Assembly: GCF_001969365.1 (NCBI RefSeq)
Contig: NZ_CP019312.1
Span: 3,100,001-3,164,000 of the forward strand
From: Tateyamaria omphalii
GTDB lineage: Bacteria; Pseudomonadota; Alphaproteobacteria; Rhodobacterales; Rhodobacteraceae
Direction of reading: 5' to 3'
DNA length: 64,000 bases
The notes beneath the pieces were generated by a model. It made no database searches. It saw only the letters and a list, made by a program, of their open reading frames with translations, and was not told the DNA's origin. A program made the position numbers and the translations under genes. Positions 1 through 64,000 of this stretch are shown here, piece by piece; position 1 is the first letter of the stretch; each line of letters opens with the position of its first letter.

Positions 1-254
1 TGCTTGCCTGCCTCGAGCGCAGCAATGGCAACAGGCGCATGCAGATGGGGCGGTAGGCAAATGTCGATCAGATCGACATCCGCTTCGAACGCCTCTTCGA
101 CCGTTGGCAAAGGCGTGATCAGATCCCCGCACAAGGCCGCGCGCCGGTCAGCATCCTGATCGGCCAGATGGGTCACGGCAAAGCCGTCCAGCCGATCATA
201 GGCGGCAAGGTGCTGCGCCCCGATCCCGCCACCCAGAATGGCCACCCGGATCAC
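1..254 (-). CDS. Gfo/Idh/MocA family oxidoreductase, N-terminal part (partial)
   Basis: The gene runs off the left edge of the window, so only about 84 N-terminal residues are visible. They form the start of a Rossmann fold, with GGGIGAQH at residues 8-15 in the NAD(P)-binding loop, followed by a CLPPHLHAP strand-turn typical of Gfo/Idh/MocA dehydrogenases that act on sugars, inositols or sugar acids. The GTG start shares GTGA with the stop of the upstream gene, so it is the third cistron of a translationally coupled trio of related oxidoreductases. The C-terminal substrate domain is missing and the substrate cannot be inferred. Confidence 0.85.
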   Translation of the reverse strand, partial: MIRVAILGGGIGAQHLAAYDRLDGFAVTHLADQDADRRAALCGDLITPLPTVEEAFEADVDLIDICLPPHLHAPVAIAALEAGK

Positions 255-1258
255 GGCGACGCTCCTTCGGCCATCGCCTGCGCGCGCAAGGCCAACTCCA
301 TGACCTTAAAACAATGTGCCTGCGACATCGCCGTCTCCGTGCGGTGGGCGATGTCATGGGCCAAGCGTGCGAAGTAGGGCAACCCTGCTTCCCGAGCATC
401 CATCGCCTCGCATCTGTCCCCGTTGACCAGCAGCAGGTGATCTGTACCCGCTCGCCCGCCCACGTCCACATACTTGCGCAACTCGATGTAACCCTCGGTG
501 CCCAGCAGCGTCAGACGGCCATCACCCCAGTTGGGCAAAGCGTCAGGCGTGTACCAATCCACGCGAATGTAGCCAGAGGCGTGATCGGACTGCAGCGCAA
601 CTTCGCCAAAGTCTTGCAAACCGGGCTCGCTGCCGTTCGCATGGTTGGCAACATGCGCCATCGTCACCTGCGCATCAGTCGATCCGGTGAAGTGCAGAAA
701 CTGGTCGATCTGGTGAGAGGCGATATCAGTCAGTACGCCACCGTATCTTTTGCGCTGAAAAAACCAGTCGGGCCGGGTCGGCCTGTTCAACCGATGCGGA
801 CCCAGCCCCGTCGTATGCACGACGCGTCCAATGGCACCGTCTCGAACCAACATGTCGGCCAACGTCACGCAAGGCACCTCGAACCGCTCGGAAAAATTGA
901 TTGACCAGATGCGCCCCGTCTCGGCGACGCACGCCTTGATCGCGTTCAGTTGATCCATCGACGTGCAGCCGGGCTTGTCCGTCATCACGTCATGCCCGGC
1001 CTGCATGGCCCGAATGGCAACAGCGGCCCGATCTGCGGGGATGTTCGACACCAAGGCCAGGTCGGCGCCCGCCGCCAGCGCCGCATCGAGCGTGTCAAAG
1101 CGATGCAGATCAGGGAAGCGTTTGATGTAACCCTCCAACGGTTGCGGATCGCCTTCCGTCCAAAAGCCAAGACAGCGGGCCCCTTGCGCGAGCATGTTCT
1201 CGGTCATGCCGTAAATATGCCGATGGTCCAGCCCTAGTGCGACAAAACTCAGTGTCAT
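251..1258 (-). CDS. Gfo/Idh/MocA family oxidoreductase
   Basis: A 335-residue protein of the NAD(P)-dependent sugar dehydrogenase superfamily. The N-terminal Rossmann domain is followed by a DKPGC segment near residue 100, in the place of the usual EKP motif, and by the alpha/beta dimerisation domain. The nucleotide loop after MTLSFVALG lacks a clean GxGxxG, so it is a divergent member. A longer open frame extends upstream to 1408, but it overlaps the previous gene; the ATG at 1258 shares ATGA with that gene's stop and is the likely start. Substrate unknown. The neighbours point to sugar-acid or polyol metabolism. Confidence 0.85.
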   Translation of the reverse strand: MTLSFVALGLDHRHIYGMTENMLAQGARCLGFWTEGDPQPLEGYIKRFPDLHRFDTLDAALAAGADLALVSNIPADRAAVAIRAMQAGHDVMTDKPGCTSMDQLNAIKACVAETGRIWSINFSERFEVPCVTLADMLVRDGAIGRVVHTTGLGPHRLNRPTRPDWFFQRKRYGGVLTDIASHQIDQFLHFTGSTDAQVTMAHVANHANGSEPGLQDFGEVALQSDHASGYIRVDWYTPDALPNWGDGRLTLLGTEGYIELRKYVDVGGRAGTDHLLLVNGDRCEAMDAREAGLPYFARLAHDIAHRTETAMSQAHCFKVMELALRAQAMAEGASP

Positions 1259-2292
1259 TGAGCCACCTCGACCGTTGTTCCGGATCGCGCGGCGCGTTCC
1301 ATGGCGTCGATGACGGCATGCACGTGCAATGCCTCGGACGGCGGGGCAATTGGCGGTCTGCCTGCCGCAACCGAAGTCACGAAATCCTCGAGGATGGACT
1401 GATGCCACGCATGTGTGAACGCCATCGGGTCAGCCCCGCCTCCCGTCTCGCTTGCGGCTTCAGGCGACAGATCTTCGCGTTCACCTGTCAACCAGTCGAT
1501 ACGCAAATGGTCGCCCTCCAGATGTGCACGGCCCTTGGTCGTCGTCACTGTTATGCTCTCCGCCGCTCCGGGATAGGCGGTCGTGGTCGCGCTCAGCACG
1601 CCAGTTGCACCCGACCGAAACGTCAGTAAGGCGGCCGCGATATCCTCCGCTTCCATACGATGCAGGGCGCTCGTGCGCATCATCGCCTGCAAGGCGGCAA
1701 CAGGTCCAACCAGCCAAAGGCCAAGGTCCAACGTGTGGATCGCCTGATTGATCATAACGCCGCCGCCATCACGCGCATAAGTGCCACGGCCCGGTGCATC
1801 GTAGTACGCCTGCTCACGCCACCACGGCACGCGCAATTCGACATGAACGATGTCACCAAGTACGCCCGCGTCCAGCTTTGCTTTCAACACTTGCGCGGCA
1901 GCCCGCGTGCGGTGCTGAAAGCACAGCGCAAGCGGCACATTGGCCGATGCGTAAAGGTCAACAAGAGACCGCGCAGCATCAAGTTTGCGCTCGACCGGTT
2001 TCTCCATCAGCGTCGGAATCCCCGCTTTGGCCAGCGCCTGCGCGTATTGGGTCCGCGCGTCCGGCGGCGTGATCAAAATGGCACCATCCGCATCCGTATC
2101 CAACACAGCGTCCATGCTGCCCAGCGGCGCAACCTGGTATCCCAGCGTCTCTGACGCAGCGGCACAAAAGTCTGCTGTGCGTTCCGCGTCTCGCCCCAAA
2201 ACACCAACCAGGCGCGCGCCCACGGTGTTGTCCCGCAGCGCCAGAACATGTGTCTGCGCAACCATGCCAGCACCGATCATCACGACGTTCAT
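1255..2292 (-). CDS. Gfo/Idh/MocA family oxidoreductase
   Basis: A 345-residue NAD(P)-dependent oxidoreductase. The sequence shows MIGAGMVAQTH in the dinucleotide-binding loop and the catalytic-domain motif LMEKPVERK (EKP) near residue 100. It is the first gene of a three-gene leftward operon of related oxidoreductases and is divergent from uxaC. The ATG at 2292 is chosen because GGGAGGTG lies just upstream. An in-frame ATG at 2313 lacks such a site. That Shine-Dalgarno lies inside an inverted repeat (2294-2337). Substrate unassigned; the position next to uronate genes suggests a uronate, inositol or related polyol. Confidence 0.87.
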   Translation of the reverse strand: MNVVMIGAGMVAQTHVLALRDNTVGARLVGVLGRDAERTADFCAAASETLGYQVAPLGSMDAVLDTDADGAILITPPDARTQYAQALAKAGIPTLMEKPVERKLDAARSLVDLYASANVPLALCFQHRTRAAAQVLKAKLDAGVLGDIVHVELRVPWWREQAYYDAPGRGTYARDGGGVMINQAIHTLDLGLWLVGPVAALQAMMRTSALHRMEAEDIAAALLTFRSGATGVLSATTTAYPGAAESITVTTTKGRAHLEGDHLRIDWLTGEREDLSPEAASETGGGADPMAFTHAWHQSILEDFVTSVAAGRPPIAPPSEALHVHAVIDAMERAARSGTTVEVAQ

Positions 2293-2293
2293 T

Positions 2294-2337
2294 GCGCACC
2301 TCCCAGCCCGCACAGTGGCGCGATTTCACAGGTGCGC
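2294..2337 (-). promoter_or_regulatory. 5'-UTR inverted repeat covering the Shine-Dalgarno of the oxidoreductase operon
   Basis: AGGTGCGC, which contains the ribosome-binding site of the gene starting at 2292, is perfectly complementary to GCGCACCT about 28 bases upstream in the transcript (arms 2294-2301 and 2330-2337). A hairpin here would hide the ribosome-binding site. The repeat lies in the 90-base divergent promoter region shared with uxaC, so it could instead be an operator. Confidence 0.4.
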
Positions 2338-2382
2338 CAAGGGGCATTCGTGCTAGTGTTCGGAAAAAGCAAAGGGGCAGCC

Positions 2383-3738
2383 ATGTCTTTGAAACTGAGC
2401 GGGAAAGCGGCGCAGATCTATGACGGGATCAGGGGTGCCCCGATCGTGTCGCCCCACGGTCACTGCGACCCCGCGTGGTTCGCCATCGACGCGCCCTTCT
2501 CCGATCCGGCAGAGCTGCTGGTCATCCCCGATCACTACGTCTTCCGGATGCTCTATTCGCAGGGCGTGCCTCTCGATCAACTGGGCGTCGGTGTGGCTCC
2601 CGAAGACCGCGACCCAAGGGCGATCTTCCGCCTGTTTGCCGCGCATTGGCATCTGTTTCTGGGCACGCCCAGCCAGTTTTGGATCGAACACGAACTGCGC
2701 GAAACGCTTGGCTGCGACACGGCCCTCGGACCGGATACGGCGGATGCCATTTATGATCACATCGCAATATGGCTGACGGACACAGACAACCTCCCACGTG
2801 CATTGTTCGACCGCATGGGGATCGAGGTGCTTGCAACCACCGACGCCGCACTCGACCCGCTCACACACCACCAGGCCATCCGTGACAGCGGCTGGACCGG
2901 CACGGTCATCCCAACCTTCCGGCCCGATGCGCTGCTGAACCCGCGCGCGCCCGGCTGGGTAAAAGAGGTTGCGGCCCTCGGCGCAATGACCGGGCACGAC
3001 ACCACCGGCTATGACGGGTTCCTCGCCGCCCTGCGCAAACGGCGCAACGCATTCAAAGCCATGGGAGCCACAGCAACGGACCACGCCATCGAGCAACCAC
3101 AGACCGTCTGGCTCGACCGGCCAGCCGACACCTTTGCCACGCTCCTGTCCGGCAGCATAGCAGACGCTGACGCGTTCCACGGCCACATGCTGATCGAAAT
3201 GGCGCAGATGTCGCTGGACGACGGGTTGGTCATGCAATTGCACGCGGGCAGCAGACGCAATACCAACCACACGCTGTTTGACCGCTTTGGCGCAAACAAG
3301 GGGGCGGACATTCCTGTTGCTGTCGATTGGGTGCGCGGGCTCGAACCCTTGCTCAACCGGGTTGGGAACGACCCAAGGCTGACGCTGATCCTGTTCACGC
3401 TGGATGAAACGACATACGCACGTGAACTGGCGCCTATGGCGGGGCATTGGCCTTGCTTGCGCATCGGGCCACCTTGGTGGTTCCACGACAGTGCCGCAGG
3501 CATCGCCCGCTACTTGGATCAGGTGGTCGAAACGGCGGGCTACCATAACCTTGCAGGGTTCAACGACGACACGCGCGCCTTCCTGTCGATCCCGGCACGG
3601 CATGACCTCTGGCGCCGCGCGGTTGCGCAACACCTCGCCGCGCAGATTGACCGCGGCTACTTCTCGGCCGAAACCGCCGGTCAGGTCGCCCAACTGCTGG
3701 CCACGGACCTCGCCCGCAAAACATACCGGTTGGAGTAA
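2383..3738 (+). CDS. uxaC: Glucuronate isomerase (uronate isomerase)
   Basis: A 451-residue cytoplasmic enzyme of the amidohydrolase superfamily. It interconverts D-glucuronate and D-fructuronate, or D-galacturonate and D-tagaturonate, in the first step of the hexuronate isomerase pathway. The metal-site HxH is visible as SPHGHCDP (H25, H27). Further conserved stretches are LHAGSRRNTN and WWFHDSAAGI, and a DDTRAFLSIPARHDLWRR tail typical of UxaC. The length is close to the usual 460-470. The ATG at 2383 was chosen because the longer frame starting at 2248 crosses into the divergent gene. A mannitol-family reductase follows after 3 bases. Confidence 0.9.
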   Translation: MSLKLSGKAAQIYDGIRGAPIVSPHGHCDPAWFAIDAPFSDPAELLVIPDHYVFRMLYSQGVPLDQLGVGVAPEDRDPRAIFRLFAAHWHLFLGTPSQFWIEHELRETLGCDTALGPDTADAIYDHIAIWLTDTDNLPRALFDRMGIEVLATTDAALDPLTHHQAIRDSGWTGTVIPTFRPDALLNPRAPGWVKEVAALGAMTGHDTTGYDGFLAALRKRRNAFKAMGATATDHAIEQPQTVWLDRPADTFATLLSGSIADADAFHGHMLIEMAQMSLDDGLVMQLHAGSRRNTNHTLFDRFGANKGADIPVAVDWVRGLEPLLNRVGNDPRLTLILFTLDETTYARELAPMAGHWPCLRIGPPWWFHDSAAGIARYLDQVVETAGYHNLAGFNDDTRAFLSIPARHDLWRRAVAQHLAAQIDRGYFSAETAGQVAQLLATDLARKTYRLE

Positions 3739-3741
3739 CCG

Positions 3742-4929
3742 ATGCCGCATATTCTGCACCTTGGGGTCGGCAACTTCTTCCGTGCCCATGCCGCCGCCTA
3801 CACTCAGGATGTAACCGGGTGGGACGTTACGGGCGTCAGCTTCCGCTCTGCGACCATACGCGACGGCCTAGCCGCACAGAACTTCGCCTATTCCCTGGTG
3901 ATCAAGGACGCAAACGGCACTCAGGTCAAACCCATCACCTGCCTGACGAACATGCTCGTTGCACCAGAAGACCCAGACGCCGTCATCGCAAGCATCGTGT
4001 CAGACAGGTTCGACCTGATCACCCTGACAGTCACGGAAAAGGCATACCACCTCGACACCACAGGTCTCCTCGACCTGAGCGCGCCAGAAGTAAAGGCAGA
4101 CCTCGCAGGCGGGGGCCAAACAGTGGTGGGCAGTCTCGCGCGCGGGTTGGCGCGCCGCACAACGCCCGTTACGGTTCTGAGTTGCGACAACCTGCCGGAA
4201 AATGGCCAGAAACTCGAACAGGCCGTGCGCCGATTTGCTCAAAAAGCGGGCGTGAGACTGAACGGCAATGCAACCTTCCCCTCCTGCATGGTGGACCGCA
4301 TCACGCCAGCGACAACAGATGCCATCCGGCAAGAGGCAAACGACCCGATGGCCGTCCCGACCGAGACGTTCACCGAATGGGTGATCGAAGACAGGTTCGC
4401 CGCGCGCCGCCCGGACTGGCCCGGCGTGCAATGGGTGGACGACGTCGCCCCGCACGAAATGCGCAAGCTGCGGATGCTGAACGGCGCACATTCCTACCTC
4501 GCCTATGCAGGCACGCTGCGCGGACACACCTATGTACACGAGGCCATCGCCGACGCAGACTTGCGGGCCATGACCGCCGCGCTGATGCAGGAAGCGGCCG
4601 AAACTCTACCCGACAGCGTTCAAGGACAGACGGCTACGTACGCAAAGGCGCTCATCCAACGCTTCGAAAATCCGAACCTTCATCACAGGCTCCGGCAGAT
4701 CGCCATGGACGGCAGCCAGAAACTGCCGATCCGCATCCTGTCCACGCTCGCTGATCGCAGGGGCAAACACAGTCCCGCCCTATCCGCAGCCATAGACGCA
4801 TGGGTTGCATTCGTGCGAGGCGAAGTCTCGGATGGTCGCGCACTCGACGACCCGGATGCCGACCGGCTGGTCGCTGCCTGCACCTCCGCCAATCCAGACG
4901 GTGCGTTACTGGATCTGATCGGCGCCTAG
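3742..4929 (+). CDS. Mannitol dehydrogenase family protein, probable fructuronate/tagaturonate reductase
   Basis: A 395-residue NAD-dependent polyol dehydrogenase. GVGNFFRAH at residues 8-16 is the nucleotide site; LTVTEKAY and LSCDNLPENG are family signatures; KLRMLNGAHSYLAY carries the catalytic Lys242, Asn247 and His250. Being directly behind uxaC, it most likely reduces fructuronate to mannonate (UxuB) or tagaturonate to altronate (UxaB). The UxaA-type altronate dehydratase at 8482-9981 and the absence of a mannonate dehydratase in the window favour altronate. It is shorter than E. coli UxuB (about 486 residues). Its TAG stop shares CTAG with the TAG stop of the convergent kinase. Confidence 0.83.
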   Translation: MPHILHLGVGNFFRAHAAAYTQDVTGWDVTGVSFRSATIRDGLAAQNFAYSLVIKDANGTQVKPITCLTNMLVAPEDPDAVIASIVSDRFDLITLTVTEKAYHLDTTGLLDLSAPEVKADLAGGGQTVVGSLARGLARRTTPVTVLSCDNLPENGQKLEQAVRRFAQKAGVRLNGNATFPSCMVDRITPATTDAIRQEANDPMAVPTETFTEWVIEDRFAARRPDWPGVQWVDDVAPHEMRKLRMLNGAHSYLAYAGTLRGHTYVHEAIADADLRAMTAALMQEAAETLPDSVQGQTATYAKALIQRFENPNLHHRLRQIAMDGSQKLPIRILSTLADRRGKHSPALSAAIDAWVAFVRGEVSDGRALDDPDADRLVAACTSANPDGALLDLIGA

Positions 4930-5804
4930 TGCGGCAGGATCGCACCACGGTGGCCAATCACCTCGCTGGCCAGGGCATGGCCGGCACGCAGCGCCTGATC
5001 CTGCGGCGCACCCATCAACAATGCGCCCAGATACGCGCCGTTGAAACTGTCTCCTGCGGCGGTCGTATCGACAACTTTGTCTGCCGCCGGGTAGTTGGCA
5101 GAGGTGCCGGTCTCAAGGCAAAGCGGACCCTGCGCCCCGCGCTTCAGCGCGCCTGTGCGTCTTAAGGCGACAAAGCGGTCGACGACGGCGCGCGCGCTCT
5201 CACCGGTCAAATCCATCTCATCATCAATCGACGGCAGTGCAATGTCCGACAGCACCCACATAGAGTGTATCGCCGCCCGCGCTGCATCCGGATCCCCCCA
5301 CAACCGCGGGCGGTAATTGCTGTCAAACGCTACCCGCCCACCTCTCTTCCGAAACGCCCGAAGCCAGCGGATCAGCGCGGTGCGCGTCGAAGTCGGCAAA
5401 ATCGCCAGCGTGATGGCAGACGTATAGATGACGTCATAGCGTTCCAGCACCGAAAAGTCGGGGCCGGACGGCGTGGCAAACACCATCCGCGCCGCCGATG
5501 AGTCCCGCCAGTAGGCAAAGCTGCGCTCGCCCGCCGCGTCAGTTGTGATGGCATAAAGGCCCGGCGTCCGCTCCGGATCGCGCTCAACGGCCTGCGTACC
5601 AATGTCCTCCGCTTCGATGGCAGCCACGATCCGGTCGGAAAAAGCATCCGTGCCGACCCGCGTGATGTAATCCACCTCAAGCATCGGCGCTGTCCGTTTC
5701 AAATAGATCGCCGTGTTCAGCGTATCCCCGGCCACCCGCACATCGGCTGTGTCACCGCTCATAGAAAGCTCGATCATCGCCTCGCCGATGGCTGCAATTT
5801 TCAT
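4926..5804 (-). CDS. kdgK: PfkB-family sugar kinase, probable 2-keto-3-deoxygluconate kinase
   Basis: A 292-residue ribokinase/PfkB-family kinase, predicted to phosphorylate KDG to KDPG. It begins KIAAIGEAMIELS, has the sugar-binding VAGDTLNTAIYLKR segment, and ends with DTTAAGDSFNGAYLGALL, which includes the catalytic Asp in the GAGD-like anion hole. KDG is the shared product of uronate pathways, so the assignment fits the flanking uxaC and uxaA genes. The ATG at 5804 shares ATGA with the stop of the upstream transporter gene; the longer frame reaching 6074 lies inside that gene. KDPG aldolase is not in the window. Confidence 0.88.
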   Translation of the reverse strand: MKIAAIGEAMIELSMSGDTADVRVAGDTLNTAIYLKRTAPMLEVDYITRVGTDAFSDRIVAAIEAEDIGTQAVERDPERTPGLYAITTDAAGERSFAYWRDSSAARMVFATPSGPDFSVLERYDVIYTSAITLAILPTSTRTALIRWLRAFRKRGGRVAFDSNYRPRLWGDPDAARAAIHSMWVLSDIALPSIDDEMDLTGESARAVVDRFVALRRTGALKRGAQGPLCLETGTSANYPAADKVVDTTAAGDSFNGAYLGALLMGAPQDQALRAGHALASEVIGHRGAILPH

Positions 5805-6694
5805 GCCGTTTCCTTTCGCGCCGTACGCCGCCAGATGATCAGTCCGGACACCACAATGATCGCGGCCCCCAGCAGCGTCCAACCATCCGGCACATCGCCG
5901 AAAATCAAGTAACTGGCAAGCGCCAGATAGAGCAGAAAACTGTATGTATACGGCATCAACGTGTTGGCAGGCGCATAGCCATGCGCGCGCGAGAAAATCT
6001 CGTGTCCGGCCCATCCCCAGATGCCCAGGCCAATCATCAACGCCCATTGCCAGACCGTGTCCGGCGTGGTCCATACGAAAAACGCAAGCGGCGCCAGCGT
6101 CACCGCACCAAAAGCGCCCATCCAGAACTGCATCGTCTCCGGCGCCACGATGCCTGAAATCTTGCGCGTGATGATCGAGTAAAGCGCGAGCGAAAACGCG
6201 TTGTAGACGTTCAGAAACGCAATCGCGTGAAAACTCGCGTCAAAGGGCCGGATCACCACCAGCACGCCCGAAAACCCAAGAATGATTGCGAACCACCGCC
6301 ACGGCCCCACCCGTTCACCCAGAAGCGGCCAACTCAGCGCGCAGACGATGATCGGCGCCGAAAACATGATCGACCCCACCACGGTCAGCGGGAGGTAATT
6401 CAGCGTGATGAAGTTGAACAACGTGGCCGACGCCAGCAAGAACCCCCGCAGCAGCACCAGCCCCATGTGCGCGGACTGAAAATTCGACCACCGCACACCT
6501 TTGCGCAGCAAAAGCGCGGTGGAAATCAGAAAATGCGGAAAATACCGCATGAACGCCAACTGAAACGCGGGCAGCCCCGCCAGCAAAAGCCACTTCACCG
6601 ACGTGTCGATCAGCGTGAAAAAAGCGTAGGCCCCCAGCGTCATAACGATGCCAAGGGCCGCGCGATCCTCGGTCGGATGGGCGGCGATCGCCAC
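5801..6694 (-). CDS. EamA/DMT-family membrane transporter
   Basis: A 297-residue polytopic inner-membrane protein of the drug/metabolite transporter superfamily. It shows about ten hydrophobic segments in two EamA repeats, for example GIVMTLGAYAFFTLIDTSVKW near the N terminus and LTVVGSIMFSAPIIVCALSW mid-protein. Family members export or exchange small metabolites. It sits between KDG kinase and a beta-hydroxyacid dehydrogenase in a leftward catabolic operon, so it may move a pathway intermediate; that is inference only. The start is GTG, two bases after the upstream stop. Confidence 0.87.
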   Translation of the reverse strand: MAIAAHPTEDRAALGIVMTLGAYAFFTLIDTSVKWLLLAGLPAFQLAFMRYFPHFLISTALLLRKGVRWSNFQSAHMGLVLLRGFLLASATLFNFITLNYLPLTVVGSIMFSAPIIVCALSWPLLGERVGPWRWFAIILGFSGVLVVIRPFDASFHAIAFLNVYNAFSLALYSIITRKISGIVAPETMQFWMGAFGAVTLAPLAFFVWTTPDTVWQWALMIGLGIWGWAGHEIFSRAHGYAPANTLMPYTYSFLLYLALASYLIFGDVPDGWTLLGAAIIVVSGLIIWRRTARKETA

Positions 6695-6696
6695 CT

Positions 6697-7584
6697 TCAG
6701 CCTTTGAACCGGTCGGCAAAGAAATCGACCTGCAGCGGCACCATCTCTTCGCCGCGCCCGGCCTCAATCGACCCGCGCAGACTGTCCAGCGTACTGCCCG
6801 ACATCATCGAATGGACGCCCGCATCATCACACATCTGCGCGTAATACCCGACGTCTTTGGCCGCGTTCTTGATCGAAAAGGCCAGCTGCTGATCGTCGCC
6901 TTTGAGCGCATAGGCCGTCACGAAATCCATCATCCCCGACTTCAGCGGCCCGGCCGACATCACATCATACAATCCCTGACGGTCGACCCCCATCACATCC
7001 GCAATCGCATAGCTTTCGGCCATCGCGTTGGCGCAGGCCTGCGCATAGAAGTTGTTGATCAGCTTGATTGTATGCCCCGTGCCCAGCGGCCCGAGGTGAA
7101 AGACATTTTCGCCCAGATCGTCCAGCACCGGCTTGACCCTGTCAAAGGTCGCTTTGTCACCCGACCCCATCAGGTTCAACAGCCCGTCCTTGGCGTGCAT
7201 CGGCGTGCGCCCGATGGGGCAGTCCAGCATCGTGCCACCCGCGGCATCCACTTCCGCCCCCAGCGCCTTGGTCGATGCAGGCAGCGAGGTGCCAAAATCA
7301 ATGACCACCGCGCCCGGTTTCAGCCCAGCAATCACGCCCTCGTCGCCGCGCATCCGCGCCTCGACATTGTCCGACGTGTCCATACACAGCATCACGATGT
7401 CCGACCCTTCGGCCACCGCTTTGGCAGTCGTCACCTCGACCGCGCCACGCTCTACGGCGCGGTCAACATACGTACGCGTTCGGTTCGCGATCACCACAAG
7501 GTCATAGCCCTGATCCTGCAACCGCCCCACCATGGCACCACCCATAAGGCCAAGGCCAATAAATCCAATTTTCGGTTTGCTCAT
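6697..7584 (-). CDS. NAD(P)-dependent beta-hydroxyacid dehydrogenase (3-hydroxyisobutyrate dehydrogenase family)
   Basis: A 295-residue soluble dehydrogenase with IGFIGLGLMGGAM in the Rossmann loop, DCPIGRTPMHAKDG in the substrate region, and GTGHTIKLINNFYAQA holding the catalytic Lys. Members oxidise or reduce 3-hydroxyacids such as 3-hydroxyisobutyrate, tartronate semialdehyde and 4-carbon sugar acids. Position in the uronate/TRAP operon suggests a sugar-acid substrate. AAGGAG in the end of the upstream gene serves as ribosome-binding site, and the gap to that gene is one base. Confidence 0.88.
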   Translation of the reverse strand: MSKPKIGFIGLGLMGGAMVGRLQDQGYDLVVIANRTRTYVDRAVERGAVEVTTAKAVAEGSDIVMLCMDTSDNVEARMRGDEGVIAGLKPGAVVIDFGTSLPASTKALGAEVDAAGGTMLDCPIGRTPMHAKDGLLNLMGSGDKATFDRVKPVLDDLGENVFHLGPLGTGHTIKLINNFYAQACANAMAESYAIADVMGVDRQGLYDVMSAGPLKSGMMDFVTAYALKGDDQQLAFSIKNAAKDVGYYAQMCDDAGVHSMMSGSTLDSLRGSIEAGRGEEMVPLQVDFFADRFKG

Positions 7585-7585
7585 G

Positions 7586-8482
7586 TCAATTCTCCTTCGA
7601 AGGAATGGTGTCGAAGGCGCGCGTCTTCAGCCCCTTCTGAATTTCATAGATCGAGATCGGCACATCCGGCTGCGGCTGCGGAATGCGGATGGGGATGTCT
7701 TTCAAGCGCGGGGTCAGCGTCGGCGCGCCGCACAGCATCCGTGCGTCATAGTCCGCAATCCCGTCCCACTTGGTCATCGACCCCATAATCGGAAACGCAT
7801 CCGCCGCCATCATCTCATAAAACAGAATGCGCCGCGCCCGGTCGCTGGTGTTCAGCGCCGATCCATGCACGATCCGCCCGTGATGAATGCTGATCGACCC
7901 CGCCGGGCCGGTCAGTTTAACAGCATCCGCCATGTCCAACCCATTATCCTCCGGCAGCATCGCCCCGGCAAAGACACCTTCCGCATGGTGATCGAACACC
8001 GGGCCCTTGTGCGAGCCGGGAAACACCATCAGCGGCCCGTTTTCTTCTGCCATGTCGTCAATGCAAATGCCGATGGCGAGGATGTCGTCATTTGTATGCG
8101 GGTAAAACGCATAGTCCTGATGCCATTCCACAGCCGCGCCATAGCCTGCCGATTTCATGTTCAGCTTGGTGGTGTGCAGCCGCAGGTTCGGCCCGATCAG
8201 ATCGCGCGCGGGGGCCAGCACATGGTCGGAATACATCAACTCCCTCACCACATCCGAAATCGTATGCGGTAGCTTGATCCGCCGCAGGCGCGGATCATCG
8301 GCAGAGTGACTGTCCTCAAGATCAAGGCGGTCATTGCTCTCGGTCATGGTCGCGGCTTCAGCCTCGAACCGCGCAATCTCATCCCGGATCTTGGTCAGCC
8401 ACTCGTCCGGGATGCGGTTCTCAACCAACAGATAGCCATGCTCTTCGTAGTGCGCCTTCTGCTCTGGGCTCAGGCACTCCAT
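7586..8482 (-). CDS. Phytanoyl-CoA dioxygenase (PhyH) family Fe(II)/2-oxoglutarate oxygenase
   Basis: A 298-residue protein with the non-haem iron facial triad: WHQDYAF gives H121 and D123, and IVHGS gives the distal H206. The double-stranded beta-helix is followed by a conserved tail. PhyH-family enzymes hydroxylate or O-/N-demethylate many small molecules. Its place inside a sugar-acid operon is unusual and could mean oxidation or O-demethylation of a modified uronate; that is speculation. The start is ambiguous: the ATG at 8482 overlaps the upstream stop as TGATG, and a GTG lies one codon earlier. Confidence 0.85.
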   Translation of the reverse strand: MECLSPEQKAHYEEHGYLLVENRIPDEWLTKIRDEIARFEAEAATMTESNDRLDLEDSHSADDPRLRRIKLPHTISDVVRELMYSDHVLAPARDLIGPNLRLHTTKLNMKSAGYGAAVEWHQDYAFYPHTNDDILAIGICIDDMAEENGPLMVFPGSHKGPVFDHHAEGVFAGAMLPEDNGLDMADAVKLTGPAGSISIHHGRIVHGSALNTSDRARRILFYEMMAADAFPIMGSMTKWDGIADYDARMLCGAPTLTPRLKDIPIRIPQPQPDVPISIYEIQKGLKTRAFDTIPSKEN

Positions 8483-9981
8483 CACATCACCGCCCCGATC
8501 TGCCAGGGCACGAATTCGTAGTCGCCAAGGCCCTGTGCTTCAGACTTCGACATCTCCCCGCTCGCTACACGTAAGAACAGCTCGTAAATCTCGCGGCCCT
8601 TCTCTTCGAGGCTCACACCCTCTGAAAGCATCGCACCGGCATTCACATCCATATCCTCGATCATGCGACCATACATTTCTGTATTGGTCGCCACCTTGAT
8701 CGTCGGTGCTGGCTTCGAGCCAAAAGCAGAGCCGCGCCCCGTGGTGAAGCACACAAGGTTGCAGCCGCCCGCGATCTGCCCCGTCACACTCGCCGGATCA
8801 TAGCCGGGCGAATCCATGAACGTAAAACCACGCGCTCGCACGCTATCAGCGTATTTGTAGACACCCGTCAGCGGTGTTGTCCCGCCCTTGGCCGCAGCGC
8901 CCAACGACTTCTCCAGGATCGTGGTCAGGCCACCGGCTTTGTTGCCGGGACTTGGGTTGTTGTCCATCGATCCCTTGTTGCGGGCGGTATAGTCCTCCCA
9001 CCAGCGGATCAGATCAATGAGACGCTCACCCGTCTCCTGATCCACGGCGCGGGCGGTCAGCAAATGCTCCGCCCCATAAATCTCCGGCGTCTCGGCCAGC
9101 ACGCCGGTGCCCCCCTGCGCCACCAGCAGATCGGTGGCATAACCCAGCGCCGGGTTCGCCGTGATCCCCGACCACGCATCCGACCCGCCGCATTGCAGGG
9201 CGACCTTCAACTCCGAAGCCCGGCAAGGTTCCCTAACGGATTGGTTGGCAAGGGGCAGCATAGCCGAAACCTTCTCGATCCCCTTCTCGACCGTGCGCCG
9301 CAGCCCGGCCACAGACTGGATGTTCATCGTCTGAAACAGCGGCCCCTGCTTCAGCCCATAGGCCTCCAGCAGCCAGTCAATCTGGTTCATCTCGCAGCCC
9401 AGACCGACCATCAGCACACCCGCATGGTTGGGATGGCGCGCATAACCCCACATCACGCGCTGCAGTGCCTCGAACCCGTCGCCATCGCCAGCCATGCCGC
9501 AGCCCGTGCCGTGGACAAAGGCAACCACGCCGTCAACATTCGGATAGTCGGCCAGGATCTCAGGTGTGAAATGCGCCGCAATCATGCGCGCCGCCGTGGC
9601 CGAACAGTTCACGGACGTCACGATGGCGATGTAATTGCGGGTCCCGACTTGCCCGTTCTCGCGCTTGTACCCCATGAACGTGTCAGGTGTCCCCGCGGGG
9701 ACGGGCCGCAGGTTCGTCGCAAACTGGTAGGCAACATCGGTCCCGCGAAACTCGACATTATGAGTGTGGACATGATCGCCCGCCGCGATGTCCTTGGCCG
9801 CATAGCCGATGATCTGCGCATACTTTCGGATCGGGGCGCCCTGCGCGATGTCTTGCACGGCAATCTTGTGCCCGGACGGGATCAGCGCACGGGTCACAAC
9901 GCCACCAACGTCCACCCCAACGGCAAGCGCGCGGGTCGCCGTAACGACGCTGTCGGACGGATCAAGGCGAATGAACTCCAT
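8482..9981 (-). CDS. uxaA: UxaA-family altronate dehydratase
   Basis: A 499-residue iron-dependent dehydratase that should convert D-altronate to 2-keto-3-deoxygluconate. Residues 1-90 form the SAF domain (DVGGVVTRALIPSGHKIA). The main UxaA/GarD domain starts at GYKRENGQVGTRNYIAI and includes HGTGCGM, VGLGCEMNQ, LQCGGSDAWSG, NPSPGNKAGG and DSPGYDPASVTGQIAGGCN. Cys and Gly-rich motifs match altronate and galactarate dehydratases. It directly follows the TRAP transporter genes (9-base gap), so the imported compound is probably a uronate or aldarate-type acid. Galactarate dehydratase is the main alternative. Confidence 0.88.
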   Translation of the reverse strand: MEFIRLDPSDSVVTATRALAVGVDVGGVVTRALIPSGHKIAVQDIAQGAPIRKYAQIIGYAAKDIAAGDHVHTHNVEFRGTDVAYQFATNLRPVPAGTPDTFMGYKRENGQVGTRNYIAIVTSVNCSATAARMIAAHFTPEILADYPNVDGVVAFVHGTGCGMAGDGDGFEALQRVMWGYARHPNHAGVLMVGLGCEMNQIDWLLEAYGLKQGPLFQTMNIQSVAGLRRTVEKGIEKVSAMLPLANQSVREPCRASELKVALQCGGSDAWSGITANPALGYATDLLVAQGGTGVLAETPEIYGAEHLLTARAVDQETGERLIDLIRWWEDYTARNKGSMDNNPSPGNKAGGLTTILEKSLGAAAKGGTTPLTGVYKYADSVRARGFTFMDSPGYDPASVTGQIAGGCNLVCFTTGRGSAFGSKPAPTIKVATNTEMYGRMIEDMDVNAGAMLSEGVSLEEKGREIYELFLRVASGEMSKSEAQGLGDYEFVPWQIGAVM

Positions 9982-9990
9982 GGGATGCCC

Positions 9991-11613
9991 CTACAGCAGG
10001 ATCGACACGATGGGCGGCCAGATGAGAAGCACCGATAGCGCAATCAATTGGATCCCGATGAAAGGCAGGAACCCCTTGAAGATGTCAGTCAACTGAATGT
10101 GCGGTGGCGCCACGGACTTGAGGTAGAAGGCCGCCGGACCAAAGGGCGGCGACAAGAAGCTCACCTGCATGTTCATACAGAACACCACCCCGAACCAGAT
10201 CGCCACGTGGCGGGGGTTCAACTCGCCGAAGAGGCCAATCTCATCAATGGGCAACTTCAGCACGATGGGCAGGAAGACCGGGATGATCAGCAGCACGATG
10301 CCCACCCAGTCCATGAACGCACCCATGAACAACAGGATCAGCATCATGAACAGGATCACGGCCATGGTCGGCAATTCGGACCCGACGATAAAGTCAGCCA
10401 CGTAAGTCGGTCCGCCCGCGATAGTGTAAGCCCCCGCCAGCGCCGTCGCCCCGATGGTCACCCAGATGATCGTGCCCGTCGACTTGAGCGTCCGCATCAG
10501 CGATTCCCACACCAGGTCAAACGACGCCTCGCCACGAAACAGGGCGATAATGAACACGGCCAACGCACCCATGCCAGCGGCTTCGGTGATGCCGGTGATC
10601 CCGCCATAGATGGATCCCATGACCACGCCGATGACCACGATGGGCGGCACCAGCCCCTTGCCCATGGACCAACCCAACGCCGTGCGCGCGCGACCAAACA
10701 GGCCAAAGATCAAGGCAAGCGAAACTGCCAGCGACACACCAAAATAGGTGATGAAGGGGGCCGTCCCGAACCGCGCCTGTGCGCCCGTCGCAGCCGCATT
10801 CGAGCCCGAAAACTCAAAGAACATCGCCCGCAACATCAGCGCCGCGGAAAAGCCCGCAATCACGACCGTCAGGAATGCCAGAAACAGCATGCCTTTCTCG
10901 CCGCCGGCAGGCTCGCTCTCATCCGGTTCGGGCAGCGGCGCGTCCTCGGGGCGCAACTGCGTGCGGATGATGATGTAGATGATGATGAACGACGCCAGCA
11001 TAAAGCCGGGGATGAAGGACGCCGTAAACAGCGCCTTGATCGACGTCTCGGTGATCAGGCCATAAATGATCAGAACGATCGACGGAGGGATCATGGTGCC
11101 AAGGGACCCCGATGCACAGATCACGCCGATGGCCAAGTTCTGATTATACCCCAACCGCAGCATCTGCGGCAGCGCGATCAGGCCCAGCAGCACGACCTCA
11201 CCCCCGATGATGCCGGACATGGCGGCCATGATGACCGCCATGATCGACGTCACAATGGCGATGCCGCCGCGGGTGCGGTTCAGCCAGATGTTCAGGCTTG
11301 AATACATCTCCTTGGCGATGCCGGACCGCTCCAGCAGGGCCGCCATGAAGATAAAAAGCGGAATGGATATAAGGACATAGTCCGTCAAAAGCCCATATAT
11401 TCGTTGCGCTAAGATATTGAGCGGCCCCGCGCCCGGTCGGCCGGTGAGAATACCGTCGCCAAAGGTCCACGGCGCCAGCAGCAACTGCGGCTCGAACTTC
11501 ATAACCAGCACACCCACAGCCAGGATGGCCGAGGCCAATCCAAGCGGCATGCCGATGGCCAGCAGCAGGATCAGGCCCAGCATCAGGACCAGTGAGATCG
11601 TTCCGATATCCAT
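9991..11613 (-). CDS. dctM: TRAP transporter large permease subunit (DctM family)
   Basis: A 540-residue polytopic membrane protein forming the ion-coupled channel of a TRAP importer. It has the DctM hallmarks GIPLGLASAIL-like N terminus, SGSLGTMIPPSIVLIIYG, and GAFMDWVGIVLLIIPVFLPI. It is about 100 residues longer than typical DctM. The extra stretch around residues 215-320 begins with an acidic linker and adds predicted helices. It lies 3 bases after dctQ and together with dctP forms one transporter. Confidence 0.92.
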   Translation of the reverse strand: MDIGTISLVLMLGLILLLAIGMPLGLASAILAVGVLVMKFEPQLLLAPWTFGDGILTGRPGAGPLNILAQRIYGLLTDYVLISIPLFIFMAALLERSGIAKEMYSSLNIWLNRTRGGIAIVTSIMAVIMAAMSGIIGGEVVLLGLIALPQMLRLGYNQNLAIGVICASGSLGTMIPPSIVLIIYGLITETSIKALFTASFIPGFMLASFIIIYIIIRTQLRPEDAPLPEPDESEPAGGEKGMLFLAFLTVVIAGFSAALMLRAMFFEFSGSNAAATGAQARFGTAPFITYFGVSLAVSLALIFGLFGRARTALGWSMGKGLVPPIVVIGVVMGSIYGGITGITEAAGMGALAVFIIALFRGEASFDLVWESLMRTLKSTGTIIWVTIGATALAGAYTIAGGPTYVADFIVGSELPTMAVILFMMLILLFMGAFMDWVGIVLLIIPVFLPIVLKLPIDEIGLFGELNPRHVAIWFGVVFCMNMQVSFLSPPFGPAAFYLKSVAPPHIQLTDIFKGFLPFIGIQLIALSVLLIWPPIVSILL

Positions 11614-11616
11614 GGG

Positions 11617-12459
11617 TTACTTCCCTGCCACTTGCGCCTTGATGCGCTCAATTTCTTCTTCGTCCAGGTCTTCGCCCCCGTAATGGACCTCTTCCTTGTT
11701 CCAATCGGAAATCAGGTTGATGACGGCCTGAATGGCAACCATGCCAACGACGAACAACACCATGGGCTTCATCGTGGCGGGGATTGGCGGGTCAAAGGCC
11801 GTGCCAAACGTCTCCCACCGATAGAACTTGTCAAAGGCTTCGCCATAGCCGCCATAAATCAGGAAAAAGGCGAAGGTGACGATCAACAGGGTCGAGATGC
11901 AGTCAAAGATGCGCTGCACCCAGCGGGGCACCGCGTCATAGAGCAGGACAATGCGGATATGGCTGCGCTGCTGCATGGCATATAGGCCTGCACACAGGAA
12001 CACGAAACCTGCGAGCCACAGGCTCAACTCGTTGGCCCAAAGCGTCGGCCGTTCGAATACATAGCGCAGGATGACTTCATAGAGCATGACTGATGTCAGC
12101 AACACGATCAGCATCATGGTGACACGACCGATGAAAACGGCCAGGCGGTCTGCGGCACGCCAGCTTTCAAACTCCATGCCCGCACGGCGGACGGTGCGAA
12201 CGCCCAGATAGCCAAACACCAGAATGCCAAGGGCGGCCAGCCAATCCACGATGTCGGCAAAGCCACCAAAGAGACCGCCCAGCCCCGGCGTCACATCGTT
12301 GCGACGAAACAGCGCCGACAGTTTGTCGAATTGGGATGGGTCCTCGGGGGGCACGAAATCAAGCGTGAAGGCCGGCATGTGCCAGACAATCCAGCCCGCG
12401 CAAAGGATGAATGCCAAAGGCACAATCCACTCGATCGGAGTGCCGGAGCGCACCTGCAT
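11617..12459 (-). CDS. dctQ: TRAP transporter small permease subunit (DctQ family)
   Basis: A 280-residue membrane protein, predicted partner of the large permease. The C-terminal half has the four-helix DctQ core (LWANELSLWLAGFVFLCAGLY, then RSHIRIVLLYD). The N-terminal half adds two further hydrophobic segments, so the protein is well above the usual 160-200 residues, matching the enlarged DctM partner. The cytoplasmic tail is acidic. The ATG at 12459 follows a GGGGGG run; a GTG one codon earlier is an equally possible start. Confidence 0.88.
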   Translation of the reverse strand: MQVRSGTPIEWIVPLAFILCAGWIVWHMPAFTLDFVPPEDPSQFDKLSALFRRNDVTPGLGGLFGGFADIVDWLAALGILVFGYLGVRTVRRAGMEFESWRAADRLAVFIGRVTMMLIVLLTSVMLYEVILRYVFERPTLWANELSLWLAGFVFLCAGLYAMQQRSHIRIVLLYDAVPRWVQRIFDCISTLLIVTFAFFLIYGGYGEAFDKFYRWETFGTAFDPPIPATMKPMVLFVVGMVAIQAVINLISDWNKEEVHYGGEDLDEEEIERIKAQVAGK

Positions 12460-12526
12460 CACGAAGTCCCCCCTGTTGTGTGAATACTGTGCCCGAGTGC
12501 TGTGAAACTAGCCTCAGACGAAAAGC

Positions 12527-12551
12527 GAGACCCGCGCACGGCGCGGGGCTC
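12527..12551 (-). other. Intercistronic hairpin between dctP and dctQ
   Basis: CCCGCGC (12531-12537) and GCGCGGG (12541-12547) pair around a 3-base loop, with GAG/CTC extending the stem. On the transcribed strand it is followed by GCTTTTCG. A hairpin after the binding-protein gene is a common way to obtain more periplasmic protein than permease, by protecting the upstream mRNA or partly terminating transcription. Confidence 0.6.
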
Positions 12552-12571
12552 ACAAGATCACAGAAGATGGA

Positions 12572-13594
12572 TCAGTCGACCAAACCCAAGTTTTTTAGAT
12601 AGGAACGGTGGCTGGCAACCAGCGCCTTGGCTTCGGGTGTAGTCGCAAAGTCATCCCATGCGCCTTGAGCGGCGTTGCGGAATTTCTTCAGTTCTTCCGG
12701 CGACCATGTATGGATTGTCACACCTTGTTCCTTGAGCGATGCCAATGCTTCGGTATTGGCCACCTCGGTCTGAAGTGCCGTGTGCAGCGCAAGGCTTTCC
12801 ATCCCGACCGACATAATGCGGCGGTGGTGCTCCGGCATACCGTCCCAAACAGCCTTGTTGCACGCGAGGTGATCAGACGGCATCGAGTGAAAGCCCGGGT
12901 AGTTTGCGTGCTTGACTATATCGTAGAGTCCAAGGCCCTGATTGTTGGCAAGACCGGACGCATCCGCACCGTCAATGATACCTGTTTCCAAAGCAGTAAA
13001 TATTTCCGTGAAATCCATCACAATGGGTGACGCGCCGAGACGTTCAAAGATCATCGTCTCCATGCCAGGCGGAGACCGGAATTTCCAATCTTTCAAGTCT
13101 GCAGTTGATGCAATTGGTCGGGATGAAGCAAAGCTTTCCTGACCATAAACCCACCAGCCAACCAGCTGCATACCGAATTTATTGTACAGTTCCTGAGCCG
13201 CTTCCAGTCCACCAGCGTAGTACAACCAGCTTAGTTGCTGATAAGGTGTGTCGTAGCCACCCATAATGTCGCCCACAAACTGAAATGCGGGATTTTTCCC
13301 GGTCTGATAGCCGCCACCGTGCATTTCACAGTCAAGGATGCCTGTCGCCGCGGCGTCGAAACCTTCGACCGACTTTACAACTGAAGACGACCAGAACATT
13401 TCGATGTCGATCTCACCATTGGACATGGTTTCAACGTTGTCGATAAACATCTGGATCAGTTTGCCTGAGTTATTCTCCGGCGTGTAGTGCGTCTGGATCC
13501 GCAGTGTCGTGGTTTCCGCCGATGCGGTCATCGCTGTCGTGGCTGCAAGGGCAGCAACAGCGGCGACCGAAGCCGCCTTCTTCAGAAATGTCAT
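12572..13594 (-). CDS. dctP: TRAP transporter solute-binding protein (DctP family)
   Basis: A 340-residue periplasmic binding protein with a Sec signal peptide at residues 1-26 ending TASA. The family segments ETTTLRIQTHYTPENN, WKFRSPPGMET (residue region contacting the carboxylate-binding Arg) and FTEIFTALETGIIDGADA are visible. TRAP binding proteins usually bind organic acids. The downstream altronate dehydratase and uronate enzymes suggest a sugar-acid ligand. The ATG at 13594 follows GGGAGGA; an in-frame extension to 13957 overlaps the divergent regulator and is rejected. First gene of a leftward operon probably reaching 4926. Confidence 0.92.
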   Translation of the reverse strand: MTFLKKAASVAAVAALAATTAMTASAETTTLRIQTHYTPENNSGKLIQMFIDNVETMSNGEIDIEMFWSSSVVKSVEGFDAAATGILDCEMHGGGYQTGKNPAFQFVGDIMGGYDTPYQQLSWLYYAGGLEAAQELYNKFGMQLVGWWVYGQESFASSRPIASTADLKDWKFRSPPGMETMIFERLGASPIVMDFTEIFTALETGIIDGADASGLANNQGLGLYDIVKHANYPGFHSMPSDHLACNKAVWDGMPEHHRRIMSVGMESLALHTALQTEVANTEALASLKEQGVTIHTWSPEELKKFRNAAQGAWDDFATTPEAKALVASHRSYLKNLGLVD

Positions 13595-13721
13595 TTCATC
13601 CTCCCTGACATCTATGTGTGCGCACGCGACAGGTTCGATTGCCCGCCTTGGTGTGTCGTAGGGGAAAGCTAAGCGCACTTGCCCCCACCCGACAACAGGA
13701 AAAATGAAATTAGGACGATTT

Positions 13722-13751
13722 TTGAGATTTTGATAGAATTTCGAGATTTCG
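13722..13751. promoter_or_regulatory. Candidate operator: direct repeat of YGAGATTTYG in the dctP/gntR divergent promoter
   Basis: TTGAGATTTTG (13722-13732) and TCGAGATTTCG (13741-13751) repeat with a 19-base period, close to two helical turns. They lie in an AT-rich patch of the 209-base divergent region between the TRAP operon and the GntR regulator. The regulator at 13804 is the obvious candidate binder. The assignment rests on position and repetition only. Confidence 0.45.
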
Positions 13752-13803
13752 TGATTTATGGCTTGGGCCTGCCTGAACCAGCATGACGACGTGAACGGGA
13801 CCC

Positions 13804-14451
13804 ATGCCCTACGACACCGACATTTTCGAAACCCTGCGCTACCGCCTGATGACAAACGGGTTCGAACACGGGCAGAAGGTGCGCGCCGAACATCTGCGCC
13901 AGGAATTCGGCTGTTCCGCCAGCACCATACGCGAAGTGCTGTTTCGCCTGTCCACACTGGGTCTGGTCGAGTTTCAGGAACAGCGCGGCTTTCGCGTGCC
14001 GCAAAAGTCGCGCGAGATGATTCACGAACTCACGCATCTGCGCGTCCTGCTCGAAGCCGAAGGGACGGTGATGTCGATCCGCCGCGGCGGCGTCGCATGG
14101 GAGGCGCGGCTGACCGCCGCACACCACCACCTCAGCCACCTTGAAATGCGCCTGAACACCGCGACCGACCGCTCGCCCTTTGTCGACCTGTGGTTCGGGG
14201 CCGAGGCGCAGTTTCACGAAACCCTGATCTCGGCCTGCGGCTCACAAACCCTGATCGACACGCACCACCGCGTCTATTGCCGCTTCCGCCAGCAACTGAT
14301 GGTCGAAGACCGCCATTTCGACTTCATTTCCCAGAACATCATGCACCACCAACAAATCCTCGACGCCGCCATGGCCGGGGACGAGGGTCTGACACGCCAG
14401 AAAATCCACGACCACCTCGCCCGGCACCTGATGACGGTCGAACCGGTCTAA
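13804..14451 (+). CDS. GntR-family transcriptional regulator (FadR/FCD type)
   Basis: A 215-residue DNA-binding protein. The N-terminal winged helix includes RAEHLRQEFGCSASTIREVLFRLSTLGLV (helix-turn-helix, roughly residues 27-56). The FCD effector domain follows, with conserved His and Asp/Arg residues such as ELTHLRVLLE and the late HHQQILDAAMAGD segment that usually binds a metal and a carboxylate. It is divergent from the TRAP operon, so it probably represses that operon and responds to a sugar acid or its KDG-like product. Its stop is 15 bases from the end of the convergent DenD gene. Confidence 0.88.
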   Translation: MPYDTDIFETLRYRLMTNGFEHGQKVRAEHLRQEFGCSASTIREVLFRLSTLGLVEFQEQRGFRVPQKSREMIHELTHLRVLLEAEGTVMSIRRGGVAWEARLTAAHHHLSHLEMRLNTATDRSPFVDLWFGAEAQFHETLISACGSQTLIDTHHRVYCRFRQQLMVEDRHFDFISQNIMHHQQILDAAMAGDEGLTRQKIHDHLARHLMTVEPV

Positions 14452-14466
14452 GCCAACCGATCGCAT

Positions 14467-15447
14467 TCAAAGTTTCCGATCGACCAGATCATCCTCGATA
14501 TACACATCAATGATCTCGCGGAACGTCTCCTCCGCCTGAAACCCGAGCGCCAGCGCCCGCTCCGGCGCAAAGTTTCGGGGCCACCCCGAAACGATCCTGG
14601 CCACCGCCTCATCCCGCTGCGGTTTGATCAGCGCGACAACATTGTTGCCCGCCACGTCCCGCAACGCCTCGATCTGTTCGGCCACAGTGCAACTCAATCC
14701 CGGCAGGTTCAGCGCCCGCCGACCCTCCAGCCGGTCACTGTCCAGTACCGCCGCATGAGCCAAAAAACCAGCTGCCGACCGGGGCGAGGCATGCCAATGC
14801 CGCACCGTATCCTCAACGGGCAACACCGCCTCCAAACCGTTCAACGGCTCGCGAATGATGCCGGAAAAGAACGAGGACGCCGCCAGGTTTGCCTTGCCCG
14901 GCCGCACACAAATTGTGGGCAACCGCAGCGACATCCCGTCAATGAACCCCTTGCGCGAATAGTCCTGGATCATCAGCTCGCACGCCGCCTTCTGCGCGCC
15001 ATAGCTGGTCTGGGGAGAGGTCAGGAATTCATCCCCGATCTTCTCCGGGTACGGCCCGCCAAAGACAGCGATGGATGAGGTGAACACCACCCGCGGCACA
15101 TATTCACCACCGCTCGCCCGATGCTGCGCCCTCAGCGCTTCCAGAAACGCCCAAAGCGGCGTCAGGTTCGTCTGCCAACCCAGATCAAAATTCGTCTCCG
15201 CCTCGCCCGACACGATGGACGCGAGGTAGAAAATCACGTCAAACCGCTCCGCTGCCAGCGCCGCGCCCTCGGCCAGCACTGACAGATCACCCACCCGCTT
15301 GTCATCGCCTACTGCATCGGGGCCATACCCCAGATCATGCAGCGTCACGCGGAAATCCCCAAAGCCGGGCAGGCCCTGCGTTTCAAGCCGCTTGGCCAGC
15401 TTCTGACCGACCATACCGCCGCCGCCCAGGATCAGGATACGCTTCAT
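14467..15447 (-). CDS. denD: D-erythronate dehydrogenase-like NAD-dependent epimerase/dehydratase family protein
   Basis: A 326-residue extended short-chain dehydrogenase. It starts with the nucleotide loop LGGGGMVGQKLA. SSIAVFGGPYP and TSYGAQKAACE give the catalytic Ser/Thr and Y149-K153. The GGPYPEKIGDE-TSPQTSYGAQKA arrangement matches DenD, which oxidises D-erythronate at C2 in 4-carbon sugar-acid catabolism. It is translationally coupled (ATGA) to a beta-hydroxyacid dehydrogenase of the threonate type. The usual kinase (OtnK/DtnK), aldolase (OtnC) and isomerase (OtnI) partners are not in the window, so the pathway would be completed elsewhere. Confidence 0.8.
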   Translation of the reverse strand: MKRILILGGGGMVGQKLAKRLETQGLPGFGDFRVTLHDLGYGPDAVGDDKRVGDLSVLAEGAALAAERFDVIFYLASIVSGEAETNFDLGWQTNLTPLWAFLEALRAQHRASGGEYVPRVVFTSSIAVFGGPYPEKIGDEFLTSPQTSYGAQKAACELMIQDYSRKGFIDGMSLRLPTICVRPGKANLAASSFFSGIIREPLNGLEAVLPVEDTVRHWHASPRSAAGFLAHAAVLDSDRLEGRRALNLPGLSCTVAEQIEALRDVAGNNVVALIKPQRDEAVARIVSGWPRNFAPERALALGFQAEETFREIIDVYIEDDLVDRKL

Positions 15448-16322
15448 GCCGCACCCTCCTGCCGCGCCTTCAGCTCAAGATACAGGCCCGAATGATCCCG
15501 ATCCGCTCCGTCCATATGATCTACGAAGTGTGCAAACCGATCCCGCACATCCTGCACCATGGGCAAGGTCACACCCGTCGCCCCGGCCTCGTGCAGCACG
15601 TTATCCAGATCCTTCAACTGAAACTTCGACAGCCCGCCGGGTTCGAAATTCCCAGTCGTCATCCGCTCCCCGTGCTGCTGCAAAATGGTGCTGTCGGCAA
15701 AGCCGCCCTTCAACGCGGCGCGCAGCGCTGCAGGATCAGCGCCCCCTTCCTCGGCCAGCAACATCGCCTCGGCCACTGCCCCGATCGTGACCGCGACAAT
15801 CGCCTGATTGCACAGCTTCGACAACTGCCCGGCCCCGGTCGGGCCCACGTGCACCGGGCGGCCCATCACCTCCAGCACCGCACGCGCCCGATCAAAATCC
15901 GCAGCCTCGCCACCCGCCATGATGGCAAGCGACGCAGCCTCCGCCCCCTTGGTGCCCCCGGACACGGGCGCATCCAGAAAGCCGACGCCAAGCTCCGAAA
16001 GGATCGCGCGGGCCTCCCGCGCCTCGCCGGGCTTGGTCGATGACATGTCGATCCACAGCGCCCCGCTGGACAGGCTGCGCGACACCTCGCCAATCACCGC
16101 CAATACCGTCGGCCCATCACTCATCATCGTGATGATGACATCCGCCCCGGTCACTGCCGCGGACGTGCTGGCCGCGACCGCTGCGCCGTCATCTGCCAAC
16201 GGCTCTGCCTTGGTGACAGTCCGGTTCCACACCGTCACCGGCACCCCGGCACGGGCAAGATTGCGCGCCATGGGAAAGCCCATCAACCCCGTGCCCAACA
16301 GGGCCACCTTTTCGAACGCCAT
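15444..16322 (-). CDS. NAD(P)-dependent beta-hydroxyacid dehydrogenase (threonate dehydrogenase / tartronate semialdehyde reductase type)
   Basis: A 292-residue enzyme with ALLGTGLMGFPMARNL in the cofactor loop, DAPVSGGTKGAEAASLAIMA as substrate signature and GAGQLSKLCNQA with the catalytic Lys. It belongs with L-threonate dehydrogenase LtnD and 2-hydroxy-3-oxopropionate reductase GlxR. Coupling to denD favours a 4-carbon acid such as L-threonate. The ATG at 16322 follows GGAGGAG; an extended frame from 16361 lacks this. Confidence 0.85.
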   Translation of the reverse strand: MAFEKVALLGTGLMGFPMARNLARAGVPVTVWNRTVTKAEPLADDGAAVAASTSAAVTGADVIITMMSDGPTVLAVIGEVSRSLSSGALWIDMSSTKPGEAREARAILSELGVGFLDAPVSGGTKGAEAASLAIMAGGEAADFDRARAVLEVMGRPVHVGPTGAGQLSKLCNQAIVAVTIGAVAEAMLLAEEGGADPAALRAALKGGFADSTILQQHGERMTTGNFEPGGLSKFQLKDLDNVLHEAGATGVTLPMVQDVRDRFAHFVDHMDGADRDHSGLYLELKARQEGAA

Positions 16323-16390
16323 CGACACTCCTCCGAAATTGCCGTGACGTCTGGTCAACACCTCCGGCTTGTCCTACGCTAACACCAAAA

Positions 16391-16409
16391 CGCAGACCCC
16401 GCGTCTGCG
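16391..16409. promoter_or_regulatory. Inverted repeat in the divergent promoter between the threonate-type dehydrogenase and the SDR operon
   Basis: CGCAGAC (16391-16397) and GTCTGCG (16403-16409) are perfect 7-base arms around CCCGC, in the 116-base region between divergent operons starting at 16322 and 16439. The location and symmetry fit a repressor operator. No regulator gene adjoins it; the GntR protein at 13804 is the nearest candidate. Confidence 0.45.
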
Positions 16410-16438
16410 CAACACCTGATCGGATAAGGGGGGAGTGC

Positions 16439-17185
16439 ATGGGCCGTCTTGACGGGAAGCGCGCACTTGTGACGGCCGCGGGCCAAGGGATCGGCCACGC
16501 CAGCGCTTTGGCAATGGCCAACGAAGGTGCACAGGTCTTTGCCACGGACGTAAATACCGAGGCCCTCGGCACGCTGGATCACGCCAATATCGTGACCTTC
16601 CCGCTCGACGCGCGCGATTCTGACAGCATTGCAGATGGTGTTTCGCGCGCGAAACCTGACATTCTGTTCAACTGCGCGGGGTTCGTGCATCATGGCACCA
16701 TACAGGACAGTACGGACGACGAATGGGACTTCGCCTTCGACCTCAACGTCCGTTCGATGTACCGCACCATCCGCGCGGCGCTTCCAGGGATGCTGGACCG
16801 CGGAAACGGCAGCATCATCAACATGTCGTCGGCCTTGGGCTCCATCATCGGCGCGCCCAACCGCTTCATCTACGGCACGACCAAGGCGGCTGTCGTCGGC
16901 CTCACCAAATCCGTCGCCGTCGACTTCATAACCCAAGGCATCCGCTGCAATTGCATCTGCCCCGGCACGGTGGAAAGCCCCAGCTGGCACGACCGGGTCA
17001 AGGCACTCGGCGAGCAACTTGGCAGCTATGACAAGGCCATGGAACAATTCGTTGCCCGCCAACCCATGGGCCGGGTCGCCAAGGCCGAGGAAATCGCAGC
17101 GCTTGTCGTCTACCTTGCCAGCGACGAAAGCGCATTCACCACAGGACACACCCACATCATTGATGGAGGCTGGTCAGGACAATGA
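16439..17185 (+). CDS. Short-chain dehydrogenase of the 2-keto-3-deoxy-L-fuconate dehydrogenase / BDH2 type
   Basis: A 248-residue classical [16 protein letters not shown] is the cofactor loop, [10 protein letters not shown] the NAG-type motif, MSSALGS the catalytic Ser region and [14 protein letters not shown] the Yxxx[21 protein letters not shown] and [12 protein letters not shown] closely resemble human DHRS6/BDH2 and bacterial 2-keto-3-deoxy-L-fuconate dehydrogenase. Such enzymes make a 2,4-diketo acid that an FAH-type hydrolase then cleaves, and one lies two genes downstream. First gene of a five-gene rightward operon, with AAGGGGGGAG before the ATG. Confidence 0.85.
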
Positions 17186-18981
17186 CCAAGAAAATAGGAA
17201 TAGAAGACCTGCGGTCTCGCAAATGGTTCATGAACCCGGACAACCCGGAAATGACCGCACTCTATCTGGAACGCTACCTGAACTACGGGCTGACGCGGGA
17301 CGAGCTGCAATCGGGCAAGCCGATCATCGGCATTGCGCAAACCGGTAGTGACCTGTCGCCCTGCAACCGCCACCACCTTGAACTGACCAAGCGCGTGCGC
17401 GACGGCATCATCGCCGCAGGCGGCACCTGTATCGAAGTGCCCGTGCACCCCATTCAGGAAACGGGTAAGCGACCCACAGCGATGCTGGACCGCAACCTCG
17501 CCTATCTCAGCCTCGTCGAAACACTGTTCGGCTACCCCCTGGACGGTGTCGTACTGAACATCGGCTGTGATAAGACCACCCCGGCGCTTCTGATGGCTGC
17601 CGCCACCGTCAACATCCCGGCCATCGCCCTGTCCGTCGGCCCCATGCTCAACGGCTGGTTCCGCGGTCAGCGCACCGGCTCCGGCTCCATCGTCTGGCAA
17701 GCGCGCGAGATGATGGCCAAGGGCGAGATTGACGGCGAAGGGTTCATGGAACTCGTCGCCTCCTCCGCCCCCTCGGTCGGCTATTGCAACACGATGGGCA
17801 CAGCCACCACGATGAACTCGCTTGCCGAAGCGCTCGGCATGCAACTGCCCGGCTCGGCCGCCATCCCCGCCCCTTACCGCGAGCGCAGCCAGATCAGTTA
17901 CGAAACCGGCAAGCGCATCGTCGACATGGTGTGGGAAGACCTGCGCCCCTCCAACATCATGACGCGAGAGGCGTTCGAGAACACCATCGTCATCAACTCC
18001 GCCATCGGCGGATCGACCAACGCGCCGATCCATTTGAATGGCATCGCCAAGCACCTCGATGTGCCTTTGAACAACGACGATTGGCAGCAGGTCGGCCACC
18101 ACGTGCCCCTGCTCGTGAACCTCCAGCCCGCAGGCGAGTATCTGGGCGAAGATTATCAACACGCGGGCGGCGTCCCTGCCGTCATCGGCGAGTTGATCGC
18201 CGCCGACCTGCTGCCCCACCCCGACGTCATCACCGCCAACGGCAAGACGATGCGCGAAAACTGCGCCCATCTGCGCAGCGAAGACACCAAGGTGATCAAA
18301 CCGGTCAGCGATCCGCTCAAAGCCGAAGCCGGGTTCATCAACCTCAAGGGCAACCTTTTTGACAGCGCGATCATGAAAACCTCTGTGATTTCCGAGGAAT
18401 TCCGCAACCGCTACCTGTCGAACCCCGACGACCCGGAAGCCTTCGAAGGGCGCGCCGTCGTCTTCGACGGCCCCGAAGATTTCCACCATCGCATCGACGA
18501 CGAAGCCGAAGGGATCGACGAACACTGCATCCTCTTCATGCGCGGCGCAGGCCCCAAGGGGTATCCCGGCGGGGCCGAGGTCGTGAACATGCGCGCGCCC
18601 GACTATCTGCTGAAAAAAGGCATTCAGGCCCTTCCGTGCGTCGGTGACGGTCGCCAATCCGGCACCTCCGGCTCACCCTCGATCCTGAACGCCTCCCCCG
18701 AGGCGGCGGATGGCGGTGGCCTCGCCCTTCTCGAAAACGGCGACCGCGTCCGCATCGACCTCAAGAAATGCACCGCCGATATGCTGGTGGACGACGCCAT
18801 CCTCCAGGCCCGCGCCGAAGCGATCATGGCCGCAGGTGGCTACCCCGTCCCCGAAAGCCAAAGCCCGTGGCAGGAGATTTTCCGCGATTACGTGGGCCGC
18901 TTTGACGAGGGGATGACCCTGCGCGGCGCCACCAAGTACCAGGACATCTCGCGCCGGTACATGCCGCGCGACAACCACTAG
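17182..18981 (+). CDS. IlvD/Edd-family sugar-acid dehydratase (L-arabinonate/D-xylonate dehydratase type)
   Basis: A 599-residue [Fe-S] dehydratase predicted to turn an aldonate into a 2-keto-3-deoxy acid. C61 ([10 protein letters not shown]), C129 ([10 protein letters not shown]) and C202 ([10 protein letters not shown]) are the expected cluster ligands. [15 protein letters not shown] holds the conserved catalytic Ser. The GCDKTTPA motif and length place it with pentonate dehydratases rather than with IlvD or Edd proper. Its ATG overlaps the SDR stop (ATGA). The exact substrate is open: arabinonate, xylonate, fuconate and related acids are possible. Confidence 0.85.
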
Positions 18982-18992
18982 AAAGGCCCGAT

Positions 18993-19835
18993 ATGAAACT
19001 CGTAAGATATGGTGACGTAGGTCACGAAAAGCCGGGCCTCATGGACGGCGACACGCTGCGCGACCTGAGCGCCCACATTGACGACATCCATGGCGCCACG
19101 CTGGGTGACGGCACGCTCGACAAGCTGCGCAACATCGACCTCGCCACGCTACCTGCCATTGATGGATCGCCAAGGATCGGCCCCTGCGTCGGCAACGTCG
19201 GCAAGTTTCTCTGCATCGGTCTCAATTACTCCGACCACGCCGCAGAACAGGGGCTTCCGATCCCGGAACATCCCATTCTGTTCTTCAAGGCGAACTCGGC
19301 CATCGTCGGCCCCAATGACGACGTGGTGATGCCGCGCGGCTCCAAACGCACGGACTGGGAGGTCGAGCTGGGCGCGGTGATCGGCAAGACCTGCAAATAC
19401 GTGTCGAAGGACGACGCGCTCGATTATGTGGCGGGCTACTGCATCGTCAACGACGTCTCCGAACGCGAATTTCAACAGAACCTCACCGGCCAATGGACCA
19501 AGGGCAAATCATGCGACACTTTCGGACCTACGGGTCCGTACCTCGTGACGCGGGACGAGCTTGGAGACCCCCAAGCCCTCGACATGACCCTCTCGGTCAA
19601 CGGCAAACGGATGCAGACCGGCAACACGGCCACCATGATCTTCTCCGTGGCCGAGATCATTGAACACCTGTCGCACCTCTTCACCCTGCATCCCGGCGAT
19701 GTGATCAGCACCGGCACGCCGCCCGGCGTGGGCGATGGGATGAATCCGAAAACCTATCTCAAGGTTGGCGACGTGATGGAGCTTGAAATCGCCGGTCTCG
19801 GCACCCAACGGCAAGAGGTGAAGCAAGATGCCTGA
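18993..19835 (+). CDS. Fumarylacetoacetate hydrolase family protein, probable 2,4-diketo-3-deoxy-sugar-acid hydrolase
   Basis: A 280-residue metal-dependent C-C hydrolase. GLNYSDHAAEQG and ILFFKANSAIVGPNDD mark the FAH fold. E123 and E125 (DWEVELGAVIG) and D154 (NDVSEREF) are the likely divalent-metal ligands. ISTGTPPGVGDGM is the closing FAH signature. Behind a keto-deoxy-fuconate-type SDR, it should cleave a 2,4-diketo-3-deoxy acid to pyruvate plus a short hydroxy acid. AAAGG precedes the ATG, 11 bases after the dehydratase stop. Confidence 0.86.
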   Translation: MKLVRYGDVGHEKPGLMDGDTLRDLSAHIDDIHGATLGDGTLDKLRNIDLATLPAIDGSPRIGPCVGNVGKFLCIGLNYSDHAAEQGLPIPEHPILFFKANSAIVGPNDDVVMPRGSKRTDWEVELGAVIGKTCKYVSKDDALDYVAGYCIVNDVSEREFQQNLTGQWTKGKSCDTFGPTGPYLVTRDELGDPQALDMTLSVNGKRMQTGNTATMIFSVAEIIEHLSHLFTLHPGDVISTGTPPGVGDGMNPKTYLKVGDVMELEIAGLGTQRQEVKQDA

Positions 19836-20760
19836 TCTTCTGCAAATCGGTGGCATCACCGACGCCATGCGTGATCGTCTGGCAGAACGCTTCACAATCC
19901 ACCAGGCCACGGGCGACTACCCGGCGGACGCGATCACCCACATCGTCACCAACGGCCACGATGGCGTGCCCGCCGACATCCTCGCCAACTGCCCCAACGC
20001 AAGAATGGCCGCCAGCTACGGCGTCGGCTACGACGCGATCGACACCGACGCCTGCGTGGAACGGGGCATCATCGTCACGCACACCCCCGATGTGCTGAAC
20101 GCCGAAGTGGCCAGCACCGCCATCATGCTCATGCTCACCAGCTTCCGCAATTTCCTGAGCGACGAGGCGCACGCCCGCTCCGGCAATTGGGAAACGCAAG
20201 GCAACGCGCCGCTGTCGCGCAGCGCCGACAATAGGCGCGTCGGCATCCTCGGGCTGGGGCGCATCGGCCAGGCCATCGCAGACAAGCTCGCGCCCTTCAA
20301 CCCCGACATCCACTACCACACCCGCAGCCGCAAAGACGTTCCCTACACCTACCACGACACCCTGGTAGACATGGCACGCGCGGTCGAGGTGATCATCTGC
20401 ATCACCCCCGGCGGCCCCTCGACCCACCATATCGTCAACGCCGATGTGATGGAGGCTTTGGGGCCAGACGGCACGCTCATCAACGTCTCCCGCGGCTCAG
20501 TCATCGACGAGGCGGCGATGGTCGCCGCTCTACAATCGGGCACGCTGGGCTATGCGGCATTGGATGTGTTCGAGGAGGAACCCAAAATCCCGGACGCGCT
20601 CAAATCCATGTCCAACGTCATCCTCCTGCCCCATGTCGGCAGCGCCACGCACGAAACCCGCGCCGCCATGGGTACGCTGGTGGTGGACAACCTGATCAGC
20701 CATCTCGACAACGGCCTCGTCATCTCACCCGTACCTGAAACCAAACACCTCAATGGCTAG
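19828..20760 (+). CDS. D-isomer-specific 2-hydroxyacid dehydrogenase (glyoxylate/hydroxypyruvate reductase-like)
   Basis: A 310-residue NAD(P)-dependent enzyme. The cofactor site is [12 protein letters not shown] (residues 139-150). Catalytic residues are R222 (NVSRGSVID), E251 (DVFEEEP) and H269 ([13 protein letters not shown]). It probably handles the 2-carbon or 3-carbon acid released by the hydrolase, for example glycolate/glyoxylate or lactate/pyruvate. It overlaps the hydrolase by 8 bases, and GAGGTG upstream of the ATG fixes the start. Confidence 0.86.
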
Positions 20761-21841
20761 GATCACAGATGTCACCGCCCGCCTCTTCACCGTGCCGCTC
20801 GATGAAATCCTCGTCGATGCCAAGCACGGCGATCACAGCCACTTCCACCTGATCACGGCGACGGTCACGCTGGACGATGGGCGCACCGGCACCGGGTACA
20901 CCTACAACGGCGGGCGCGGCGGGCACGCCACAGCGGCGATGATCACCCACGACCTCGCGCCGTTCCTTGTGGAGCAAGACGCCGAGAACGTGGAACAGCT
21001 CACCCACGCCATGGACGAACACCTGCACTATGTGGGCCGCGGCGGCATCCTGTCCTTCGCCATCTCTGCCGTCGATATCGCCCTTTGGGATGCACGGCTG
21101 AAAGGCACCGGCCAGTCACTCGTTCAAGCGGCGGGCGGCGCCTCGGACAGATGCAAGGCCTACGCAGGTGGCATCGACCTCGGCTTCGACCTGCCGAAAC
21201 TTCTCGACAGCATCCGCACCTATCTGGCGCGCGGCCACAACGCGGTCAAAATAAAGATCGGCCAACCGACCCAAGCCGAGGATCTGGACCGGATCAAGGC
21301 GGTGCGCGACTTCATCGGCCCCGACATCACCTTCATGGTCGACGCCAACTATTCCATGACCACCGATCAGGCGATCAGCATGGCCAAGGCGATGAAACAA
21401 TTCGACATCGAATGGTTCGAAGAGCCCATCGAACCCGACCATTTCGAAGACTTCGCCAAAATCCGCGATGCCAGCGGGATCAAGGTCGCCCAGGGCGAAA
21501 ACCTTCACACCCTGCACGAGTTTCGCCGCGCCCTGCCCCATGTTGATTTCATCCAGCCCGATGCCTCGAACTGCCTCGGCATCACCGGCTGGCTCGAAGT
21601 GGCCAAGATGGCAAAGGACGCCAATGTCCCCGTCTGCAGCCACGGCATGCAGGAGTTGCACGTCTCGCTCGTCTCCAGCCAACCCCATGGCGGCTGGCTC
21701 GAAGTGCACAGCTTCCCCATTGACCGCTACACGACCCGGCCTCTGGTGACCGAGGATCACCTCGCCGTGGCACCCGATGTACCGGGCATCGGCGTGGAAT
21801 TCGATTGGTCGAAACTCACGCCACACGAAATCACCTTGTAA
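20753..21841 (+). CDS. Mandelate racemase / muconate lactonizing enzyme family protein (enolase superfamily)
   Basis: A 362-residue TIM-barrel enzyme. The mandelate-racemase-type residues are all visible: K166 and K168 (KIKIG), metal ligands D197 (VDANYS), E223 (FEEP) and E249 (QGEN), and general base H297 (SHGMQELH). This set supports acid-sugar dehydratase or racemase/cycloisomerase activity, possibly on an aldarate or aldonate. Having both this and an IlvD-type dehydratase in one operon suggests two related substrates. It overlaps the previous gene by 8 bases. Confidence 0.84.
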
Positions 21842-21843
21842 AC

Positions 21844-21878
21844 GAAAACGGGCGGCACTATCGGCACCGCCCGTTTTC
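21844..21878. terminator. Bidirectional rho-independent terminator
   Basis: A perfect 12-base stem (GAAAACGGGCGG with CCGCCCGTTTTC) encloses an 11-base loop. The stem ends are A/T tracts, so it can terminate the rightward five-gene operon ending at 21841 and the leftward ctpA operon ending at 21896. Confidence 0.85.
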
Positions 21879-21895
21879 CATTTATCGCGCGTGGA

Positions 21896-23239
21896 TCACT
21901 CCGTTGGGCCCAACGCGTTCAGCCCTTTCAGGATGTCGATGGCATAGGCCAATTGATAATCCTCTTCCCGCAAATCCGCTGCCGCCTGTGCCTTGGCACG
22001 GTCCGCCTCGATCTGCTTGATCTGATCCTCGCTCAGCGAATCGTTGTCCAGGCTCCCGCGCAATTCGCCTTCGGTCCTGGGACCAACTGCGCTCGCGGGC
22101 GCATCCTCTTCCTCATCCTCGGCAGGGCGACGGCGCGGCTGTTCCACCACGATGTCAGGGCTCACACCCAGCGCCTGAATAGACCGGCCAGAGGGCGTGT
22201 AATACCGCGCCGTGGTCAAGCGCATGGCCCCATCCCCGCGAAGCGGCATGACCGTCTGGACCGACCCCTTGCCAAAGCTCTTGGTGCCCACAACGATGGC
22301 GCGGCGGTGGTCCTGCAAGGCCCCCGCCACGATCTCGGACGCGGATGCGGACCCGCCATTGATCAGCACCACAATGGGCTTGCCCTGCGCCAGATCACCC
22401 GGCGTCGCGTTGAACCGATCACCATCTGCGGGGTCGCGGCCACGGGTCGAAACGATCTCACCCTCTTCCAGAAACGCATCCGACACGCGGATGGCCTGGG
22501 TCAGCAACCCACCGGGATTGTTACGTAAATCCAGGACAAAGCCGTTCACGGCATCCATGCCGCCCAGCGTCTCAACCTCTTCTTCCAGCTTGGACACAAG
22601 GTTCGGCGTGGTCTTGTCGTTAAAGGTGGTCACGCGCAGCACAACCGTCTCGCCCTGGCTCCGGCTGCGCACGGCCTGCAGCTCGATCGTGTCGCGAATG
22701 ATGGATACATCAAAGGGCTCCGTCTCGCCCTCGCGCACCACGGTAACGATGATCTCGGACCCGACCGGCCCGCGCATCTTGTCGACCGCTTCGTCCAGCG
22801 TCAGGCCCAGCATCGACTCGCCGTCCACATGCGTGATGAAGTCTCCGGCTTCGATCCCGGCCTCGGCGGCGGGGGTGCTGTCGATGGGCGACACCACCTT
22901 GATGAACCCCTCTTCCTGGGTCACTTCAATGCCCAGACCGCCAAACTCGCCACGGGTCTGCACCTGCATCTGCGCCGCATCATCGGGCGACAAATAGCTC
23001 GAATGCGGGTCGAGCGAGGTCAGCATCCCGTCAATCGCCGCCTCGATCAGTTCGCCCGGCTCAACCTGTTCGACATATTGCCCGCGGATCCGCTCAAAGA
23101 TGTCACCGAACAGGTCAAGCTGCTCATACACACTTGAATTTGCGGCTTTTTCCTGCGCCAGCAGCGGCCCCGCAACCTGCGTCGTGGCAATCACACCTGC
23201 CACCGTTCCGCCCAATGCGGCCATTACGAATTTCTTCAT
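21896..23239 (-). CDS. ctpA: Carboxy-terminal processing protease, S41 family
   Basis: A 447-residue periplasmic serine protease that trims C termini of envelope proteins. An N-terminal signal/anchor helix is followed by the PDZ domain (GGLGIEVTQEEGFIKVVSPI onwards, about residues 95-180). The peptidase has the S41 Ser-Lys dyad at S299 (NGGSASASEI) and K324 (GTKSFGKGSVQ). The C-terminal tail is acidic and charged, possibly regulatory. Downstream of an EnvC-like gene and gpmI, an arrangement common in Rhodobacterales. Confidence 0.93.
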   Translation of the reverse strand: MKKFVMAALGGTVAGVIATTQVAGPLLAQEKAANSSVYEQLDLFGDIFERIRGQYVEQVEPGELIEAAIDGMLTSLDPHSSYLSPDDAAQMQVQTRGEFGGLGIEVTQEEGFIKVVSPIDSTPAAEAGIEAGDFITHVDGESMLGLTLDEAVDKMRGPVGSEIIVTVVREGETEPFDVSIIRDTIELQAVRSRSQGETVVLRVTTFNDKTTPNLVSKLEEEVETLGGMDAVNGFVLDLRNNPGGLLTQAIRVSDAFLEEGEIVSTRGRDPADGDRFNATPGDLAQGKPIVVLINGGSASASEIVAGALQDHRRAIVVGTKSFGKGSVQTVMPLRGDGAMRLTTARYYTPSGRSIQALGVSPDIVVEQPRRRPAEDEEEDAPASAVGPRTEGELRGSLDNDSLSEDQIKQIEADRAKAQAAADLREEDYQLAYAIDILKGLNALGPTE

Positions 23240-23245
23240 TACAGC

Positions 23246-24370
23246 TTATCCATCCTGTTCGGTGCTGAACCATTCAAGCGGGTCCATTGGCACATTATTC
23301 TCTCTTACCTCTATATAGAGCGTTTCCGAACGCTCAGCGCCACCCCCTTCACCACCTGTTGAAGGGCCATTTGATGCAGGCAAGCCGCCCATCAAGCCCA
23401 GGGGGGTGCTGGCGGCAATGATCTGGCCGGTCTTGCCATAGCTCACGGCCATCCCCGCCAGAACGATCAAGGTGCCGGGGCGCGGTTCAAGGATCGTCAC
23501 TGTGCCAAAGTCCAGAAGCGGCCCGACATAGCGCAGGGTGGCCGCGGTGGGCGCACTGACAAGAGTGCCGGGACGAGTGGCCAGCAGGATACCGGGACGG
23601 GCAATCCCGGCAGCATCCGGCTCTCCGGCGCGACGCAAGATCACACCCCGCGCGGGCATCGGAAATTCGCCGATCAGGTCATCAACTTCCGGCGGCGTCC
23701 AGCCGACATCGCCCTCGACAATGCTGGCCAGCCCGCTTGAAAACGCATCCAGCGTCTCGGCCGAGGCAATCAGGATCGCGGTGCGCACCGGATCTTCGCT
23801 AAAGCGTTGCGGCAGGTCCGTGCGCTCCGCCATCGCCTGGTTCAGCGCCGACCGGGCGGTCTGCACTTCGGTCAGACCGGTCTGCAATTGCGCCGCCGCC
23901 TGCTCTTGCAGCAGGCGCAGGCTTTCCACATCGCTCAGATCCTTCCGCAACTGCGCCGCCCTCTGGTTCAGCGCCGGAGTCAACTCCGCCAGCAACATCC
24001 CCGCACGCGCCGTCCCGTTCGGGCCGTCCGGGTGCAGGAACGCCGTGGGTGCCTCATCCGGCGTAAGCGTCTGTAAAACAGCGACAAGCTGCGCGATCTC
24101 TGCATCGCGGGCCTGCAACTGCGCGCGCAACTGCGCCTCCCGAATGGCAGCGCGGCGCAGGCCCGCGCGCATCGCCGAGAGGCCCGCCTCATAGGCGTGA
24201 ACCGTATCTGTCAGGGCGCGCACGCGGTTGCGCGCGCTCTCGGCCTCCGCCAACCGGACAGAGGCCGCCTCAAGCTGTGCCCCCGCCTCGCGCGCCAGCG
24301 CACCGGCATCCTCTTGCGCCCAAAGGGGCAAGGCGCAAACGCAAAGGAAGAAAGCGGCCAGCGTCCTCAT
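23246..24370 (-). CDS. EnvC-like murein hydrolase activator with degenerate LytM domain
   Basis: A 374-residue secreted protein. Residues 1-18 form a signal peptide. A long coiled coil (about residues 25-185) is rich in Ala, Glu, Arg and Gln, and the C-terminal LytM/M23 domain includes PGILLATRPGTLVSAPTAAT and GMAVSYGKTGQII. The metal-binding His residues expected of active M23 peptidases are missing. This matches EnvC, which activates division amidases rather than cutting peptidoglycan. It lies between gpmI (ATGA overlap) and ctpA (6-base gap). Confidence 0.82.
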   Translation of the reverse strand: MRTLAAFFLCVCALPLWAQEDAGALAREAGAQLEAASVRLAEAESARNRVRALTDTVHAYEAGLSAMRAGLRRAAIREAQLRAQLQARDAEIAQLVAVLQTLTPDEAPTAFLHPDGPNGTARAGMLLAELTPALNQRAAQLRKDLSDVESLRLLQEQAAAQLQTGLTEVQTARSALNQAMAERTDLPQRFSEDPVRTAILIASAETLDAFSSGLASIVEGDVGWTPPEVDDLIGEFPMPARGVILRRAGEPDAAGIARPGILLATRPGTLVSAPTAATLRYVGPLLDFGTVTILEPRPGTLIVLAGMAVSYGKTGQIIAASTPLGLMGGLPASNGPSTGGEGGGAERSETLYIEVRENNVPMDPLEWFSTEQDG

Positions 24371-25878
24371 GCGATCAGACTGTCGCCCGTCATCTCGACC
24401 GGCTTTTCCAGCCCCATCAGTTGCAAGAGCGTCGGCGCCAGATCAGCAAGACGACCGTCCCTTATACCGCCCTCCGCCCCGATCAGCGCAACTGGGACAA
24501 GGTTGGTGGTATGCGCAGTATGCGGCGCGCCGGTGTCGGGGTCGACCATCACTTCGCAATTGCCGTGATCCGCCGTCAGGATCATCGCGCCGCCCGCCGC
24601 CTCAAGCACCGGCAACACACGCCCCAACCCTGTATCCACCGCCTCACAGGCGGCAATGGCGGCCTCAAGATCGCCAGTATGGCCCACCATATCAGGGTTG
24701 GCATAATTCACGACGATCAGGTCATAGCCCTCTTTGATGGCCTCGATAAACCTGTCCGTCACCTCGACCGACGACATCTCCGGTTGCAGATCATAGGTCG
24801 CAACGGAGGGCGACTTGGGCATCGCCCGATCCTCGCCCACCTCGGGCTGCTCCTCTCCCCCATTCAGGAAAAAGGTCACATGCGGGTACTTCTCCGTCTC
24901 TGCCAGGCGGAACTGGCGCAACCCCGCCTTGGCCACCCATGCCCCCAGCGTGTTCACAATCTCCGGCTTGGGATAAACGGTGGTCATATAGGCCGCGTGA
25001 TCCTCGGAATAATCCGCCATCCCCATCAGCCCCGCCCAGTCCGGGCGGCCGTCAGGGGCGAAGGCGTCAAAGCCCGGGTCGCCCAGCGCCGCGAGGATCT
25101 CACGCGCGCGGTCAGCACGGAAATTCAGGCAGAACAGGCCGTCACCATCTTTCGCACCTTTGTAGCCATCCATGACGGCGGCGGGGATGAACTCGTCGGT
25201 CTTGTCATCGTCGTAAGCAGACTCGATGGCCGCCTGCGCCGTCTCGACGATCCGGCCATCCGCGCGGACCATGGCGGAAAAGGCACTTTCGACCCGGTCC
25301 CAGCGATTGTCCCGGTCCATCGCAAAATACCGACCCGTCACGGTGACCACCCGCGCGCCCGCAGGCAGCGCATCGTTCAACTGGTCCAGATAGGTCAACG
25401 CTGATTTCGGAGCCACATCGCGCCCGTCCGTAATGGCGTGAATGACGACAGGCAGGCCTGCATCGGTACAGGCCTTGGCCGCGGCAATCATGTGGTTGAT
25501 ATGCCCATGCACCCCGCCATCCGACAGCACGCCCATCAGATGGGCCCGCCCCTCGGCTTCCTTGATGGCATTGATCCAGTCGGTCAGGCGCGGATTGCGA
25601 AAGAAACTGCCGTCCTCGATGGCCAGATCAATCTGGCCCAGATCCATCGCAACGACGCGGCCCGCACCAATGTTGGTATGCCCGACCTCCGAATTGCCCA
25701 TCTGCCCGCGCGGCAGGCCAACGTCAGGACCATGGGTGATCAGGGTCGCGTGGCTGCACGTCTCCATAATCCGGTCGATGGTCGGCGTGCGGGCCAGTTT
25801 GGGCGCATTCCCGGCCTCATCTGCACGCAGTCCCCAGCCATCCATGATGCACAGAACAACGGGTTTGGGTGGTGCCAT
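24367..25878 (-). CDS. gpmI: 2,3-bisphosphoglycerate-independent phosphoglycerate mutase
   Basis: A 503-residue dinuclear Mn enzyme of glycolysis and gluconeogenesis that interconverts 3- and 2-phosphoglycerate. CIMDGWGLR begins the phosphatase domain; S63 in GQMGNSEVGH is the phosphorylated Ser. ITADHGNCE supplies C-terminal metal ligands. Full length for the family. GGAAGGA precedes the ATG at 25878; the in-frame extension to 25959 crosses the promoter region of the divergent gene. Confidence 0.95.
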   Translation of the reverse strand: MAPPKPVVLCIMDGWGLRADEAGNAPKLARTPTIDRIMETCSHATLITHGPDVGLPRGQMGNSEVGHTNIGAGRVVAMDLGQIDLAIEDGSFFRNPRLTDWINAIKEAEGRAHLMGVLSDGGVHGHINHMIAAAKACTDAGLPVVIHAITDGRDVAPKSALTYLDQLNDALPAGARVVTVTGRYFAMDRDNRWDRVESAFSAMVRADGRIVETAQAAIESAYDDDKTDEFIPAAVMDGYKGAKDGDGLFCLNFRADRAREILAALGDPGFDAFAPDGRPDWAGLMGMADYSEDHAAYMTTVYPKPEIVNTLGAWVAKAGLRQFRLAETEKYPHVTFFLNGGEEQPEVGEDRAMPKSPSVATYDLQPEMSSVEVTDRFIEAIKEGYDLIVVNYANPDMVGHTGDLEAAIAACEAVDTGLGRVLPVLEAAGGAMILTADHGNCEVMVDPDTGAPHTAHTTNLVPVALIGAEGGIRDGRLADLAPTLLQLMGLEKPVEMTGDSLIA

Positions 25879-25994
25879 CTGACGGGTCCTTCCAATGTGA
25901 TGCCCGCGTTCTACCGCGCGGCCCCACGCTTGGAAAGAACACTTGCCAGCCGGACGCAACCCAGTACGCTTCCTGCCGGACGAAGGGGGAGAAG

Positions 25995-26486
25995 ATGAGC
26001 AAACACATGCTGGTGCACCTGAACGTGGTGCGCCCCCTTGGTGCGTTCAGTGCCAGCCACCCCAACGCGCAATTCTTCTTTGGCGAGCTGCCCAAGGTCT
26101 TTGCGCGGGCCAAGGCTGATGACGGCATGTTCTGGCACAACCACGGCGCCCGGATGCCCGACGGCAGCTACGGCGACATGAACGACCTGCTCAGCCTGCA
26201 AACCGACCGGACAGAGGACAATTTCCACATCCTCACCATGGCCGGGTGGCGCGATGCGAAGGCCATGCACAGCTTTGCCTACCGCGATGCGCTGCACCGG
26301 GACGGCATGAAGACCTTGCGCGATTGGGTGGACCGGTCCGAAGGGGCGACGATGGTGCTGTGGTGGGCGATCAAAGGCACGCGCGTGGCACTGGAAGACG
26401 GCTGGAACAAGCTGCAAAACCTGCGATCAAACGGCCCCAGCGCAGAGGGTTTCACCCTGCAAAGCCGCTTTCCACCACCCGACTGA
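25995..26486 (+). CDS. DUF3291 domain-containing protein
   Basis: A 163-residue soluble protein. MLVHLNVVRPLG at the start, MAGWRDAKAMHSFAYRDALHRDG and MVLWWAIKGTRVALEDGWNKL in the middle, and GPSAEGFTLQSRFPPP at the end fit the DUF3291 ferredoxin-like (ABM-related) family. Biochemical role unknown. GGGGGAGAAG gives a good ribosome-binding site. It is divergent from gpmI and ends 22 bases before the convergent gene. Confidence 0.78.
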   Translation: MSKHMLVHLNVVRPLGAFSASHPNAQFFFGELPKVFARAKADDGMFWHNHGARMPDGSYGDMNDLLSLQTDRTEDNFHILTMAGWRDAKAMHSFAYRDALHRDGMKTLRDWVDRSEGATMVLWWAIKGTRVALEDGWNKLQNLRSNGPSAEGFTLQSRFPPPD

Positions 26487-26507
26487 CCAGCCAGAAACTT
26501 GCACCGC

Positions 26508-26963
26508 TCAGCCGATCCGCTCTGGCAGCCCCTTGCCATTGTTCCACCACCGATGCGGGTTGTCGCGATTGGGATCGTAAGCCGCCCGGCTCGCCCAATC
26601 CTCGCGCAGAAAGATCACCGGCTCCTCATAGTGATGGACCTCCAGCACGGCATCCATCACCTTTTCCAGCACTGCCAGATCCCGCTCGATGGAAATCTTC
26701 AATTCCACCATGGGATAGGTCTCCGTCCCGCCCGGCGCAAACCCCGCCACATGGGTGGTGGTGGTCGATCCGGCCTTGGGCTGCGCCGTCTCCGCCCCCA
26801 CCGCAGAAATGCTCGCATTGCGCTGATAGCGGCCATAGCTCAGCGGATGCACGGCCATCACCGCATCCAGAATGCGGTCCGTGTCTTCGGGCAATGTCTG
26901 GATTTCCAGCGTCCAAACCGGGACAAACGTGCCCGATGCGGCCTTGTAAGTGTCGAGTGTCAT
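26508..26963 (-). CDS. Conserved hypothetical protein with an HHYEEP motif
   Basis: A 151-residue soluble protein I cannot assign. VHHYEEPVIFLRED near residue 110 resembles the HPYEEP loop of CutA/NIF3-like ferredoxin-fold proteins. The N-terminal FVPVWTLEIQTLPED and the ETYPMVELKISIERDLAVLE strand-helix segments suggest a compact alpha/beta fold. It lies 10 bases behind dnaE2 on the same strand and is probably co-transcribed with it, so a role linked to SOS or stress is possible but unproven. Confidence 0.7.
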   Translation of the reverse strand: MTLDTYKAASGTFVPVWTLEIQTLPEDTDRILDAVMAVHPLSYGRYQRNASISAVGAETAQPKAGSTTTTHVAGFAPGGTETYPMVELKISIERDLAVLEKVMDAVLEVHHYEEPVIFLREDWASRAAYDPNRDNPHRWWNNGKGLPERIG

Positions 26964-26973
26964 GCGTTTCCTC

Positions 26974-29946
26974 TCAATCCGGGTTGCCGCGGGTGAAGCT
27001 GATCTTTGACAGGTCGGGCGCCGGGCCGGTCGTGGGCAGCACCTCCACCGGGGCCGCCCCCGGTGTCAAAATATGGCGCAACAGGCCCACGGGATGGGCG
27101 CGCAGGGTCAGGCGGGTCGACACGTAATCCTCGACCACTTGCTCGCCCAGCGTCATCTCGGGCAAAAGCGCCGTGGGCTCGTCCACCACCTCGCCGTCCA
27201 GATCCTTGGCAAAGAGCGGCAGAATGTGACCGGGGGCGATGGCCTTGGCCTGCCACAGCGCATCGCGCCGCTTGATGCCCGCCCCGGCAAAGGCATCCGC
27301 CTCGGCCAACCGCTCGATCACCGCAACGCCCACACCCGCCCGGCGCCAGATGTCCTGCACGGACTGGTAGCCGTTGCCGCGGGCCACAGTGATCCACTCG
27401 GCATCTTCCTCGCTCAGCCCCTTGATCTGTCGGAACCCCAACCGCAGGGCGAGGCCCCCCTTGCCATCCGGCTCCATCGCGTTGTCCCAAAAACTCGCGT
27501 TCACGCAGATGGGCCGCACCTCGACCCCGTGTTCACGCACATCGCGCACGATCTGGGCGGGCGCGTAGAACCCCATGGGCTGCGAGTTCAAAAGCGCGCA
27601 GGCAAAGATGCCGGGATGGTGGCACTTGATCCAGCTTGAGGCATAAACAAGCAGCGCAAAGCTCGCAGCATGGCTTTCGGGGAAACCATACGAACCAAAG
27701 CCTTCGATCTGTGAAAAACACCGCTCGGCAAAGTCATCCTTATATCCATTCTTGCGCATGCCCCGCAAAAACAGCGCGCGGAATTCGCTGACGCTGCCAT
27801 GCTTTTTGAACGTGGCAAGCGACCGCCGCAGCCGGTCCGCCTGATCAGGAGTGAACCCCGCGCCCACAATAGCGATCTGCATCGCCTGCTCCTGAAAGAG
27901 CGGCACGCCCAACGTCTTGCCCAGCACCGCGCCCAATTCATCGGAGGGAAAGGACACCTCCTCCTCCCCATTCCGCCGCCGGATGTACGGATGCACCATG
28001 TCGCCCTGAATGGGCCCGGGGCGGATGATCGCGACCTCGATCACCAGATCATAGAAATTGCGCGGCCGCATCCGAGGGAGAAAATTCATCTGCGCCCGGC
28101 TTTCCACCTGAAACACACCGATACTGTCGGCTGCGCACAGCATATCATAAACACGCGGGTCCTCGGGCGGTAGAGTGGCGAGGGTGTAGTCCTGATGGTG
28201 GTGCATCTTTAAAAGGTCGAACGCCTTGCGGATGCAGGTCAGCATGCCCAGGGACAGCACATCAACCTTCAGGATGCCAAGCGAGTCGATATCATCCTTG
28301 TCCCAGCAGATGACGGTGCGGTCCTCCATCGTCGCATTCTCGATGGGGACGAGTTCGTCCAGCCGCCCCTCGGTCACGATGAAGCCGCCCACATGCTGGC
28401 TGAGATGCCTAGGAAACCCGTTGATCTCGTAGACCAGTTCGATGGTCTGCTGCAGACGGCGGTCACTGAAATCGAGGCCGATCTCAGCCATCCGCTCCGC
28501 CTCCAACCCCTTGGTCGAAAAAAAGCCCCAGAGCTGTGAGGACAGCGCGCTGATCGTATCCTCTGTCAGACCCATGGCGCGGCCTACTTCGCGGATCGCG
28601 CGCTTGCCCCGGTAATGCACGACCGTGGCGCACAGGCCCGCACGTTCGCGGCCATAGGTCTCGTAGATGTGCTGTATCACCTCCTCGCGCCGCTCGTGTT
28701 CGAAATCGACGTCAATGTCGGGGGGCTCGTCCCGAGCCTCGCTGACGAAACGCTCGAACACCATCGTGCCCATCTCTGGACTGACAGAGGTGATGCCCAT
28801 GCAATAGCACACCACCGAATTGGCCGCCGAGCCCCGCCCCTGGCACAGGATGCCGCGGGACCGGGCGAAGTGGACGATGTCTCTGACGGTCAGGAAATAG
28901 GGCTCGTAGTTCAACTTGGCGATCAGGGCAAGTTCATGGCGCAGAAGCCGCTGCGCCTTCTCCGGCGCGCCGCCGGGATAGCGCCATTTCAGTCCCTCAT
29001 AGGCCAACCGTTCCAGCCGCTGGCTGGGGGTCTCGTTCTCTGTAATTTCTGACGGGTATTCATATCGCAATTGATCAAGCGAGAAGGTCAGGCGTTGGGC
29101 CACTTCTCCGGTGCGGTGCACTGCCGCCTCGTGCCCGGCAAAGAGGCGCAGCATGTCTGCCTCATGGCGCAGCCGCCCTTCGCCATTGCTGAGCGCAGCA
29201 CGACCCAGCGCATCCACACGGCATTTCAAGCGAATGGCGCTGACCACATCGGCCAGCTTGCGCCGGGCGCCGTGGTGCATACGCGGCGCGGCGGATGCGA
29301 TGGTGGGCAGGCCCAATTCCTGCGCCTGATCCGCGATCCAGTCAAAGCGGATTCTATCTCGTCCGTCATAGCGTGGAGTCATCAACACATGGATGTTCCC
29401 GGCAAAGCGGCGCGTCAGCCGTCGCGCAGCTTGCACCCAATCAACCGCGCCGCCGTGCACCGTCTGCGTCTGTGGCCACACAAGCAGGTGGAGACCGCCC
29501 GCAAACTCTTCGAGGTCTTGAAGTTGCAGATCGCATTCCCCCTTTTCGGCCCTGCGCCGCCCCTTCGAGATGACCCGACACAGCGACCGCCACCCCTGCC
29601 GGTCCATGGGCAGCACCGTGATGGGCGGCGCATCGGAAAACATCAGCCGTGCGGCAGGGATCAGACGAGGCACCACAGTGATGGGCGCGCTTGCCGGGGC
29701 AGGGATGTGCGCAGGCCTCGGCGGGCCGATCAGACCATGGACGGCGTCGAACTCTTTCCGCTCTTTCACACTGCGGGCAATCACCTTGGCCTGCGTATGC
29801 GCCCGCACAATCCCGGCGACCGAATTGTCGTCGGCAATGGCCAACGCCTTCATCCCGATCAGCGCGGCACGGTTCACATACTCCTCGGGGTGGGACGCCC
29901 CGGTGAGGAAGGTGAAATTCGACGTGATCGACAGTTCGGCAAACAT
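26974..29946 (-). CDS. dnaE2: Error-prone DNA polymerase III alpha subunit, DnaE2/ImuC
   Basis: A 990-residue C-family polymerase for translesion synthesis. The degenerate PHP domain starts AELSITSNFTFLTGASHPEE. Polymerase motifs are GRGSAANSVVCYCMGI (about 370-385), PDIDVDFEHERREE (about 409-422, catalytic Asp pair) and ILKVDVLSLGMLT. The OB domain lies near the C terminus. It is slightly shorter than many DnaE2 proteins (1,030-1,090), which lack proofreading as a rule. The usual alphaproteobacterial partners imuA and imuB are not adjacent; the upstream gene runs the other way. Confidence 0.92.
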   Translation of the reverse strand: MFAELSITSNFTFLTGASHPEEYVNRAALIGMKALAIADDNSVAGIVRAHTQAKVIARSVKERKEFDAVHGLIGPPRPAHIPAPASAPITVVPRLIPAARLMFSDAPPITVLPMDRQGWRSLCRVISKGRRRAEKGECDLQLQDLEEFAGGLHLLVWPQTQTVHGGAVDWVQAARRLTRRFAGNIHVLMTPRYDGRDRIRFDWIADQAQELGLPTIASAAPRMHHGARRKLADVVSAIRLKCRVDALGRAALSNGEGRLRHEADMLRLFAGHEAAVHRTGEVAQRLTFSLDQLRYEYPSEITENETPSQRLERLAYEGLKWRYPGGAPEKAQRLLRHELALIAKLNYEPYFLTVRDIVHFARSRGILCQGRGSAANSVVCYCMGITSVSPEMGTMVFERFVSEARDEPPDIDVDFEHERREEVIQHIYETYGRERAGLCATVVHYRGKRAIREVGRAMGLTEDTISALSSQLWGFFSTKGLEAERMAEIGLDFSDRRLQQTIELVYEINGFPRHLSQHVGGFIVTEGRLDELVPIENATMEDRTVICWDKDDIDSLGILKVDVLSLGMLTCIRKAFDLLKMHHHQDYTLATLPPEDPRVYDMLCAADSIGVFQVESRAQMNFLPRMRPRNFYDLVIEVAIIRPGPIQGDMVHPYIRRRNGEEEVSFPSDELGAVLGKTLGVPLFQEQAMQIAIVGAGFTPDQADRLRRSLATFKKHGSVSEFRALFLRGMRKNGYKDDFAERCFSQIEGFGSYGFPESHAASFALLVYASSWIKCHHPGIFACALLNSQPMGFYAPAQIVRDVREHGVEVRPICVNASFWDNAMEPDGKGGLALRLGFRQIKGLSEEDAEWITVARGNGYQSVQDIWRRAGVGVAVIERLAEADAFAGAGIKRRDALWQAKAIAPGHILPLFAKDLDGEVVDEPTALLPEMTLGEQVVEDYVSTRLTLRAHPVGLLRHILTPGAAPVEVLPTTGPAPDLSKISFTRGNPD

Positions 29947-29994
29947 GGGTACGGCAGATTCGGTGGCAGCAGAACGCCAGTATATTCACTTTTT

Positions 29995-30008
29995 GTTCTC
30001 ATTTGAAC
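29995..30008 (-). promoter_or_regulatory. GTTC-N6-GAAC dyad upstream of dnaE2
   Basis: GTTC TCATTT GAAC lies about 50 bases before the dnaE2 start. Alphaproteobacterial LexA boxes are usually direct repeats GTTC-N7-GTTC, so this inverted form is not canonical. It is still the only GTTC-type repeat in the promoter region of an SOS-type gene. Confidence 0.3.
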
Positions 30009-30015
30009 GGCCGAA

Positions 30016-30057
30016 TTTTGGGGCTCTGCCCCGTCCTTCGGACTCCCCGGGATTTTT
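30016..30057. repeat. Palindromic intergenic repeat, copy 1 (GGGGCAGAGCCCC core)
   Basis: The element contains GGGGCTCTGCCCC (30020-30032), a small GTCC-TTC-GGAC hairpin, then ACTCCCCGGGATTTTTT. Read on the minus strand it shares CGGGGAGT followed by GGGGCAGAGCCCC with the block at 57128-57155. It could be a dispersed intergenic palindrome of the REP type, or a terminator on the plus strand. Confidence 0.45.
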
Positions 30058-30142
30058 TGAACCAGAGAAGCATGACGGTTGCGCATCATTCGGGTCGTGT
30101 GGCCCCAGATCATGGGCGCAAGATCGGGCAAAGGAGACGACA

Positions 30143-30610
30143 ATGCCCACATTCACCGCCCTACCCACCGACATCGTCCAAGCCTACCGCGCGGGCGCGC
30201 CCGACGCCTTTGGCAACCCGCCCGAGCGGCACATCTCGAACGGATCCGGCAATCCGTGCCGTCACTGCCTGCGCGATGTACCAAAAGGGGCCGAGATGCT
30301 GGTGCTGGCCCACAAGCCCTTCGACGGCGAACATCCCTATGCCGAGGTCGGGCCGATATTCCTCTGCGCCGATGCCTGCACGCGCGGGGGTGGTGCCGAC
30401 CTGCCCCCGATCCTCACCACCTCGCCCGACTATCTGCTCAAGGGATACGGGGCCGACGACCGGATCGTCTATGGCACCGGGGCCATCACGCCCACGCCCG
30501 ACATTGCCGACCGGATCGCCTCTATTTTCAACGATCCGCGCATCGCCTACATCCACGTGCGCTCTGCCCGCAACAATTGCTACCAGGCCCGTATCGACCG
30601 CACGCCATGA
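30143..30610 (+). CDS. DUF1203 domain-containing protein
   Basis: A 155-residue soluble protein. GNPCRHCLRDVPKGAEMLVLAHKPFDGEHPYAEVG is split by family motifs: the CRHCLRD loop near residue 39-45, EMLVL, and HPYAEVGPIFLCAD. The C-terminal YIHVRSARNNCYQARIDR also matches DUF1203. The function of the family is unknown; the CxxC pair suggests a metal or redox role. AAGGAGA precedes the ATG at 30143. Confidence 0.8.
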   Translation: MPTFTALPTDIVQAYRAGAPDAFGNPPERHISNGSGNPCRHCLRDVPKGAEMLVLAHKPFDGEHPYAEVGPIFLCADACTRGGGADLPPILTTSPDYLLKGYGADDRIVYGTGAITPTPDIADRIASIFNDPRIAYIHVRSARNNCYQARIDRTP

Positions 30611-30679
30611 CCCCTTGTCTGGCCTGCCACCTTGGCCCATAAACGCGCCCGCACGCGCCTCAAGCCAAGGATAGCCAAC

Positions 30680-30853
30680 ATGCCCATCGACGCGCCGGAA
30701 ACCAAGACTGTCCACACGCGTCGCGTGGCCTGTGACGGAGGAGAAGGGGCGCTGGGCCACCCGCGGGTCTGGCTGCAGATCCCCGAGGATACAGGCTGGG
30801 TTGAATGCCCCTATTGCGACTGCAAATACGTTTACGCGGACAAGAACACCTGA
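30680..30853 (+). CDS. Zinc-finger (zf-CHCC) protein, NDUFS6-like
   Basis: A 57-residue protein. C18, H27, C43 and C46 ([22 protein letters not shown]) form the CHCC zinc site of the family related to the NDUFS6 accessory subunit of respiratory complex I. In alphaproteobacteria these small proteins are widespread and may associate with complex I. The frame is open from 30632, but the ATG at 30680 gives a protein of family length. It lies 69 bases after the DUF1203 gene. Confidence 0.85.
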
Positions 30854-30858
30854 CAGCG

Positions 30859-31311
30859 TCAGCCGTGGGCGCCCATGGCCTGCGCCACGCAGGCGGCAAT
30901 GTCGGGGTCCAAGCCGCCCTCTGTCAGAATAAATGCTCCGATCCTATGCCCGGCCCAGAATTGCAGCCGATCCCCACCCTTGGTGCGGCCGCGCCCTTTG
31001 GCCGTCCCGGTTGACCGGTGGATGTACGTGTATGTCGCGCGCCCGCTTACGCCATCGGAACAGGAAAACACCGCGCGTCCCGTTCCCAGCGCTGTGCGGT
31101 TCCACGTTCCCGAACAGGTCGCACCGGACAGGCCGCGCGCCTCAAGCACACCACTTTCGCGCCCAAAGGTGCGGCCCACATAGTAGTCCTTGCCATCGAG
31201 CGTGCAGCCAATGAAGGGCACACAATAATTGTTCTTGAGCGTACAGTCATCATCCGCGCGCACTGGCAGGGCAAAGAAAACGAACACAGGTAAAAGTACC
31301 AGCCAACGCAT
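30859..31311 (-). CDS. Hypothetical secreted protein
   Basis: A 150-residue protein with a signal peptide (MRWLVLLPVFVFFALPVRA, residues 1-19). The mature part has four Cys within about 60 residues (CTL, YCVP, GCTL, TCSG), one at FSCSD and one near the end, plus a Gly/Arg-rich KGRGRTKGG stretch before LQFWAGHRIGAF. No family is recognised. GGAGGC before the ATG at 31311 sets the start. The 3' end is 5 bases from the convergent zinc-finger gene. Confidence 0.72.
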   Translation of the reverse strand: MRWLVLLPVFVFFALPVRADDDCTLKNNYCVPFIGCTLDGKDYYVGRTFGRESGVLEARGLSGATCSGTWNRTALGTGRAVFSCSDGVSGRATYTYIHRSTGTAKGRGRTKGGDRLQFWAGHRIGAFILTEGGLDPDIAACVAQAMGAHG

Positions 31312-31438
31312 CTGCGCCTCCGTCTTGCAAAGTCCTGCCTGGCTTAGCACCCCCATTTCCGAAGATCGACCATGACATGGGAACGGCCGGAGATGGCGCC
31401 AGTGCGGCCCTCAATGCCGCATCTGTGCCGATCCGCCG

Positions 31439-32188
31439 CTAATCATCAATCACCTGCCGGATCAGCGCATCCACCTGCGTCTGCACCCGCGCATTGGCCT
31501 GCTCGATCTTCTCCGACAGCTCGCGGATCTCGGTCGCGATGATGGCAAAGCCGCGGCCCTGCTCGCCCACATGCGCCGCCTCGATCGACGCGTTGATGGC
31601 GATCAGGCCGACATTCTGTGAAATCTCACTGATCTCGTGCAGGGCCGTGCGGGCATCGGCGCCGGTCTGGGTGGCCGTGGCCCGCCGTGCCACGCGGTCG
31701 CCGTGCAATTCCGCGCTCAATCGATTCACCAGCTTGGCAAAATGCGCGTTGAACTCCGTCGCGGCAAAGCGGGTCAGCTCGCGCAAATGGCCGGCATCGC
31801 ATGTGCCCTGCTCGAACTGGCGGGCAACATCGGTCACTTCGGCCACAAACCGGCGCATCGCATCGACGCTCTCCGGCAGGTCGGAAACGGTGTGCCGCAG
31901 CCAGCTCAGCGCCTCCGGATCAATCCCCCGCTCGGGCTGCGTCCCGGCCAGCAAGCGCACACCCGAATGGGCACCGGGCATGGCCCGCTGGATCCCCTCG
32001 ATACATTTCTTGTGATCCTCGGGATCGTCAAACAGCATCCCGGCAGCGCAATACAGCGTCGCCCGCGCGCAATGCGAGCGGATCATGTCCACCGCCCGCA
32101 ATAACTCAACCCGGGCCGCAATCCCGGTTGCCCCGGACTGTTGGCCCAATACATCAGTCACATCGCCCAGGCGGTTCATCGCAGTCAT
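31439..32188 (-). CDS. Soluble methyl-accepting chemotaxis-like signalling protein
   Basis: A protein of about 249 residues without membrane segments. The C-terminal 70 residues carry the chemoreceptor hairpin tip NVGLIAINASIEAAHVGEQGRGFAIIATEIRELSE, split here as NVGLIAINASIEAAHVGEQG and GRGFAIIATEIRELSE. This tip contacts CheA and CheW. The N-terminal part is helical with a Cys/His cluster (RSHCARATLYCA) that might bind metal or haem. The signalling region is very short, so it may feed a non-motility Che system. The start is uncertain: ATG at 32188 or 32179, neither with a strong ribosome-binding site. Confidence 0.75.
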   Translation of the reverse strand: MTAMNRLGDVTDVLGQQSGATGIAARVELLRAVDMIRSHCARATLYCAAGMLFDDPEDHKKCIEGIQRAMPGAHSGVRLLAGTQPERGIDPEALSWLRHTVSDLPESVDAMRRFVAEVTDVARQFEQGTCDAGHLRELTRFAATEFNAHFAKLVNRLSAELHGDRVARRATATQTGADARTALHEISEISQNVGLIAINASIEAAHVGEQGRGFAIIATEIRELSEKIEQANARVQTQVDALIRQVIDD

Positions 32189-32291
32189 GCGCCCGTTCTG
32201 GCAAATCGAGGTTAACAAAACGCTTGTGCTTTCCCCTTTTCGGGATTCATGGCACATCACCGGGACACGGGGCTAACAGGGGGCACTTCAC

Positions 32292-35075
<2,784 letters not shown>

Positions 35076-35196
35076 CGACAGCGCCGGTTCGGTCATCGGT
35101 CGCAGAAGCGGCTTGCCCATTCCACGCCGCGACATGAATGGCTAACGTGCGCTCCGAGCTGGAGCGTAGCAGAACACAATCTGCTAGACTGCCCGA

Positions 35197-35697
35197 ATGA
35201 CGACGGCCAACCGATATAGCTTTCGCAACGCTACTCTCGACGATCTCGCTTTGCTGAAAGGATGGCAATCGACCCCGCATGTTCGCGAGTGGTGGGATGC
35301 AGATGAACCATATGATGCAGATGACTTGGCGGATCCCCGTGTTGCCCGCTGGATCGTTTCGTTTTCAGGGCAGCCTTTTGCGTACATGCAAGACTATACT
35401 GTCCATGGGTGGGACGATCACCATTTTGCCCATCTTCCAACGGGGTCGCGTGGAATTGACCAGTACATCGGAGACCCCGAAAGGCTTGGCTTGGGCCACG
35501 GCTCAGCGTTTATCACCTTGCGAATGCAAGCCATCTTTGACGCCGGCGCCCCTGTGATCGCGACCGATCCGCATCCAAAAAATGCTAGGGCGATAGCCGT
35601 CTACGCAAAACTGGGTTTCGCGCCATCTGGACCACCACAAGAAACACAATGGGGCGTTGTTTTACCGATGGTGGCCAAAAACGTGAGAGGTGCATGA
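35197..35697 (+). CDS. GNAT acetyltransferase resembling aminoglycoside 6'-N-acetyltransferase AAC(6')
   Basis: A 166-residue acetyl-CoA-dependent transferase. HVREWWDADEP, PFAYMQDYTV, SRGIDQYIGDPERLGLGHG and TDPHPKNARAIAVYAKLGF line up motif by motif with AAC(6')-Ib-like enzymes. RLGLGHG is the acetyl-CoA pyrophosphate loop. The true substrate may be an aminoglycoside or a protein N terminus, as in RimJ/RimL relatives. Base composition is visibly less GC-rich than its neighbours, and it stands alone between polA and the importer operon, so recent acquisition is possible. Confidence 0.8.
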   Translation: MTTANRYSFRNATLDDLALLKGWQSTPHVREWWDADEPYDADDLADPRVARWIVSFSGQPFAYMQDYTVHGWDDHHFAHLPTGSRGIDQYIGDPERLGLGHGSAFITLRMQAIFDAGAPVIATDPHPKNARAIAVYAKLGFAPSGPPQETQWGVVLPMVAKNVRGA

Positions 35698-35765
35698 CAG
35701 CAGAGCGCGACCCGACACGGAAAGACGCCGCCAGGGCATCAAACCCCGTTGACGCGCCGCTGGTG

Positions 35766-35781
35766 CAGTGTCGGCACACTG
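35766..35781. other. Inverted repeat between convergent genes
   Basis: CAGTGT and ACACTG are perfect 6-base arms around CGGC, in the 124-base gap between the convergent acetyltransferase and ABC permease genes. It may act as a weak terminator, but no T tract follows on either side. Nothing else is recognised in this gap. Confidence 0.3.
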
Positions 35782-35821
35782 TGAACACATGCTTAGGTCC
35801 GACGCTACAGTTGTCCCGCTG

Positions 35822-36763
35822 TCATCGTTCACCTCTGCGATAGGGAGCCATGAGCGCGTCAGGGACGCGGGCGCGGCGTGCAACCAGGATGAGCGCGCCG
35901 ATGGACAGGACGTAGGGGGCCATCAGGAACAGCTGGTAGGGCACGCCCTCGACCACCGTTTGCAGGCGCAGCTGATAGGCATCGAAGAAGGCGAAGAGCA
36001 GCGCACCGAGCAGGGCCTTGCCCGGGCGCCACGAGGCAAAGACGACCAGCGCGATGCAGATCCAGCCCCGGCCCTGCACCATCTCGGGAAAGAAGCTGTT
36101 GAAGGCTGCGGTGGTCAGGAACGCGCCGCCCACGGCCATCAGCGCCGACCCGGCAACAACGGCGCCAATGCGGATGCGGATCGGGTTCAGCCCCTGTGCC
36201 TCGACCGCGTGCGGGTTTTCGCCGGTCATGCGGATGGCGAGGCCAAGCGGCGTGCGCGCCAGCATGTAGGCCATGACCGCGACCGACAGCAGCGCCAGAT
36301 AGGTCGGCAGTGTCTGTGAAAACAGGATAGGGCCAAGCACGGGAAGTTCGGACAGGATGGGAATGCTGAGTGGGCCGAAGGGCTCGATCGTGGGGGGCAG
36401 GTCGCCAACGACCACGATCAGACGATAGAGATAGTAGGACAGGGCCGACGCAAAGAGCGTGATGCCAAGCCCGGACACATGCTGCGACAGGCCAAGCGGC
36501 ACAGTGAGCATGGCGTGCAAAAGCCCCATCAACCCGCCGCTAATCGCGGCAACCAACAGGCCCGCCCACAGATCCGCGCCCATGTAGACCGTCAGCCAAC
36601 CGGTCATGGCGCCCATGGTCATAATTCCCTCGATCCCCAGGTTCAGGACGCCCGACCGCTCGCACAAGAGCGCCCCCAGAACGCCAAAGATCAAAGGCGT
36701 CGCGATGCGCAGGACCGCCGCCCAGAGACTGGTGTTCAAGAGCAACTCCAGCGCGTCGATCAT
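35822..36763 (-). CDS. ABC transporter permease, BMP/nucleoside-type (second permease)
   Basis: A 313-residue polytopic permease of the branched-chain/nucleoside class. CERSGVLNLGIEGIMTMGAM near residue 35 is the family signature, and RMTGENPHAVEAQGLNP is the conserved cytoplasmic loop that contacts the ATPase. It partners the permease encoded just upstream, whose stop overlaps this ATG (ATGA). The frame is open far upstream to 37555, but that part is an antiphase shadow of the first permease. Last gene of the BMP importer operon. Confidence 0.92.
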   Translation of the reverse strand: MIDALELLLNTSLWAAVLRIATPLIFGVLGALLCERSGVLNLGIEGIMTMGAMTGWLTVYMGADLWAGLLVAAISGGLMGLLHAMLTVPLGLSQHVSGLGITLFASALSYYLYRLIVVVGDLPPTIEPFGPLSIPILSELPVLGPILFSQTLPTYLALLSVAVMAYMLARTPLGLAIRMTGENPHAVEAQGLNPIRIRIGAVVAGSALMAVGGAFLTTAAFNSFFPEMVQGRGWICIALVVFASWRPGKALLGALLFAFFDAYQLRLQTVVEGVPYQLFLMAPYVLSIGALILVARRARVPDALMAPYRRGER

Positions 36764-37803
36764 CGCCGCACCCGATAGGTCGTGAACATGAGCGCAACCA
36801 GCATCGTGAGCAGGCAAAGTGCCACAATGACATCCGCGATAAAGCTGGGGACGCCGGTCGCCCGGCTCATCGCGTCGGCGCCGACGAACACGGTCGCCAC
36901 AAAGAGTGCGGCGGCCACAACTCCCGCCGGATGCAGGGCCGCAAGCATCGCCACCACGATGCCCGCATAGCCGAAACCGGGCGACATGGTGGTGGTCACA
37001 CCGGCGGTCACGCCCAGCACCTCGACCGAGCCTGCCAACCCCGCAAGTGCGCCCGACAGCATGGCCACGCCCATCAGGGTGCGCGGCAGCGAAATGCCCG
37101 CGAATGTCGCCGCGCGCGCGTTCAGACCGGCGGCGCGTGTTTCGGCACCAAAGACGGTGCGGGCAAGGATGACCCAAACGACCGCTGCTGCGGCGAGAGC
37201 GAACAGAAATCCGATGTGAAGGCGCGTGCGCGGCACGAGGTCGGGCAACCGGAAGGCCCCATCGACCGGGACCGAGGACGGCCAGCCAAAGGCCAGCGGA
37301 TCGCGCAGCGGTCCCTCGATCATCATGCCGACGAACAGGATCACGATGAAATTCAGCAGGAGCGTTGTCACCACTTCGTCCACGCTGAAGCGCAGCCGCA
37401 GATAGGCGGGTCCAGCCAGCAGAAGCGCCCCGGACGCCATGCCCGCCACCATCAGAACCGGAATGCCCAAAGGACCCGGCAGGGACAGCGAGTGCCCGAT
37501 CCATGCGGTCACCAACGCGCCCACAAAGAACTGCCCCTCCGCGCCGATATTCCACAGCCGCGCGCGAAAAGCGACGGCGGCGGCGAGGCCCGTCAGGATC
37601 AGCGGCGTCGCGCGGGTCAGCATTTCAGTTATCGACAGGCGCGACCCAAGCGCGCCAACCACCATCTCGACATAGGCGGTCAGGGGGCTGACGCCTGCCG
37701 CGGCGATCAGGCCGCCAGCCAGCAACAGGGCGACAGCCACCGCGGCCAGCGGCGCGACGACGACAAGGCGCAGCGGCACCTGGGCGCGCCGTTCAAGCCG
37801 CAT
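36760..37803 (-). CDS. ABC transporter permease, BMP/nucleoside-type (first permease)
   Basis: A 347-residue membrane protein with about nine hydrophobic segments. RATPLILTGLAAAVAFRARLWNIGAEGQ, shown here as RATPLILTGL and FRARLWNIGAEGQ, is the family N-terminal signature, and RAAGLNARAATFAGI is the ATPase-contacting loop. It corresponds to the NupP/YufP type of purine-nucleoside importers. Its start overlaps the ATPase gene by 11 bases. Confidence 0.92.
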   Translation of the reverse strand: MRLERRAQVPLRLVVVAPLAAVAVALLLAGGLIAAAGVSPLTAYVEMVVGALGSRLSITEMLTRATPLILTGLAAAVAFRARLWNIGAEGQFFVGALVTAWIGHSLSLPGPLGIPVLMVAGMASGALLLAGPAYLRLRFSVDEVVTTLLLNFIVILFVGMMIEGPLRDPLAFGWPSSVPVDGAFRLPDLVPRTRLHIGFLFALAAAAVVWVILARTVFGAETRAAGLNARAATFAGISLPRTLMGVAMLSGALAGLAGSVEVLGVTAGVTTTMSPGFGYAGIVVAMLAALHPAGVVAAALFVATVFVGADAMSRATGVPSFIADVIVALCLLTMLVALMFTTYRVRR

Positions 37804-39313
37804 GGTCGTCTTCCTGCCAGACGCCCGCCATCATCAGGCCAAGCCTGCGCGCATCTGCGTCCTTGGCCGCGACGGGTTCGGACAGCCGCCCCTTTACGAT
37901 GGCCTGGATACGGTCGGACAGAGCGACCGCCTCTTCCAATTCCTCGGATATCAAGAGGATGGCTGCCCCCTTGGACCGGGCCGCCAGAAGTTCGGCGTGG
38001 ACCGCCGCAATGGCGCCTTCGTCAAGCCCGCGGGTCGGTTGATTGGCCAGCACGAAACGCGGACCGATCGACAGGCAGCGCCCGAGGATCAGCTTTTGCA
38101 TGTTGCCACCCGACAGCAGGCGGGTGCGCGTGTCGGGGGTCGCGCCGCGGATGTCGAAGCGGTCGATCAGGTCGGCGGCGTAGGATTTGCACGCCGCTTT
38201 GCGCACGAACCCCCGGTGCGAGAATTCGGGGCTGCGCAGCCGTTCGAGCACTGCGTTTTCCCAGACGGCCAGTTCGCCGACCGTCCCTTCGCTGTGGCGA
38301 TCCTCGGGCACGCGGCCCGCGCCTGCGGTAATCATGGCGCGCGGGCCCAGGGGGCCCACGTCCTGTCCGGAGAGAGTCACGCGGCCCGATGCCGGTTTCG
38401 TCAGCCCTGAGAGCACGGCGCCAAGCGCGGCTTGCCCGTTGCCGGAGACGCCGACGATGCCCAGCACCTCGCCAGCATGGACGGTGAACGACAGGTCGTC
38501 GAGGAGGGTTTCGCCCTGTTCTTCGACCCGCACGTTGTCCGCGATGATGACCGGGCTGCCGATCTGGTGGCCCTGCCGCACCGGGCGCGCGACCTTGCGT
38601 CCGACCATGAGTTCTGCCAGCTCGTCCGGGTTGGTTTGTGCCGTTTTGCGTTCGGCCACCATTTGCCCGGCGCGCAGGACCGCGACCCGGTCCGATGCGG
38701 CCATCACCTCGTGCAGCTTGTGGCTGATAAAGATCAGCGACAGCCCTTCCCTCGTCATGTCGCGCAGGGTTTCGAAGAGCCGCTGCGCCTCCGGTCGGGC
38801 CAGGACGGCGGTGGGTTCATCCAGGATCAGGACGCGCGCGTCACGGTAGAGTGCCTTGAGGATTTCGACGCGCTGACGTTCGCCCACGGAGAGTTGGTTC
38901 ACCTGTGCGTCGGGTGAAACGGGCAGGCCGAACCGGTCGGCGATCTGCATGAGTTTTTGTCGTGCTCTGGCCCGTGCCGAACGCAGGGAAAGGAGGCTTT
39001 CGGAGCCGAGCATAACATTGTCGAGTACGGTCAGGTTGCCTGCCAGAGTGAAATGCTGGTGGACCATGCCCACGCCCGCGTCGATGGCGGCGCGCGGCTG
39101 GCCCGGTGGCAGGTCCTGCCCGAACACGCGTACCGTGCCGGCATCGGCAGCGTAGTGGCCAAAGAGGATGTTCATCAGCGTGGTTTTGCCCGCCCCGTTT
39201 TCGCCCAGCAGGGCCAGGATTTCGCCCTGCCCGAGCGACAGGGTGACGTTGTCGTTGGCGGCGAGGGCGCCAAAGCGCTTGGTGATACCGTTAAGCTCGA
39301 GCGCGGGGGTCAT
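37793..39313 (-). CDS. ABC transporter ATP-binding protein, duplicated cassette (BMP/nucleoside importer)
   Basis: A 506-residue cytoplasmic protein with two ABC cassettes. The first has Walker [10 protein letters not shown], signature [10 protein letters not shown] and Walker [11 protein letters not shown]. The second has a degenerate Walker A ([11 protein letters not shown]) and signature [14 protein letters not shown], as usual in sugar/nucleoside dual ATPases. It powers uptake by the two adjoining permeases. The ATG at 39313 shares ATGA with the stop of the amidase remnant; the longer frame to 39418 lies inside that gene. Confidence 0.92.
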
Positions 39314-40668
39314 GTGGGCAGTCCCGCAATGGAATGGGGGTAGGTGAGCGCCGGTGCGCGTTGTTCGATCTGTGCTGCGAGGCGGCAGAGCTGCAGGTCG
39401 GCCCCGCGCGGCCCCCACAGCTGGATGCCGACGGGCATGTCGCCCTGCATCCCGAAGGGCAGCGCCAATGCGGGCAGTCCCGCGACATTGGCGAGGGCCG
39501 CGTTCGGGGCAAACGCCTCCATTCTTGCGAAATGGGCGTCGGTGTCGGTGTGGTTCAGGTCGAAGGCGCCGACCGGGGGTGGCGGGGAGGATAAGACCGG
39601 GCAGAGGATAGCATCGACATGGGCGAACATTCTGTGCGCATCATCGGCCATCCGGGCCATGCGCTGGGTCACGGCAAAGAGGTCGGTGGCCCGCAGCGCA
39701 CGCCCTTCGGCGGCCACGGCGGCGATGAGGGGTGGAACTTCGTCGTCCGGGACGTCGAGCGCGGCGAGCCACTCGGCAAGGGACACCGACAGGATGGTTC
39801 TGGCGATGGCGTGTGCGTTGCCGCCCATGGTGTCAGGGGCGAGGATGTCTTCGATTATGAAACCTGCGTCGGTCAGCGCGGACGCGGCGGCGCGGGCTGC
39901 GGCACCTTGCGCTGCGTCGCATCTTGCAGGAATGGCGAGTGCGATGCGGTGGGTGTCTCGTCGTGGCGTTGGCAGTGTTAAGACCTGTGCGGTCTTGAAC
40001 GCGGCGGTCACGTCGCGGACGGAGCGGGCCAGGACGAGCTCGGACGCGATGCCCATGAGGTGATTGCTGAAATCGGGACCTGCGACCACGGCCCCGCGCG
40101 ACGGTTTCAACCCGACCAGCCCGCAACAGGCGGCAGGGACGCGGATGGAGCCGGCGGCGTCGGTGGCGTGGGCCAGGGCAACGATTCCGGAGGCGACGGC
40201 AGCCGCCGCGCCGCCCGAAGACCCGCCGGGGGTCAAGGACGGGTTCTAGGGATTGCGGGCCGGGGCAAGACCCTGGGGCGTGCTGTCGAGCGCCAGGCCG
40301 AAGGGTGGGACCGTTGTCAGGCCAAACGGGATCAAACCGGCATCACGAAAGGCTGCAAACAGGTTGCTGTCTGCATCCGGCGGCACAGGGCGCGCGCGTA
40401 ACGCGCCAGCCCCGGCAGAAATAGGCAAACCCTGAGCCGCCGACCCGAGGTCTTTGCCAAGAAACGGCACGCCGTGAAAGGGACCGCGACCCGTCAAGGG
40501 CGAGGCGTCAGCCGCAGCCGCACTTGCGCGCCCACGGTCCGCGTCCAGCAGGGCCACAGCACCCAGATCCGTCCGCATTTGGCTGGCGGCAAGGCTCGCC
40601 TCCATCACCGCGCGGGCACTGGTGCGCCTGTCGGAAACGGCAGCGGCGAGTGCTGTGGCATCACGCAT
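39310..40668 (-). pseudogene. Amidase-signature hydrolase interrupted by an in-frame amber codon
   Basis: One reading frame from 40668 to 39310 encodes a complete amidase-signature protein of about 452 codons, with a single TAG at 40246-40248. The catalytic triad is otherwise present: Lys in GVPFLGKDLG, cis-Ser in [10 protein letters not shown] and nucleophile Ser in [10 protein letters not shown]. The stop falls between ARNP and NPSLTPGG, where amidases usually read [12 protein letters not shown], so a TGG-to-TAG change is likely. An ATG at 40236 could allow a C-terminal fragment that lacks the Lys. The gene stays in the importer operon with ATGA coupling to the ATPase. Confidence 0.85.
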
Positions 40669-40681
40669 GCATCACCGCCCG

Positions 40682-41665
40682 TCAGACGGGCTCATCATTG
40701 TTGATCGGCACGTCCCATTCGCCTGCAGTGATCGCCGCCTGCTTGGCCTCCATCGCCGGGATGGCGTCGGCGGGCACCTCGTCGGCGACATAGATCAGCT
40801 CATTGCCGCCATAAGCCATGAACGAATACTCGGTATAATCCCGTCCAACCGGTGTGCCCGCCTGAATATCGGCCACAATGGCGTCAATGGTCGGGCCATA
40901 ATTCCAGATCGCGTTGGCAAAGACGGTGCCCGGATAGCGCGGCGTGTAGTCGATGAGCGATCCGATGGCCTTGATCCCACGCTCTTGCGCGGCATCTGCC
41001 GTGCCGATGCGTTCGCCGAACAGAATGTCGGCCCCGGCGTCGATCTGCGCCATCGCAGCCTCTTTCGCGCGGGCCGGATCAAACCAGGCGCCGATAAAGC
41101 CGTTGAGGAAGGTCGCGTCGGGGTTCACTTCGGTCACGCCCATGCGGAAGGCGTTGATCAGCAAGTTGACCTCTGGGATCGGGTAGCCACCGACAGAGCC
41201 GAAGACGTTGCTTTCCGACATCTTGCCGGCGAGCATACCAGCCAGATACGCGGCCTCGTGATTGCGGGTTCCAAAGACACCGAAATTGTCGCCTTCGGGC
41301 CCGCCGGACGAGCCCATGAGGAATGCGGTTTCGGGGTAGTCGCCCGCCACTTCGCGCGCCTCGCGTTCGACGGCATAGGCTTCGCCCCAAACCAGTTGCG
41401 CGCCGCCTTCGGCATATTCGGCCATGGCGCGGGGATAGTCGGTGGGTGCGACCCCTTCGGAAAACTCATATTCGATCCGGCCCGCTGCGGCAGCCTCCTG
41501 CAGCGCCAGATGAATGCGGCTGTTCCATGCGTTTTCAACAGGCGACATATGAACGCCGGCGACCCGCGTGACGGTTTCAGCATGTGCGCGGCGAATGTAA
41601 GCGGGCAGCGCCAGCGTGGCGGCGGCCCCGACAAGAAGCTGGCGACGGGTGGTGTTGAGTTTCAT
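40682..41665 (-). CDS. BMP-family ABC transporter substrate-binding protein
   Basis: A 327-residue periplasmic binding protein of the PnrA/BMP class, which bind purine nucleosides or related bases. The N terminus TRRQLLVGAAATLALPAYIR carries a twin arginine and a hydrophobic core, so export by Tat is possible, with cleavage after RRAHA. GVFGTRNHEAAYLAGMLAGKMS and the GSVGGYPIPEVN region are family motifs. The ATG at 41665 follows AGAGGA. It lies 13 bases before the amidase remnant and 31 after cytosine deaminase. Confidence 0.9.
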   Translation of the reverse strand: MKLNTTRRQLLVGAAATLALPAYIRRAHAETVTRVAGVHMSPVENAWNSRIHLALQEAAAAGRIEYEFSEGVAPTDYPRAMAEYAEGGAQLVWGEAYAVEREAREVAGDYPETAFLMGSSGGPEGDNFGVFGTRNHEAAYLAGMLAGKMSESNVFGSVGGYPIPEVNLLINAFRMGVTEVNPDATFLNGFIGAWFDPARAKEAAMAQIDAGADILFGERIGTADAAQERGIKAIGSLIDYTPRYPGTVFANAIWNYGPTIDAIVADIQAGTPVGRDYTEYSFMAYGGNELIYVADEVPADAIPAMEAKQAAITAGEWDVPINNDEPV

Positions 41666-41696
41666 TGGAAATATCCTCTCTCGTGCTGGCAGTTTA

Positions 41697-43022
41697 CTAA
41701 ATGTCTTTTTTGTCCATCGCCGGGGCGTAGTCGGCGGGGTCAATCGTGGTCGGGCGACCGGGCAAGTCGAGCGTGGCAATGCGCGGTGCGGTGCGGGCGA
41801 GCACCTTGCCATGCTTGATCACGGCAAGCCGCGTTGCCTTGAGCCTGACGGCTTCAATCGGGTCTTGGGCCTGCAGCACCACCATGTTGGCTGGCCCGCT
41901 TTCCCGCAGCGTCGGATCGGGCAGGCCCATCGCCCGCGCACCGTTTTGCGTGACAGAGGTAAAGGCCCATTCCATCGCTTCGCGTGACGTCATGGGCACG
42001 GCGTGAACGCCCATATGCGCCACTTCGAGCATGTCGGCAGAGCCAAGCGAGTACCACGGATCCATCGTGCAGTCCTGCCCGAAGGCCACGTTGACGCCCG
42101 CCGCCCGCAGTTCCGGCACACGGGTCAGGCCACGACGGCGCGGATAGGTGTCGGAGCGGCCCTGCAAGGTGATGTTGATCAGCGGGTTCGGGATCACGTT
42201 CATGCCGCTTTCAGCGATCAGCGGGATCAGCTTGCTGGCATAGTAATTGTCGTAGGAGTGCATCGCCGTGACGTGGCTGGCCGACACGCGGGCCCCGAGG
42301 TCAAGGCGTGTTGTTTCTGCCGCCAGTGTCTCGACATGGCGGGACATGGGGTCGTCGCTTTCGTCGCAGTGCAGGTCCAGCATCAGGTCGCGGTCTGCCG
42401 CAATCTCGCACAGGCGGGTGACGGATCGCGCGCCATCCGCCATCGTACGTTCGAAATGCGGGATGCCGCCCACCACGTCCACACCCATATCGAGCGCGCG
42501 CAACAGGTTCCGTTCTGCTGAGGCCGAGCAGTAGAGCCCGTCCTGCGGAAAGGCGACAAGTTGAAGGTCGATATAGGGGGCGACGCGCTTGCGCACTTCG
42601 ATCAGCGCCTCGACCGCGGTCAGCCTGTCGTCGCAAACATCTACGTGCGTGCGGATCGCGAGCAGTCCTTGCGCCACGGCCAGATCGCAGTAGCGCAAGG
42701 CACGCTCCATGACCGCCTCGACCGTGAGCATGGGTTTCAATTCGCCCCACAGCGCGATGCCCTCGAGCAGGGTGCCCGACACGTTCAGCCGGGGCAGGCC
42801 CAGGCTGAGCGTCGCATCCATATGGAAATGCGGGTCGGCGAATGGTGGCGCGACCAGTCGCCCCGCTGCATCAATGATGTCCTGCGCATCGGCGTCGATC
42901 CGGGGGGCAATCGTGACGATCCTGTCCCCCTGGACACCGATATCGTATTGCCCGCTGCGATCCGGCAAACAGGCGTTGTTAATGATTAAATCCAGAATCC
43001 CCCGACTCCTTATTTTGATCAT
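41697..43022 (-). CDS. codA: Cytosine deaminase-like amidohydrolase
   Basis: A 441-residue metal-dependent hydrolase closest in motifs to CodA, which deaminates cytosine to uracil and ammonia. Metal ligands and base are H65 and H67 (DPHFHMD), H218 with E221 (DLHCDES), H250 (SASHVTAMH) and the Asp of FGQDCTMDPWY. Related enzymes act on isoguanine or creatinine. The ATG at 43022 has no ribosome-binding site, whereas AAGGAG (43006-43011) lies inside the frame in front of ATT (42998) and CTG (42995). Starting there gives LDLIINNACLP, which matches the CodA N terminus better. Confidence 0.85.
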   Translation of the reverse strand: MIKIRSRGILDLIINNACLPDRSGQYDIGVQGDRIVTIAPRIDADAQDIIDAAGRLVAPPFADPHFHMDATLSLGLPRLNVSGTLLEGIALWGELKPMLTVEAVMERALRYCDLAVAQGLLAIRTHVDVCDDRLTAVEALIEVRKRVAPYIDLQLVAFPQDGLYCSASAERNLLRALDMGVDVVGGIPHFERTMADGARSVTRLCEIAADRDLMLDLHCDESDDPMSRHVETLAAETTRLDLGARVSASHVTAMHSYDNYYASKLIPLIAESGMNVIPNPLINITLQGRSDTYPRRRGLTRVPELRAAGVNVAFGQDCTMDPWYSLGSADMLEVAHMGVHAVPMTSREAMEWAFTSVTQNGARAMGLPDPTLRESGPANMVVLQAQDPIEAVRLKATRLAVIKHGKVLARTAPRIATLDLPGRPTTIDPADYAPAMDKKDI

Positions 43023-43166
43023 ACGGTTAATAAAACTGACACGATGGCCTAAGGATTTCGAAGAAACCGCTCAACAAATGCGCCGGGGACCAGTTTTTAG
43101 GCAGATAAGACGCGACCCCAGTCGCCACGGCAGGGACCGATACAACCATTGGGGGATTTCTTGCCA

Positions 43167-43577
43167 CTACTGTGTTTTGTCTGCCAGAAATTGCCTCAGG
43201 TCCATCTCCTCGCGCCGTTTCGTGGACACATAGACAAAGGCCATGTTGATCCGTTCTGATATCATGTCGCCGGGAAACGGCAGATAGCTGAGTTCGGGCG
43301 AGCCGAAGGAGGGCGAGGCCGTGCCGACCTGCCATTCCGAGGTGACGGACACGTCCACCAGCTTCAGATCCGGACCGCCGCTGGTGCAGGGCATTTCCAG
43401 CGGGATATTTGCGATTTTCAGGTAGGCGGCCTTGTCTTTCGCGTCACGAAACCCGTCGATGAATTGGGTGCACAGGACCTGAATGTCGGCCGCTTCGTCC
43501 TCGGGCTTGAGGTGGGAATGCAGGTGGTCGGCGGCGTGGTTGTGGCCGATATGGCCGTTCACGATGTCATGGGGCAT
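43167..43577 (-). CDS. Uncharacterised His-rich small protein behind the guanidine hydrolase-like gene
   Basis: A 136-residue soluble protein with no family I recognise. The first 22 residues contain seven His (positions 3, 9, 12, 14, 18, 20, 22, in GHIGHNHAADHLHSH), a likely site for nickel or another divalent metal. The rest is a compact domain containing MPCTSGGPDLKLVDVSVTSE and ELSYLPFPGDMISERIN. It begins 5 bases after the ureohydrolase stop, so it is in the same riboswitch-controlled operon. A metal-delivery or metal-storage role for the enzyme is the best hypothesis. Confidence 0.8.
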   Translation of the reverse strand: MPHDIVNGHIGHNHAADHLHSHLKPEDEAADIQVLCTQFIDGFRDAKDKAAYLKIANIPLEMPCTSGGPDLKLVDVSVTSEWQVGTASPSFGSPELSYLPFPGDMISERINMAFVYVSTKRREEMDLRQFLADKTQ

Positions 43578-43582
43578 GAGTG

Positions 43583-44848
43583 TCAGCCTTTCTTGTGCGG
43601 GGTGGACCAGCGGTTGCCGTCGCGGGCCGCGTCGTAGTCACCCATGGGCAGGTTCACCGGCTTGTCGATGTGCTTGCGGTGGTCCCCCATCTTGCCCGAC
43701 GCCACGAGCGAGCCCAGCACGTCCACGATGACGCGCGTGCCCATAAGGGCGGTGATTTCCGATTGGTCATAGGGCGGTGAGACCTCGACCAGTTCCATGC
43801 CGCAGATGCCTTCGGCCGCGACTTTGGACGCGAGCGCCAACGCCTCGCGCGGGAGGAAGCCGCCCGGTTCGGGCCAGCCCGTGCCGGGGACAAAGCCGCA
43901 GTCGATGCTGTCGATGTCGAAGGACATATAGACCATGTCGACACCATCCCACGCCATTTCCAGCGCCATCTCGGCGGTCTTGTCGACGCCCATCTTTTCC
44001 ATGTCGCCCATGGTGATGATGTTGGTCTCGCGCTCGCGCGCAACCTTCACCGCCTCGCGCGGGACCTGCCAGCCGCCGATGCCGACCTGCACGAGGTTCT
44101 TGGCAGGCACGTTGGGCAGATTGGTGGAGTGGAACCACGGGGTGGTGTGCATGCGCTCATCCAGGTCTTTTTCCTGGATGTCGGCGTGGCGGTCGAAGTG
44201 GACGATGCCGATTTTCTTGGAGGTGCATTCGGCGATCCCGCGCACGCAGGGGAAGCCAATGGAGTGATCCCCCCCAATGATGATCGGCATGGAGCCGGAC
44301 GAGAACACGTGGCTGACCGCGCGGCTGATCTGGTCGAACGTCTTTTCGATATTGCCGGGGATGGTAAAGATGTCGCCCGCATCGCACAGCGACATCTGCT
44401 CGCGCAGGTCGATCCCCATTTCATAGTTGTAGGGCGTGTAAAGCGCGCTGATCTTGCGGACGCCTTGCGGGCCGAAGCGCGTGCCGGGGCGGTAGGTTGT
44501 GCCCCCGTCAAAGGGCGCGCCGAGGACGCAGGCGTCGTAATTGCCCACCTCGGTCACGTCTTCGGTATAGGGGGCCTTGAGGAAGGTGTTGATGCCCGCG
44601 TAGTGGGGCAGCTCGCCCCGCGCGAAGGTGGGGATGGACCGGTCTTCGATGCTGTCGGCGGCGGTCAGGCCCATGCGCAGGGCCCAAGCCTTTTCCTTCT
44701 CCCATTCGCCTTCGGGAATGTCGGCCTCGGCCTGCATCGACTTCCAGCCTTGCAGCTTGGACAGGTCGGGGTGATGGGCGCGGCGGTCCGGGATCTGGCG
44801 ATCATCGGGCCGGTGCGATCGGCTACGATCCTGTGGCGTCCAGAACAT
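43583..44848 (-). CDS. gdmH: Agmatinase-like ureohydrolase, probable guanidine hydrolase (GdmH type)
   Basis: A 421-residue arginase/agmatinase-superfamily enzyme with an N-terminal extension of about 100 residues. The dinuclear metal site is H195 (GGDHS), D219, H221 and D223 (FDRHADI), and D311 and D313 (SFDIDSID); the Arg in FDRH replaces the usual Ala. The known Ni-dependent guanidine hydrolase of Synechocystis (Sll1077) belongs to this branch and is also encoded with a NitT/TauT-like importer. The riboswitch at the head of this operon senses guanidine, which supports guanidine to urea plus ammonia. Agmatine or another guanidino compound remains possible. AAGGAGG precedes the ATG; 26-base overlap with the ATPase gene. 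Confidence 0.82.
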   Translation of the reverse strand: MFWTPQDRSRSHRPDDRQIPDRRAHHPDLSKLQGWKSMQAEADIPEGEWEKEKAWALRMGLTAADSIEDRSIPTFARGELPHYAGINTFLKAPYTEDVTEVGNYDACVLGAPFDGGTTYRPGTRFGPQGVRKISALYTPYNYEMGIDLREQMSLCDAGDIFTIPGNIEKTFDQISRAVSHVFSSGSMPIIIGGDHSIGFPCVRGIAECTSKKIGIVHFDRHADIQEKDLDERMHTTPWFHSTNLPNVPAKNLVQVGIGGWQVPREAVKVARERETNIITMGDMEKMGVDKTAEMALEMAWDGVDMVYMSFDIDSIDCGFVPGTGWPEPGGFLPREALALASKVAAEGICGMELVEVSPPYDQSEITALMGTRVIVDVLGSLVASGKMGDHRKHIDKPVNLPMGDYDAARDGNRWSTPHKKG

Positions 44849-45599
44849 GGGTATCCTCCTTGAGTATCTGATAGGGAATCCCGCCATCGCGGGCATCGAA
44901 GTCGTAAGTGATGGTGGCGCCATAGGCGTCCGGAAACTGCGGATCCCACCGCACCTTGTCGAAGGCCAGAACCCGGTCGCCCAGCTTGAACGCTTCGCTC
45001 AGGTCGTGGGTGACCATGAAAACGGTCATGTTCGTCTGGGCCCGCAGCTCTTGCAGAAAGTCATGCATACGCTCGCGGGTGCCGGGGTCCAGCGCGCCAA
45101 AGGGTTCGTCCAGGAGCAGGATGCGCGGTTTTGCCGCAAGCGCCTGCGCGATGGCAAGCCGTTGCTGCATACCGCCGGACAAGGTCGCGGGATACTGGTG
45201 CGCCACATGGGCGAGACCAATACGCTCAAGCGCAATATCTGCGCGGTCGCGTACGGCCTTGCGCCGCGACCGGGGCAGAATGCCCAACAGGTTCGCCCTC
45301 AACCCTTCGGCAGCCACCAGATTGTCGCGCACCGTCATGTGCGGAAAGGTCGAATAGCGTTGAAAGACGATACCGCGGCTGCGATTTGGCTCGCCCTGCA
45401 AGGGGATGCCATCGACGCGGATTTCCCCCCGCGTCGGACGCTCCTGGTCGAGCAGCAGTCGCAGAAATGTGGATTTCCCACAGCCCGACGCCCCCACAAT
45501 CGAGATGAACGCGCCCTCGGCCACCTCGAGCGAAACGTTGTCGAGGATAGGTCGGTCCCCATATCGCTGGGACACATGTTCGACGGTGACAAAGCCCAT
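44823..45599 (-). CDS. NitT/TauT-type ABC transporter ATP-binding protein, probable guanidine importer
   Basis: A 258-residue ATPase. Walker A is GASGCGKST, the signature is LSGGMQQRLAIAQAL, Walker B is RILLLDEPFGALD, and the switch His is in VTHDLSEA. It energises uptake through the adjoining permease. The substrate is inferred from operon context (guanidine-I riboswitch, ureohydrolase). The ATG at 45599 overlaps the permease stop as TGATG. Confidence 0.92.
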   Translation of the reverse strand: MGFVTVEHVSQRYGDRPILDNVSLEVAEGAFISIVGASGCGKSTFLRLLLDQERPTRGEIRVDGIPLQGEPNRSRGIVFQRYSTFPHMTVRDNLVAAEGLRANLLGILPRSRRKAVRDRADIALERIGLAHVAHQYPATLSGGMQQRLAIAQALAAKPRILLLDEPFGALDPGTRERMHDFLQELRAQTNMTVFMVTHDLSEAFKLGDRVLAFDKVRWDPQFPDAYGATITYDFDARDGGIPYQILKEDTHVLDATGS

Positions 45600-46408
45600 C
45601 ACGCAGCCTCTGCCCAAGGAAAGAGGCGCCGGGACAGTCGCGCAAGGCACCAGTCGAGGACGAAGGCGATCAAGGTGATCCAGGCCACATATGTCAGGAT
45701 GACGTCCATCGCGAGGTACCGGCGCACAAGGAAAATGCGGTAGCCGAGCCCGTCCTCGCTTGCGATGGCCTCGGCTGCGATCAGGAACAGCCAGGCCGGA
45801 CCAAGGGACAAACGCACCGCCTGGATCAGGCGCGGCATGATCTGCGGCAACGCCACGCGAAGTGCGATGGCCAGCGATGACGCCCCCAGCGTCTGTGCCT
45901 TGATGATCTGTTCCGCGGGCAGTTCGGCCGTGCGCGCAGACAGGTCGCGGATCAGGAAGGGCGTGATGCCGATGGTGATCAGGGCGACCTTGGACAGCTC
46001 GCCCAAACCAAACACGATGAACAGGATCGGCAAGATCGCAAGCGGCGGCACCATCGAGATCACGGCCACAAAACTGTTCAGCCCCGCATGGGCCACCGGC
46101 AGAAGCCCGATCAACAGCCCGAACACCAGCCCCAGGCTGGCCGCGAGGCCAACACCAATGGCCAGACGCCGCAGGCTGGAGGCGGTGTCCTGCCAGAACA
46201 GGATCTCGCCCGAGCGACGGTCAGGTTCGGACACCAGCCGCGCCGCCGTGTCCACCAATTGCGACGGGGGCGGCAACAGCTTGTCCGCAGGGTTTGCTGC
46301 GCGCCGTGCGTCCGACCCCATCGCGTAAATGATCAGCACCAGCACAAAGGGCAGCACCATCAGGAACAGGGCGAATGGCCGTCCGGGGGTTTTGTTGATC
46401 CAGCGCAT
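45599..46408 (-). CDS. NitT/TauT-type ABC transporter permease, probable guanidine importer
   Basis: A 269-residue inner-membrane permease of the SsuC/TauC/NrtB class with six predicted helices. The EAA loop region reads AQTLGASSLAIALRVALPQIMP, with the typical GAS-x8-LPxxMP spacing. Residues 17-31 form the first hydrophobic segment. It pairs with the ATPase downstream and the binding protein upstream, from which it is separated by 42 bases containing a hairpin. Confidence 0.92.
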   Translation of the reverse strand: MRWINKTPGRPFALFLMVLPFVLVLIIYAMGSDARRAANPADKLLPPPSQLVDTAARLVSEPDRRSGEILFWQDTASSLRRLAIGVGLAASLGLVFGLLIGLLPVAHAGLNSFVAVISMVPPLAILPILFIVFGLGELSKVALITIGITPFLIRDLSARTAELPAEQIIKAQTLGASSLAIALRVALPQIMPRLIQAVRLSLGPAWLFLIAAEAIASEDGLGYRIFLVRRYLAMDVILTYVAWITLIAFVLDWCLARLSRRLFPWAEAA

Positions 46409-46417
46409 CGGTCAAGC

Positions 46418-46440
46418 CCCGCACCGATCAACGGTGCGGG
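46418..46440 (-). other. Intercistronic hairpin between binding-protein and permease genes
   Basis: CCCGCACCG and CGGTGCGGG are perfect 9-base arms around a 5-base loop. Sitting right after the substrate-binding-protein gene, the hairpin probably stabilises its mRNA or limits read-through, giving more binding protein than permease. Confidence 0.6.
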
Positions 46441-46450
46441 AGGCCTGTGT

Positions 46451-47500
46451 TCACAGCGCGCCGTCGGCGGCCATTTGCATATAAGTCGTGTCATAACGCA
46501 TCATGACGTTTGCCGAGTCGCCGGTCGTGGTCCCATCCGGGTATTCCACACCCACAAAGTCCGCGCTTGGCGCGCCTTCCCCAAGTATCCCCTTGTCGAA
46601 GAGGAACTCGGCCACGTTGACCATGGTCGTCTTCAATGCCTCCCCTTCGGTAAATGCGACCGCGTCGGCGGGGTCATAGAACATCTCGGTCGAGGCCAGT
46701 TGCGCCTTGTACCCCGCAAGGTCGGTGCCCGACGCTTCGGCCATCGCAGTCAGTGCGCCCTCGTCGCCTGCGGCCATCAGCGCCATCAACTCGTACCATG
46801 CGCCGGTCAGCGCCTTGCCGAAATTCGGGTTGGCGGCGAGGGTTTCGGTGTTGACCCACATGATGTCGATGATCTCACCAGGGATGTCCGAGCTGTCATA
46901 AACCTTGGTCGCGCCAGGCTGTTCCAGGATGGTCGACACCAGCGGGTTCCATGTCACCACCGCTTCGACATCCGGGGTCGCATAGGCCGCGATCATGTCG
47001 GCGTCCGATGTGTTGATGACCGACGCCAGATCCCGTTCGGCCAGGCCCACACTGTCGAGCCCGCGCGCGAGCAGGTAATGCGACACGGACAGTTCGACCA
47101 GGTTCACCGGCTTGCCTGCAAGGTCGGCGAGGCTCCCCTCACCCTTCAGGATGACAGCATCATTGCCATTGGAATAGTCGCCGACGATCAGCGCTGTGGT
47201 GTCCACGCCACCGCCCGACGAAATCGAAAGGGTGTCCATGTTGGTCGCGGTCACGCCATCAAATTCGCCTGCCGCATATTGGATGATGGATTCGACATAA
47301 TCGTTGATCTGCACGATCTCGACGTCGATCTCGTACTTGTTGGCCCACTTGTCCATGATCCCGCTTTCTTCGAGATAGCCCCAAGGCATCCAACCCACAT
47401 AGATCGACCAGGCGACCTTGAATTCGGTCTTTTCCTGCGCGACGGCACCGAATGTTGTCAGCGTAAGTGCCAGGGTAGCGAAAACAGTTGAACGGATCAT
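46451..47500 (-). CDS. NitT/TauT-type ABC transporter substrate-binding protein, probable guanidine-binding
   Basis: A 349-residue periplasmic protein with a signal peptide (residues 1-20, ending GAVAQ). WSIYVGWMPWGYLEESGIMDKWA near the start, split as WSIYVGWMPWGYLEES and GIMDKWA, and AAGEFDGVTATNMDTL are typical of NMT1/SsuA-like binding proteins. It is the first gene behind the guanidine-I riboswitch, so guanidine or a guanidino compound is the likely ligand. The ATG at 47500 follows GGAGGATGAT; upstream in-frame ATGs lie inside the leader. Confidence 0.9.
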   Translation of the reverse strand: MIRSTVFATLALTLTTFGAVAQEKTEFKVAWSIYVGWMPWGYLEESGIMDKWANKYEIDVEIVQINDYVESIIQYAAGEFDGVTATNMDTLSISSGGGVDTTALIVGDYSNGNDAVILKGEGSLADLAGKPVNLVELSVSHYLLARGLDSVGLAERDLASVINTSDADMIAAYATPDVEAVVTWNPLVSTILEQPGATKVYDSSDIPGEIIDIMWVNTETLAANPNFGKALTGAWYELMALMAAGDEGALTAMAEASGTDLAGYKAQLASTEMFYDPADAVAFTEGEALKTTMVNVAEFLFDKGILGEGAPSADFVGVEYPDGTTTGDSANVMMRYDTTYMQMAADGAL

Positions 47501-47501
47501 A

Positions 47502-47541
47502 TCATCCTCCAGATACATAAAATTCATACGACCGAAGATGA
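47502..47541 (-). promoter_or_regulatory. Candidate Shine-Dalgarno-masking hairpin (riboswitch expression platform)
   Basis: In the leader RNA, UCAUCUUC (47534-47541) can pair over 8 bases, with one G-U, to GAGGAUGA (47502-47509), which contains the ribosome-binding site of the binding-protein gene. No U-tract terminator follows the aptamer, so control of translation is more likely than attenuation. The pairing is visible in the sequence; its link to ligand binding is inferred. Confidence 0.45.
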
Positions 47542-47560
47542 AAGTGAGAGACGCGGCCGA

Positions 47561-47692
47561 ACCGTCGCAGTGCTCTCCCGGGATTTTGCCCCGCCGTGTA
47601 CCGTCCGGAATTTGCCGGATCGGCGGCACCTCTCGGACCAGCCCTGCCATATGCGACAGGCGGAACCCTAGGTGCCCTGCGCTTGCGACGGT
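47561..47692 (-). promoter_or_regulatory. Guanidine-I riboswitch (ykkC family, subtype 1)
   Basis: Read on the minus strand, the three conserved blocks of the ykkC aptamer occur in order: CUAGGGUUCCG (47671-47661), CUGGUCCGAGAG (47642-47631), and ACACGGCGGGG...UCCCGGGAGAG (47599-47573). Outer arms ACCGTCGCA (47692-47684) and TGCGACGGT (47569-47561) pair perfectly, and internal helices GGCAC/GUGCC and CCGG/CCGG fit the known fold. Guanidine-I riboswitches bind guanidinium and turn on detoxification or assimilation genes. It lies 60 bases upstream of the importer-ureohydrolase operon. Confidence 0.95.
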
Positions 47693-47842
47693 ACGTGGGG
47701 GATGGGTATGCACCAAAACCCGATGGGCCGAACCGAAGTTTATCGGAAAAAGCGCACAGTTTTGCAGCGGCTTTTGGGCGGAATGCGTGACGAATGGGCA
47801 GTCGGCGGCCGGATCACATATCTTTGCGGCCTGCACGACGCC
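47693..47842 (-). promoter_or_regulatory. Presumed promoter region of the guanidine operon
   Basis: The 150 bases between the upstream terminator and the aptamer must contain the operon promoter. I see no unambiguous -35/-10 pair and no convincing sigma-54 site. No open reading frame of note. Confidence 0.4.
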
Positions 47843-47869
47843 AAAAAAACCCGGGCACTCAGGCCCGGG
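47843..47869 (-). terminator. Rho-independent terminator after the response-regulator transcript
   Basis: On the minus strand CCCGGGC and GCCCGGG pair around a 6-base loop and are followed directly by seven T. This separates the regulator transcript from the guanidine leader downstream. Confidence 0.9.
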
Positions 47870-47980
47870 CAAGTCCAACAGGGAGGTGCATGTTTCGCCG
47901 CGAGGCGGCCCCGACATGCGCGGGCTTCGTGTACGTAACATCGGTCAAAGTGGATGGTTCCGCTTTGACCCACGTCAATG
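47843..47980 (-). ncRNA. Structured 3' UTR, possible 3'-UTR-derived small RNA
   Basis: The 138 bases after the regulator stop form, in order on the minus strand, an 11-base-pair hairpin (47943-47970), a GCCGC/GCGGC hairpin (47897-47909), an unpaired CACCUCCC (47888-47881) and the strong terminator. An exposed anti-Shine-Dalgarno CCUCC between hairpins resembles the C-rich loops of Rhodobacter small RNAs. No promoter is evident, so it would arise by processing. Expression is unproven. Confidence 0.4.
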
Positions 47981-48667
47981 TCACGCAATAAGACGATATC
48001 CGCCGCTTTCGGTCACAAGAAGGCGCGCATTGGACGGATCTGGTTCGATTTTCTGGCGCAACCGGTAAATGTGCGTCTCCAGCGTGTGGGTCGTGACGCC
48101 TGCGTTGTAGCCCCAGACTTCGTGCAAGAGCACGTCGCGCGCCACCACGCCTTCGGTCGAGCGATAGAGGAACTTGAGGATGTTCGTCTCTTTCTCGGTC
48201 AGGCGTATTTTGCGGTCGTCTTCGGTGATCAGCATCTTGACCGACGGTTTGAACGTGTACGGCCCGAGGGTGAACACCGCGTCTTCGGACTGTTCGTGCT
48301 GGCGCAGTTGCGCGCGGATGCGGGCCAGCAAGACGGGGAACTTGAAAGGCTTGGACACATAGTCATTGGCGCCCGCATCGAGGCCCAGGATCGTGTCGGC
48401 GTCCGTATCGTGGCCGGTCAGCATCAGGATGGGCGACTTGACCCCCTGCTTGCGCATCACGCGACACAGTTCGCGGCCGTCCGTGTCCGGCAGGCCGACG
48501 TCAAGGATCACGAGGTCGTAAATCGCCTCCTTGGCCTTGACCAACGCGTCCTGGCCGTTGCCGGCCTCGAACACGTCGAAATCTTCGGTCATGACAAGCT
48601 GTTCGCTGAGCGCCTCGCGCAGATCCTCGTCATCGTCGACCAGAAGGATTTTCTTCAATTGTGCCAT
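47981..48667 (-). CDS. OmpR-family response regulator
   Basis: A 228-residue two-component regulator. The receiver domain has the acidic pocket DDDED (11-15), phospho-acceptor D56 (LVILDVGLP), the switch Thr in LMLTGHD and Lys in VSKPFKFP. The C-terminal winged helix includes RLTEKETNILKFLYR and TTHTLETHIYRLRQKIE. No sensor kinase adjoins, so it is an orphan here. The overall sequence resembles the CenR-type regulators of Rhodobacterales, which affect envelope growth; this is from memory of the family and not certain. The ATG at 48667 gives the standard start. Confidence 0.9.
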   Translation of the reverse strand: MAQLKKILLVDDDEDLREALSEQLVMTEDFDVFEAGNGQDALVKAKEAIYDLVILDVGLPDTDGRELCRVMRKQGVKSPILMLTGHDTDADTILGLDAGANDYVSKPFKFPVLLARIRAQLRQHEQSEDAVFTLGPYTFKPSVKMLITEDDRKIRLTEKETNILKFLYRSTEGVVARDVLLHEVWGYNAGVTTHTLETHIYRLRQKIEPDPSNARLLVTESGGYRLIA

Positions 48668-48732
48668 GGGTCTCGTCTCCCTTGATGTTGCAGGATAGAT
48701 GCGGTCGCGCAGCGGTTTCAGCAAGTTGTGGA

Positions 48733-48777
48733 CCAAATGTTTCACGCCCATGTGTCAGCGGGCGGCCAAATGTTTCA
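48733..48777. promoter_or_regulatory. Direct repeat CCAAATGTTTCA x2 in the regulator/ribA divergent promoter
   Basis: CCAAATGTTTCA occurs at 48733-48744 and again at 48766-48777, a 33-base period (about three helical turns). It lies in the 162-base divergent region between the response regulator and ribA. A binding site for a transcription factor, perhaps the regulator itself, is likely. Confidence 0.5.
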
Positions 48778-48829
48778 ATTCCACCGCGATTTGCGTATGT
48801 CGGGCGAGACAAAGGCGAGGATTTGTTAC

Positions 48830-49918
48830 ATGGGGTTGGGCCCGGATATCGTGGAGATGCTGGCGCGGGCCCGTGCCGATCTGCGCATGGGCGTGCCCAT
48901 TGTGGTCCTGGCCGAGGTGTCGGTGCTGGCCGTTGCGGTCGAGGCGATGACGCCCGAACGGCTGGCCGCGCTGCGCGCGCTTGGGGCGCCGTTGGAACTG
49001 GCCCTGACTGGATGGCGGGCTGAAACAATGAAGGCGCGGGTGTATGATGGCGATGTGGCCCGGATTGCCGTGCCGGAGGCCGCCGCCCTGGGTTGGCTGC
49101 AATCGCTTGCCGATCCCGCAGACGATCTGGCCACCCCCATGAAGGGGCCGTTGCAGTCGCTGCGCGATGGCGATGCAGCAGCGCACCGGGTCGCTATCCA
49201 ACTGTGCAAGGCGGCGCGGTTGCTGCCTGCCGCCCTATGCGCGCCCGTTCCTGAGGGTTTGAAATTCGCCGTGTCCCATAGCTTGACCGCAATCCCCCTC
49301 GCCTTGGCAGAGCCGCTGATGGCGCAGTCGAGCCTGCTGCATCCCGTCGTGCAGGCCCGTCTGCCGGTGGAAGCCTCCGAAGCGGGGCGGCTGCACGTCT
49401 TTCGCCCCGAGGATGGAGGGGAGGAGCATTACGCGTTCGAGATCGGGCGCCCGGATCGCAGCCAACCGGTGCTGGCCCGCCTGCATTCGGCCTGTTTCAC
49501 AGGGGATGTCATGGGCAGCCTGAAATGCGATTGCGGGCCGCAGCTGCGGGGTGCCCTGGCCCAGATGGGGGCCGAGGGGGCGGGTGTTCTTCTCTATATG
49601 AATCAGGAGGGGCGCGGGATTGGCCTGGCCAACAAGATGCGTGCCTATGCCTTGCAGGATCAGGGGTTCGACACCGTCGATGCCAATCACCGGCTTGGGT
49701 TCGAGGATGATGAGCGGGATTTTCGGCTGGGGTCGGACATTCTGAAGTCCATGGGATTTGCGTCCGTCCGCCTGTTGACCAATAACCCCGCCAAGGTTGC
49801 GATGATGGAGGCGAGTGGGATCAGCGTGACCGAGCGGGTGCCTTTGAAAGTGGGTGAGAACCGGTTCAACCGGGATTATCTGGCCACCAAGGCGGCGAAG
49901 TCGGGGCATCTGCTGTGA
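48830..49918 (+). CDS. ribA: GTP cyclohydrolase II
   Basis: A 362-residue zinc enzyme that opens GTP in the first step of riboflavin synthesis. Zinc ligands are C222, C233 and C235 (SACFTGDVMGSLKCDCG), and QEGRGIGLANKMRAY is the active-site loop. The C-terminal 190 residues are the catalytic domain. The N-terminal 170 residues are an alphaproteobacterial extension, not a DHBP synthase. The frame is open from 48728, but ATG 48830 has GAGGA upstream and starts the conserved protein. Confidence 0.9.
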   Translation: MGLGPDIVEMLARARADLRMGVPIVVLAEVSVLAVAVEAMTPERLAALRALGAPLELALTGWRAETMKARVYDGDVARIAVPEAAALGWLQSLADPADDLATPMKGPLQSLRDGDAAAHRVAIQLCKAARLLPAALCAPVPEGLKFAVSHSLTAIPLALAEPLMAQSSLLHPVVQARLPVEASEAGRLHVFRPEDGGEEHYAFEIGRPDRSQPVLARLHSACFTGDVMGSLKCDCGPQLRGALAQMGAEGAGVLLYMNQEGRGIGLANKMRAYALQDQGFDTVDANHRLGFEDDERDFRLGSDILKSMGFASVRLLTNNPAKVAMMEASGISVTERVPLKVGENRFNRDYLATKAAKSGHLL

Positions 49919-50430
49919 CCCCTCTGGATATGGTGGTCACGCCGCGCGGGCTTCGTTTTGGGGGGCATGTCTTTCCCTGCACCGTTGGGCGGGGCGGGAT
50001 CACCGGAAAAAAGCGCGAGGGGGATGGGGCGACACCCTGCGGGGCGCACCGGCTGGTTGGGATGCTTTACCGGCCCGACCGGATGGCGGCGCCAGCGGAT
50101 TGGGCGGTGCCGATCCGGCCCGGCGATCTGTGGTCGGATGATGTGGGGGATGAGGATTACAATCATATGGTCCGCGCCCCATACGCCCCCAGCCATGAGG
50201 TGCTGCGGCGGGCGGATCCGCTTTATGATTTGGTGATCCTGACGGATTGGAACTGGCCTTTTTCGGTGCCGGGGCGGGGGTCGGCCATTTTTATCCATCG
50301 CTGGCGGCGGCCGGGGTATCCGACGGAAGGGTGCATCGGGTTGCGGCCGGATCATCTGGCCTGGATCGCGCCGCGGATCAGGTTTGAGACGCGGTTGATT
50401 GTGGGCAGTGACCCACGGTGGGACGCCTAG
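49915..50430 (+). CDS. L,D-transpeptidase (YkuD) family protein
   Basis: A 171-residue protein whose catalytic motif is H128 in FIHRWRRPGYP and C140 in TEGCIGL, the HxnSxGC-type active site that makes 3-3 cross-links or attaches proteins to peptidoglycan. The usual Ser is Thr here. No signal peptide is evident, so export or function is uncertain; family members of this short type are common in alphaproteobacteria. The GTG start shares GTGA with the ribA stop. Confidence 0.82.
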   Translation: MTPLDMVVTPRGLRFGGHVFPCTVGRGGITGKKREGDGATPCGAHRLVGMLYRPDRMAAPADWAVPIRPGDLWSDDVGDEDYNHMVRAPYAPSHEVLRRADPLYDLVILTDWNWPFSVPGRGSAIFIHRWRRPGYPTEGCIGLRPDHLAWIAPRIRFETRLIVGSDPRWDA

Positions 50431-50476
50431 CCGCGTGAGCGATTTCAAGGGCTTGCAGCTACGCTTTCAGGAAGTG

Positions 50477-51130
50477 TTAACCTTTGACGCGGGCGCCGAA
50501 GATGGCGGAGCCCACGCGGATATGGGTCGCACCGAGCGCGATGGCGCTTTCGAAATCGCCGCTCATACCCATGGACAGACCCGCGAGACCGTTGCGGGCG
50601 GCGATCTTGGCGAGCAAGGCGAAGTGCAATGACGGCTCCTCCTCTACCGGCGGGATGCACATGAGGCCCTGCACCGGCAGATCGAGGGCGCGGCACGCGG
50701 CGACGAAGGCGTCCGCCTCGGTGGGCAGTACACCCGCCTTTTGCGGCTCTTCGCCTGTGTTGATCTGAACAAAGATGTCGGGGCAGGTTCCAAGCTCTTG
50801 GGCGAGGCGGGCGATGGAATTCGCCAGTTTGGGCCGGTCCACGGAATGGATCGCCTGAAACAGCTGCATCGCCTGCCGCGCCTTGTTGCTTTGCAAAGGC
50901 CCGATCAGGTGCACGTCTACGGCGCCGTATTGATCCCGCAGGTCGGGCCACTTGCCATCGGCCTCCTGCACGCGGTTTTCACCAAAGAGGCGGTGCCCCG
51001 CGTCCAGAACGGCGGTGACACGGTCCAGTGGTTGCACCTTGCTGACCGCGATCAGCTTGACACTGTCCGGGTCGCGCCCCGCTTTGGCGCAGGCGGCTTC
51101 GATCTTGGCGGAGATTTCGGACAGGGACAT
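50477..51130 (-). CDS. YggS-family pyridoxal-phosphate homeostasis protein
   Basis: A 217-residue PLP-binding single-domain TIM barrel. K31 (IAVSKVQP) binds PLP; FGENRVQEA, HLIGPLQSNKA, VQINTGEEPQKAG and LSMGMSGDFESAI are the family signatures. It helps balance vitamin B6 and amino-acid pools; no enzyme activity is known. The ATG at 51130 follows AGGTG. Monocistronic between a convergent L,D-transpeptidase and a porin terminator. Confidence 0.93.
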   Translation of the reverse strand: MSLSEISAKIEAACAKAGRDPDSVKLIAVSKVQPLDRVTAVLDAGHRLFGENRVQEADGKWPDLRDQYGAVDVHLIGPLQSNKARQAMQLFQAIHSVDRPKLANSIARLAQELGTCPDIFVQINTGEEPQKAGVLPTEADAFVAACRALDLPVQGLMCIPPVEEEPSLHFALLAKIAARNGLAGLSMGMSGDFESAIALGATHIRVGSAIFGARVKG

Positions 51131-51193
51131 ATCGCACCTATTGCAGCGGGCTTGATGCGCAGAAAGCACGGCTTTGGCCGAAATGCAAAGGTC

Positions 51194-51227
51194 GGAAAAG
51201 AAAAGGGGCAGGCCACAGGCCCGCCCC
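51194..51227 (-). terminator. Rho-independent terminator of the porin gene
   Basis: On the minus strand GGGGCGGGCC and GGCCTGCCCC form a 10-base stem (one G-U) with a TGT loop, followed by TTTTCTTTTCC. It lies 25 bases after the porin stop. Confidence 0.88.
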
Positions 51228-51251
51228 AAATCTTTGGACTGTGATCAACTA

Positions 51252-52238
51252 TCAGAAGTTGAAGATCACACCCAGATCGGCAACTGTGTCGCCGCTGGTG
51301 TTTTGGCCAACACCACCGCGCAGCGATACACCGCCGCCCAGCGAGTGACGGAAGCCGATTGCGACGACTTCGTCTTCGTTGTCCAGACCGGAGTCGGAGA
51401 ATGCGAAGCGAATTTCAGTCGCGGCGCCAATGTCGTACTTGGCGGACAGACCGTACATCGTTTCGTCGTTGATGTCGGAATCACCAACCAGGATCGAGAA
51501 GGCAAACGCGCCGATCTCACCACCAAACGAGATGACCCAGAAGTCATTGTCGACGCTGCTGTTCACAGCACCGGTGGTTCCGTCGAGGACTTCGGTGTCT
51601 TCGTTACCGAATGCAACACCGGCGGAGTAGTTGCCGAAGTTGTAGCCGAAGCCGAGCTGATACTCTTCACGCTTCGTGACGGTATTGGCAGCTGTGTCGG
51701 TTGCAGCCGAATCATCGGTGATCGACGCTGCAACAGTGAAATCGCCAGCCGTGTACCGCAGTTTCACGGTCGGCGCGATTTCGGAATCATCGTCTTCGAC
51801 GCCAAAGCCGGATGCTGGAACATTGTTGAACGCCGACGACTGTTCGGCGAACGAAGTCAGGCCGACGCCGTAGCCGTAGTAGTCAACAACGTCGCCGGAG
51901 TCGATGACGTCGGAAACGCTACCCACGTCCAGACGGAAGCCACCGGTCGAAACGGCAAAGCCAGCAGCCGAACGACGTGCAACGTTCGATGCACCATTGG
52001 ACTGGTCGTCTGTTTGGAAGCGGATACGGCCTTCGAATTCCAGGCCGTTGTCGGATGTTGCGGTGCCGGTCGCGGTCAGACGGAAGCGCTGTTCAATGCG
52101 CAGTTCGTCGTTGCCAACGGCGTCGTTGCCTTCATCATAGAAGAGGCCAAAACGGCCAAAGCCGCCAAACGTCACTTCCGCTGCTGCCATGCCGGTTGTG
52201 GCAATGAGCGCGGTTGTAGCGAAGAGAACTTTTTTCAT
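51252..52238 (-). CDS. Outer-membrane porin (gram-negative porin superfamily)
   Basis: A 328-residue beta-barrel. The signal peptide is MKKVLFATTALIATTGMAAA. The mature protein begins EVTFGGFGRFGLFYD, is rich in Gly, Asp and aromatic residues in alternating strands, and ends in Phe (GVIFNF), the BAM recognition signature. It is the rhodobacterial general-porin type (about 300-330 residues). GAGGG precedes the ATG. Its own strong terminator fits a highly expressed single gene. Confidence 0.92.
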   Translation of the reverse strand: MKKVLFATTALIATTGMAAAEVTFGGFGRFGLFYDEGNDAVGNDELRIEQRFRLTATGTATSDNGLEFEGRIRFQTDDQSNGASNVARRSAAGFAVSTGGFRLDVGSVSDVIDSGDVVDYYGYGVGLTSFAEQSSAFNNVPASGFGVEDDDSEIAPTVKLRYTAGDFTVAASITDDSAATDTAANTVTKREEYQLGFGYNFGNYSAGVAFGNEDTEVLDGTTGAVNSSVDNDFWVISFGGEIGAFAFSILVGDSDINDETMYGLSAKYDIGAATEIRFAFSDSGLDNEDEVVAIGFRHSLGGGVSLRGGVGQNTSGDTVADLGVIFNF

Positions 52239-52503
52239 GAGTTTTCCCTCGGTTTTCAGTCACACGCCCTAACCGGGGAATCCGGCGAGGGGATGGATGC
52301 TGTCTCAACCATTTGCCGGGCCATCTCAAGCGACGCATGACACCGCCGGTCCAATTACGGCATGGTTGGTGCAGCTTTGCCACAGTGCTGCCGCATGGCC
52401 ACGTGGGCGCTTTGCATCCAGCCACCCGCCGCGCGGGCCTGTCTTGCGAGCCCTTGGCAACTTGTCTATCACGGTGCGCAAAGAACTGGGATTGGGACGT
52501 CCA
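52239..52503. other. Divergent intergenic region between porin and DUF3576 gene
   Basis: These 265 bases must contain the promoters for the porin (minus) and the DUF3576-leuS cluster (plus). I see no hairpin, repeat or small gene worth naming. The open frame from 52297 lacks codon structure before 52504. Confidence 0.5.
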
Positions 52504-52998
52504 ATGCGCAAAACGCGAGTAGTAGGCCGGGTGGCGGCCCTGTCTTTGGCGGTGTTTCTGGCTGCCTGCGGTGGCAGGATCGGTGTGACCGATCCGGATT
52601 CAGAGCGCATTGTGGGCGATGGCGACAGTGCGCGCGAACGCGATATTCGCACCGGCACGACCCTGGGCGAGGCCCTGCGGGCGCGGCGCAACCAGGAATC
52701 TATCGTACGCGTGAACAAGTATATCTGGTCTGCATCGCTGCAGGTTCTGGATTTCCTGCCTGTTCAATCTGTTGACCCGTTTACCGGCGTCATTGTCACC
52801 GGCTTTGGCACCCCGCCCGGCGGCGGCCGTGCCTACCGTGCGACGGTGTTGATCGGTGATCCTGCCTTGGACGCCCGGTCGCTGAACGTCGCCTTGCAGA
52901 CCCGCAGCGGTCCAGCCAGTGCCGCGACCGTGCGCGCGATCGAGGATGCGATCCTGACCCGCGCCCGTCAGCTACGTGTGGCCGACAACCGGCTATAG
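52504..52998 (+). CDS. DUF3576 family lipoprotein
   Basis: A 164-residue protein with a lipobox LAAC (Cys22) after a hydrophobic signal, so it is probably membrane-anchored. [20 protein letters not shown] and [19 protein letters not shown] are the conserved DUF3576 segments. Function unknown. The family is alphaproteobacterial and often precedes leuS, as here (79 bases). The ATG at 52504 is chosen because it starts the signal peptide. Confidence 0.86.
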
Positions 52999-53077
52999 GC
53001 CCTTTCCGCGCATCACTTTCCGCTTTATCACACGCGCCGGGCCCCACGCCCGGCGTTTGCACATTCAGGACCAGACC

Positions 53078-55630
53078 ATGGCACCCTATACCCCATCCGA
53101 GATCGAAGCCCGCTGGCAGGCCGCCTGGGACGAGGCCGGCGTGTTCCAGGCCACGCGCAGTGCTGACAAGCCCAAGTATTACGTGCTTGAGATGTTCCCG
53201 TATCCGTCGGGGCGCATCCATATGGGTCACGTGCGCAACTATACGATGGGCGATGTGATCGCCCGCTACAAGATGTCGACGGGCCACAACGTGCTGCATC
53301 CGATGGGTTGGGATGCGTTCGGGATGCCCGCCGAGAATGCCGCCATGGCCATTGGCGGTCATCCGAAGACGTGGACCTATGACAACATCGCCGACATGCG
53401 TGGCCAGATGAAGCCGTTGGGCCTGTCCATCGACTGGAGCCGCGAGTTCGCCACCTGTGACCCGGAGTATTACGGCCAGCAGCAGGCGCTGTTTCTGGAC
53501 ATGCTTGAGGCCGGACTGGTCTACCGCAAGAACGCGCAGGTGAACTGGGACCCGGTCGACATGACCGTGCTGGCCAACGAGCAGGTCATTGATGGCAAGG
53601 GGTGGCGGTCGGGCGCCGAGGTCGAGCGCCGCGCGTTGACGCAGTGGTTTTTCAAGATTTCCGATATGGCCGGGGAGTTGAAGGACGCGTTGAGCGGGCT
53701 TGAGAACTGGCCCGCCAAGGTGCGTCTGATGCAGGAGAACTGGATCGGCGAGAGCCGCGGCATCGAGATCACCTTTGACCGTACGGATGGGAATGGCACC
53801 ATCCAGTGCTATTCGACCCGCCCTGATACCATGCGCGGTGCGTCGTTTATTGCCGTGGCCCCGGACCATCCGGTGGCGAAGGCGCTTGAGGCGGACAACC
53901 CCGACCTCGCGGCCTTTGTCGACGCGTGCCGGAAGATGGACACGACCGAGGCGGCCATGGAAAAGGCCGAGAAGAAGGGTGTCGATACCGGTCTGCGCGT
54001 CAAGCACCCCGTCTATGCCGATGTCGAGCTGCCCGTGTGGATCGGGAATTTCGTGCTGATGGATTATGGCACCGGCGCCGTTTTTGGCTGTCCGGCCCAT
54101 GACCAGCGTGATCTGGACTTTGCCCGCAAGTACGGGTTGCCGGTGCAGAATGCGTTTTACATGCCGGGCGCCGAGGTTGAGGTGGGGGATGAGGCCCTGG
54201 TGCCAGCCAAGACGGAGCCGGTTGTCTATATCGACCACTTCGCGGGCATTGCCGAGGCGACGAGCCAGCAGGGCATCGACGCCACCATCGACTATTTCGA
54301 GGCGCATGGTCTGGGTCAGGGCCAGGTGCAGTACCGGTTGCGTGACTGGGGCCTGAGCCGCCAGCGTTATTGGGGGTGTCCCATTCCCGTCGTGCATTGC
54401 GACGATTGCGGCGTGGTGCCCGAGAAGACCGAAAACCTGCCGGTCGAACTGCCCGATGACGTGACTTTCGACATCCCCGGCAACCCGCTGGACCGCCACC
54501 CGACCTGGCGCGACGTGCCCTGCCCGGCCTGCGGCAAACCCGCCCGGCGCGAGACGGACACGATGGACACCTTTGTCGATTCGTCCTGGTACTTTGCCCG
54601 CTTCACCGCGCCCCGGGCGGACAAGCCCACTGATCTGGACGACGCGGCCTACTGGATGAATGTGGACCAGTATATCGGCGGGATCGAACACGCGATCCTG
54701 CACCTGCTCTACTCCCGCTTCTTCTCGCGCGCGATGCGGATCACCGGGCACCTGCCGCAAGGGTGCGAGGAGCCGTTCGATGCGCTGTTCACCCAAGGGA
54801 TGGTCACGCACGAGATCTATGTGACGCGCGACGAAAATGACCGGCCTGTCTATCACCTGCCCGAGGATATCGAATGGACCGAATCCGGTGCGCGCCTTGG
54901 CGCTTCTGGTGCCCCGGTCGACATCATCCCCTCGGCCAAGATGTCGAAGTCGAAAAAGAACGTGGTCGACCCGGCCAGCATCATCGCAAGCTACGGGGCC
55001 GACACGGCACGCTGGTTCGTGCTGAGCGACTCGCCGCCCGAACGGGACGTGGAATGGACCGCCTCGGGCGCCGAGGCGGCCTACAAGCACCTGAGCCGCG
55101 TCTGGACCCTGTGTGACCGGATCGGAGCAATGGACAAGGACGCGCCGGGCACGGGCGACGATGATTTGCTGCGCGCCATGCACAAGACCATCCATGACGT
55201 GACGATGGGCGTCGAATCCTTTGGTTTCAACGCCGCGATTGCCAAGCTCTATGGCTTCACCGCCACGCTGCAAAAATCGAAGGCAAGCCACGCCGCCCAA
55301 CGGCAGGCCATCATGACGCTTGCCCAACTCATGGCGCCGATGACGCCGCACCTGGCCGAAGACATCTGGGCGCATCAGGGCGGCGAGGGGCTGATCATCC
55401 ACGCCCCATGGCCCACAGCAGACGAAGCGATGCTGGTGTCCGACACGGTCACCCTGCCGATCCAGATCAACGGCAAACGGCGCGGCGAAATCACCGTCGC
55501 CGCCGATCTGGACAAGGCCGAGGTTGAAAAACTCAGCCTGGCAACCGAAGCTGTGCAAAAGGCCCTGGATGGCGGATCACCGAAGAAAGTGATCGTCGTG
55601 CCGGGCCGTATCGTCAACGTGGTGGTCTGA
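53078..55630 (+). CDS. leuS: Leucyl-tRNA synthetase
   Basis: An 850-residue class I synthetase. HIGH is HMGH in [11 protein letters not shown] and KMSKS is in [14 protein letters not shown]. The editing domain contains [15 protein letters not shown] residues (STRPDTM) and [13 protein letters not shown]. The C-terminal domain ends [13 protein letters not shown]. Full length. The first gene of the conserved leuS-lptE-holA block. Confidence 0.97.
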
Positions 55631-55636
55631 TCCGAC

Positions 55637-56104
55637 ATGCGCCTGCTTGCTGCCCTCACCCTTGCCCTGACCGTCGCTGCCTGCGGGTTCGAACCGGTCT
55701 ATGGGCCGGGCGGCACAGGCACGAAGCTGCAGAACCGGGTGCTGGTCGACCCGCCACGCGACCGCGAAGGGTTCCTACTGGTGCGGCAGCTTGAAGAACG
55801 TCTGGGGCGCGCCGGCGATCCAACCTACAAGCTGGCCATCGACCTGTCGGTTGCGGAAGAGGCGCGGGCCATCGACCCCGATGGCGACATCCGCCGCTAT
55901 CACATGATCGGGTCGGCCGCCTTCACGCTGTCGGATGCCGACACGGGTGCCGTTGTCATGTCGGACCTTGTGGATAACTTCGTGGGTTATTCCGCCACCG
56001 GCACCACCGTGGCGACCCTGTCGGCACAACGCGATGCGACAGAACGGCTGATGACGATCCTCGCAGACGAAATTGTGCTGCAATTACAAGTCTCCGACCT
56101 GTGA
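55637..56104 (+). CDS. lptE: LPS-assembly lipoprotein LptE
   Basis: A 155-residue outer-membrane lipoprotein that plugs the LptD barrel during LPS insertion. The signal ends VAACGFEPVYG, with Cys16 as lipidation site followed by the typical GFxPVYG motif. The mid-protein shows RRYHMIGSAAFTLSD, and the C terminus DEIVLQLQ. It lies 6 bases after leuS and overlaps holA as GTGA. Confidence 0.9.
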   Translation: MRLLAALTLALTVAACGFEPVYGPGGTGTKLQNRVLVDPPRDREGFLLVRQLEERLGRAGDPTYKLAIDLSVAEEARAIDPDGDIRRYHMIGSAAFTLSDADTGAVVMSDLVDNFVGYSATGTTVATLSAQRDATERLMTILADEIVLQLQVSDL

Positions 56105-57102
56105 AACTGAACACCGGCCAGGCGACGGCGTATTTTGCAAAACCGGACCCGGACGCGGCGGGGCTGTTGATATACGGTGCCGACGGGATGCGGATTGCCC
56201 TGAAACGGCAACAGGTCGTGGCGGCGCTGATCGGTCCGCAGGGCGAAGAGGAAATGCGCCTGACACGCATCGCCGCGGGCGATTTGCGCAAGGAACCGGC
56301 GCTGCTGCTGGATGCGGTCAAGGCCATGGGATTTTTCCCTGGCCCGCGTGTGGCACTGGTCGAGGATGCCAACGAAAACACCGGGCCGATCATCACCGAC
56401 GCGCTGTCGGACTGGGCGCCGGGCGACGCGCAGATCGTGGTCACGGCGGGCACGCTGAAACCGACGTCGAAACTGCGCAAGGCGTTCGAGGCACACGCCA
56501 AAGCCTATGCCGCTGGCATCTACGACACCCCGCCCACGCGGGACGAAATTGAACGCGACCTGACGGCGGCAGGCATCACGTACCCGCCGCAAGAGGCGAT
56601 GCACCTGTTGATGGATCTGGCCCGGCAACTGGAGCCGGGGGACTTTCGCCAGACCTTGGAAAAGGTGGGGCTTTATAAACTGAACGATCCCGCCCCGCTC
56701 AGCGCCGCGGACATCACCGCCTGCGCGCCCGCCTCGATCGAAGCGGATGTGGACGATGTGCTGCTGGTCGTGGGCGATGGCAATGCCGCGGCCATCGGCC
56801 CCGTGATGCAGCGCCTGCAGGCCCAAGGGGTGAACGCCGTGGCCCTGTGCATCGGCGCCATGCGCCACTTTCGATCCCTGCACCGCGCCGCAAGCGACAC
56901 GTCCGGCCGCCCGCAGATCTGGGGCCCCAACCGCGACAAGATGCTGGCGCAAGCGCGCAACTGGGGCGCCCCCAAGCTGGAACTGGCACTCACCGAATTG
57001 ACCGACACCGACCTGAAACTCCGCTCAGCCGGTCAAAATGCCCCGGCGCTCGCCTTGGTCGAACGCTGCTTCATCCGCCTGGCCATGCTCGCGCGCAGAT
57101 AA
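56101..57102 (+). CDS. holA: DNA polymerase III delta subunit
   Basis: A 333-residue clamp-loader subunit that opens the beta sliding clamp. YFAKPDPDAAGLLIYGADG begins the AAA+-like domain; FFPGPRVALVEDANENTG and LTEGTLKPTSKLRK-like residues (TAGTLKPTSKLRK) follow. The C-terminal collar domain is helical. The GTG start overlaps the lptE stop. Placement after leuS-lptE is standard for the group. Confidence 0.9.
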   Translation: MKLNTGQATAYFAKPDPDAAGLLIYGADGMRIALKRQQVVAALIGPQGEEEMRLTRIAAGDLRKEPALLLDAVKAMGFFPGPRVALVEDANENTGPIITDALSDWAPGDAQIVVTAGTLKPTSKLRKAFEAHAKAYAAGIYDTPPTRDEIERDLTAAGITYPPQEAMHLLMDLARQLEPGDFRQTLEKVGLYKLNDPAPLSAADITACAPASIEADVDDVLLVVGDGNAAAIGPVMQRLQAQGVNAVALCIGAMRHFRSLHRAASDTSGRPQIWGPNRDKMLAQARNWGAPKLELALTELTDTDLKLRSAGQNAPALALVERCFIRLAMLARR

Positions 57103-57127
57103 CCCCTTCTTCTGGCTGAAAATACTT

Positions 57128-57155
57128 CGGGGAGTTTGAGGGGCAGAGCCCCTCA
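57128..57155. repeat. Palindromic intergenic repeat, copy 2 (GGGGCAGAGCCCC core)
   Basis: CGGGGAGT is followed by TGAGGGGC-AGA-GCCCCTCA (57137-57155), an 8-base perfect stem. The CGGGGAGT plus GGGGCAGAGCCCC combination is shared with 30016-30057. Copy 2 could also act as the holA terminator, though no T tract follows. Confidence 0.45.
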
Positions 57156-57193
57156 TTCACAGAAACAAATCGCGTCGCGCAGCGGCCTTTGGA

Positions 57194-57637
57194 TCACGCT
57201 TGTTCCGGGGGCGGCGCGGCGAACATCTCCAGCACCTCGGCTTCGGTCATCACATGCCGCCCGTCGCCCGCAAAGGCATAGCCATCGGGCTTGCGGTCGA
57301 TAAAGATCTCGCCCGTCAGCGCGATGCCGGACGGGTCGTCGAAACTGCCCATGCCCACATGCATTTCCCCGTTCATCGGTCCGGGGGCGGTGACGCGGTA
57401 GAACAGGGACGATCCGCAGGTCTTGCAAAACACCCGTTCCGCCCAGGGCGAGGAGGTATAGACCGACAGGTTGTCCGCGCCCTCGATCTCCATCGCGCCC
57501 TTCGGAACCTGAATGCCCAGATAGACGCCGCCCGACCATTTGCGGCACATGCTGCAATGGCAGGCCCCCGTTTCAGTGACAGGTTTGGTGACGGTGAACC
57601 TGACCGCGCCGCAGACGCAGGACCCTGTTTGTGACAT
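57194..57637 (-). CDS. GFA (glutathione-dependent formaldehyde-activating)/CENP-V domain protein
   Basis: A 147-residue zinc protein. C7 and C9 (CVCGAV), C26, C28 and C31 (CHCSMC), and C71 and C74 (CKTCGS) make the two zinc sites of the GFA fold. Members include S-hydroxymethylglutathione synthase, but most are uncharacterised, so formaldehyde chemistry is not certain. It is a single gene between holA and a flavoprotein. Confidence 0.9.
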   Translation of the reverse strand: MSQTGSCVCGAVRFTVTKPVTETGACHCSMCRKWSGGVYLGIQVPKGAMEIEGADNLSVYTSSPWAERVFCKTCGSSLFYRVTAPGPMNGEMHVGMGSFDDPSGIALTGEIFIDRKPDGYAFAGDGRHVMTEAEVLEMFAAPPPEQA

Positions 57638-57782
57638 TGAAACCTCCTGTTATATGCCCTTTCACAGCAGCCTAGCAGCGCGGCGTGACAATTTCTGACA
57701 GCAGCGTTCTGGTTTGGGCCGCGTCCTGCAGCGCGGCATCCCGGCTGTCAAAAGTGGCACCTGTCGCGCCGCATCGGCCGTC

Positions 57783-58955
57783 TTAGGGTGTCAGATAGCG
57801 CACGGCGCCCTGCCCGGCCCATCGTCCGGTGGCGAGGCAGGCGGTGAGCAGGTAGCCGCCTGTGGGCGCTTCCCAATCCAGCATCTCGCCCGCGCAAAAC
57901 ACGCCCGGTGTTGACCGCAGCATGAGTGTGTCATCCAGTGCCGCCCCTGGCACGCCGCCCGCCGTCGAGATCGCCTCGTCCATCGGGCGCAGGCCGGTAT
58001 GTGCCACGCGCAGTTTCTTCAGCCGCCGGGCGGTGCGCAGCGTGTCGTCGGGCCAGGGCCGCCCCCATTCCTGCGCCAGCGCGATCTTGAGCGGGGAGAG
58101 TTTGAGCACCTTGCGCAGGTGGTTGGAAAAGCTCGCCTTGCCGCGCGGGCGGGCCAGACGCCGTGCCGCGTCGTCGACGCTGAGGTCAGGCAACAGGTCG
58201 AGGAACAACTCCGCCCCCTCGCGCACACCGCGCGAGACAGAGTAGATGCCACCGCCCTCAAGCCCGCGCCACGAGGCGATGGCTTCGCCGCGGGACCGGT
58301 AGGGGCCAGCGCGCCAGCCGACCCCCTTGATCGGCTGGCCCATGTGCTTGTGCATATGCGGTGACCAGTGGACCGAGAGGGCCGCGTTTGAGGCGGCGAA
58401 CGGCGCCGTATTGATGCCGATCCAGTCAGCCCAGGCGCCGTCCGAGCCGAGCCGCGCCCAGCTTGCGCCGCCGCAGGCCAGGATCGTTGCGTCTGTTTCG
58501 ATTGTGAGGGTTTCGCCATCGGGGCCGGTGATGCGCGGTGATGATCCGTCCCAGCCGGTCCAGCGGTGGCGGGGGCGGATCGTGACGCCCAGACCCTCCA
58601 ACCGCTGCAACCACGCGCGCAGCAGGGGGGAGGCTTTCATGGCCGTGGGGAAGACGCGGCCGGTGGAGCCCGCGAACATCTCTTGCCCCAGCCCCTCGCC
58701 CCAGGCGGTGATCGCGTCGGCATCCCATGCGCGCAGGGCGGGGGTGAGCCAGGGGGCCGCTTCGGTGTAGTGGGGGAGCATCGCCGCCACGTCTTCGGCC
58801 TTGGTCAGGTTCAGGCCCGACTTGCCCGCCATCAGGAACTTGCGTGCGACCGTTGGCTTGGCCTCGAACACCGTGACGCTCAGTCCGGCTTCTGCCATCA
58901 CCTCGGCTGCGGCAAGGCCCGCGGGTCCGCCGCCGATGACGGCCACGTGGGTCAC
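57783..58955 (-). CDS. FAD-dependent oxidoreductase, HI0933-like (TIGR03862 type)
   Basis: A 390-residue flavoprotein. VAVIGGGPAGLAAAEVMAEAG is the FAD loop (shown in family form GGGPAGLAAAE), and KFLMAGKSGLNLTKAED follows as the family signature. ACGGASWARLG and the C-terminal GEMLDWEAPTGGYLLTACLA motif complete it. The physiological substrate is unknown. The GTG start overlaps the MscS stop as GTGA, so the two are co-transcribed. Confidence 0.88.
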   Translation of the reverse strand: MTHVAVIGGGPAGLAAAEVMAEAGLSVTVFEAKPTVARKFLMAGKSGLNLTKAEDVAAMLPHYTEAAPWLTPALRAWDADAITAWGEGLGQEMFAGSTGRVFPTAMKASPLLRAWLQRLEGLGVTIRPRHRWTGWDGSSPRITGPDGETLTIETDATILACGGASWARLGSDGAWADWIGINTAPFAASNAALSVHWSPHMHKHMGQPIKGVGWRAGPYRSRGEAIASWRGLEGGGIYSVSRGVREGAELFLDLLPDLSVDDAARRLARPRGKASFSNHLRKVLKLSPLKIALAQEWGRPWPDDTLRTARRLKKLRVAHTGLRPMDEAISTAGGVPGAALDDTLMLRSTPGVFCAGEMLDWEAPTGGYLLTACLATGRWAGQGAVRYLTP

Positions 58956-60283
58956 AGAGGCGTGGTCCGCAACTCGCCCTTCATCTCGACCACGCGGTGC
59001 GGATAGGGGATTTCAATGTCGTGTTCTTTCAGCGCGTTCCAGATCGCGAAGAGCACGTGGCTTTTGTACTTGTTCTTGCCGTCGTCGATGCCGTTGACCC
59101 AGTATTCGACGGCGAAGTCGATGCCGCTGTCGCCAAAGCCGACCAATTCGCAATCCGGGCCCTCGGGCGTGTCCAGAACAAAGTCCAGCTTGGACACGGC
59201 GGTGTTGATGATGTCGGGCACGGCGTTGATGTCGGTGTTGTAGCTGACGGAAAAGGGCGCCTCGTACCGGTTGGCGGAGCCGCTGTCGGAGTAGTTGACG
59301 ACGCGGGTGGTGATGAAATCCTCGTTCGGGACGACGATCCAGCGGCCGTCATAGGTCTCGAGGATAGCGGCGCGGGCCGTCATTTTTACGATTGTGCCTG
59401 CCTCTCCGCCGTCGAGTTCGACATAGTCGCCGACGGTGGCCTGCCCCTCGACCAGAAGGATCACGCCGGAGATGAAATTCGACGCGATCTTTTGCAGGCC
59501 AAAGCCCAAGCCCACGCCGATGGCCCCGCCCAGCACGGCAAGGGCGGACAGGTTGATGCCCATGATGTTCATCAGCACCAGGAAGGCGACGCCGAAGATC
59601 AGGAACTCAACTGATTTTGCCACGAGCTGACGCAGGGAGGGCCGCATTTCCTCCTGCCGTTGGATAAAGGTGCTGGACTGGCTGTTGGACCATTGGCCCA
59701 GCCAGAAGATCACGCCGCCCACGGCCAGGAATTGCAGAAGCCACAGCAGGTTGAAGGACAGGTTGCCCAGCGGCACCACGGTTGCTTCGAGCCGGGTTGC
59801 GACCGGTCCGAGCAGCGCGAGCGCATAGAGCGCCGCGATGGGGATCAGGATGTAACGCCCCAGCAGCTTCAGGAACGGGTCGGAGATGATATCCCGCACC
59901 ATTGCCCGCACGGCGAGGAACAGGAACACCCGCTTGCCAAAGGCGATGACCGCGCCGCTGTCAAAGATCGAGCGGACGACGCTTTCGCCGATGCCGGTCA
60001 GGACATAGGCCATCAGCGGCAACACCAGCGGCAGGAATTGCGCCACGAAGCGCCGCGCCTTGGCCAGAACCGTGTCGCTGTCACCGGGATCGAGCAGGCG
60101 GGCCAGTGCCGGGCGTAGGCGCCGGGTGATCACCACGGCGGCCAGATAGGCGACGATCAGCAACGCGAATTGCGACCATGCCGCCGGGCTGAGCAGCCAC
60201 GTCAGCGCCAGTTCCCACCCTTGCAGCGCATAGCCTGCGATGGTCTGCACAATCTCGGGCTGGCTTTCGAGATCAAACTCCAC
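58952..60283 (-). CDS. MscS-family mechanosensitive channel
   Basis: A 443-residue membrane protein with five or six predicted helices before the conserved pore helix and beta domain. LSALAVLGGAIGVGLGFGLQ and KIASNFISGVILLVEGQ, then VGDYVELDGGEAGTIVKM, are the MscS hallmarks; the cytoplasmic domain includes VVPNEDFITTRVVNYS. It probably relieves osmotic pressure. The GTG at 60283 has AGAGGTG in front and starts EFDLESQPE; an ATG at 60319 would add 12 residues without support. Confidence 0.88.
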   Translation of the reverse strand: MEFDLESQPEIVQTIAGYALQGWELALTWLLSPAAWSQFALLIVAYLAAVVITRRLRPALARLLDPGDSDTVLAKARRFVAQFLPLVLPLMAYVLTGIGESVVRSIFDSGAVIAFGKRVFLFLAVRAMVRDIISDPFLKLLGRYILIPIAALYALALLGPVATRLEATVVPLGNLSFNLLWLLQFLAVGGVIFWLGQWSNSQSSTFIQRQEEMRPSLRQLVAKSVEFLIFGVAFLVLMNIMGINLSALAVLGGAIGVGLGFGLQKIASNFISGVILLVEGQATVGDYVELDGGEAGTIVKMTARAAILETYDGRWIVVPNEDFITTRVVNYSDSGSANRYEAPFSVSYNTDINAVPDIINTAVSKLDFVLDTPEGPDCELVGFGDSGIDFAVEYWVNGIDDGKNKYKSHVLFAIWNALKEHDIEIPYPHRVVEMKGELRTTPL

Positions 60284-60352
60284 GGGTGCACCTCTTGCCT
60301 CGTCCTTACACCGCGCCAATTGTCACGGACGCCCCCGCTTGCGCAAGGAAAC

Positions 60353-60652
60353 ATGGCCCTGTCCGATCCGATCTGTCCCTTATGTGGCCGTCCCATCCCA
60401 CCCGATGCGCCGCAAAGCCTGCATCACCTGATCCCGAAACTGAAAGGGGGCAAGGGCGGGCCGGTGGTGTTGTTGCACCACATCTGCCACCGGGAAATTC
60501 ATGCGACACTGACAGAGGCCGAACTGGCCCGCGACTACAACACGCCAGAGGCGCTGCGCAGCCATCCGCGGCTTGCCAAGTTCTATGCCTGGGTGGCCAA
60601 GCGCCCGCCCGGCTTTGCATCAAAGGTGCCTGGGGCGCGCCGCAAACGCTAG
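60353..60652 (+). CDS. Small HNH-type endonuclease-like protein
   Basis: A 99-residue protein. CPLCGRPIP gives a CxxC zinc knuckle; SLHHLIPKLKGGKGG and LLHHICHREIHATLTE provide the His-rich HNH core; YNTPEALRSHPRLAKF and WVAKRPPGF follow as in the family of small housekeeping HNH proteins. DNA cleavage is not demonstrated for this group. The ATG at 60353 follows AAGGAA. Its TAG stop overlaps the stop of the convergent small gene. Confidence 0.82.
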   Translation: MALSDPICPLCGRPIPPDAPQSLHHLIPKLKGGKGGPVVLLHHICHREIHATLTEAELARDYNTPEALRSHPRLAKFYAWVAKRPPGFASKVPGARRKR

Positions 60653-60825
60653 CGCTTGCGCGGTGTGCGATCCTGAGCGTGCTTTTCATCAATCTGGGCG
60701 CTGACCTGGATCAGCACATCCGAGACGAGCAAACGCACCCGTTCGGACGTCGTCAGGTCCCGCTCAGTCTTGGGAGCGGGGCGGGGGTCGCGTTTAACAC
60801 GCACTATGCGGTTGTCACGGGCCAT
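60649..60825 (-). CDS. Small hypothetical basic protein (58 residues)
   Basis: An open frame from ATG 60825 to TAG 60649 encodes a 58-residue basic protein beginning MARDNRIVRVKRDPRP and containing LTTSERVRLLVSDVLIQVSA, a likely amphipathic helix, and a charged PRKR end. Third codon positions are GC-rich like neighbouring genes, which supports coding. The upstream AAGG is weak. No family recognised. Its stop codon overlaps that of the convergent HNH gene. Confidence 0.5.
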   Translation of the reverse strand: MARDNRIVRVKRDPRPAPKTERDLTTSERVRLLVSDVLIQVSAQIDEKHAQDRTPRKR

Positions 60826-60891
60826 CGGTGCAACCTTACATCGTGTAACACTCCGTTGACAACGATCCTGTTGGAATGGAGGACCCGCCCC

Positions 60892-61497
60892 TCAGCACAT
60901 CGCCTTGATCTTGCGTGCCGTGTCCGGAGTGGCCGCCGATATGTCGGCACAGAGGTCGCGGGCCCGCGCCATCACATCGCCGTCTTCGACGATATCGTCG
61001 ACCAGTCCGAACCCGAGCGCCTGAGCCGCCGTGATCTTTTGCCCGGCGAGGAAGATCATCTTGGTCCGCGCAGGGCCGATCAGGGCCGCCATGCGTGGCG
61101 GGTCGCTGGGTTGCGGCAGATAGCCCAGCTTCATCACCGGGTAGAAGAACTTGGCCGAAGGCACGGCGATCCGCATGTCGCAGGCCAGAGCCATGCCCGT
61201 CGCCCCGCCCGCGACCGTGCCGTTGAGCGCGGCAATCGTCAGGCCGGGCAGTGCTGCGAGCGCGCCCGACAGCTCCTCCCACAAGGGGGAGGTGGCGAGG
61301 CCCGCGCGCGCGGCGTCGAGGTCGGCCCCGGCGCTGAACACTTTGCCCGTGCCCGTCAGGATCACGGCGGCCGCATCTTTGGCATCGCGGGCGGCGTCGC
61401 GCAGGTCGATGAGCATCTGTTCGGTCAGCGCGCCCGCCTTGTCGGGGCGGTTGATCGTGATGGTCCAGATTGGGTCCGTCCGGTCGATCGTGATCAT
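60892..61497 (-). CDS. Enoyl-CoA hydratase/isomerase family protein (short form)
   Basis: A 201-residue crotonase-fold protein. VFSAGADLDAARAG and NGTVAGGATGMALACDMRIA carry the two oxyanion-hole segments that stabilise the CoA-thioester enolate. It lacks about 55 C-terminal residues of typical family members, so oligomerisation or chain-length preference may differ. It is coupled by ATGA to an SDR, and the two could catalyse successive steps on an acyl-CoA. Confidence 0.83.
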   Translation of the reverse strand: MITIDRTDPIWTITINRPDKAGALTEQMLIDLRDAARDAKDAAAVILTGTGKVFSAGADLDAARAGLATSPLWEELSGALAALPGLTIAALNGTVAGGATGMALACDMRIAVPSAKFFYPVMKLGYLPQPSDPPRMAALIGPARTKMIFLAGQKITAAQALGFGLVDDIVEDGDVMARARDLCADISAATPDTARKIKAMC

Positions 61498-62246
61498 GTG
61501 AGGCCCACCCGTGTGCGGATGTCAGGATCGCGCAGAGAGATTTCCTGTCCAAGCCATGCGTCAGCGTCTGGAGAGCACATCCAGAGGAGTGCCCGTGCGG
61601 GCCAGTCCGCCGGAATGTGGTCGGACCAGTCAAGCTGGCTGACCGGGTTGATGCCGCTTGCCTTGATCTCGCGCTGCATCTGGGTGGCGACGGTGCCGGG
61701 CGACAGGCCCATGGCGCGGATGCCTGCCGGGCCGTTTTCCTTGTCGACACAGCGGGTCAGCATGGCGGCCCCCGCCTTGGAGGCGCAGTAATGCGACCAT
61801 GCCTCAACCGGGCCGTGGGCCGCACCCGAACTGATGGTCAGGATCGTGCCTGCCCCCGCTTGCAGCATCACGGGCAGGGCCGCGCGCATGCCGTAGAAGA
61901 CACCCTTGAGGTTGATGTCGATGACGTGGCCCCAGTCGCCCGGGTCCGCCGTGGCCAGATGCGAGATGGGTTCGATCACGCCCGCGTTGCCGATCAGCAC
62001 ATCGAGGCTGCCAAACTTGGCAACCGTTTGCGTGACCGCATCGTTTACGGCCGCGAAGTCGCTGACATCGCAGGGCAGCGCGATGGCCTGCGGCCCGATG
62101 TCGTCCGCGAGCGCGCCTATGGCATCGGCCCCGCGCGCCACAAGCGCCACATTGGCCCCGGCCCCGGCAAAGGCGCGCGCCGTGTCGGCCCCGATGCCCC
62201 GGCTGGCCCCGGTGATCAGCACAGTTTTTTCGCTCATGTCGTGCAT
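61494..62246 (-). CDS. Short-chain dehydrogenase/reductase
   Basis: A 250-residue classical SDR. ITGASRGIGADTARAFAG is the cofactor loop, IGNAGVIEPISHLA the NAG region, ISSGAAHG the catalytic Ser and WSHYCASKAGAAML the YxxxK. Substrate unknown. The ATG at 62246 follows GGAGG; ATG 62237 is an alternative without a well-spaced site. The upstream open frame to 62405 is in the promoter region of the divergent gene. Confidence 0.88.
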   Translation of the reverse strand: MHDMSEKTVLITGASRGIGADTARAFAGAGANVALVARGADAIGALADDIGPQAIALPCDVSDFAAVNDAVTQTVAKFGSLDVLIGNAGVIEPISHLATADPGDWGHVIDINLKGVFYGMRAALPVMLQAGAGTILTISSGAAHGPVEAWSHYCASKAGAAMLTRCVDKENGPAGIRAMGLSPGTVATQMQREIKASGINPVSQLDWSDHIPADWPARALLWMCSPDADAWLGQEISLRDPDIRTRVGLT

Positions 62247-62373
62247 TGTACCCTCCGCAATGACGTGTTGGTCTTGTGGTACGGCGATGCGCCGCATAGG
62301 TCCACCCTGTGGCCTTGACGCATTACGCGCCGTCCCGGACGATATGGCCAACAGCTGATTTAAGGATTCTGAC

Positions 62374-63903
62374 ATGTCTCGTTTTTCACATCTCATTTCC
62401 GGCACCGCAGTGGCGTTGTGCCTGCCTGCGTCGGCGGCTCTGGCCGACCTGACGGCGGACCAGGTCTGGTCCGACTGGCAGTCTTATATGGAAAGCACGG
62501 GCTATACAGTCACCGCGTCCGAGGCCGCAGGCGACGGGTCGGTGGAAGTGTCGGATATGACGCTGAGCATCGACCTGGAGGAAGAGGAGACGGCGTTCAA
62601 AGTTGTGCTCCCGTCGATCAGCTTTGTTGAACAGGGCGACGGCACGGTTGCCATCGAACTGCCCGCCAGTACCGAGATGAACATGACTTTCCAGCCCGAG
62701 ACGGGCGAGGATGTGACGGTTGTCATCGACTTTACCCAGACCGACCCAAACATGGTGGCGGCGGGTGATCCCGGCGATCTGACCTATACCTATGCGGCAC
62801 CGGCGGCGGCTATGGCGCTTCAAAGCGTGACCATCGACGGCGTGTCGGTCGGCCCCGAGATTGCCAAGATCGACATCCGCATGACGGACCTGGCTCAGAC
62901 GGTGCAAACCTCTGTCGCCACATTGCGTCAAATGACGCAGGACATGACGGTGGCCAAGGTCGATTACGACATGGCGTTCAACGATCCCGAGAGCGACGAC
63001 AGCTTTACGCTGCGCGGCGCGATGAACGGTCTGACGCTGAACGGGACCGGTGATCTGCCGCTGGACACGGACGTGCAGGACATGAACGCGATGCTGAATG
63101 ACGGGTTCAAGGCGGTCGCGGCCTTTACCACCGAGGGCGGCAATTACGACCTGTCCTTCAGCAGCGAGACGGATGGCAGCGGGACGGCCAATGCCACATC
63201 GACCGGCTCAGCCTTTGACGTGTCCTTCGGGCCCGAGGGGCTGCTTTACGACGTCTCGCAGACCGGCGTGGACATGAACATGCTGATGACCGAACTGCCC
63301 CTGCCGCTGTCCTTTTCCGCGGCTGAGATCGGGACGCGGTTCCTGATGCCGTTGCAGAAGTCGAATGAAGAACAGGACTTTGGTCTGGCCGTCACGCTCA
63401 GCGAATTCGTGATGTCGGACATGCTCTGGAGCCTGTTTGACCCGACCTCGCAATTGCCGCGCGATCCGGCGACCCTGCTGGTTGATCTGAGCGGGAAAGC
63501 CAAGGTGCTGTTCGACTTCCTTGACCCGGCGCAAGCGGCCGTGCTGGAAGAGGCGGACACCGTGCCCGGTGAGTTGAACGCGTTGACCATCAACAAGATC
63601 GAGCTGGACGCCGTGGGCGCAAAGCTGACCGGGGCGGGCGACTTTGTCTTTGACAACAGCGACCTGCAGACATTCGACGGAATGCCCCGGCCCGAGGGCG
63701 CGGTGGACCTGACCCTGGTGGGCGGCAACGGGCTGCTGGACAAGCTGGTGGGCATGGGCCTTCTGCCCGAGGACCAGGCGATGGGCGCACGCATGATGAT
63801 GGGCCTGTTTGCCGTGCCGGGCGAGGGTGAGGACACCCTGAATTCCAAGATCGAAGTGAACCCCGAAGGCCACGTGCTGGCCAACGGTCAGCGCATCCGC
63901 TGA
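62374..63903 (+). CDS. DUF2125 domain-containing periplasmic protein
   Basis: A 509-residue secreted protein with a signal peptide (SGTAVALCLPASAALA, cleavage near residue 25). The mature part is acidic and beta-rich with repeated DLxLxxxG strands, as in the alphaproteobacterial DUF2125 family. The C-terminal NSKIEVNPEGHVLANGQRIR ends the domain. The function is unknown; a lipid- or envelope-related role is only a guess. AAGGA precedes the ATG. Confidence 0.84.
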   Translation: MSRFSHLISGTAVALCLPASAALADLTADQVWSDWQSYMESTGYTVTASEAAGDGSVEVSDMTLSIDLEEEETAFKVVLPSISFVEQGDGTVAIELPASTEMNMTFQPETGEDVTVVIDFTQTDPNMVAAGDPGDLTYTYAAPAAAMALQSVTIDGVSVGPEIAKIDIRMTDLAQTVQTSVATLRQMTQDMTVAKVDYDMAFNDPESDDSFTLRGAMNGLTLNGTGDLPLDTDVQDMNAMLNDGFKAVAAFTTEGGNYDLSFSSETDGSGTANATSTGSAFDVSFGPEGLLYDVSQTGVDMNMLMTELPLPLSFSAAEIGTRFLMPLQKSNEEQDFGLAVTLSEFVMSDMLWSLFDPTSQLPRDPATLLVDLSGKAKVLFDFLDPAQAAVLEEADTVPGELNALTINKIELDAVGAKLTGAGDFVFDNSDLQTFDGMPRPEGAVDLTLVGGNGLLDKLVGMGLLPEDQAMGARMMMGLFAVPGEGEDTLNSKIEVNPEGHVLANGQRIR

Positions 63904-63988
63904 TCCTGTCACTGCGGGGCGGCGCAGGTCGTCGCCCTTGCACAGCACCCCCTGCCCCGCTACCTGATGGCGCAACCAAGCGGAGCAG

Positions 63989-64000
63989 ATGAATGACCCC
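63989..64000 (+). other. Possible start of a further rightward gene
   Basis: GCGGAGCAG places a ribosome-binding site before ATG 63989, and the frame runs to the window edge (four codons). An alternative ATG lies at 63993. Too short to identify. Confidence 0.3.

Follow-up and report, generated by a model that had tools for sequence, protein, structure and literature searches.

A riboswitch-associated operon probably for guanidine import and hydrolysis in Tateyamaria omphalii, with a His-rich protein as candidate nickel partner of the guanidinase

We analysed a 64,000-nucleotide stretch of DNA from Tateyamaria omphalii (the window) and found in it a guanidine-I riboswitch aptamer followed by five tightly packed genes, all on the minus strand. 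As judged from the sequence, the encoded pathway very probably imports guanidine and splits it into urea and ammonia, which are used as a nitrogen source. Pathways of this kind are already known in cyanobacteria and in comammox Nitrospira. The last gene encodes a His-rich protein, and its linkage to the guanidinase together with its His richness leads us to propose, with confidence that stands about evenly balanced, that it is a partner dedicated to that enzyme which delivers nickel to it or holds nickel for it. The features are as follows.

47561..47692, minus strand: guanidine-I riboswitch aptamer with its 9-bp closing helix (RF00442 match at 47573-47682)
46451..47500, minus strand: periplasmic binding protein of the NitT/TauT type (profile match, TIGR03427)
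45599..46408, minus strand: ABC permease, TauC/SsuC-like (PF00528)
44823..45602, minus strand: ABC ATPase (PF00005)
43583..44848, minus strand: guanidine hydrolase of the GdmH clade, 421 aa (by homology, tree and key residues)
43167..43577, minus strand: His-rich protein of an unnamed family, 136 aa, proposed nickel partner (from linkage and the His-rich tail)

The original prediction had called a guanidine-I aptamer with a perfect 9-base closing helix and had named a search against RF00442 as a check. This search returned a full-length match (47682-47573, minus strand; model positions 1-107 of 107) with 80.6 bits and an E value of 9.2e-13, against a curated cut-off of 63 bits. It was the single RF00442 match in the whole genome (E 0.001), located in the leader of the guanidine operon. 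The closing helix was also borne out: ACCGTCGCA at 47692-47684 pairs over all 9 bases with TGCGACGGT at 47569-47561, and the two strands are paired in the MFE fold as well. Taken as a whole, the leader had an unremarkable fold energy (z = -1.02; 27 of 200 shuffles folded equally well), and therefore the aptamer call is based on the Rfam match. Upstream of the operon, RF00442 exceeded the cut-off in 12 of the 16 genomes that carry the guanidinase; in three it fell below, and in one the contig ends at that point. Binding of guanidine would be expected to turn expression of the operon on. We also considered a conserved terminator-like hairpin pairing with the GGGAGA block of the aptamer, which in 10 leaders was not above shuffled downstream sequence; as this candidate was indistinguishable from shuffled leaders, we do not claim an expression platform.

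The one-strand set of importer, enzyme and small protein that had been predicted was recovered as five open reading frames. With the GTG at 45602 as the start of the ATPase, its gene shares 4 nt with that of the permease; the ATPase and enzyme genes overlap by 26 nt, and a gap of 5 nt separates the enzyme from the small protein. These overlaps and the short gap are consistent with a single operon. The binding protein matched TIGR03427, a model named 'putative urea ABC transporter substrate-binding protein', with 518.8 bits (cut-off 333.9); the substrate imported by this transporter would be guanidine.

By homology, the 421-aa enzyme is a guanidine hydrolase. It scored 555 and 552 bits to the solved guanidinases 7ESR/7OI1 and 9FEK, while the next family reached 177. 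In a phylogenetic tree, the enzyme grouped with 23 further guanidinase rows, of which two are characterised, and this group split from 7 other ureohydrolases with a support of 99/99. The outgroup branches of this tree are long, and the branching among the other ureohydrolases was not used, except for L002 with 3NIO. Besides the operon enzyme, the genome separately encodes an agmatinase-like and a guanidinobutyrase-like protein, and the phylogeny, which had been suggested as a check, placed the enzyme with GdmH and apart from both of these; it also lies apart from the guanidinobutyrase, guanidinopropionase and proclavaminate amidinohydrolase of known structure. By alignment, all six metal ligands are kept (H195, D219, H221, D223, D311 and D313). 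Residues were assigned via the motifs GDHS, FDRH, TTYR, FDID and TGWP, the PDB chain numbering running 2 ahead of that of the papers. Catalysis and nickel use are predicted for the window enzyme. An ATPase-guanidinase fusion in the match list (P0194) was dropped; its junction looks like a frame-shifted read-through.

The small protein, which the original prediction listed without further comment, is the least explained part of the operon. It had no Pfam match (E 0.01) and no NCBIfam match (E 0.001); in particular, no PF01155 or TIGR00073 profile match identified it as HypA or HypB, and when 124 aligned members of the His-rich family were searched, PF01155 was not one of the 12 families listed at E <=1. 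The protein has a His-rich N-terminus. A structure model built from these 124 sequences (an earlier model, from 32 near relatives, had a pLDDT of 73) gave a core predicted with confidence, and a structure search returned no clear PDB fold match for this core. The family has some 1400 database members, and the named ones listed are called 'hypothetical' or 'uncharacterized'.

The association of this protein with the guanidinase was complete among the Alphaproteobacteria sampled. It stands beside the enzyme in 16 of 16 genomes carrying that enzyme (11 from a sample of 385 genomes of the class and 7 from a sample of 398 genomes of the phylum, 2 being common), the two genes adjoining in 11/11 and 7/7, respectively. 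It also accompanies the guanidinase in all seven alphaproteobacterial plasmid copies, and it was found in none of 80 guanidinase loci from groups other than Alphaproteobacteria. The five-gene order is kept in 15 of the 16 genomes; one genome (G460) has the riboswitch, the enzyme and the His-rich protein, with the importer not beside them. The operon is patchy in its distribution, being present in 11 of the 385 class genomes and absent from four genomes listed from the same family as the window. Two genomes of the class sample (G125 and G365) carry the small protein without guanidinase; in one there is a piece interrupted by an in-frame stop, and in the other a riboswitch is followed by a shortened binding protein that runs on into the small protein. 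Both loci are apparent remnants or assembly artefacts.

HypB, UreE and SlyD are His-rich nickel proteins with a flexible His-rich terminal stretch. The window protein has such a stretch in common with them and differs from them in that neither Pfam nor NCBIfam has a model that matches it and no PDB fold is a clear match. At least five His residues precede the core in all 230 homologues scored; these were drawn from the best 120 of 1391 and the best 120 of 2067 matches, 10 of the 240 listed lying outside the search pattern.

The profile search of this genome returned nothing for HypA and, above the cut-off, nothing for HypB. HypA was present in 3 of 11 guanidinase genomes and absent from 8, HypB was over the cut-off in 4 of 16 and missing in 12, and neither was ever on the contig of the guanidinase. 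Excerpts of published work place hypA and hypB homologues within the cyanobacterial guanidinase clusters (PMC8390497, PMC10119275) and state that related nickel ureohydrolases needed HypA/HypB for activation (PMC11399263). Unlike those clusters, the window operon ends in an unrelated His-rich protein. In 100 guanidinase loci (80 from outside and 20 from within Alphaproteobacteria), we looked for a bacteria-wide pattern in which the small protein cleanly takes the place of HypA/HypB and did not find one: HypA was matched in 0/100 and HypB weakly in 14/100 (22-40 bits, probably UreG). The queries were one HypA and one HypB sequence from E. coli, which may miss divergent copies. The Nitrospira and Actinomycetota loci lacked this small protein and had only weak HypB matches, again probably UreG; guanidinases can thus do without a chaperone gene next to them in some cases. 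We therefore draw the contrast with cyanobacteria, by their published descriptions, and not with every lineage.

The main competing explanation, which we regard as possible and rather unlikely, sees in the His-rich protein a subunit of the hydrolase, structural or regulatory, or a stabiliser of it, its tail being incidental or a metal store and the nickel coming from urease chaperones or a free pool. The folded core is kept in every aligned member, with D48 and L73 invariant across 124 rows, and the number of His residues ahead of it ranges from 1 to 26 among the homologues. The tail is indeed not universal: L039, which adjoins a guanidinase, has 1 His ahead of the core, L037 has 4 and L038 has 3. 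The L037 and L038 genomes have both HypA and HypB; in the L039 genome HypA has no match and HypB none above the cut-off, which leaves it without an obvious chaperone substitute. Sub-cut-off HypB-like matches, probably UreG, lie near urease in this and other genomes, and in passages of PMC11410670 the comammox guanidinases have no nickel chaperone genes in their neighbourhood. However, nearly all members are His-rich, the tail residues H12, H18 and H22 are kept in 99, 93 and 91% of the 124 aligned rows, and the tails of divergent members remain His-rich although their sequence differs, which speaks against this alternative. More tentatively, at slightly below an even chance, we suggest that the last gene founds a new family of nickel-delivery proteins, with a His-rich tail and a core whose fold would be new to the PDB, that matures the alphaproteobacterial guanidinase independently of HypA/HypB.

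A second alternative concerns the substrate. Many substrates occur within the ureohydrolase superfamily, and part of PMC12508155 reports a guanidine-riboswitch operon with methylguanidine-demethylating genes, so that a substituted guanidine (methylguanidine, guanidino acids or agmatine), and not guanidine, could be the main substrate of the operon. We consider this improbable. The enzyme lies in the clade of characterised guanidinases and has the same Thr/Trp pair, T118 and W325 being kept by alignment along with H234 and E355 (the roles of the metal ligands and of the Thr/Trp specificity residues are taken from passages of PMC11410670), and the genome carries separate genes for agmatinase-like and guanidinobutyrase-like proteins.

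Urease is encoded in this genome, as in 16 of 16 guanidinase genomes. A TIGR02712 profile search found no full-length urea/guanidine carboxylase in the genome; the best match had 555.7 bits against a cut-off of 1303.85 and covered positions 1-441 of 1201. The presence of urease and this partial, sub-cut-off match support the earlier view that no urea-carboxylase route is involved, and the broader prediction of an import and hydrolysis operon supplying nitrogen is well supported by the aptamer, the enzyme clade, the importer and the urease. Of the refuting conditions that this prediction had named, a missing RF00442 match and a grouping of the enzyme with agmatinases or guanidinobutyrases were put to the test, and neither was observed. 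That the operon instead detoxifies guanidine is very improbable: guanidine riboswitches also govern exporters that lower toxic levels (excerpts of PMC7736828 and PMC12186494), but here an ABC importer with its binding protein belongs to the operon in 15 of 16 genomes, all with urease.

In the proposed mechanism, guanidine entering the cell would bind to the guanidine-I aptamer at the head of the mRNA and so allow expression of the operon. Further guanidine would be taken up by the binding protein, permease and ATPase of the ABC importer, the Ni-dependent GdmH-type enzyme would convert it to urea and ammonia, and the urease of the genome would release CO2 and two further ammonia from the urea, making guanidine a nitrogen source. 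The His-rich protein would be dedicated to the hydrolase, its flexible His tail binding Ni2+ and handing it over to, or holding it for, the enzyme, and would thereby replace the HypA/HypB-type chaperones encoded beside cyanobacterial GdmH.

The gdmH operon of Synechocystis PCC 6803, as described in parts of PMC8390497 and PMC12186494, has a guanidine-I riboswitch, the GdmH enzyme Sll1077, HypA/HypB-like proteins and an ABC importer; on these descriptions, it shares with the window operon the riboswitch class, a TauABC-like importer and a GdmH-clade enzyme. In Nitrospira inopinata, as in the window, a guanidine-I riboswitch precedes a GdmH-type guanidinase, and the key residues of the two enzymes are the same. 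The Nitrospira operon differs in its importer, predicted in passages of PMC11410670 to be an APC permease, with no nickel chaperone described nearby, whereas the window operon has an ABC importer. The metformin and dimethylguanidine hydrolases MefH and DmgH are Ni-dependent ureohydrolases with nickel chaperones in the operon (excerpts of PMC11399263); they are heteromeric and have true HypA/HypB, and the window enzyme reached 134 bits at best to them.

If the proposal is true, it would represent a second evolutionary solution to the nickel loading of a ureohydrolase and would offer a concrete candidate for the nickel route to guanidinase where chaperones of the cyanobacterial type are missing. 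It would also add Alphaproteobacteria, among them Sinorhizobium fredii NGR234, to the groups that obtain nitrogen by hydrolysing guanidine, and give this large family a testable function. At the level of titles and the beginnings of abstracts, we found among the papers listed none on alphaproteobacterial guanidinase operons or on this His-rich protein, although a mention of either in Funck 2022 or Sinn 2021 is possible. The nearest literature to the operon was that on the metformin hydrolases of Aminobacter.

The operon occupies one strand of the window, and three of its features carry most of what follows:

47682-47573 (-), full-length guanidine-I aptamer
44848-43583 (-), predicted guanidinase (GdmH-type guanidine hydrolase, 421 residues)
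43577-43167 (-), His-rich protein (136 residues)

We observed that the aptamer (80.6 bits) is the single guanidine-I match in the whole 4.3-Mb genome. The five genes downstream of it all lie on the same strand, separated by short gaps or overlapping. The original prediction was right about the existence and the coordinates of the operon. Its binding protein exceeds the cut-off of TIGR03427, a model named after a putative urea importer. We looked for an expression platform in the operon leader and identified none. Therefore, the proposal that guanidine would switch the operon on rests on the behaviour described for this riboswitch class in PMC11410670 and PMC12186494. Between the guanidine operon and an OmpR-type response regulator gene (47981-48673), and directly following the latter, a match to the SorX small RNA (RF02784, 65 bits) was seen at 47843-47926 (-).

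With the NCBI models for agmatinase, the 421-residue enzyme scored 171.5 and 207.3 bits, under the respective cut-offs of 174.3 and 302 bits. Among solved structures it matched 7ESR/7OI1 (555 bits), which we take to be Synechocystis GdmH, and 9FEK (552 bits), presumably the Nitrospira enzyme; the next match, proclavaminate amidinohydrolase, gave 177 bits. In the PDB, 7ESR/7OI1 and 9FEK carry the names 'Probable agmatinase 2' and 'Putative agmatinase 2'; Nitrospira loci match the 9FEK segment with 100% identity. In a 31-row tree, the enzyme and 23 other guanidinase rows split, with support of 99/99, from seven other ureohydrolases, of which the window's own genome contributes four, and the ten alphaproteobacterial rows formed one side of a branch (93/86). 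Aligned to characterised guanidinases, the enzyme keeps the metal ligands as well as the Thr/Trp pair responsible for guanidine specificity; these residue roles are described in PMC11410670. Scores to solved structures, tree and conserved residues support the predicted GdmH-type enzyme.

Tandem ureohydrolase genes elsewhere in the genome (G000:C1:1269247-1270984; L003/L002) encode one agmatinase-like protein (355 bits to 4DZ4) and one guanidinobutyrase-like protein, the latter grouping with 3NIO at 99/97 in the same tree; those roles therefore seem to be filled without the operon enzyme. A single urease alpha subunit is encoded in the genome. A full-length carboxylase for urea or guanidine was looked for there and not found, in support of the predicted absence of a urea-carboxylase route. 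These sequence comparisons support reading the operon as a putative guanidine import and hydrolysis pathway. Such a pathway is already known in kind; the new element is the constant His-rich partner.

Among 385 genomes of the window's class, the His-rich protein was found in 13 and the guanidinase in 11, and the two genes adjoin on one strand in all 11 guanidinase genomes; both genomes having the His-rich protein without guanidinase carry apparent remnants. In a sample of 398 genomes of the phylum, the same seven genomes had both proteins, adjoining each time, and all seven belong to the window's class. As two genomes are common to the samples, the adjoining pair occurs in 16/16. The urease alpha subunit was present in each of these 16 genomes. 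A riboswitch above the Rfam cut-off precedes the operon in 12; in three it scores below the cut-off, and in one the contig stops at the operon.

At E 1e-120 the enzyme was found in 11 plasmid records, and in the seven alphaproteobacterial ones the His-rich protein adjoins the enzyme every time; tblastn from the window's own His-rich protein alone recovered 2/7 of these copies, the rest requiring a profile. The riboswitch was present in 5/5 of these seven loci that were scanned. One of them, the Sinorhizobium fredii NGR234 megaplasmid (L158, pNGR234b 382790-397974), has the riboswitch and all five genes. Both Rubrobacter records examined, two of the four non-alphaproteobacterial ones, were without the His-rich protein. 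It was likewise found in none of 80 guanidinase loci outside Alphaproteobacteria (by title Nitrospira, Chloroflexi, Actinobacteria, Entotheonella and one MAG called Nitrosospira), 76 of which include 1 kb or more of DNA downstream.

The partner of the His-rich protein could be either the enzyme or the importer, and genome G460 tells the two apart. Here, the riboswitch is followed directly by the guanidinase and then by the His-rich protein, and no importer genes of the operon type were found beside the pair within the 17 kb covered; there is another ABC ATPase match, more than 5 kb off. In this single case, the His-rich protein is linked to the enzyme, not to the importer.

The His-rich protein has 1391 relatives at E 0.001. 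In the best 120 of these, those named are called 'hypothetical protein' or 'uncharacterized', and the nearest named relative is from Tateyamaria (91%), which fits the Roseobacter-group label given earlier. The protein gave zero matches to Pfam, NCBIfam and PDB, as did a 124-row profile of the family to PDB. Against Pfam, the 124 members yielded scattered weak matches alone, the top one being a Zip transporter model (seven members, best E 0.039).

A role as the guanidinase's nickel partner is proposed. PMC11399263 and PMC12186494 describe activation of GdmH and the related MefH and DmgH by nickel chaperones, and PMC8390497 and PMC10119275 describe hypA and hypB in cyanobacterial guanidinase clusters. 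HypA was absent from 8/11 guanidinase genomes of the class sample and HypB over cut-off from 12/16; where present, neither was ever on the guanidinase contig. At least five His precede the core in 230/230 homologues scored (median 8, maximum 26), and H12, H18 and H22 are kept in >90% of the 124 aligned rows. In the S. fredii NGR234 protein we count 17 His within about its first 35 residues. However, the L039 protein, encoded next to a guanidinase, has 1 His in a genome without HypA and HypB, whereas L037 (4 His) and L038 (3 His) lie in genomes having both. The fit of the His-rich protein to a nickel partner is suggestive, but not clean.

On the Rubrobacter indicoceani plasmid (L160, NZ_CP031116.1), a guanidine-I riboswitch, guanidinase and sodium:solute symporter lie on one strand, adjoined by formamidase (opposite strand) and urease genes; the symporter is perhaps another import solution. 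Two guanidinase loci also match the 5' ureB small RNA family (RF02514):

L034, 1865-2149, 5' ureB small RNA match
L160, 12157-12446, 5' ureB small RNA match

Downstream of the operon and on the same strand, window positions 35822-43022 (-) hold genes for a cytosine deaminase, a binding protein of BMP type, an amidase and an ABC ATPase, together with two candidate permease genes; this is perhaps a second nitrogen-scavenging (nucleobase) cluster. The amidase gene, 39310-40668 (-), is apparently in two frames, 40668-40246 and 40236-39310, where the Pfam Amidase match covers the second piece only and the first is our reading; the split appears to be a frameshift, a pseudogene or a sequencing error.
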